Below are positions 1-30,070 of a stretch of DNA of 30,070 nt, one piece after another. The notes under the pieces were generated by a model. The model ran no database searches. It worked only from the letters and a program-made list of their open reading frames with translations, and was not told where the DNA came from. The number at the start of each line of letters is the position of its first letter. Position 1 is the stretch's first letter. The stretch is from a bacterium (GTDB lineage: Bacteria; UBP15; UBA6099; JAJRTR01). A program made the translations under genes and the position numbers. The stretch is taken from contig JAJRTR010000100.1 in the NCBI GenBank assembly GCA_024278215.1, forward strand, positions 1 to 30,070, read 5' to 3'.

Positions 1-140
1 GAAATTGTTCAGAGCAAGGCGGAGGTGCAAAATCCTCGCAGGCGTACTTGTAGAGTACGTCGAGGACGATTTTATGCCGACAACGCAGCTATGGACAATA
101 GCAGCCGACCGCAGCAGAATCAGAATTTTGCAATTGGCTC
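1..140 (+). repeat. Family 1 long-palindrome repeat, copy 1 (truncated by window start)
   Basis: This is the right-hand 140 bp of a 178-bp dispersed repeat. It aligns without gaps to positions 16146-16285 and ends in the terminal inverted repeat AATTTTGCAATTGGCTC at 124-140. The missing left 38 bp would lie before the window. It ends 17 bp before the cheW start codon, so it forms the upstream region of cheW and may carry or block its promoter. No open reading frame in it looks real. Confidence 0.9.
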
Positions 141-157
141 TAAGGAAGGAATAGGAA

Positions 158-664
158 ATGTCAACTGCAACAGAAGAAACCGGATCGCAGACCGCGACGG
201 AAGAAAGTATTGATAAATACCTGACGTTCGCCCTGGGCGAAGAGGAATACGGACTTGAAATTCTCAAGGTTCGTGAGATCATCGGGCTGATGAAGATAAC
301 ACGCGTGCCCAGGATGCCGGAGTTCGTGCGCGGCGTGATCAATCTGCGCGGGAAGGTGATCCCGGTGATGGACCTGCGCCTCAAGTTCGGCATGGAGAGC
401 GTCGACGACACGGATCATACGTGCATCATTGTCGTGGACCTGGACGGAATGCTGATGGGAACAGTTGTGGATAGGGTTTCCGAAGTAGTGAATATATCTG
501 AAAGCCAGATAGAAGAGGCCCCGTCTTTCGGCGTGAAAGTCAATACTGAATTCATACTCGGGATCGGCAAGTCGGGCAGCAGAGTGATAATCCTGCTGGA
601 TATTGCGAAAGTACTGAGCGCGGACGAAATAGCTGTGATAGCAAATGGCGCGAGCGGCGAATGA
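158..664 (+). CDS. cheW: Chemotaxis coupling protein CheW
   Basis: CheW is the cytoplasmic adaptor that links methyl-accepting receptors to the histidine kinase CheA in chemoreceptor arrays. The 168-residue product is one CheW-like domain (about residues 18-156), a normal length for stand-alone CheW. Family hallmarks are visible: RGVINLRGKVIPVMDLR at 58-74, VDRVSEV at 104-110 and LLDIAKVL near 146-153. The first 17 residues are a polar Thr/Glu-rich extension. The ATG at 158 is preceded by a purine-rich ribosome binding site (AAGGAAGG). The gene lies 56 bp before a receptor gene in the same direction, so the two are probably co-transcribed. No cheA is in the window; it would have to be upstream of the contig edge or elsewhere. 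Confidence 0.96.
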   Translation: MSTATEETGSQTATEESIDKYLTFALGEEEYGLEILKVREIIGLMKITRVPRMPEFVRGVINLRGKVIPVMDLRLKFGMESVDDTDHTCIIVVDLDGMLMGTVVDRVSEVVNISESQIEEAPSFGVKVNTEFILGIGKSGSRVIILLDIAKVLSADEIAVIANGASGE

Positions 665-720
665 ACTCAAATTATCGGCCGGAAGAGATCGAAAAACAAT
701 ATTAAAGGAGATGGAAAAAA

Positions 721-3078
721 ATGAATACGGAAAAATCAATAGGAATAAAGCTGGTGGCCGGTTTCCTGAGCCTGTCTGTTATAACGCTCGTTGTCGGGCT
801 GATGGGGTTCAGGTATGTGAAATTTATTGAACACGACTTCGATAACGTGATACGAACGGCCCCGCTTGTGGACGCCGCTATGGAGATGAAGTTTGATGTC
901 TCAAAGGACATGCACGTACTTATGAAATTGATGGACGCGGAAGACAGGGAATCCCTTGATGCGGTCTGGAAAGAACACGAGAGCATAGTAAATGACTTCG
1001 ACACATCCGGAAAGACGATTCTGGAGGACAAAGTAACCGACGAAGGAGCGATTTACACTTCGGAAAGCCAGGATATGAAGAATGTCGTCATGGAAGCCGA
1101 CAGATTCCATAATGATAAATTTCAACCACTGGCCCGGGAGATGTACGAAGCGAAACAAAAAGAATTTTCTCTGAGGAAGAAAATTAAAGAGTCCACGGTT
1201 GATCCGCGAATGGCGGAACTGACAGGCCAGCTTTCCGAACTGAATGTCAAAGCCGATAGTATCGGCGAACAAATGATCGACATTATCGGTAAAGTGGGAG
1301 ATTCGGCAAGACAAAAGATCGACACCGCCAACAACGACGCCGGCAACACGATAGCCACAACCGTGAGGATTCTCATCATAGGCGTCATCGTCGGTGTCCT
1401 CTTCGCTGTCGTCCTGGGCTTTTTCTTCACCCGGATGATAGTGAAGTCGGTAATGGGCCCGATCAAAGAGGCCCTGGCGGAAGCCGCTGAAAAGGTGGAA
1501 TACATCCAGAATCTGCCCACGCCTTTAATTGCGATAGACAGAGACTACAACATCAAGTATGCGAATATAGCAGCGGCGAATATACTGGGCAAAAGCCAGG
1601 GCGACCTGGTGGACTGCAAATGCCACGAACAGTTTAACACGCCCCATTGCAATACGCCGGAATGCCGTGTCCGGCAGGCCATGGAGCAGGATATAGTTGT
1701 TTCCGGAGAGTCAAAAACAGTGCAGGGTGGAAAGGAAATCACGACCGAGTACACCGGAGCGCCCATCAAGGATACATCGGGTAATATTATCGGCGGGATA
1801 GAGTTCATACTGGACATCACGGAAAGAAAGAACGTTCTTAACGACATAATAGAAGTGTCCAAAGGCATGGCGGCGGGAGAACTGAACAAACGGCTGGACG
1901 GCGAATACCAGGGCGATTATAAGATGATCGCCACAAATATTAACAGAGCCATGCAGGAACTCGGCAATGTGATACAGGAGATCAACATCGTCTGCCGGGG
2001 CCTCTCGAACGGCGACCTCACAAAAGGCATAACAGGCACGTACAGGGGAGCATATAAAGAGATAAGCATGAACCTGAACGACGCGCTGGCGAATCTCAAC
2101 AACATGGTCTCCCAGGTGTCGGACGCGGTCTCGCAGATAAATTCCGCCGGTGTGCAGATAAGCGCGAGTTCACAGAATGTCGCCGAGGGCGCCACCGAGC
2201 AGGCCAGCACGATGGAGGAAATCTCCAGCAGCCTCGAAGAAATGTCCAGCATGACAAAGCAGAACGCGGAGCACGCGGCACAGGCAAAGACTCTTTCACA
2301 GGAGTCCATGGACAACACGGCCAAGGGCAGCGACTCCATGAGAAAGATGAACCAGGCTATCCAGGACATCAAGAAGTCGTCCGATGAAACTGCCGGTATT
2401 GTAAAAACAATCGACGAGATAGCGTTCCAGACCAACCTGCTGGCGCTGAACGCCGCTGTGGAAGCGGCCCGCGCCGGAGAAGCCGGCAAGGGCTTCGCCG
2501 TGGTCGCCGAAGAAGTTCGCAACCTCGCGATGCGCAGCGCCGACGCGGCCAAAGAAACATCCGAGCTTATAAAGGGGTCCGTGAAAAACTCCGACAACGG
2601 TGTCCGGATAGCGGACGAAGTCGCACAATCACTTGATGAAATTGCCCGGGGCGCGGAGAAGGTCAACGACCTGCTCAATGAAATATCAGCGGCGTCGAAA
2701 GAGCAGTCGCAGGGGATCGAACAGGTCAACGTGGCGGTATCCGAAAACGATAAGGTCACACAGCAGAACACTACAAACGCTGAAGAGTCTGCAAGTGCCG
2801 CGGAAGAACTTTCCGCCCAGGCGGCGCAGCTTGCGGAGATCGTCGGCAACTTCAAAGTAAGGCGAAACAGCGCGTCACGCTTCGGCAACAGCGCGGCTGC
2901 CTCGCTTCCGGACGCCCCACAGTATGCGACGGGCACGCCTGCGGTGCGTAGTTCCGTCAACAGGGCTGTCGCTCAGGGAAATAACGGGAAAAACAGACCC
3001 AAAAGTTCTGTAGCGGCAACACCCGAGCAGATAATCCCGCTCGACGACGGCGACTTCGAAGATTTCATGGATTATTAA
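721..3078 (+). CDS. Methyl-accepting chemotaxis protein with 4-helix sensor and Cys-rich PAS domain
   Basis: This is a transmembrane chemoreceptor of 785 residues that feeds CheW/CheA. TM1 is about 10-30, followed by a periplasmic helical region (31-214) resembling a four-helix-bundle sensor, then TM2 (about 215-237). A cytoplasmic PAS domain (about 261-369) carries four clustered cysteines, C299, C301, C310 and C315. Two HAMP-like helical segments (about 371-470) and the signalling coiled coil follow. The highly conserved hairpin tip with [20 protein letters not shown] begins at about 567. Candidate methylation helices contain the Glu pairs in [15 protein letters not shown] and [12 protein letters not shown] disordered linker ends in [18 protein letters not shown], a tail shared with the other receptors here. 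The start has a good AAGGAG site upstream. The ligand cannot be inferred. Confidence 0.96.
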
Positions 3079-3219
3079 CAGATAATAGCCTTCATATCCG
3101 GGGGCTTGAATCGGAGAACAGGATCATACCACATGAATTTCGGCAGAAAATCAAAGGTCTGCAAGTCTGGTTGCTGAAATATGGGAAATGAGACATAAGT
3201 TGTTCGAAACGGTGCAATA

Positions 3220-3645
3220 ATGAGCATGAGAGTTATGATTGTCGACGATGAAGATGATTTGAGAATCATTATGCGTGAGTTGCTCGAAGATGAAAGTTTT
3301 ATTGTTTTCGAGGCCACCCGCGGGGCAGAGGCACTGCTGCTGCTCGATGAACTCATAGCGACCGGCGATACTCCTGATCTTATCATCCTTGATATTATGA
3401 TGCCCGGTATGGATGGATTTGAGGTTTGCAAAAAGATCAAGAATAACGACAAATATCCACACATACCCATTCTGATTATCTCGGGAAAGGAAGAACAACG
3501 GTCCATACTGGATGCTTACACTTCGGGTGCCAATCGATACCTCACAAAACCATTCGGCATGGATGATCTGCTTCACGCCGTGAAAACCCAAATCCGGCAG
3601 ACCGAACTCAGCAGGAAACAAATGGAGAGCGATCCTACCTGCTGA
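3220..3645 (+). CDS. Single-domain response regulator (CheY/PleD-type receiver)
   Basis: This is a stand-alone receiver domain of 141 residues with no output domain. The acidic pocket is D9/D10, the predicted phosphoacceptor is D58 in DLIILDIMMPG, the switch Ser is S88 and the conserved Lys is K110 in YLTKPF. The first receiver strand (MRVMIVDD) starts two codons after the chosen ATG, so 3220 or the ATG at 3226 are both possible; neither has a strong ribosome binding site. It lies between two receptor genes, which suggests it takes phosphate from the chemotaxis kinase. Whether it contacts the flagellar motor, a type IV pilus or another target is not visible. The gene is more AT-rich than its neighbours. 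A receiver from an unrelated two-component system remains possible. Confidence 0.9.
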   Translation: MSMRVMIVDDEDDLRIIMRELLEDESFIVFEATRGAEALLLLDELIATGDTPDLIILDIMMPGMDGFEVCKKIKNNDKYPHIPILIISGKEEQRSILDAYTSGANRYLTKPFGMDDLLHAVKTQIRQTELSRKQMESDPTC

Positions 3646-3748
3646 TCCTGTTCCCATCGGGCGATACAGGCTCATCACGACAGAATGCCTGTAGTGGTGT
3701 TTTCTCCGATTGACGACAACAATAGGCCAACATATCTGAAAGGTTTAC

Positions 3749-3756
3749 AAGGAGGG
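3749..3756 (+). promoter_or_regulatory. Ribosome binding site fixing the start of the dCache receptor
   Basis: AAGGAGGG lies 6 nt upstream of the ATG at 3763. It is the strongest Shine-Dalgarno match in the area and shows that translation starts at 3763, not at the in-frame ATG at 3685. Confidence 0.85.
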
Positions 3757-3762
3757 TGTGTA

Positions 3763-6315
3763 ATGAGTTTTAAAAGAATGAGCTTGAAAACAAAGTTATT
3801 GCTACCCGTGGTAATCTGCGTTACGCTTGCCGCGGGCGTCACTTTTTTTCTTTTCTCGAAGATATTTTCCGACATCTTTGCGGACAACATTTCGTCATTA
3901 CAAACTTATCAGCAAAAGTCCGTGGAAGATGAATTCCGCAGCAAGACTGTCGACTACAATACATTTCTCAAACAAATAGAGAAAAAAGCACTTGAAGAAG
4001 CGTCATTGTTCTCGCAGGTTCCCGCCGTCCAGGAGGCATACGCGGTAGCTCTTCAGGGGAATATAGACGATGAAGAGGACCCGCGAACCAGTGAAGCGAG
4101 GAATATGTTGCGCAAAAGCCTGAAACCGTTTCTGAAAGGTTACGCGGCCAACAATGGGAACGAACCGTTACAGTTGCATTTTCATCTCCCGAATGCGCGC
4201 AGTCTTGTTCGACTGTGGAGAGATGGCTGGCAGACAAAACGTAATGGAAAGAAGCTCGATATTTCCGATGACATCTCCACCTTCAGGCAAACCGTGATAG
4301 ACGTGAACAGAAACAAAAAACCTCTGGCAGGTATAGAAGTGGGCAGAGGCGGTTTTGTGGTCAGAGGTCTTGCGCCGGTTGTGGACGCGCAGGGACACCA
4401 CCTTGGGTCCGATGAAGTGCTTTACCAATTCAATCCTATACTCGACATGATGAAATCTCAAAATACAGAAGCTTTCGCCGTGTTTATGGACAAGAAACTG
4501 CTTGACATCGCCACACGGCTTCAGGACGAATCCAAATATCCGGTTATCGACGATGCTTTTGTGTTCTCAGCCGCGACTGATAAACAACACATCATGGAAG
4601 TGCTTGATATCGATGTTCTGCGAAAGGGCGCAAAGGAGAATGTTTTAATTCTCAAGGGCGACCATTATTTATCTGCCTTTCCCATACTTGATTTCTCTAA
4701 AAATCCCGTCGGTGTTATGTTCATGAGCTTCGATGTCTCCAGGCAGATGAAGACCCTGGCGGAAAAGAAAAAGCAATCGGTGAAAAAGCTGCTGGAAATC
4801 AAACTTCTTCTGGGCGGCGGCATATCGGCATTCGTTCTGATCATCTCGATACTGATATATTTCAGCATAGGAAAGACAACGAGAAGAATAGAGAAATTCG
4901 GCAAAGTGGCGGAAGACATTCGAGACGGTCATATAATGAATCTCAATATTGAAAAAGAAGATGACGACGAGATAGGCAGGATATCCGATGCGTTCTCTGA
5001 AACGGTAGACAACCTCAAGAACATAGTAGGTGCGGCGGGGCGGATAGCAGAAGGCGACTTCGATGCCGAATTCGAACCGAAGGGCCGAGATGACGAACTG
5101 GTTGTGCCGCTGGAGATCATGCGTCAGAAAATAGTCGAGCTTATCACGGAGTCGAAAAGGAAGCAGTCCGAGATAGAAAAGGACAATAACTATCTGTCTG
5201 ACAATGTGGCGCGAATAATCAAAGTAATGGAATCGGTTGCGGACGGTGACCTCACCCAACGGCTCGGGGCGGATAATAAGAACAATGAAATAGGGCGGCT
5301 TGTTGCGGCGATAAACAACACGCTGGAAACCCTTGAAGACATACTGGGACAGGTGACAGGCGCAGTGGTCCAGATAAATTCCGTTGGAGCACAGATCAGT
5401 TCGAACGCGCAGAGCGTCGCTGAAGGTGCTTCCGAGCAGGCGAGCGCTCTGGAAGAGATTTCCAGCAGTCTCGAAGAAATGTCCAGCATGACCAGGCAGA
5501 ACGCTGAGCATGCGGCACAGGCGAAGACACTTTCGCAGGAGTCGATAGACATTACAAGAATCGGCGGAGACGCCATGAAGAAGATGAATCAGTCCATACA
5601 CGACATCAAGAAATCAGCCGATGAAACCGCCGGCATTGTGAAAACAATCGACGAAATAGCGTTCCAGACCAACCTGCTGGCATTAAATGCCGCTGTGGAA
5701 GCTGCTCGCGCGGGCGAGGCGGGCAAGGGATTCGCCGTAGTAGCCGAGGAGGTCCGCAACCTCGCAATGCGCAGCGCCGATGCGGCAAAGGAGACGGCGG
5801 AACTCATAAAAGGCTCGGTCAGGAACTCCGATAACGGGGTGCGCATAGCGGATGAAGTGGCGAAATCCCTTGATGAAATCTCGCATAGCACGGAGAAGGT
5901 CAACGATCTGCTCAACGAAATCTCCGCAGCTTCCAAAGAGCAGTCATTGGGTATCGAACAGGTCAACAGGGCTGTAGCAGAAAACGACAGAGTCACTCAA
6001 CAAAACACAACCGATGCCGAGGAATCGGCCAGTGCCGCCGAAGAGCTATCGGTCCAGGCCGAGCAACTTGCGGACATCATCGGGAGGTTCAAAGTCAGAA
6101 ACGACAGCTATACCGGAAGCGGAAGCGGCGCGGCGACCTCTCTGTCGGGAACAAATCATGACGCGGAAGCGCCCACCGTTGGGCTGAATCTTCCCGGAAA
6201 AGGTATCGCGTATGACGGCGGCGGCGAATGTATCAAGAAAAACGACGCCGTGTTGAAACCGGAAAGGATTATTCCGCTCGAAGACAGCGATTTCGATGAC
6301 TTCAGTGATTTCTGA
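3763..6315 (+). CDS. Methyl-accepting chemotaxis protein with double-Cache periplasmic sensor
   Basis: This is a transmembrane chemoreceptor of 850 residues. An in-frame ATG 26 codons upstream lacks a ribosome binding site, so the start at 3763 is preferred. TM1 is about 12-31. A large periplasmic domain (about 35-345) contains [17 protein letters not shown] at 136-152 and [16 protein letters not shown], typical of the dCache_3 sensory family. TM2 is about 349-369, followed by two HAMP-like segments and the signalling hairpin, with its tip at about 631-665. From the methylation helices onward the sequence is nearly the same as the receptor at 721-3078, so the two probably share an array and differ in ligand. 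The C-terminus is [18 protein letters not shown]. It is followed by a family 2 repeat. The ligand is unknown; dCache domains often bind small organic molecules. Confidence 0.95.
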
Positions 6316-6343
6316 CCTGATGCGGTTTCCGCCCGACGACCGT

Positions 6344-6480
6344 GTAATACTGCACCTGCCCGGCAAGTGAATGGTGATGGAGCATACTGAATAGTATGTG
6401 ACCGATCCCGAATCGCCGCTGCAACGGGCGTAGTATGGCATTGTCGCGATTTTCCGGATTACTTGGTGAGAAATCCGGGT
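6344..6480. repeat. Family 2 long-palindrome repeat, copy A
   Basis: This stretch aligns over most of its length with 14545-14675. Conserved blocks include CGGCAAGTGA, GACCGATCCCGAATCGCCG and CGATTTTCCGGATT. It contains a central hairpin (GCATACT at 6382-6388 pairing with AGTATGT at 6393-6399) and an end hairpin (CCGGATT 6454-6460 / AATCCGG 6472-6478, 11-nt loop). The left end is diverged compared with copy B and may begin close to the receptor stop codon at 6315. It occupies the space between the receptor and the porin and could act as a transcription terminator or an mRNA-stabilising structure. Confidence 0.85.
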
Positions 6481-6521
6481 TAAATAATATATCCTTACCC
6501 TGTTCAAGGGTGGATACCATT

Positions 6522-6554
6522 TTGTGAAACGGGGGTCAAACTGCGATTTCACAA
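6522..6554. promoter_or_regulatory. Inverted repeat upstream of the porin gene (possible operator)
   Basis: TTGTGAAA (6522-6529) is repeated in perfect inverse as TTTCACAA (6547-6554), with 17 bp between. The centre is about 46 bp upstream of the porin start codon. This spacing suits an operator or a leader hairpin controlling porin expression, but no regulator gene is nearby and an 8-bp match can arise by chance. Confidence 0.3.
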
Positions 6555-6584
6555 TACATATTTCAAACTGGAGGTTTTTTCCAA

Positions 6585-7748
6585 ATGCGTATCAGAAACA
6601 CGGCTGTATTGCTTTTCGCAAGTTTAATATGTGCTTTTGTGTTCACGACAGCTTCAGCGGCGCAGAAAGATGATCGTGTCGACAGGCTACTAAAGCTCCT
6701 GGTCGAAAAACAGGTAATCACAGATCAGGAAGCGGATGTCCTAGCGGCCGAGATCGACACCCCGGCGGAAAAGGAACAGCCGGCGGTCAATATTGTATCC
6801 AGCAATATTAAACTTAAAGGCTTCATGCACCTCGCTTCATACTGGCGCGAAAACGATGTCACGCGCAATACCGATACATTCAGGATTCGCCAGGCCCGGC
6901 TCACTGCGTATGGTTCGCCACACCCGAACTATAAGTTCAAGATGGGATTCGCTTTCGAGCGCACCGCGCCCATTCTTCTCGACGCCGAGATCGACTACAG
7001 GTATTCCGACAGCACCACAGTCTCGTTCGGCCAGTTCAAACTGCCGCTCAGCCATGAATCAATTATCAGCGGGAAGGCTACGGACTTGATCGACCGGTCG
7101 CAGTTCATCAACCAGTTCCGCCCGTCGAACGGTCGTGACATCGGTCTGAAAATCACCCGCAAATTCGCCGGTGGCACGACATTCGAACTCGGCGCGTTCA
7201 ACGGCTCCGGCAAGAACAACCTCGACTCCGGCGACCAGGACGCACTCGTGGCGCGGGTCTCCGGCTCGTACAGAACCGGCAATCTCGAACTGGCCCCCGA
7301 GGCTGCCTATTTCATCGCACAGTCGGAATCGGGAACAGCGACACCGATAGAAAGCTCCATCATGGCCACACCGGGCTTCGCGCCCTACGATAAAAGCCTG
7401 AAGCAATTCGGACTCAGTGCGAGATACGGCAGACTCACCTACAAGACCGAGTTTATCGAAGGCAGGTTCAAGTCGAAAGATGACACTATAAATTCCGTCC
7501 GCGCCGATGGCGTATTCCATCAGCTTGGCTGGGATTTCGATTCGAGATATACACTGTTCTGGAGATATGAAACCTACGACCCGGATATGAGCACAACGAC
7601 GAATAAAGATATCGTATGGAACACTCTGGCACTGAATTATCGTGCCAGGAAAAATGTTCTCTACAAACTCAATCATCTCTGGAAGCAGGAAGCTGTCGGC
7701 AGTGAGGACAACGACGAGTTAAGAATGCAAGTGATGATAGGATTTTGA
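6585..7748 (+). CDS. Outer-membrane porin, phosphate-selective porin O/P family
   Basis: This is a predicted outer-membrane beta-barrel channel of 387 residues. Residues 1-25 form a Sec signal peptide with a hydrophobic core and a TASA cleavage site. A short helical stretch (about 29-57, DRLLKLLVEKQVITDQEADVL) is followed by alternating amphipathic strands. Motifs of the OprP/OprO family are visible: FRIRQARLTAYG, FGQFKLPLSHE and LELGAF-like repeats. The chain ends in Phe, the usual signal for outer-membrane assembly. A GGAGG site precedes the ATG at a good distance. Families of this type include anion and phosphate-selective pores, but the substrate here cannot be read from sequence. It stands alone between a receptor and the cheD operon, so it may admit ligands sensed by the neighbouring receptors; that is only inference from position. 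Confidence 0.88.
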   Translation: MRIRNTAVLLFASLICAFVFTTASAAQKDDRVDRLLKLLVEKQVITDQEADVLAAEIDTPAEKEQPAVNIVSSNIKLKGFMHLASYWRENDVTRNTDTFRIRQARLTAYGSPHPNYKFKMGFAFERTAPILLDAEIDYRYSDSTTVSFGQFKLPLSHESIISGKATDLIDRSQFINQFRPSNGRDIGLKITRKFAGGTTFELGAFNGSGKNNLDSGDQDALVARVSGSYRTGNLELAPEAAYFIAQSESGTATPIESSIMATPGFAPYDKSLKQFGLSARYGRLTYKTEFIEGRFKSKDDTINSVRADGVFHQLGWDFDSRYTLFWRYETYDPDMSTTTNKDIVWNTLALNYRARKNVLYKLNHLWKQEAVGSEDNDELRMQVMIGF

Positions 7749-7808
7749 ATACGACGAAACGACGTGCGCTCTCTCCAGCATGACAACAACGCGCGCGGGC
7801 AATCGGCA

Positions 7809-8285
7809 ATGACTCACGAAGTCGGCATTTCTGAAATGAAAGTTACGAGCAACCCGGAGGATACTCTTTCCACACGTTCTCTCGGCTCTTGTATCGGTGT
7901 GGCGATATTCGATCCCGAGGCCCGGGTCGGCGGCATGTTGCACTTCCAGTTGCCCGTGTCGAAAAACAACATGGATAAAGCTGCCATAAATCCATGTATG
8001 TACGGAGATACAGGCCTTGCGGCGCTTCTGAAAGCCGCCTTCGACAGGGGCGCGCGAAAGAACAGGATGCTGGTGAAGATAGCGGGCGGCGCCAGGGTGG
8101 CGGATAAAAACGGTTTCTTCAATATCGGTAAAAGAAATATTATCATCGCGAAAAAGTTCTTCTGGAAAAACGGTATTATCATCAGTGGTGAAGACACGGG
8201 CGGTGAGCACTGGAGAAACATGGCCCTGGAAGTCGCCTCGGGCCGCGTGACGGTCAGGACAAAAGAAAAAACATTCGAGATTTGA
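7809..8285 (+). CDS. cheD: Chemoreceptor glutamine deamidase CheD
   Basis: CheD deamidates specific Gln/Asn residues in chemoreceptors and, where CheC is present, is regulated by binding it. From the ATG at 7809 the protein is 158 residues, close to the family length. An in-frame GTG at 7764 would add 15 unconserved residues, and neither start has a strong ribosome binding site. The catalytic residues known in Thermotoga CheD align as T22, C28 (in LGSCIGVAI) and H45 (in GGMLHF). Other family motifs are GISEMKV at 6-12, DTGLAALL, and KIAGGARV further on. It is 10 bp upstream of a receiver gene, which in turn overlaps cheX, so the three form an operon. Likely substrates are the three receptors in this window. 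Confidence 0.95.
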   Translation: MTHEVGISEMKVTSNPEDTLSTRSLGSCIGVAIFDPEARVGGMLHFQLPVSKNNMDKAAINPCMYGDTGLAALLKAAFDRGARKNRMLVKIAGGARVADKNGFFNIGKRNIIIAKKFFWKNGIIISGEDTGGEHWRNMALEVASGRVTVRTKEKTFEI

Positions 8286-8295
8286 GGAGTTCATT

Positions 8296-8715
8296 ATGGC
8301 GTTGAACATTCTGCTTGTAGACGACTCCGGGATCATGCGCAAAATGATAGCCCGCGTAATAAACATGTCAGGCGCGCCGGTAGGTGAGATCATCGAAGCG
8401 GATAACGGCAGAGCCGGGCTCGATGCGCTGGGAAACAACTGGATCGATCTCGTCTTCACCGATCTGAATATGCCTGTCATGGACGGTGCGGAAATGATAG
8501 AACGAATGCGGGACGACGATGTCATGCGCGAGATACCCATCATTGTCGTTTCCACAGAAGGCAGCGACACGAAAATCAATAAACTGCTGAGTATTAAAGG
8601 TGTCCGCGGCTTCATAAGGAAGCCATTCGATCCCGGAGAGGCGCGAGATGTAATCTTCAAAGCAATCGGAATAGACACGGAGGCAACGGAAAATGTATCG
8701 ACAGACCCTTTATGA
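8296..8715 (+). CDS. CheY-like response regulator
   Basis: This is a single receiver domain of 139 residues. The acidic pair is D9/D10 (LLVDDSG), the phosphoacceptor is D56 in FTDLNMPVMDG, the switch residue is S86/T87 and the conserved Lys is K109 in IRKPF. This pattern is closer to canonical CheY than that of the receiver at 3220. GAGGAG lies just upstream of the ATG. It is placed between cheD and cheX with a 23-bp overlap into cheX, so translational coupling is likely. The natural inference is that this receiver is the substrate dephosphorylated by the adjacent CheX, making it the best candidate for the motor-binding CheY of this cluster. Confidence 0.93.
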   Translation: MALNILLVDDSGIMRKMIARVINMSGAPVGEIIEADNGRAGLDALGNNWIDLVFTDLNMPVMDGAEMIERMRDDDVMREIPIIVVSTEGSDTKINKLLSIKGVRGFIRKPFDPGEARDVIFKAIGIDTEATENVSTDPL

Positions 8716-9154
8716 AACTGCGCAACGAATATTCGAGGATGCCGCTTTCGCCCTGGTCGATCCGCCCGATGAAACAACCCGGCAAGAACGACATTTCGGC
8801 GTCGAGCTATCCGCTGTCGTCGCTTTCAATGGAGAATTTTCCGGCTTACTTGTAATCACAATTCCGCAAGAGCTGGCACGCTCGTTTGCTGCTAATATGC
8901 TCGGCATTGAAGAAGACGATCCGGCTGCCGCGCTCAAAAGCGATGATGCCGTCGGTGAGATCCTCAACATGATTTGCGGGAATCTGCTGCCTGCTGTCGC
9001 GGGCACCGGCCCCGAGTTCGACATCGGCGCTCCTTATGAAATATCGAGCTTCGATCTGGCCGGACTCCTCAAAAGACATCCGACAAAAGAAACAACAAAT
9101 GTGGAGATAATTGTGGAAGACCAGCCGGTGCAACTGGCACTGCTGCTCGATTAA
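8693..9154 (+). CDS. cheX: CheX-like chemotaxis phosphatase
   Basis: CheX/CheC-family proteins remove the phosphate from phosphorylated CheY and end the chemotaxis signal. The 153-residue product fits a CheX-type domain. The active-site signature E-x-x-N is E89/N92 in VGEILNMICGNLLP, with the following G96-N97 also conserved. Only one such E-x-x-N helix is visible, as in CheX (CheC has two). The start ATG lies inside the 3' end of the receiver gene and has a GGAGG-like site (CGGAGGCAAC) in that gene. Together with cheD it replaces the CheZ or CheC solution used elsewhere. A CheC-like protein with one degenerate site is the alternative. Confidence 0.87.
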   Translation: MYRQTLYETAQRIFEDAAFALVDPPDETTRQERHFGVELSAVVAFNGEFSGLLVITIPQELARSFAANMLGIEEDDPAAALKSDDAVGEILNMICGNLLPAVAGTGPEFDIGAPYEISSFDLAGLLKRHPTKETTNVEIIVEDQPVQLALLLD

Positions 9155-9377
9155 GTGCCTCGCGATACTTCCAATGAACAACCATAGCAATCCGCGAACT
9201 AAACATGACTGAACCCGCGCAAAAGCACACCGGGGAACAAAACGCTATCTGTCTCTGTTTGTCAGAATAGAAATCCCGTAGCGATTGTAAACGGACTTTC
9301 TCGCGATAAAGACGAGTGAACCCATAGTCTTTGTCCGAAACGGAATCTCAAGAATAGTTAAGAAGAGGGTAAAGAAA

Positions 9378-11459
9378 ATGACAATCGAAAAGCCAAGCTC
9401 GCGGAAAGTGAAAAGCGGCGTCGGAATCGCAGTCTCACTCGGTATCATGTTCGGCCTCATCGTCGCGTTGCTGTTTGTCAATATAGCCGGTGTGCTGTGG
9501 ATTTTCTCGCTCCAGAAGTCGGACGCGGTGAAGATCAACGTGGCGGGCAGGAACCGGATGCTGTCGCAGCGTTTCACCAAGGAGACGCTGTCGGATGTGA
9601 TGGCCGGCAGCCTGGGGAAACAGATGGAGGCCAAACAATCCGGGAAAACCCGATTCCTGTTCGAGGATTCGCTGAAAAAACTGATTCAGGGCGGTGACGC
9701 CATCATCGACCCGGCCAACGGAATTACTGCGAGCATCCCTGTCGAGAGCGACCCGGTGACTGCGGCACAACTCGATAAAGTCAACGTGTTGTGGACGGAA
9801 CTGATGGCGCAGGTCGATGTCATGCGCAGCGAGCCTGCCGGCTCGGAGGCTTTCAGGGCTTCCTGGGAGAAGGTGTCAAAACTGAATATTGATGTTCTTA
9901 AGAATATGAACACCGCTGTCGGCATGATGGTGAAAAATGCCGAGGCGAAAGGTGAGATGCTGAAAATGCTCCAGTATATTCTCGGAACGGTCTCTCTCAT
10001 AGTATGCGCATTCGTGTTTTTCTTCATCCGGCGCAAGATAACAAATCCTATAAAAGAGCTCGAGGCAGTGGCGGAAAACATCAGGGACGGCAGAATAATG
10101 GACCTTGAAATACGCGCAGGGTCCGGCGACGAGATAGGCCGGCTGGCAAACTCTATGGCGGAAACTGTGGATTCGCTCAGGGAAATAGTCAGGACGTCGA
10201 ACGAGATAGCCGCCGGAAACCTCGACGCGCAATATACGCCCCGCAGCGAGAACGACGAACTCGGCAATCCGCTCAAAATAATGCGCGACAATATTGTCAG
10301 ACATATCGAGAGCATCAAAAAGATGCGCGCCGAGATGGAGGCGAACAGTAAATACCTCGAAAAAAGTGTTCGAAAAATGATCAGCGTTATGGAAGCCGTC
10401 GCCGACGGTGACCTGACGCAGTCCCTGGAAGCCGAAAAGGATGACGATGTCGGGAAACTTGCCGGGCAAATCAACTCCACCGTGAAAAGCCTGCATGATC
10501 TGGTTGTGCAGGTAACGGAAGCCGTGTGGCAGATACGTAACGCAAGCGACGATATAAGCGGCGGGGCACAGAACGTCGCCGAAGGCGCTTCCGAGCAGGC
10601 AAGCATGATGGAAGAGGTGTCCAGCAGTCTCGAAGAGATGTCGAGCATGACAAAACTGAATGCCGAAAACGCTTCCATGGCACAGGTGCTGGCAAAGGAA
10701 TCTTCTGAAAATACAAAGAAAGGCGCCGGGGCCATGACGCGCATGAATGACGCTATCCGCAAGATCAGAAAATCCTCTGATGAGACCGCTTCAATTGTAA
10801 AAACAATAGACGAGATTGCTTTCCAGACAAACTTGCTCGCCCTGAACGCCGCTGTCGAAGCCGCCAGGGCGGGCGAAGCCGGCAAGGGGTTCGCGGTGGT
10901 TGCCGACGAGGTGCGAAGCCTCGCCATGAGGAGCGCGGAAGCCGCGAAAGACACTACTGATATGATCCAGGAATCCGTTAATAATTCGGAAAACGGCGTG
11001 CTTATCGCAAACGAAGTAACTGAATCACTGCGTGAGATCGAGGAAAGCGGCGACAAGGTCAATAATCTTATCGCCGAAATCGCTGCCGCTTCCAAGGAGC
11101 AGGCGCTCGGCATCGAACAGGTCAACATCGCGATGAACGAAAGTGACACAGTGACCCAGAAAAACGCTTCGAGCGCGGAAGAATCCGCAAGTGCCGCCGA
11201 AGAACTCTCGGCCCAGGCGGAGCAGCTCGCGAAAATTATCGGAAGCTTCAAAGTAAGACAAAATGAGTTCGCCGCCGGCGGCAATCCTGCCCCTGCACTG
11301 CATCAAGGCCCCATGTCGAATGCAACCACTGGTTCCTTTCATAATATCATCGGCCCCGCACACAGCGATATGAAAAGTCGAAAAACACCTTTATCTCGTT
11401 TACCTGATACAGGACTATCAGCAAGCGACGAAAAGTTTGATGACTTCAGAGATTTTTGA
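9378..11459 (+). CDS. Methyl-accepting chemotaxis protein with PilJ-type sensor
   Basis: This is a transmembrane chemoreceptor of 693 residues. TM1 is about 18-44 and TM2 about 198-217. The short periplasmic region starts with [18 protein letters not shown] (52-69), the hallmark of the PilJ / NarX-like type IV pili methyl-accepting N-terminal domain; in some relatives this helix binds nitrate or nitrite, which is not established here. HAMP (about 218-270), a second HAMP-like part and the signalling hairpin follow, with [20 protein letters not shown] from about 479. The chain ends in [10 protein letters not shown], a shortened form of the tail in the other two receptors. The start has a GAGGG site upstream. 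A 223-bp spacer separates it from cheX, so it may have its own promoter. Confidence 0.95.
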
Positions 11460-11663
11460 TCATGGCCGAATGAATTTGCCGACTCAGGGGTTGGGTAGAA
11501 ATATGATGGAAATTCAGGTGCGCAACGGTTCGGCTTCGTTACTGTTGTTGTCGGGGTCTGCCGGGTTTTCGTTCAGGCACTATTCAGTCGGCGTGATCGA
11601 CAGAGGGTGCGTCGCGTGTCCTGCGGACTTGAAAAATCGCGCGGCATCCTTTATTCTTTCCTG

Positions 11664-11681
11664 ATGCTCCCGCGGGAGCAT
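11664..11681. promoter_or_regulatory. Perfect 18-bp palindrome before the oxidoreductase operon
   Basis: ATGCTCCCGCGGGAGCAT is a perfect palindrome located 29 bp upstream of the ferredoxin-subunit start codon. It is the only strong symmetry in the 251-bp gap after the PilJ-type receptor. It could be an operator for a dimeric regulator of the operon or a hairpin in the leader. It is not followed by a T-run, so it is not a typical intrinsic terminator. Confidence 0.45.
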
Positions 11682-11710
11682 TTCAATCCATCGGGCGGGA
11701 AACAGTAAAG

Positions 11711-11920
11711 ATGGCTTATGTGAAAATCAACAAAGACAGGTGCAAGGGCTGCGGCCTGTGCATACAGAACTGCAAGCTGGCGCTGCTTGTTATTGTCGAG
11801 GACGAACTGAACGTGCTGGGCTATCACCCGGTGGGTTTTGTCGACGGTGAGGGCGAGTGCAAGGGCTGCAAATTCTGTGCGGAGACATGCCCCGACTGCG
11901 CTATAGAAGTTTACAAATGA
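11711..11920 (+). CDS. korD: 2-oxoacid:ferredoxin oxidoreductase, delta (2x[4Fe-4S]) subunit
   Basis: This small ferredoxin-like subunit of 69 residues carries electrons between the thiamine-diphosphate catalytic core and external ferredoxin. Two cluster motifs are complete: C11-x2-C14-x2-C17-x3-C21 and C50-x2-C53-x2-C56-x3-C60, the second followed by Pro. The first motif has Lys where Pro is usual (NCKLA). An extra Cys (C63) is present. It is the first gene of a delta-alpha-beta-gamma operon, the order found for 2-oxoglutarate (Kor) and 2-oxoisovalerate (Vor) type enzymes. The symbol is assigned by operon layout; substrate specificity cannot be separated between these classes from sequence alone. 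Confidence 0.9.
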   Translation: MAYVKINKDRCKGCGLCIQNCKLALLVIVEDELNVLGYHPVGFVDGEGECKGCKFCAETCPDCAIEVYK

Positions 11921-11977
11921 CACACCACCCTGCCATGCGTGGCGCGGCGGGTGAGACCTTTTTTTGGACCAGTGACC

Positions 11978-13033
11978 ATGGAAAGAAGAATGATGAAAGG
12001 CGCGGAGGCGATAGCGGAAGGTGCGATTCATGCCGGTTGCCGTTTTTATTTCGGCTACCCGATCACCCCGCAGAACGATATACCGGAATACCTCTCGAGA
12101 GAACTGCCGAAAGTGGGCGGCACGTTTCTGCAGGCGGAAAGCGAAGTGGCGTCTATCAACATGCTGCTGGGCGCGTCCGCGGCGGGAGCGCGTGTGATGA
12201 CATCGTCGTCCGGTCCCGGCATTTCGCTCAAGCAGGAGGGCATCTCGTACCTTGCGGGCTCGGAGCTGCCCGGTGTGATAGCCTATGTGTCGCGCATCGG
12301 CCCCGGCCTCGGCGGTATCGCCGCCACACAGGGCGACTACAAGCAGGTGACCGCGGGCGGCGGACACGGTGATTACTATACTATCGCCCTGGCGCCTTCG
12401 TCTGTACAGGAGATGTTTTCGCTCACAAAACTGGCTTTCGATCTCTCCGACAAGTACCGAAACCCTGCTATCGTACTGGCCGACGCGATCCTGGGCCAGA
12501 TGAAAGAACCTGTCGAGATCGGCGAGCGGCCCGCGCTCGAAGATATCGAGATGCCCGAAAAACCATGGGCGCTCACAGGTGCCGAAGGACGCGACGCGCA
12601 ACTCGTGAAATCCCTCTTTCTGGGCGACGGCGAGATGGAAGTGCAAAACTGGAAACTTTACGACAAGTATGAAAAACTGAAAAAAGAAGACACATATTAC
12701 GAAGAACTGCAACTTGAGGACGCAAGGCTGATGATCGTCAGCTTCGGATCGTGCTCGCGCATGGTGCTCAGCGGCATCGAGATGGCGCGCGCGGAGGGAC
12801 TCAAGGTCGGACTGCTCAGGCCGATTTCCATCTATCCATTCCCGGAAGAAGCCGTCCGAAAAGCGTCGGAAGCGATAAATAAAGTCCTCGTGATCGAGAT
12901 GAACACTGGCCAGATGGTCAAGGACGTGAAGGTGTCGGTAGACCGCGCGGCGGACGTGCATTTCTATGGCCGCCCCGGCGGCGGGCTCCCCACACCGGAC
13001 GACATACTTGCGGAAATAAAAAAGGTATATTGA
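11978..13033 (+). CDS. korA: 2-oxoacid:ferredoxin oxidoreductase, alpha subunit
   Basis: The alpha subunit of a CoA-acylating 2-oxoacid:ferredoxin oxidoreductase contributes the pyrimidine-binding half of the thiamine diphosphate site. From the ATG at 11978 it has 351 residues, in line with the family. The longer GTG start at 11939 adds 13 residues (MARRVRPFFGPVT) that do not look conserved. Key motifs are [31 protein letters not shown] (25-40), [21 protein letters not shown] near the thiamine site, and [18 protein letters not shown]. It is followed one base later by the beta subunit, so the stop and next start are coupled. It closely resembles the subunit often annotated VorB. Substrate could be 2-oxoglutarate or a branched-chain 2-oxoacid. 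Confidence 0.93.
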
Positions 13034-13034
13034 T

Positions 13035-13811
13035 ATGACAACAGAGGCAAAAGACAAACCGAAAAAAGTGTACGGCAGACCGGAATCGCTCAAGGATGTC
13101 GGATTCCACTTCTGCCCCGGCTGCAACCACGGCAACGTGCATAAGATGGTGGCCGAAGCCATCGACGAGTTCGGCGTGCGCGAGAAAACCATCGGCGTGG
13201 CCGGTGTCGGTTGCGGCGTGTTTCTTTACAACTACATTGACATCGACGTGCTGGAAGCGCCTCATGGCCGCGCCTGCGCGGAGGCGACAGGCGTCAGCCG
13301 CGTGCATCCCGACCATGTCGTGTTCACATACCAGGGCGACGGCGACCTCGCCGCAATCGGCATCGCGGAAACCATCCACGCAGCCAACCGCGGCGAACAC
13401 ATCACCGTGCTTTTTGTCAACAACACGGTATATGGGATGACAGGCGGCCAGATGGCGCCGACAACACTGCTGGGCCAGAAGACGACAACATCGCCCTATG
13501 GACGCGAGTTCATGGGCGAGGGCTACCCGATAAAAATGGCGGAGATGCTCGCCACGCTCGAAGGCACGGCATTCGTAGCGCGTGTCGCGTGCAATACCCC
13601 GAAAAATATCATGGCCGCCAAACGCGCGATCAAGAAAGCGTTCAAGATGCAGATCGACAAGATGGGCTTCACCTTCGTCGAGATACTCTCGGCATGTCCC
13701 ACCAACTGGGGCATGGACGCCGTCACTGCGAATAAGCGCGTGGAAGAAGAAATGATACCATATTTCCCGCTGGGTATTCTCAAAGAACGCACCACCGCCG
13801 ACTATCTGTAA
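13035..13811 (+). CDS. korB: 2-oxoacid:ferredoxin oxidoreductase, beta (thiamine diphosphate) subunit
   Basis: The beta subunit of 258 residues binds the diphosphate of the cofactor. FCPGCNHG is at 26-33. The thiamine diphosphate motif begins at GDGD (101-104) and ends at [11 protein letters not shown] (129-139). AGVGCG and [12 protein letters not shown] fit the family. The last part, [21 protein letters not shown], also matches the class of 2-oxoglutarate/2-oxoisovalerate enzymes in which a single Cys-Pro follows the core. It does not carry its own iron-sulfur cluster motif, consistent with a separate delta subunit. It starts 1 bp after the alpha stop and ends 15 bp before the gamma gene, so it is in the middle of the operon. 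Confidence 0.95.
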
Positions 13812-13826
13812 GAGAGGGAACGGGCA

Positions 13827-14375
13827 ATGTACCACGATGTGATAATGGCAGGATTCGGAGGGCAGGGCATATTGCTGATAGGCGACATGCTGGCCCAGGC
13901 CGGAATGATAATGGGACTGAACGTGACATGGATGCCGTCCTACGGCGTAGAGATGCGCGGCGGCACGGCCAACACAACGGTTGTCGTCTCAGACAAACGC
14001 ATCGGTTCGCCGATTACCGGCAGACCCTTCAGCGTCATCGCCATGAACGGCCCGTCTCTGGAAAAGTTCAACACTTGGGTGCGCCCGGAAGGCCTTATTA
14101 TTGCCAACACTTCAATGGCGGACAAGTCGATCGTAAAGCGCGACGACGTGGACGCCGTCTTCATGCCCTGCCTGGAACTCGCCGTGGAAGTGGGCGCGGA
14201 CCGTGCCGCAAGCATGACCGCACTCGGCGCTTACGTCGAAAAAACCGGCGTCGTCACCATCGACGCGCTCGGCAAGGCTCTCGAGTCCTACCTCACCGGC
14301 AAAAAAGCTAAGTTCATCCCCATGAACAAAGCCGCCATCGAACGTGGCGCACTGTTCGCGCGCGAAGGCAAATAG
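13827..14375 (+). CDS. korC: 2-oxoacid:ferredoxin oxidoreductase, gamma subunit
   Basis: The gamma subunit of 182 residues is the CoA-site domain of the enzyme complex. The nucleotide-binding-like turn GFGGQG lies at 9-14, followed by PSYGVEMRGGTANTTVVVSD (37-56), both standard for this family. An AGAGAGGGAACGGGCA leader provides the ribosome binding site. It is the last gene of the operon. The next 120 bp contain no terminator with a T-run; a family 2 repeat begins at about 14497 and its long hairpin may end the transcript. Confidence 0.94.
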   Translation: MYHDVIMAGFGGQGILLIGDMLAQAGMIMGLNVTWMPSYGVEMRGGTANTTVVVSDKRIGSPITGRPFSVIAMNGPSLEKFNTWVRPEGLIIANTSMADKSIVKRDDVDAVFMPCLELAVEVGADRAASMTALGAYVEKTGVVTIDALGKALESYLTGKKAKFIPMNKAAIERGALFAREGK

Positions 14376-14496
14376 CAACCGAACCCGCGAAAATGCGCGA
14401 GATTTCATTCTGCAACCGTATTTAAGTGCAATGTGTCGGGCCTGGTCGAGTCAAGTACATACCCACCATAAGCGTTATACCGTCGCTATCGCGCAA

Positions 14497-14681
14497 CTAT
14501 CCTGCATATTTCACCAATGCGGGCTCAAAATCAGGAGAATGCCTGTAATACAAGGCGCGGCAAGTGAGTGGTGCGGGAGCATACTGTTAGTATGCGACCG
14601 ATCCCGAATCGCCGCCGCAACGCAGTAGAATAGGCGTTATCCCGATTTTCCGGATTTCTTTGTGAGGAATCCGGGCTATCC
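14497..14681. repeat. Family 2 long-palindrome repeat, copy B (most complete)
   Basis: This is an imperfect palindrome of about 185 bp. The left end is hairpin CCTGCAT 14501-14507 / ATGCGGG 14517-14523. The next arm AAAATCAGGAGAATGCCT (14527-14544) is matched inversely by AGGCGTTATCCCGATTTT (14632-14649). The centre is GCATACT 14579-14585 / AGTATGC 14589-14595 with loop GTT. The right end is hairpin CCGGATT 14650-14656 / AATCCGG 14668-14674. It lies between the convergent gamma-subunit and beta-propeller genes and overlaps the 3' end of the latter. Exact ends are estimated from the symmetry. Confidence 0.85.
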
Positions 14682-15993
14682 TGAAAAGTCCGCATGTATA
14701 AGAAATTACGGGGTCCCCGGAGCCGCGCTCTATGGATACACCCCGCACGAGAGGACCGACATTGTATCTTTCTATCCGCCTGCCGGTTCGCGTGTCGAGC
14801 ACATCGACGGACCCGTCGAAATAGTTGCCGCACACGAGTTTGCCGCGTGCCGTATCGAGCGCAATGTCGCGCACTCCATAGCCTGCTTTCAATTGCCGCA
14901 CGATCACCATTTTTTCTATATCGACAACGGCAACGCGGCCACTGAGCGGACGCGAGACGTAAGCCAGACCTGCGGAGCTGTCCACACGGACATTAAACGC
15001 GGAAGGTGGAAGCAGGAGTTTGCTTACCGCGCCGCCGCGGAGGTCGACACGGTGCAGATACAGTCCGGCCCAGTCGGAAACGAGAGCATAGCCGCGTTTT
15101 TGATCGACAGCCACCGAATATGCGACCCCCGCGCCCAGCGGAATCCGGCGTTTCAGGCTGTAGTCTTCGCCCGACATCACAAAAAGTTCGTGCTTCATTT
15201 CGCCTGTGAGCGCCACGTCTCCGGTTTTATACTCCACGTCCGCCCCGATCAGCCCCCGTGCTCCGGGCACCCCGGCATAAGTTGTAATCTCGAAAGGTCT
15301 CAGCGTTGCGACAGCCACGAGATTCGTGCCGCGAAGCGGGAAGTAAACCCTGTTTCGGCGCGGGTCCGCCGCTATCTGCTGGGGATTGCCGCGCACTTTG
15401 TAATAGTCGGCCCTGCCTGCGCAGTCGACGACCCCGATTTTCCTTTCCATACTGTAACACGCGATCACCGGACAACCGCCGGGAGCGACATAAATGCCAT
15501 AAGCGTTTTTATGCGAAGGAAGTCTTTGAAGCGAAAAATCCGCCTGCCCCGCGATGCTGCCCCGCGCCTCGCAACGGTTGAATCCCGCGTCGCCTCTCAA
15601 AGGCACTGATACGGCGAATCCAGCCGTGACCGACAGTATCGTCAACCATCGAAAAACCGGCCACCACCGCCTCTTCATAAACAGTAAGACACATGACGGC
15701 AGAACCACTGCCGCGAAAGCAACTGCTATCGTCCACGGTCTGTAAAGATAACCACCCGCGCCGAACGGAATGTTGATGATGCACAGAGCGAAAAGCATTT
15801 CGCAAACTGCCCGCCACGGCCTGCGCCCGTAAGCAAAAAACACAACCCCCGCCACAACCAGCGGCACACCGAGCGCAACCCAGCGAGGCACAAAGTAGCT
15901 GAATGCCGCCAGTGCGGCATGTAAAGCGATCACTGCCGTGAGCAGCAGTGTACCGATGATGCGCAGTTTGCCGATGGTTTTATTTTCCTTCAT
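14587..15993 (-). CDS. Membrane protein with YVTN/NHL-like beta-propeller domain
   Basis: This is a protein of 468 residues with unknown function. About five hydrophobic helices occupy residues 11-131 (roughly 11-34, 37-55, 62-80, 86-105, 113-131). A soluble domain of repeated strands follows (about 160-437), with units such as NPQQIAADPRRNRVYFPLRG, VAYSVAVDQKRGYALVSD, FNVRVDSSAGLAYVSRP and GVRDIALDTARGKLVCGN. This spacing is that of a YVTN or NHL-type beta-propeller, most likely exposed outside the inner membrane. The start ATG has a GAAAAGG site upstream. The last 31 residues (438-468) and the TAA stop lie inside family 2 repeat B, so the original C-terminus was probably replaced. No partner gene is adjacent. 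It could serve as a protein-protein scaffold, but nothing here fixes a role. Confidence 0.8.
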   Translation of the reverse strand: MKENKTIGKLRIIGTLLLTAVIALHAALAAFSYFVPRWVALGVPLVVAGVVFFAYGRRPWRAVCEMLFALCIINIPFGAGGYLYRPWTIAVAFAAVVLPSCVLLFMKRRWWPVFRWLTILSVTAGFAVSVPLRGDAGFNRCEARGSIAGQADFSLQRLPSHKNAYGIYVAPGGCPVIACYSMERKIGVVDCAGRADYYKVRGNPQQIAADPRRNRVYFPLRGTNLVAVATLRPFEITTYAGVPGARGLIGADVEYKTGDVALTGEMKHELFVMSGEDYSLKRRIPLGAGVAYSVAVDQKRGYALVSDWAGLYLHRVDLRGGAVSKLLLPPSAFNVRVDSSAGLAYVSRPLSGRVAVVDIEKMVIVRQLKAGYGVRDIALDTARGKLVCGNYFDGSVDVLDTRTGRRIERYNVGPLVRGVSIERGSGDPVISYTCGLFRIARIPHKEIRKIGITPILLRCGGDSGSVAY

Positions 15994-16595
15994 TACCAGT
16001 GCCTTTTCAAATATTATATGGTTGTGTGCTGTTCCTCATTAACTGTTTGAGATATTCTATGAATCGATTACACACATGTCCAAAACAAATAATACTCATA
16101 GCCTTGTGAGCCAATTGCAAAATTATGTTCATAGCGAGGTCGAGCGAAATTGTTCAGAGCAAGGCGGAGGTATAAAATCCTCGCAGGCGTACTTGTAGAG
16201 TACGTCGAGGACGATTTTGCGCCGACAACACAGCTATCGACAATAGCAGCCGATCGCAGCAGAATCAGAATTTTGCAATTGGCTCTTGTGTTAATAACTG
16301 AACTTCTGCGTTTTCTATAGAAGGCAGTACCATGTCAAGAAAGAAAAGATGTAAGATGGGGTGTAAAAACTTCCAGCGACATTACAAGCCTGACGTGACA
16401 GTAGTAGTATTTCTGGAGATACGATCCGGAATTGAGATGCAAATTCAAGTCATGTCCCTCAAATCCTCACTTGATTTTGAAAAACGCACAAGTCAAGTTA
16501 ATGATAGAAATAAGGACGGTATAGTGTGAAAAGGCGTTTTTACATTAGAATAGTTGTGTGTTTGTTCGACATTGTTTTTTAAAAGCGGCGGTTTT
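15994..16595. other. Intergenic region between divergent genes, about 600 bp
   Basis: The space between the beta-propeller gene (-) and the RACo-like gene (+) holds a complete family 1 repeat at 16108-16285. To its left, 15994-16107 is AT-rich with a TATAAT match on the minus strand (16013-16018) but no good -35. To its right, a 65-codon open frame at 16332-16529 (rich in Lys and Arg at its start) has no recognisable similarity or strong ribosome binding site, and I do not call it a gene. No RNA gene was recognised. Confidence 0.6.
16108..16285 (+). repeat. Family 1 long-palindrome repeat, complete copy 2 (178 bp)
   Basis: This is the reference copy of family 1. It begins GAGCCAATTGCAAAATT and ends with its exact 17-bp inverse, AATTTTGCAATTGGCTC. 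The two arms remain imperfectly complementary through to a central hairpin, CGTACT - TGTAG - AGTACG, flanked by AAAATC / GATTTT. It is flanked by TTGT on both sides (16104-16107 and 16286-16289), which may be a 4-bp target duplication. It has no coding capacity, so it would be non-autonomous if mobile. Confidence 0.93.
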
Positions 16596-18455
16596 GTGGA
16601 AAAGACAGAAGAAATAACGGTTGAGTTTCCAGGTTGCGGGAAGAGTGTGCGTGTACGTGCGGGCGGCACGGCGTTCCGGGCGCTGGCGAAGGCCGGTGTC
16701 GGGATTCAGGCGGAATGCGGCGGCAGGGGCAAGTGTGGGAAATGTAGAATTCGCGTCGAGGGTGTGGCCGACCCGCTTACCGAACTGGAGAAGGCCCTGC
16801 TTTCCGCTGAAGATGCGGATTCCGGTGTGCGGCTCGCGTGCCTGTGCAAACTTTGGTCGGATTCGACAATCTCTGTGGAAACGCCTTCTGCAAACCTTGA
16901 TATTGCTGATTACCCTTTTGTTTTCAGAGCCGCGCCGGGTTTCGTTGTCGATAGCGCTTTGAAGGCAATAGGTCTCGACCTCACACCGCCCGGCGGGCAG
17001 GACAGACGTGCCGACCTTAGAAGAATTACAGATGCCCTGCCCTGCCCTGCGACGGGATCACTGTCGCGCCGGTCTCTTTCGGCACTTGCGGAAATTATAA
17101 GAAAAAACGACTTCAAAGTGACTTCTTATGTCGATGCCGGAAGGCTTTTGGAAGTAACTTCCGAAACGGCGGCAGGCGGTCCGTTCGGCGCGGGGATAGA
17201 TGTCGGCACTACTTCGATCTGCGTTTCTATCGCTGATCTATCGACCGGAGAGATCGTTGCTTCCGCCATGTCGATGAATCCACAGCGAATGTACGGCGCG
17301 GATGTGGCTTCGCGAATAAATTTTGCTAAAACGGAACGGAACGGACTGGAAAAACTCAGAAGGCTTGTCATAGACAAGGTGCAATCGTTAATAGAGTATG
17401 CCGCAGCCGGGGCGGGCATCGGTCCCGATGAAATAAGAAAGCTTACGCTGGTGGGGAATCCGACGATGACGCACATTTTTCTTGGTGTTGATCCCGCCTG
17501 GATCGCACCGGCGCCCTATATCGCACCGACGACGACGCTGCTTGATTTTCGTGCGTCCGACATCGGAATAAAAATCGGCGGCGGCGCGCGACTCAGCATT
17601 CTGCCCGCGGCGGCGGCATATATCGGAGCCGACGCACTTGCCGCCGGTCTCAGAATGAGGCTGCACGAAAGCGGCGCGACACGGCTGCTGATAGACCTGG
17701 GAACAAACGCCGAGATACTGCTTTCCATCGGCGATACAATATATGCGTGTTCGGCCGCCGCAGGCCCGGCGCTCGAGGGGGCGCATATAAAATGTGGAAT
17801 AACCGCGCGGTCGGGCGCAATTTCAGAAGTGCTCATCGACGATACAGTCCATATAAAAACAATCGACAACGCCCCTCCTGCCGGTCTATGCGGCACAGGG
17901 CTACTCGACTCGATCGCCGGTTTGCTCGAAAAAGGCATCATAAACCCATCGGGCAGGCTCGGCTCGGAGATACCGGACCACCTGCCTGTCGAGTTGACAG
18001 ACAGGCTCATCCCCGCCGGCCCGGACACGGAATACACGCTGACCGCCTCGGACAGCAGTTCCACAGGCAACGCAATCGTTTTGACCCAGAAGGATGTTCG
18101 TGAAGTGCAACTCGCAAAGGGGGCGATAAGAGCCGGTGTCGAATTCCTTCTCGAAGAAGCAAACCTATCGCTCGACAACATTGACAAAGTGTATCTTGCC
18201 GGCGCGCTGGGTACCCATCTGCGGCCCGGGAGTGTGCTGCGCGTCGGACTGCTCCCGCCTGTCGCTCCGGAAAAGATTTCTTTCGTCGGCAATGCCGCAC
18301 TCGACGGCGCGCTCGAAGCACTTCTTTCCGAAGACATTCTCCGCGCCGCCGAAGCCTTCGCTGATAAGATACACTACATCGAATTATCCGCCCTGAAATC
18401 ATTCACCGACAGATTTGTTGAATCCATGAGATTCTCAACAGGCGTCGGGACATAA
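16596..18455 (+). CDS. RACo-like reductive activator: 2Fe-2S ferredoxin plus ASKHA domain (DUF4445 family)
   Basis: Proteins of this family use ATP and a low-potential electron to return inactive Co(II) corrinoid proteins to Co(I) for methyl transfer. Using the GTG at 16596, the protein has 619 residues; an in-frame GTG at 16554 would add 14 (MCVCSTLFFKSGGF) without a ribosome binding site. The N-terminal 2Fe-2S motif is C41-x5-C47-x2-C50 with C82 as fourth ligand (C84 close by). A linker domain follows. The ASKHA ATPase fold starts at GAGIDVGTTS (DVGTT at about 202-206), with LTLVGNPTMTHIFLG, LLIDLGTNAEILL (about 365-377) and GLCGTGLLDSIAGLLEKG. It stands alone: no methyltransferase, corrinoid protein or CO dehydrogenase gene is in the window. 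Its exact target is therefore unknown. Confidence 0.92.
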   Translation: MEKTEEITVEFPGCGKSVRVRAGGTAFRALAKAGVGIQAECGGRGKCGKCRIRVEGVADPLTELEKALLSAEDADSGVRLACLCKLWSDSTISVETPSANLDIADYPFVFRAAPGFVVDSALKAIGLDLTPPGGQDRRADLRRITDALPCPATGSLSRRSLSALAEIIRKNDFKVTSYVDAGRLLEVTSETAAGGPFGAGIDVGTTSICVSIADLSTGEIVASAMSMNPQRMYGADVASRINFAKTERNGLEKLRRLVIDKVQSLIEYAAAGAGIGPDEIRKLTLVGNPTMTHIFLGVDPAWIAPAPYIAPTTTLLDFRASDIGIKIGGGARLSILPAAAAYIGADALAAGLRMRLHESGATRLLIDLGTNAEILLSIGDTIYACSAAAGPALEGAHIKCGITARSGAISEVLIDDTVHIKTIDNAPPAGLCGTGLLDSIAGLLEKGIINPSGRLGSEIPDHLPVELTDRLIPAGPDTEYTLTASDSSSTGNAIVLTQKDVREVQLAKGAIRAGVEFLLEEANLSLDNIDKVYLAGALGTHLRPGSVLRVGLLPPVAPEKISFVGNAALDGALEALLSEDILRAAEAFADKIHYIELSALKSFTDRFVESMRFSTGVGT

Positions 18456-18494
18456 ACAAAGTCCCTGTGTTTTCATCCAGGCTATAATATAATA

Positions 18495-18673
18495 GAGCCA
18501 ATTGCAAAATTCTGATTCGGCTACGGTCGGCTGCGATTGTCAACAGCAGCGTTGTCGGCACAAAATCTTCCTCAACGTACTCGGCGAGTACGCCTGCGGG
18601 GATTTTGCACCTCCGCCCTGTTTCTGCAAAATTTCGTTCGACCTCGCATCGAACATAATTTTGCAATTGGCTC
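18495..18673 (-). repeat. Family 1 long-palindrome repeat, complete copy 3 (inverted)
   Basis: This is a 179-bp copy in the opposite orientation to the other four. It has both perfect 17-bp ends (GAGCCAATTGCAAAATT and AATTTTGCAATTGGCTC). The centre reads CGTACT - CGGCG - AGTACG on the plus strand, so the loop differs from copy 2 while the stem is kept. No clear target duplication is visible (AATA before, AGTA after). Confidence 0.93.
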
Positions 18674-18698
18674 AGTAGAATGAAGATAACACTTTAGC

Positions 18699-18723
18699 CC
18701 GGATTTCCCGGTGAGAGATCCGG
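18699..18723. repeat. Solo family 2 end hairpin
   Basis: CCGGAT (18699-18704) pairs with ATCCGG (18718-18723) around a 13-nt loop containing GGTGAGA. The flanks TAGCCCGGATT match the inverse of the right end of family 2 copy B. No other part of family 2 is present, so this is a lone terminal hairpin. It lies about 58 bp upstream of the methyltransferase start. Confidence 0.6.
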
Positions 18724-18780
18724 AGCGTCTCGATTCCTTGATGATAAATATCGACAACATGACATCGGAGCACTAATATC

Positions 18781-19596
18781 ATGAGTGAGATAGATTTCAA
18801 ATTCGAATACGAAGCCGTGGGAAAATGTCCGCTGTGCAGGTCCGGCAACAGGGCGGAGCACCTCAGTGTTCCGATGCCGCTGGGCGGGACAGGAAAGTTT
18901 ATGCTATGCGCGGACTGCGAGCTTGTCTATCTCGACCCCGCGCCGACAGGCAGGTCGCTCAGGGAATTCTATGAACGTGTTTACACGACTGAAGAATACC
19001 GCAAGCTGGAAGGATTCAGAATACCCGACCCTGCCGATGAAATGGTGATTACATATATCGAAACAGAGAAAAAGTTCAACTTTATCGAGGACCACACCCG
19101 GCCTCCGGGCAGGTATCTCGACATCGGCTGCGCTTACGGCAACATGCTTCTCGAGGGTGGCGCGCGCGGCTGGGATGCCGTCGGAATAGAACCCTTTTCC
19201 ACCGCCGTAAATTTTTGCCGTGAAAAGCTGGGGCTTCATGTCGAACAATGCGGAATCCTTGACTCGGGCCTGCCCCGCGCAAGCCTCGACCTGATCACTA
19301 TGTATGAAGTTATCGAACATGTCGAGAAGCCGGTGCAGGTGATGAGACATGTGGCGAAACTCGCGAAGCCGGGAGCAACACTTGTGATGACGACCCCTAA
19401 TCCGCTAAGTCCGCTCGTCCGGATAATCAATGAAAACTGGATAGGCTGGAAGCCCCCGACACACCTGTGCCTTTTTTCCTACGACTCACTGCGCTATCTG
19501 CTGAAACGCACTGGCTGGGAACCTGTCCGCCTCAAAGCATCCGGTACTTATCCCGGCCAACTGCTTGCAGTAGCGAAACGCGCGGGGGCTTCATGA
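18781..19596 (+). CDS. Class I SAM-dependent methyltransferase with N-terminal zinc ribbon
   Basis: This is a protein of 271 residues. The N-terminus has two Cys pairs, C16-x2-C19 and C43-x2-C46, forming a probable zinc ribbon. A Rossmann methyltransferase domain follows, with motif I YLDIGCAYG (about 111-119), an acidic end of strand 2 in VGIEPFS, MYEVIEHVEKP (motif IV/post-I region) and a late PGATLVMTTPNPLSPL. The combination of a short zinc ribbon and this domain is frequent in methyltransferases linked to cell-surface sugars or lipids, but the substrate is unknown. GGAG lies 8-9 bases before the ATG region. The 3' end overlaps the convergent tRNA deacylase gene by 6 bp. No sugar-synthesis genes flank it directly; a flippase is about 4.3 kb downstream. 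Confidence 0.87.
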   Translation: MSEIDFKFEYEAVGKCPLCRSGNRAEHLSVPMPLGGTGKFMLCADCELVYLDPAPTGRSLREFYERVYTTEEYRKLEGFRIPDPADEMVITYIETEKKFNFIEDHTRPPGRYLDIGCAYGNMLLEGGARGWDAVGIEPFSTAVNFCREKLGLHVEQCGILDSGLPRASLDLITMYEVIEHVEKPVQVMRHVAKLAKPGATLVMTTPNPLSPLVRIINENWIGWKPPTHLCLFSYDSLRYLLKRTGWEPVRLKASGTYPGQLLAVAKRAGAS

Positions 19597-20043
19597 CTTC
19601 AGCCGTTCCGGTGTTTCGAGAATGATTGTAACAGGGCCGTCGTTCTCGGCGACGATATTCATCATCGCACCGAAAACACCTGTCTGTACATCAAGTTTAT
19701 CCGCCGCCCTCTCGCAGAAGGTTTTGTACATTCTTTTCGCTTCTTCCGCAGAAGCAGCTTTCATGAAATTCGGTCTGTTGCCCCTGCGGCAGTCCCCGAG
19801 CAGCGTGAATTGCGATATCACGAGCGCCTCGAATCCACGATCGAGCGCCGACAGGTTCATCCTGCCCGCATCGTCCTGAAATATCCTCAGGTTTATTATC
19901 TTCTTCAGCATCCAGTTCAACTCCGCCTCACTGTCGCCCTCTTCAACGCCCAGGAACACCAGCAACCCCTCTCCTATGCGGCCTTTTTCTTCTCCGCCCA
20001 CTGAAACCGATGCTGCTTTCACTCTCTGCACAACTGCTTTCAT
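19591..20043 (-). CDS. dtd: D-aminoacyl-tRNA deacylase
   Basis: DTD hydrolyses D-amino acids (and Gly on tRNA-Ala) from mischarged tRNA, a proofreading step in the cytoplasm. The 150 residues from the ATG at 20043 match the family length of about 145-150. The alternative upstream start would add eight residues (MIEEAGTK); an AGGA site 6 nt before 20043 decides the choice. Signature motifs are MKAVVQRVKAASVSV at the N-terminus, SQFTLLGDCRRGNRPNF at 77-93 and the Gly-cisPro motif in NDGPVTI (134-140), which excludes L-amino acids. It runs in the same direction as the aconitase gene, 83 bp upstream of it, so the two may share a transcript. Confidence 0.97.
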   Translation of the reverse strand: MKAVVQRVKAASVSVGGEEKGRIGEGLLVFLGVEEGDSEAELNWMLKKIINLRIFQDDAGRMNLSALDRGFEALVISQFTLLGDCRRGNRPNFMKAASAEEAKRMYKTFCERAADKLDVQTGVFGAMMNIVAENDGPVTIILETPERLKS

Positions 20044-20049
20044 CTTTGT

Positions 20050-20053
20050 TCCT
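20050..20053 (-). promoter_or_regulatory. Ribosome binding site fixing the dtd start
   Basis: AGGA on the minus strand lies 6 nt upstream of the ATG at 20043 and supports that start over the in-frame one at 20067. Confidence 0.65.
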
Positions 20054-20126
20054 GCCTCTTCAATCACTCATTTCTTTATTTCGAATAATCCTCGGAATAA
20101 TCCCAGCAGGGCGGCTAAGAGTGTTA

Positions 20127-22403
20127 TTACATTACCATGCGCTTAATTGTGTTTATGGCCGACCCCGCTTTAAACCATTCAATCTGTTGTTTGTTGAGCG
20201 TATGATCCACGGTGATAGTCTCCGACGAGCCGTCTTTGTGGTGCAGCGTCACAGCCAGCGACCTGCCGGGCGCGAGGTCTTTCAGCCCGTCGATACTGAT
20301 CCTGTCTTCCTCCCGGACCCTTTCGTAGTCCGCGGCGTTCGAGAAAGTGAGCGCAAGTATCCCCTGTTTCTTAAGGTTGGATTCATGAATGCGGGCAAAA
20401 CTGCGCACGATGACAGCGGCGCAACCCAGCAGGCGTGGCGACATCGCAGCGTGTTCCCGGCTGCTGCCTTCGCCGTAATTTTCATCGCCGACGATCACCC
20501 ACCTGAGCCCTCGTTTTTTATAGTAGCGCGCAAGCTCATTCGCCGGTTGTCGCGAGCCTGTCTCAAGGTTCAGCCCCTGCCCGGTTTCGCCGGAGAACGC
20601 ATTGACGGCACCGTTGAGCATGTTGTCGCTGATATTGTCGAGATGTCCGCGGAAGCGAAGCCATGCGCCCGCCGGCGAGATGTGGTCGGTCGTGCACTTG
20701 CCTTTGGCTTTTATCAGCAGCGGAAGCTTCTCGAAGTCGTTACCGTCCCACGCCGCGAATGGTTCGAGCAGTTGCAGTCGCTCGCTGCCGGGGTCGATGT
20801 CGATAGTTATGTCCGATCCGTCTTCGGCCGGTGCGACATATCCCCTGTCTTTATTTACGAACCCTTTTTCGGGCACCTCCGGGGCTTTGGCCGGTGGTGA
20901 AAGTCGGAACTTCTTTCCGCTGTCACCGGCGGGGATTGCGTCTGTGAGCGGGTTGATGTCGAAAGAGCCTGCCAGTGCATAAGCCACGACGACCTCCGGG
21001 CCTGCGATGAACGACCGTGTCTCGGGGCTGCCGTCGTTTCTGCGCGGGAAGTTTCGATTGAATGAATTAATTATAGAATTACTTTCACCTTCAGGCACAT
21101 CGAGCCTTTTCCACTGGCCTATACATGGACCGCAGGCATTTGCAAGCACAACGCCGCCCAGGGCTTCGAGCGCCTCGAGCTGACCGTCCCTGATTACAGT
21201 CGCCCGCACCCTTTCTGAACCCGGCGTCACAAAAAACGGGATGCGGGCCTTCGCGCCATGTGTCAGTGCCTGCTTTGCCACGTCTGCGGCTCTTGTGATG
21301 TCCTCGTAAGAGGAATTCGTGCAGCTCCCGAGAAGTGCCGCGGTGAGCCGTGGATACTGTTTTTCTTTCACTTCCTTCGCAAACCCGGAAACAGGCCGCG
21401 CCAGGTCCGGCGTATGCGGACCGACAATGTGCGGCTCGAGTTCACTGAGGTTGATTTCCACTATTTCATCGTAGCATCTCTCAGGATTCTTTTCGACCTC
21501 GGGGTCTGCCGTAAACAGGTGCTTATAGTCCTTGATAATATCCGCCTGCCCGCTCCGCTCGGTGGCTCGCAGGTATGTATCCATTCTGGAATCGTAAGGA
21601 AATATCGAGCATGTCGCGCCGAGCTCCGCGCCCATGTTTGTTATTGTCGCCTTGCCGGTGCAACTTATGGAATTCACGCCGCTGCCGAAGTATTCGACGA
21701 CCCTGTTTGTGCCGCCCTTGACCGTGAGCAGACCCGCCAGAAAGAGTATTACATCTTTCGGAGCCGCCCAGCCCGTCAGCGCACCTGTCAGCTTCACCCC
21801 TGTCAGCTTCGGCTGTAGTACTTCCCAGGGCAACCCGGCCATAACGTCCGTAGCATCCGCCCCGCCGACACCTGCCGCGAAAGCGCCCAGGCCGCCCGCG
21901 TTGGGCGTATGAGAATCGGTCCCTATCATCAACAGGCCGGGGAAAGCATAGTTCTCAAGGACAATCTGGTGAATGATGCCGGAACCGGGCTGCCAGAAAC
22001 CGATACCGTATTTCTGAGAAGCGGCTTTCAGAAAGTCATAGACCTCCCGGTTTTCTTCTTTTGCCCTGACGATATCCTCATCCGCACCCGTCTGCGCCCT
22101 GATAAGGTGATCGCAGTGAACTGTAGAAGGCACGGCAACACTGTCCAGCCCGCTCTGCATAAACTGGAGAATCGCCATCTGTGCGGTGGCGTCCTGCATA
22201 GCGACGCGGTCCGGCCTCAATTTGATATAGCTTTCGCCGGGCGACAATTCAGCGCTTGCCGGATCGTCCAGGTGCCCGAACATTATCTTCTCCGCAAAAG
22301 TCAGGGGCCTGTCGAGGCATTTGCGAATCAGGTCCAGCCGCTCCCCCATTTTTCGATATGTTTCTTTTACAAATCCTGTGCTCGATTCAATATTTATTCT
22401 CAT
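20127..22403 (-). CDS. acn: Aconitate hydratase, mitochondrial-type
   Basis: Aconitase interconverts citrate and isocitrate via cis-aconitate in the TCA cycle. The 758 residues match the single-chain mitochondrial-type family and are shorter than the AcnA/IRP type of about 890. The [4Fe-4S] ligands are C361 (LLGSCTNSSYED) and C424/C427 (NACGPCIGQW). Other active-site segments are GTDSHTPNAGGLGAFAAGVGG, HCDHLI near the N-terminus, and GEGSSREHAAMSPRLLG in the swivel domain. The ATG at 22403 has GGAG 6 nt upstream; a GTG four codons earlier (22415) lacks one. With the ferredoxin-dependent 2-oxoacid oxidoreductase in this window it fits an anaerobic TCA route, in either direction. No citrate synthase or isocitrate dehydrogenase is nearby. 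Confidence 0.97.
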   Translation of the reverse strand: MRINIESSTGFVKETYRKMGERLDLIRKCLDRPLTFAEKIMFGHLDDPASAELSPGESYIKLRPDRVAMQDATAQMAILQFMQSGLDSVAVPSTVHCDHLIRAQTGADEDIVRAKEENREVYDFLKAASQKYGIGFWQPGSGIIHQIVLENYAFPGLLMIGTDSHTPNAGGLGAFAAGVGGADATDVMAGLPWEVLQPKLTGVKLTGALTGWAAPKDVILFLAGLLTVKGGTNRVVEYFGSGVNSISCTGKATITNMGAELGATCSIFPYDSRMDTYLRATERSGQADIIKDYKHLFTADPEVEKNPERCYDEIVEINLSELEPHIVGPHTPDLARPVSGFAKEVKEKQYPRLTAALLGSCTNSSYEDITRAADVAKQALTHGAKARIPFFVTPGSERVRATVIRDGQLEALEALGGVVLANACGPCIGQWKRLDVPEGESNSIINSFNRNFPRRNDGSPETRSFIAGPEVVVAYALAGSFDINPLTDAIPAGDSGKKFRLSPPAKAPEVPEKGFVNKDRGYVAPAEDGSDITIDIDPGSERLQLLEPFAAWDGNDFEKLPLLIKAKGKCTTDHISPAGAWLRFRGHLDNISDNMLNGAVNAFSGETGQGLNLETGSRQPANELARYYKKRGLRWVIVGDENYGEGSSREHAAMSPRLLGCAAVIVRSFARIHESNLKKQGILALTFSNAADYERVREEDRISIDGLKDLAPGRSLAVTLHHKDGSSETITVDHTLNKQQIEWFKAGSAINTIKRMVM

Positions 22404-22409
22404 TATTGT

Positions 22410-22413
22410 CTCC
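22410..22413 (-). promoter_or_regulatory. Ribosome binding site fixing the aconitase start
   Basis: GGAG on the minus strand lies 6 nt before the ATG at 22403. It overlaps the first codons of the longer GTG-initiated frame, which argues against that frame being used. Confidence 0.7.
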
Positions 22414-22440
22414 ACGGTATATTATTCGATGTAACGGTTA

Positions 22441-22483
22441 GAGCCGCAAATTTCACAAATGCGATCGACCTCGCTGCGAACTG
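22441..22483. repeat. Decayed repeat remnant (family 2 end hairpin next to a family 1-like segment)
   Basis: CGCA (22445-22448) pairs with TGCG (22460-22463) around the loop AATTTCACAAA, which resembles the family 2 left-end hairpin at 14501-14523. Right after it, CGACCTCGCTGCGAAC is the inverse of the family 1 segment GTTCGAAGCGAGGTCG with one mismatch. It lies upstream of the aconitase gene. The match is short and the call is tentative. Confidence 0.35.
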
Positions 22484-22681
22484 ACTTTGTTGACATGGCA
22501 CTACCTTTTATAAAAACGCACAAATTCAGTAGTTAATCTAAATTGTTCCGGCCTGTTAAGTCAATGCCGCAACATAATTTATGTAATGCGTTGCTGCCTG
22601 TAATGCGCCGCCGAAAATTCAACGCTTTACAATTTCGCCGTAGTTTACCATAATCCTGATACGGAGTCTGGAGACACAGAG

Positions 22682-22972
22682 ATGCCTATATACGAGTATG
22701 TTTGCAGAAAATGCGGTGCGAAGAATGAATTCGTCGAGAGCCTGGGCAGCGGCAGAATAGTTGCGAAAAAGTGTAAAAGCTGCGGCAGCGGCAGATTGAA
22801 AAAAACTGTTTCGTCATTTGTGTATAATCCGGAAGTTACTCTTGAAGACCTGGGCGTCAACGTGATTCACACGCCTGCCGCGCCACAGTCGGAAGCCCCG
22901 CAGGGGCCACCTCCCGGCGGTTGTCCCTATTGCGATTCCGATTCCGACACGAGCAATGACGGCAACCAGTGA
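22682..22972 (+). CDS. FmdB-family zinc ribbon protein
   Basis: This is a small protein of 96 residues. The N-terminal half is a typical FmdB/CxxC_CxxC_SSSS zinc ribbon: MPIYEYVCRKCG with C8 and C11, and KKCKSCGSGRLKKTVSSF with C31 and C34. A Pro/Ala-rich linker leads to another Cys pair, C81-x2-C84 (GGCPYCDSD), and an Asp/Ser-rich tail. Proteins of this family are regarded as possible regulators, and their true function is mostly unknown. GGAG (in TCTGGAGACACAGAG) precedes the ATG. It is transcribed divergently from aconitase across a 278-bp spacer, and convergently with the methyltransferase on the other side, with a palindromic repeat between their ends. Confidence 0.88.
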   Translation: MPIYEYVCRKCGAKNEFVESLGSGRIVAKKCKSCGSGRLKKTVSSFVYNPEVTLEDLGVNVIHTPAAPQSEAPQGPPPGGCPYCDSDSDTSNDGNQ

Positions 22973-22995
22973 ACAGCTATAAACCAGGGAGATAT

Positions 22996-23042
22996 GGGGT
23001 CAGACCTGAACCTGATCCCCTATGAGGAAAGACCTGAACCCC
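22996..23042. terminator. GGGGTCAG palindromic repeat, possible bidirectional terminator
   Basis: GGGGTCAG (22996-23003) pairs with CTGATCCCC (23012-23020) apart from one bulged base. A second unit, GACCTGAACCCC (23031-23042), can pair with the same GGGG arm. It sits between the converging ends of the FmdB-family gene and the methyltransferase gene and includes the latter's stop codon. No strong T-run is present, so a terminator role is inferred from position. Confidence 0.5.
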
Positions 23043-23740
23043 GGCCCTTTTGTCGCCAGTATTGCGAATCTTGGCGCGTTCTGCACTGTCATAGTTTTCA
23101 TGTTACGCAATCTTTCCAGTGTTTTGCCGATGAAGTTTGCATGAACAGTTTCTCCCGCGAGTGGGATACCTTCTTCTATGATGAATCCGAGTTTCTCCAG
23201 GGCGACAGCAATTTCACTGTAAGTGAAAGCTTTTTGTGGAAGCGAAGGCTTGTCGTACTTTATTGATAGCCTGCGGCGGTACGGATTGTTCGAGTTCCGG
23301 AACTCGACAAGCAGCTTTCCGCGCGGCCTCAGCACACGCACCATCTCCGCCAATGCCTGGTGGATGTCCGGCCAGTCGGGCATATTGTGCAGTGTGTTGA
23401 CGGAAAGCGCCGCGTCGAAACTGTCGCGTGCGAACGGAAGCGACTGCGCGACAGAGTTCACTATGAACAGGTTCCTGCCTGCGTAAGTCTGCAATCTCAT
23501 TTTTGTTTCATGAATCATTCCAATAGAAAAATCGACTGTATAGACCTCCTGCATGTCGGGCCGTATGTATTTTTCTATGAGTGTGCCCGCGCCGCAGCCG
23601 ATGTCGAGAATGCGGCCTTTCCATCCGGCGACAACCGGAGCGAGAGTCATGCGGTTTACTTCTTCCATGCCGCCCCTGAACGCATAACCGGAGGCAAGTC
23701 TGTCGAATGTCTCCACTATTGGCTTGTAGTTGGGTTTCAT
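23000..23740 (-). CDS. Class I SAM-dependent methyltransferase
   Basis: This is a methyltransferase of about 246 residues of the UbiE/Methyltransf_11 type. The reading frame is open further upstream to 23905, but the first 55 codons (starting MLISMSGNRN) look non-coding. The ATG at 23740 begins MKPNYKPIVETFDRLASGYA, a typical start for this family, with AGGA just upstream. Motif I is RILDIGCGAGTL (about 43-54), motif II is VYTVDFSIGMI, and LSVNTLHNMPD with VLRPRGKLLVEF follows. The late region is ETVHANFIGKTLERLRN. The final 14 residues or so are read from a palindromic repeat (22996-23042). Substrate is unknown; a small metabolite or a quinone-like lipid is possible. It is divergent from the flippase gene, with 192 bp between their starts. 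Confidence 0.83.
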   Translation of the reverse strand: MKPNYKPIVETFDRLASGYAFRGGMEEVNRMTLAPVVAGWKGRILDIGCGAGTLIEKYIRPDMQEVYTVDFSIGMIHETKMRLQTYAGRNLFIVNSVAQSLPFARDSFDAALSVNTLHNMPDWPDIHQALAEMVRVLRPRGKLLVEFRNSNNPYRRRLSIKYDKPSLPQKAFTYSEIAVALEKLGFIIEEGIPLAGETVHANFIGKTLERLRNMKTMTVQNAPRFAILATKGPGFRSFLIGDQVQV

Positions 23741-23932
23741 GGTTCCTATTATATCTGAAGTGTCCAACCCTTTTCCATACCTGTTTTTGTTTAAGCAATT
23801 CAGATGAACCAATTGCGAAACCATAATGATTATTGTAGACTGAACAGGAGTTTCTCGCGTTTGGCTGCGGTCAATATTGCGGTTGCCTGACATAGATATT
23901 AACACCGAAAATCTCGAACGGAAAAACGATAG

Positions 23933-25525
23933 ATGGCAGAAGAAAAGAAAAAGAAGCTGGCTGATGTTTTTTCAGCCGGCAGTACAGACGACGAGAAGAA
24001 GGCACGGCATGAAGCCGGAAGCATAATAGCGATGAGCGCCATGCTGGCAGGTGGCATATTCCAGGCCCTGTGGATGATCTTCACAGCCCGCATGCTCGGC
24101 GACAGGGACATGGGTCTCTTCGGCCCTGTGATTTCTCTTTTCTTCATGCTCTCCAATCTTGCGGGACTTGCTATTCCACAGACAATAATGACATTCGTGT
24201 CGTATCACTATGAAACGTCGTTCGATGAATCTCTCAAGTTTATCCAGGATGGAATGGGGCTGATATTCAGGCTTGCGATAGGATATGTGACGATCGTGAC
24301 GCTTGTCGCGCTGGGGCTCGGCGTGGCCGGCGTCGTGAAGTGGGAAAACGCGGTCCTGGCGATTGTCCTCGTTGTTTCTGTTGCTTTTACGGCCCTCTTC
24401 TGGGGCATGAGCGGAGTGCTCAACGGATTCCAGAGACTGGACCTTGTTTCGCTGGCCAACCTCATTTTTCCGATAGGTGTGTTCTTCGGCACGTTTCTTC
24501 TTATATGGATCGCGCAGAAAACACTGGGCAGCGAGACGCAGTGGGACGTTGTGTTCGGCATCGGAGGACAGGGCGTCGGCTCCGCACTGGCGTTAATCGT
24601 TTCCGTGATAGTGCTCGCCAGGCTTGGGAAATTTCACGTAAAGAGCCTTTTCAGACTTGGAGCAAACAATGGGTTGTATGTCCGCATACTGAAATTCGGG
24701 GGTGTCACAGCCGTCGCAATGATATGCACGACTATGGTCCAGCAGATGGCTCCGGTGATCGTGCGTTATGTAGGGATGAAATATATGCTGTTCGGCCCAA
24801 CAGCCGCGGTTTGCGAATCGGCTATCGGACACTTCAGCACGGCGATGATGTTCGGTCTGGTAACAATGCTTCTCGCGGGAGTGGCACTCGCGCTCGCCCC
24901 GGCGGTGTCGGAGGCTGAAAGCCAGAACAGACCCGACCTCATGCAGCATTATTATAATTCCGCGCTCAAACAATCGTTTGTCGTTATAGGCATATTTGTT
25001 TTGCTGTTTATCCCTTATGCCGGGAATATCATCGAGTTGATGGACGGACCGGAGTTCCCCGCTTCGGTGATGCAGCCGCTCGGTATGTTGTCCGTTTTCG
25101 GCGGTTCGGGCGCATCGCTGCTGTTTGTTATCATCCATCTGTACATAGGACTCAAGAAACCTGCTACGGCTGCAATTGCGCTCGGGGCTGTTCTTGTGCT
25201 TCTCATTGTGATCACCTCATGGGCAACCATTCACTTCAAAAGCATCGAGTGGGCCTTCGCAGGACTGATAATATCGACATGGTCGGGCATCATCGCTCTG
25301 TGTACCATCGCAAAATATTCGCACAACCTCGCATTCCCCTTCAAATCCGTTCTACAGCCTGTCGCGGCAGGCATACCGGGCGTACTCATAGCTCTGTTCC
25401 TGCTGCCGAAGACCCTTCCTTTCGTCCTGCTCGGCATCGTGATCATCGTCGCAATATATCTGTTCATTCTATGGCTCTTCGATAAAATGGATAAATCAAA
25501 AGTAACGCAATTACCGGCGGCGTGA
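23933..25525 (+). CDS. MOP-superfamily polysaccharide flippase (Wzx/MATE-like)
   Basis: This is an integral inner-membrane protein of 530 residues with about 14 predicted helices. Family features are the start AGSIIAMSAMLAGGIFQALW, followed by ARMLGDRDMGLFGPVISLFFMLSNLAGLAIPQTI and, later, a central break at GIGGQGVGSALALIVSVIVL. The first 28 residues are charged and cytoplasmic (rich in Lys and Glu). Relatives move lipid-linked oligosaccharides or other lipid carriers from the inner to the outer leaflet. No glycosyltransferase or polymerase gene accompanies it in this window, so the cargo cannot be named. The ribosome binding site is weak (GGAAAAACGATAG). A drug/metabolite exporter of the same superfamily is less likely but possible. 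Confidence 0.85.
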   Translation: MAEEKKKKLADVFSAGSTDDEKKARHEAGSIIAMSAMLAGGIFQALWMIFTARMLGDRDMGLFGPVISLFFMLSNLAGLAIPQTIMTFVSYHYETSFDESLKFIQDGMGLIFRLAIGYVTIVTLVALGLGVAGVVKWENAVLAIVLVVSVAFTALFWGMSGVLNGFQRLDLVSLANLIFPIGVFFGTFLLIWIAQKTLGSETQWDVVFGIGGQGVGSALALIVSVIVLARLGKFHVKSLFRLGANNGLYVRILKFGGVTAVAMICTTMVQQMAPVIVRYVGMKYMLFGPTAAVCESAIGHFSTAMMFGLVTMLLAGVALALAPAVSEAESQNRPDLMQHYYNSALKQSFVVIGIFVLLFIPYAGNIIELMDGPEFPASVMQPLGMLSVFGGSGASLLFVIIHLYIGLKKPATAAIALGAVLVLLIVITSWATIHFKSIEWAFAGLIISTWSGIIALCTIAKYSHNLAFPFKSVLQPVAAGIPGVLIALFLLPKTLPFVLLGIVIIVAIYLFILWLFDKMDKSKVTQLPAA

Positions 25526-25626
25526 CGCGCGCGATTCTTTCGCGGGACTTCGTCCGGGAGAGGCGGAGAATGCGCATAGAACAATACAGGCGGCACACCG
25601 TTTGGTCATGGCTTTGCCACGGGGCA

Positions 25627-26556
25627 TCACTTGCCGTTATCGGATTTTCCGGCTTTGGTTTTCGGTTTCATAAGCCTTTCGGGATCGACGTTATTCAGTT
25701 CGATATCGGATAGCACATATTTTGTTGCGATCAAATCTCCGTATGTTAATTCTCTGCGTACAATAAGCTTGCTTTTGGGATCAACCCACATTTTGGATAC
25801 CACATCACCCGGTGCATACTTTTCCATCCTGTCTCTCACCATTTTCAGTTCTCTGTTCAGTTGAACATGAGTCTCCTCGGGGACATCGTAATCGTCGCCT
25901 CCACATCCCACAGCCCACTCTTTATCGCCTTTCAGATAATGTATTTCGAGAATAATATAATTCGTATCTTTGTATTCTTCCGTGCCGGTGACTTCTGCTT
26001 CTCCGCCGTTCGCGAGGGCACAGTCCATCTCGATCATTTCGTATGTCCAGGTAGTATTGAACAGGATGCCCGAGTCTGTCGTCACATCATTTTTCAGAGA
26101 AAAGCCGAACCCCGGTGTTCGCATAAAAACCAGATTTTTACTTGTTTCAGGATTATAAGACACTTTGGAATTCTGGAGGAAAGACGGCAGGAAATCGGAT
26201 ATTTTCATAATCATTTCTATGGTAAACGGCTTCACGAAAAAAAAACGGGAAACACTTTCCTTGTATTCCTTGGCCATTTCGTTTTGTTCGATTTTTTTTC
26301 GTTTATGCAGTCTTTCGAGTTGTTCAAGGATTATCTTGTATTTCGACATAGCTTCCCTGTTGCGACTTTCCACAAATTCATCGTCGAGGTCTTTCCTGTG
26401 AACCGTGAATGAATAACTATCGAGTGCTGCCACAGCTTTGTGCATATCCGCGATCAACTCTTCGGCATCCGGCAGGGCAAAAGCAAGCCTGCCTCCGAAC
26501 AAGCTGAAAAAAGAGAAAGTAACAGTGAGCGCAATAATTCTTCTGAAATGCAGCAT
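25627..26556 (-). CDS. Exported protein of unknown function (LolA/DUF1571-like fold suspected)
   Basis: This is a protein of 309 residues with an N-terminal signal peptide (MLHFRRIIALTVTFSFFSLF, cleavage near 27 after AFA). A helical, highly charged stretch (about 57-104) follows. The second half alternates strands with motifs such as NLVFMRTPGFGFSLKNDV, TWTYEMIEMDC, NYIILEIHYL and SKMWVDPKSKLIVRRELTYG. The last of these, a statement of type 'WVD..S.LIVRRE', is common in periplasmic LolA-like and DUF1571-type proteins that bind lipids. Two Cys pairs may form disulfides. The start has a strong GGGAGG site. I do not recognise a specific family with certainty. It is convergent with the flippase and may act at the envelope. 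Confidence 0.75.
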   Translation of the reverse strand: MLHFRRIIALTVTFSFFSLFGGRLAFALPDAEELIADMHKAVAALDSYSFTVHRKDLDDEFVESRNREAMSKYKIILEQLERLHKRKKIEQNEMAKEYKESVSRFFFVKPFTIEMIMKISDFLPSFLQNSKVSYNPETSKNLVFMRTPGFGFSLKNDVTTDSGILFNTTWTYEMIEMDCALANGGEAEVTGTEEYKDTNYIILEIHYLKGDKEWAVGCGGDDYDVPEETHVQLNRELKMVRDRMEKYAPGDVVSKMWVDPKSKLIVRRELTYGDLIATKYVLSDIELNNVDPERLMKPKTKAGKSDNGK

Positions 26557-26705
26557 ATATACCGCCTCCCGGACCGTTATTTTCGGGATAAAATAATATT
26601 ACCGATAAGCGTCGGCGCATTGTTTGAAGCAAATTAAGCGCCGTAATCCCAATTTGTACCTGTGATCTTCTGTCAGTAATTATAACTTTAAATCGAGTGC
26701 CGGAG

Positions 26706-26787
26706 GAGCCAATTGCAAAATTATGTTCGTGGCGAGACTGAACGATTGCAGCCGGACACGGCGGAATCAGGATTTTGCGATCGGCTC
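26706..26787 (+). repeat. Family 1 repeat, internally deleted copy 4 (82 bp)
   Basis: The left end GAGCCAATTGCAAAATTATGTT is intact. The interior, including the central hairpin, is missing, and the right end is decayed (GATTTTGCGATCGGCTC against AATTTTGCAATTGGCTC). It lies downstream of the flavoprotein stop and upstream of the exported-protein gene. This is a fossil of the same element. Confidence 0.85.
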
Positions 26788-26827
26788 GATGGTAATGAAA
26801 AATATAATGTCGCAGAAAAGATTCCGA

Positions 26828-28165
26828 TTATTTATAATAAACCGGACGTGGAACAAGGTTAAATATCCATTCCGCCCGCCTGCGCCACTTATTAAATTCA
26901 CGCACTGAATATCTGCGTGGATAATGTTGATAATGCCGGTCGACCATCCCTGCCAGCACAAAAGCGAATGTTATGCGAGCAAGATATGCCGGGCGGTCCG
27001 CAATCTTCAGCAACTTCGGCAGAATCTTTATCCCGCCAGCCGCGTTCAACATGTGTTCCATTTTCCAGAACATTTCCGGGTCCGAAACCACCCTGCTGAG
27101 CAACGCATGAATATTCTCAGCGGATTCGGAAAACATTGTTTGTTGCAGTATATATAACTGTGCGAATCGTATGTCGCGTTCGCGCTTATATTTCACATTG
27201 TAGTCCCACAGATCGGCGATGCCGAAACTGTTTGCGAGCAGCGCATCGTGAGCAGTGCCCGCCGCGTATGCAGCCGCGTCCATAGCGGAGGAAACGCCCG
27301 AGCCGTTCAGAGGGTTGGCCATGCTCGCACAGTCGCCCACAAGCATCAACCCCGGCGCGACAAAAGAATCGAACGACCTCCTCACAGGAATACGGGCCGC
27401 ATGTCCCGCCCGCAGAATTTCCCGCCCCATTCCACCTTCATCACGCACCAGCTCGGCGCAAATATCCTTTGGATTCGCAGCGCCCGCAATATTCGGAACA
27501 CATGCGAACACATCCACAAGCCCGGCGTTGTCGCGGCTGACCCACTGCACACCATTGTACTTGCCTAACACAAGTATCGTTCTGCCGCCACGGGAAGTAT
27601 CTTCTCTGATCTCGCGCCATGTAGCTACACAGTCGCCGCCGCGAAAGCGTCTCGGGAAACCGTACTTCTCCGGCATTTTAGACCTCAAAACACCTCCCGC
27701 GCCCGACGCATCGATTGTTATTCTCGCTTCGACATATTCCTCCCCGCCGTCCCCTGTCTGTATTTTAAGACCCGCGACTTTTCCTCCGTCGAACAGAGGC
27801 CCGGCAACAACCGTGTCGAACATAAATCGCGCGCCTGCCCGCTCTGCCGCCTCGATGACTCTCTCGCCGAAAAGTCTTCTGTCGACATTGCACTCGCTAT
27901 CGCTCATCTCTGCACGGGTGCCTGTGTCGCCAAGCGGAGTGAAAATTCTAAAATTGAAACCGGACATCAGTTCCGGTGGCTTCGGTTCCGCAAGGCCCAC
28001 CTTTTCGCAGATGCCCGCTTCGATTGTGTCCCACCAGTCGTGTCCCATCTCCTGTCTGCACCGTTTTTCCACGAGCAGCACGGAATGTCCCTTTTCAGCA
28101 AGTCTTTTCGCCGCGACACATCCCGCCACACCCGCCCCCGCAACGGCTACATCCCACTTTTTCAT
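26828..28165 (-). CDS. Geranylgeranyl-reductase-family FAD-dependent oxidoreductase
   Basis: This is a flavoprotein of 445 residues. The N-terminal Rossmann fold is DVAVAGAGVAGCVAAKRLAE (GAGVAG at 10-15) with an acidic end LLVEKR. A central conserved motif is CNVDRRLFGERVIEAAERAG, followed by TIDASGAGGVLRSKM. The second FAD contact is GLMLVGDCASMANPLNGSGVSSAMDA, typical of the geranylgeranyl reductase/halogenase-like group. Relatives reduce polyprenyl chains of lipids or quinones, or act on other hydrophobic substrates. A C-terminal basic region (HYPRRYSVREFNKWRRRAEW) may touch membrane. The start has only a weak purine stretch upstream. No isoprenoid genes adjoin it. The exact reaction is unknown. 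Confidence 0.87.
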   Translation of the reverse strand: MKKWDVAVAGAGVAGCVAAKRLAEKGHSVLLVEKRCRQEMGHDWWDTIEAGICEKVGLAEPKPPELMSGFNFRIFTPLGDTGTRAEMSDSECNVDRRLFGERVIEAAERAGARFMFDTVVAGPLFDGGKVAGLKIQTGDGGEEYVEARITIDASGAGGVLRSKMPEKYGFPRRFRGGDCVATWREIREDTSRGGRTILVLGKYNGVQWVSRDNAGLVDVFACVPNIAGAANPKDICAELVRDEGGMGREILRAGHAARIPVRRSFDSFVAPGLMLVGDCASMANPLNGSGVSSAMDAAAYAAGTAHDALLANSFGIADLWDYNVKYKRERDIRFAQLYILQQTMFSESAENIHALLSRVVSDPEMFWKMEHMLNAAGGIKILPKLLKIADRPAYLARITFAFVLAGMVDRHYQHYPRRYSVREFNKWRRRAEWIFNLVPRPVYYK

Positions 28166-28224
28166 AACCTGTTCTCTTTCCGTGTTCTCATTACAAGCAC
28201 TATGGATAATGAAAATGATAAGTA

Positions 28225-28602
28225 TTATTTGACGCTTCGAATCTTTTCGAGGGCTTTGTCGGTGTCGTCACAGATCAGGAAAAACGAGTCTATCGAGAGA
28301 GTGCTGAATACATCCATGATTTCGTTACTGACGGATGTCAGCCATATTCGTTTGCCGTGCTTTTTGAAGTTTTCGTTGGCGTTGACGAGGCAGCCGATGG
28401 CGCTGCTGCCGATAAAATCCAGACGTTTGCAATCCAGAATCAGGTGCGTCGCCTCGCTTTCCCTCTGGTTATCCATCATGTTCCTGAAATCGTTGAGGTT
28501 GGACACGAATATGCCGCCGTTCATGTAGACGACGACGGTGTCAGTGCAGCCTGAAGGGATTTTTATGCGAAAATCGAATTCCTTAAAATTCAATTCAATC
28601 AA
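28225..28602 (-). CDS. STAS-domain anti-sigma-factor antagonist
   Basis: This is a single STAS domain of 125 residues. It has ILDCKRLDFIGSSAIGCLVNA (about 55-75), where S66 or S67 is the expected phosphorylated Ser of SpoIIAA/RsbV relatives. Such proteins bind an anti-sigma kinase and release a sigma factor, or act as switches in signalling modules. No kinase, phosphatase or sigma factor gene is nearby. The upstream frame begins with TTG at 28602 directly after an AGGAG site, which is too close for initiation there; the TTG at 28593 (residue 4) has better spacing of about 9 nt. Either way the start codon appears to be TTG. It runs in the same direction as the flavoprotein, with 59 bp between them, and as the sialidase-like gene. 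Confidence 0.86.
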   Translation of the reverse strand: MIELNFKEFDFRIKIPSGCTDTVVVYMNGGIFVSNLNDFRNMMDNQRESEATHLILDCKRLDFIGSSAIGCLVNANENFKKHGKRIWLTSVSNEIMDVFSTLSIDSFFLICDDTDKALEKIRSVK

Positions 28603-28684
28603 CTCCTGAATAAATTTACGAGAAGCGTATCATGATTTAATATATATTATTCTATAAATGCTGTAAATGCCGGTTGAATTATTT

Positions 28685-29761
28685 TTACAGCACGACACGG
28701 GCCACCATAACTGCTCTTTCCTTCCTGGTGACATGTTTGAAGTAACTTACGAATACTTCGCCGTTGTCGTTCTGCATCGCACGTGCCCATCCGCAATCAT
28801 TGGAAAGTGTATCGTCGTCAATCGTTATACTGTTGCTCTCCGGCCATGATCTTCCGCCGTCTTCGCTGAGCCTGGCCTTTATCCCGAAAGGCTTTTCAAG
28901 TGAGGAAAAAGTCATAAGTAAAAGCCCGTCTTTGAGGACACGCAACGAATGGGCATTGCCTTTTATGCCTGCAGGCGAAGGAAGCGACCAGTCCGCGCCG
29001 CCGTTTTCGGAGCGGCATATATATATTTCCGAACCTGTCATAACCGCGGAAAGCGCGCATATCAATGTGCCGTCATCCTTCAACGCAATAGAGGGACATT
29101 TCAGTTGTGGCAGGTCTTCATGTTCTTTCCCGCAATAAGTCATACCGTGCAGTTTCCATGTCCGGCCAAGGTCATCGGAGCGCATGATCACCGATTCCCA
29201 GGGGTAGTCGAATTTCTGTGATGCGTCCTCGTCATAATCGCAGGCGAGCAGAATCGAGCCGTCGCCCCACAGTATCGGCGCGTCATAACCGGCGACCACC
29301 GGATAGTCGCGGCACTTCACAAATCGAGGCTTGCCGAACTTCACGCGCTCACCGGCGGCATCGACCACCATTGTGATTGCGCCTCTTAGAGTGAGCACCC
29401 AGTCAAGATCGGTCGCCACTTTGACTTCCGGCTCTCCCATCCAGTTATATACGTGCCAGAGGTTGTCCGAAATCAAGTAACGGCCTTCATCTATGCGTAT
29501 CATGGTCGGCGCGGTTCCGCAACTTCTAATCCTGGGCACCTGGCGTTTGCCGCGCTCGGAAAGTTCTGTCGGTGACGGGCCGGTGATCATGTTCAGGATG
29601 CCCTTCGGGTCGATTTTCACTGTTGAATCCCTGGACGGTGCATCGTGATAGAGAAGCGCGAATCCCCCGCCGGCGAAACCACAAAGATATGGATTGCAGT
29701 AATACCGGTTTTTGCTCCTGATTATTTCATAACGTTTAATTGTGATTCCATCTTTTTTCAT
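28685..29761 (-). CDS. BNR/Asp-box (sialidase-fold) protein
   Basis: This is a predicted six-bladed beta-propeller of 358 residues. Three Asp boxes (S/T-x-D/E-x-G-x-x-W) are visible: SDDLGRTW at 195-202, SENGGADW at 251-258 and SEDGGRSW at 299-306. Neuraminidase-type folds use these at blade turns. No signal peptide is visible in the first 30 residues (MKKDGITIKRYEIIRSKNRY), so the protein looks cytoplasmic or is exported by another route. The catalytic Arg triad and Tyr/Glu pair of true sialidases cannot be assigned with confidence, so enzymatic activity is not claimed. The ATG has GGAG (in CCTGGAGACCGGG) upstream. It is 82 bp upstream of the STAS gene on the same strand. Confidence 0.84.
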   Translation of the reverse strand: MKKDGITIKRYEIIRSKNRYYCNPYLCGFAGGGFALLYHDAPSRDSTVKIDPKGILNMITGPSPTELSERGKRQVPRIRSCGTAPTMIRIDEGRYLISDNLWHVYNWMGEPEVKVATDLDWVLTLRGAITMVVDAAGERVKFGKPRFVKCRDYPVVAGYDAPILWGDGSILLACDYDEDASQKFDYPWESVIMRSDDLGRTWKLHGMTYCGKEHEDLPQLKCPSIALKDDGTLICALSAVMTGSEIYICRSENGGADWSLPSPAGIKGNAHSLRVLKDGLLLMTFSSLEKPFGIKARLSEDGGRSWPESNSITIDDDTLSNDCGWARAMQNDNGEVFVSYFKHVTRKERAVMVARVVL

Positions 29762-30070
29762 TCCCGGTCTCCAGGTGGATTCCCCCCATAGTATTCAGAG
29801 CTGTTCTCCCGCTGTCCACAAATTCAATCATAACATGTTGTGAGTCACCTCGCAATTTTGCAACTGTCCCGAACATTGCGAAATCCTATTATTTTGACAC
29901 ATAGCCACTTGTTTGATATTCTTTTCTGCATAAGAGCCAGTTGCAAAATTATGTTCGAAGCGAGGTCGAGCGAAATTGGTCGGAAGCAAGGCGGAGGTGC
30001 AAAATCCCCGCAGGCGTACTTGTAGAGTACGTCGAGGATGATTTTGTGCCGACAACGCAGCTGTTGACAA
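29762..30070. other. Intergenic end of window, 309 bp
   Basis: The stretch upstream of the BNR-repeat gene holds no credible gene. Its last 137 bp are the left part of a family 1 repeat. The first 170 bp are mildly AT-rich and may carry the promoter of the minus-strand BNR gene, but no clear -35/-10 pair was seen. Confidence 0.6.
29934..30070 (+). repeat. Family 1 long-palindrome repeat, copy 5 (truncated by window end)
   Basis: This is the left 137 bp of a family 1 copy, beginning GAGCCAGTTGCAAAATT (one change in the terminal inverted repeat). It includes the central hairpin CGTACT - TGTAG - AGTACG. Over the part shared with copy 1 (about 99 bp) there are several substitutions and a one-base length difference, so it is a separate copy and not the circular continuation of the window's start. 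Confidence 0.9.

Follow-up and report, generated by a model that had tools for sequence, protein, structure and literature searches.

Bacterial MITEs are usually treated as transposon remnants that are defined by their ends and whose middle is meaningless. Several described repeats resemble the element analyzed here, which we term Family 1. (i) The ERIC or IRU sequences of enterobacteria are long imperfect palindromes of ~127 bp that are intergenic, reach up to 711 copies (in Photorhabdus), and are regarded as MITEs (PMC10969869). Judged by the published description, they are like Family 1 in their palindromic structure, intergenic location, and high copy number, but they are limited to enterobacteria and Vibrionaceae and have one kind of ends, whereas the body of Family 1 occurs across phyla on several kinds of ends. 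(ii) The Chunjie MITE of Geobacter uraniireducens and the Correia/NEMIS elements of Neisseria measure 178 to 235 bp, are intergenic, and possess inverted ends and direct repeats (PMC10969869). They are described as short and non-autonomous, as is Family 1; a shared structured body is unreported for either. (iii) In Geobacter metallireducens, 24 "predicted short RNA elements" with the center GRCGTAGCGCTGCTACGCC lie between genes, and further multicopy sequences have no known function (PMC2700814); G. bemidjiensis contains palindrome-based multicopy families (PMC2996986). Like the superfamily described below, these Geobacter repeats are intergenic and have a central hairpin of the CGTAGC type; in the portions of the two articles consulted, they figure as unexplained repeats, and the text there does not treat mobility, ends, or a cross-phylum family. 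They may belong to the superfamily. (iv) MITEs of the IS1380 family (piggyBac-like) carry the same body in Acidobacteria, Deltaproteobacteria, Aegiribacteria, and Family 2 of the genome studied here and generate YTAR duplications; Family 1 differs from them in its ends and its target rule. In the open-licence literature, we found neither a relevant paper in which the core or end sequences are quoted nor one on a cross-phylum body with changing ends, which is weak evidence.

The stretch of DNA analyzed (the window; 30,070 nucleotides) is one whole contig (G000:C71:1-30070). Both of its termini lie inside Family 1 copies, as expected, since short reads break at repeats. The features identified are compiled in Table 1. 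The reference copy forms an imperfect palindrome of 178 bp; its 17-bp terminal inverted repeats are perfect, and TTGT flanks it on either side. The original prediction, made from the sequence of the window, listed five copies, and all of them are present as placed, but they are a small part of the ~330 copies of the genome. Their ends had been described as perfect or near-perfect, which is accurate for the reference copy and for the second full-length copy, whose 17-bp ends are perfect as well and which is devoid of an intact target duplication; the right end of the 82-bp copy has three mismatches. This 82-bp copy has also lost the CGTACT/AGTACG stem that all copies had been said to keep. The proposed long imperfect hairpin is borne out by a predicted folding energy of -71.0 kcal/mol for the reference copy, compared with -43.1 ± 4.3 kcal/mol for dinucleotide shuffles (z = -6.5). 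A search of the whole window with Rfam gave no match above the gathering threshold and none of relevance at a relaxed threshold. The segment between two Family 1 copies, at positions 16554 to 18455, encodes a RACo-type corrinoid protein reactivator (ferredoxin domain, RACo middle, and ASKHA domain). At L040:8951-8983, a 33-bp hairpin, GAGCCGATTG...AATCGGCTC, lies beside a tRNA-like sequence. A terminator function is possible for very short derivatives of Family 1-like ends.

Table 1. Family 1 and Family 2 features, with positions in the window unless a locus is named
Feature	Position	Strand	Remarks
Family 1 reference copy, full-length, 178 bp	16108..16285	+	
Target-site duplication TTGT, left	16104..16107	.	
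Target-site duplication TTGT, right	16286..16289	.	
Left terminal inverted repeat GAGCCAATTGCAAAATT	16108..16124	+	
Right terminal inverted repeat	16269..16285	-	perfect complement of the left one
Conserved structured body, common to cross-phylum superfamily	16127..16265	+	R1 E=7.8e-32; R2 E=2.5e-19
Core hairpin with conserved unpaired sides, CGCAGGCGTACTTGTAGAGTACGTCGAGGA	16182..16211	+	
Family 1 full-length copy, 179 bp, CGCCG-loop subfamily	18495..18673	-	body 18515-18654
Family 1 copy, internally deleted, 82 bp	26706..26787	+	
Family 1 copy interrupted by contig start	1..140	+	
Family 1 copy interrupted by contig end	29934..30070	+	
Family 2 body, ends of CCCGGATT / CCTGCAT type	14517..14658	+	R1 E=7e-9
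Partial Family 2 copy	6358..6484	+	
Other Family 2 places	window 18693-18733; L044:8652-8835; L053:2808-2990		

The whole 4.55-Mb genome (207 contigs) was searched for the 17-bp Family 1 end, with up to 2 mismatches permitted. We retrieved 332 forward and 330 reverse motifs and none in either direction with a reversed-pattern control; the genome thus contains ~330 copies, which make up ~1.3% of its length. Ends were paired into elements in 1.33 Mb of sampled stretches, picked partly because they hold copies, and the resulting 97 elements include 52 of 178 bp and 22 of 179 bp (together 74 of 97), as well as small internally deleted forms of 46 to 169 bp. Exact direct repeats of 4 bp border 60 of the 95 sampled copies, compared with a mean of 2.1 and a maximum of 9 when right flanks were shuffled, and flanking duplications of 3 or 5 bp are rare in this sample. 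The duplicated sequences are AT rich and share no fixed motif. Empty sites were then sought within the same genome by joining flanks and searching for the products. The copy at L189:5166-5343 (TTAC duplication) lies in a dispersed repeat of which L188 contains the uninterrupted version, ...CCCATCTTAC|GTCTTTTC, with a single TTAC; the copy at L048:5470-5647 is inserted within a Family 2 element; and the copy at L202:9199-9376 has a 5-bp ATTTG duplication by comparison with an empty copy elsewhere in the genome. These empty sites and duplications are sequence-level proof of insertion. The genome harbors more dispersed repeats (window 22454-22543 and 16312-16343; the L189:5166 region, L159, L175, and L188; for example, CTTTTATCGTTTTTACGC...GTCTTTTCTTTGTTGACA), some of which carry Family 1 insertions. 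Divergence from the consensus in 86 full copies ranges from 0.6% to 29% (median, 4.8%), from fresh through decayed, and the terminal repeats are the best-conserved part, with the lowest mutation (3.5%).

Taken together, Family 1 is a mobile, high-copy, non-autonomous element that behaves as an ordinary MITE: it is shorter than 500 bp, has inverted repeats with exact ends, a duplication of fixed length, and empty sites, and possesses no transposase of its own. Several points of the original prediction are settled by these data. Its intergenic placement is supported by 17 of 76 insertion points falling within ORFs, compared with 334 of 400 random points (crude ORF calls). The TTGT flanks, noted for one copy, represent a genuine 4-bp target duplication, as do the flanks of many other copies; empty sites, which it suggested looking for in related strains, occur within other repeats of the source genome; and the MITE option agrees with precise ends, 4-bp duplications, empty sites, and graded decay. 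Its REP-like option does not stand, as the element is 178 bp long with target duplications and is not a 20- to 40-nt tagged repeat. A REP/REPIN-type element moved by a RAYT (TnpA-REP) single-strand transposase would likewise be palindromic, intergenic, and of high copy number and would suit the single-strand asymmetry of the superfamily (see below). We nevertheless hold this to be extremely improbable, given that 4-bp target duplications are unexpected from RAYT chemistry and that the length of 178 bp does not fit; in addition, there is no GTAG/CGTC-tagged 20- to 40-nt unit at an end, the hallmark of REP elements (PMC3733652).

The search for a parent transposase with the ends of Family 1, which the original prediction suggested as a check, yielded none. 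In the source genome, the PF01609 profile retrieved three transposases, none with matching ends; PF13701 retrieved a short IS1380 remnant only; and PF13586 and PF05598 retrieved no transposase. The larger stretches examined in the 1.33 Mb, bracketed by the terminal repeats, contain ordinary genes only. In six genomes of the same order, the Family 1 end sequence is absent, and the PF01609 copies carry other ends. A blastn search of plasmids gave chance matches only, and among viral contigs the core gave chance matches in coding sequence and the Family 1 end none. The parent is hence absent, unassembled, or outside the four transposase families searched. The 4-bp duplication and the form of the ends nonetheless argue for a DDE transposase acting in trans. 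Some insertion sequences of the IS5 family presumably have GAG... ends and short duplications of 2 to 4 bp, which recalls the GAG-N7-CAAAA ends and the 3- to 4-bp duplications of Family 1, but we found no IS5-type transposase with Family 1 ends. In a genome of the same order (G001), locus L223 contains a DDE_Tnp_1 transposase gene bracketed by ends CCCGGATTCGTCAATAGAA; it is a candidate mobilizer of Family 2-type ends.

The same-order genome G005 gave a blast match to Family 1 (72% over 158 bp). This match and two core matches in unrelated genomes prompted a scan of named genomes for CGTACTT-N(3-7)-AGTACGTCGAGGA, which retrieved multicopy palindromes of 180 to 185 bp in a deltaproteobacterium MAG (VGTG01, with many near-identical copies), in Acidobacteria, in Candidatus Aegiribacteria, and in others. 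Core matches in Streptomyces (L085, L097, and L120) were rejected since they look like coding sequence, and the arms of the two that were compared (L085 and L097) show no likeness. The ends differ by family: foreign members have YTAR followed by CCCGGATTTCTCACC (IS1380-like) or CCTGCATTTCTCACC; Family 1 has GAGCCAATTGCAAAATT; the G005 members, of which there are three full copies, carry the same body on GAGRCTCTAACAAAA ends with 3-bp TTA/TAA duplications; and others differ again. The foreign members have direct 4-bp duplications, including the non-palindromic pairs CTAA/CTAA and TTAG/TTAG. Family 2 consists of 183- to 184-bp palindromes with YTAR + CCCGGATTTCTCAC ends and the center GCATACTGTTAGTATGT, which are distant members of the body superfamily. 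At loci L261 and L263 (genomes G136 and G262), ~124-nt forms of the body lack the outer 25 to 30 bp and end in AGGCTGTTCAA/TTGAACAGCCT.

These relatives raise the question of whether Family 1 is itself an IS1380-derived MITE like those of Acidobacteria and Deltaproteobacteria. The body is common to both, and the acidobacterium G388 encodes an IS1380 transposase (PF13701, E=1.5e-121) with ends CC.GCATTATTCACGAAA, which makes an IS1380-type parent plausible for the YTAR branch. However, IS1380-type ends (CC..G) with a YTAR 4-bp duplication are present in the foreign members and Family 2 and not in Family 1, which has GAGCC ends and inserts at any AT-rich 4 bp rather than at YTAR with CCCG ends, and the source genome contains only the short IS1380 remnant. 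We regard an IS1380 origin of Family 1 as very unlikely.

A sequence-only profile of the foreign arms found nothing significant in the source genome, and structure-aware models were therefore used. Pairwise in-register tests were significant for several members (L079, L136, L128, and L031) and not for coding-sequence controls. The covariance-model search of the source and other genomes envisaged in the original prediction was productive. Model R1, built from the interior only of 20 sequences, has matches in 47 of 386 sampled genomes, mostly one per bacterial family and many of them multicopy. The other 339 sampled genomes, including five of the source's order, gave no match, so R1 does not merely report palindromes. 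Model R2 was also built from 20 sequences, with the source genome and its order left out; it is partly circular, as some of its training set had been found via the Family 1 core or via R1. With R2, the window copy scores E=2.5e-19, the copies in G005 between 7e-15 and 5e-13, one Family 2 copy (L053) 6e-8, and a Geobacter UBA4074 element (L117) 7.5e-8; in 565 kb of the source genome, the model matches 37 places, all but one at E values of 2e-9 or lower. The inner ~140 nt of Family 1 is a member of a cross-phylum superfamily.

We subsequently analyzed how the paired positions of the body change. Within Family 1, 329 one-sided breaks and 244 wobble changes were counted versus 23 compensated cells, a small excess over shuffles (mean, 7; maximum, 15) that was probably inherited from subfamily founders. 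The original prediction had named arms that diverge without compensation, together with imprecise ends, as fatal to its hairpin and mobility claims; the arms of the copies do diverge in this way, but the ends are precise, and between families compensatory change is massive. Since pairing is lost freely, single copies are not maintained as RNA genes. This bears on the possibility that the body serves the host as a structured RNA or as an RNA-processing signal (such as an RNase III or RNase E site or a terminator), which transposition would spread and which would be retained in 3' or 5' UTRs. The intergenic location and the strong fold would be in line with such a role, as would the precedents of ERIC and Correia, whose processing involves RNase E and RNase III (PMC10969869). 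Besides the free loss of pairing, it is opposed by the absence of the element from five of the six same-order genomes and by its setting: gene arrangement around insertions is the same as at random intergenic points, and orientation relative to tandem genes shows no bias (17 same, 12 opposite), so there is no sign of a position-fixed role. We judge a host function to be improbable.

Between families, the picture is different. In alignment A1 (20 distant members, plain MAFFT), both sides have changed in 41 of 54 pairs, and across the superfamily sets 37 to 41 pairs co-vary. Double-changed cells in A1 number 188, compared with 62 in shuffles (reached in 0 of 500) and 40 to 50 with slid partners, with the proviso that members are related and cells not independent; in a 36-member set, whose alignment was fitted to the structure and whose members are related, they number 420 versus 136. 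None of 500 shuffles reaches the observed value on any measure, and slid controls are ~4-fold lower in double-changed cells. The core stem has been rebuilt between members, as CGTACT/AGTACG, CGGGGT/ACCCCG, and CATAGC/GCTATG, one core-stem pair is G-U in most members, and unpaired motifs are kept, namely, CGCA or CGGA opposite GAGG in the core and AAGGC, AACGCAG, and GCAGYAGAA elsewhere. In all 20 distant members, the predicted fold of the plus strand (orientation set by the core) is more stable than that of the complementary strand, and this still holds for 19 of the 20 when the core is left out. Among arm pairs picked irrespective of strand, 73 G-T were counted versus 32 A-C, compared with 135 versus 95 in shuffles. 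Without the core, the arms of Family 1 are almost strand neutral, and G-T mismatches are no more frequent than A-C in its copies; the single-strand claim hence rests on the wider superfamily. The candidate RNA strand of the body is the one carrying GTCGAGGA. The covariation between families and the strand-specific stability point to a single-strand structure. On this comparative evidence, the body would carry a conserved single-strand structure, probably RNA, that matters to the lineage.

The same data can be read in terms of a plain MITE, whose palindrome would derive from transposase-binding repeats in both arms or from inverted duplication of the ends of an insertion sequence, whose symmetry would be kept by template-switch correction of quasi-palindromes, and whose body would have no role as a folded strand. 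The uncompensated decay of Family 1 copies, their A-C mismatches, and ends and target duplications as in any DDE element agree with this reading, as do the many compensatory transversions that lack G-U intermediates. Correction would, however, erase the mismatched motifs and the G-U pair that are fixed across phyla, and neither the greater stability of the plus strand in all 20 members nor the retention of the body while the ends change is accounted for. We consider the plain MITE possible, though doubtful.

The explanation that we consider highly probable is a joint one, in which Family 1 is a MITE moved in trans and its body an old cross-phylum structured module under a requirement for single-strand folding. 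An inferred DDE-type transposase would use the 17-bp ends (GAG-N7-CAAAA type) in trans, excise or copy the element, and ligate it into AT-rich intergenic DNA cut with a 4-bp stagger, which would leave a 4-bp direct duplication. The ~140-nt body would be an old module carried on differing transposon ends, with differing target duplications, across phyla. Its evolution would be constrained by the need for one strand to form a single long, irregular hairpin in which the internal-loop motifs are fixed, as covariation and strand asymmetry suggest, and it would most likely fold as RNA or single-stranded DNA at a step that aids the multiplication or tolerance of the active lineage, an inserted copy then being free to decay. 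Most economically, active MITE copies would be selected for their folded strand and decay after insertion, and the differing ends would reflect replacement in evolution rather than independent capture. This suggests one conserved folded molecule traveling on several types of transposon ends. More tentatively, and with considerable doubt, we propose that the body may be viewed as a selfish nucleic acid with a structure of its own, most likely an RNA or perhaps a hairpin of single-stranded DNA, whose spread through many bacterial phyla came about by repeated acquisition of terminal repeats from different transposons, the tips and target rule being exchangeable and the folded body the conserved heritable part.

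At minimum, these data identify a MITE of ~330 copies that amounts to ~1.3% of a genome and breaks its assembly. In the superfamily, the middle is conserved across dozens of bacterial families, and it is the ends and the target-duplication rule that vary. If this holds, it would define a class of structured mobile element, with a covariance model for finding its members, and would bring the scattered "multicopy palindromes of unknown function" together as a single family open to testing.
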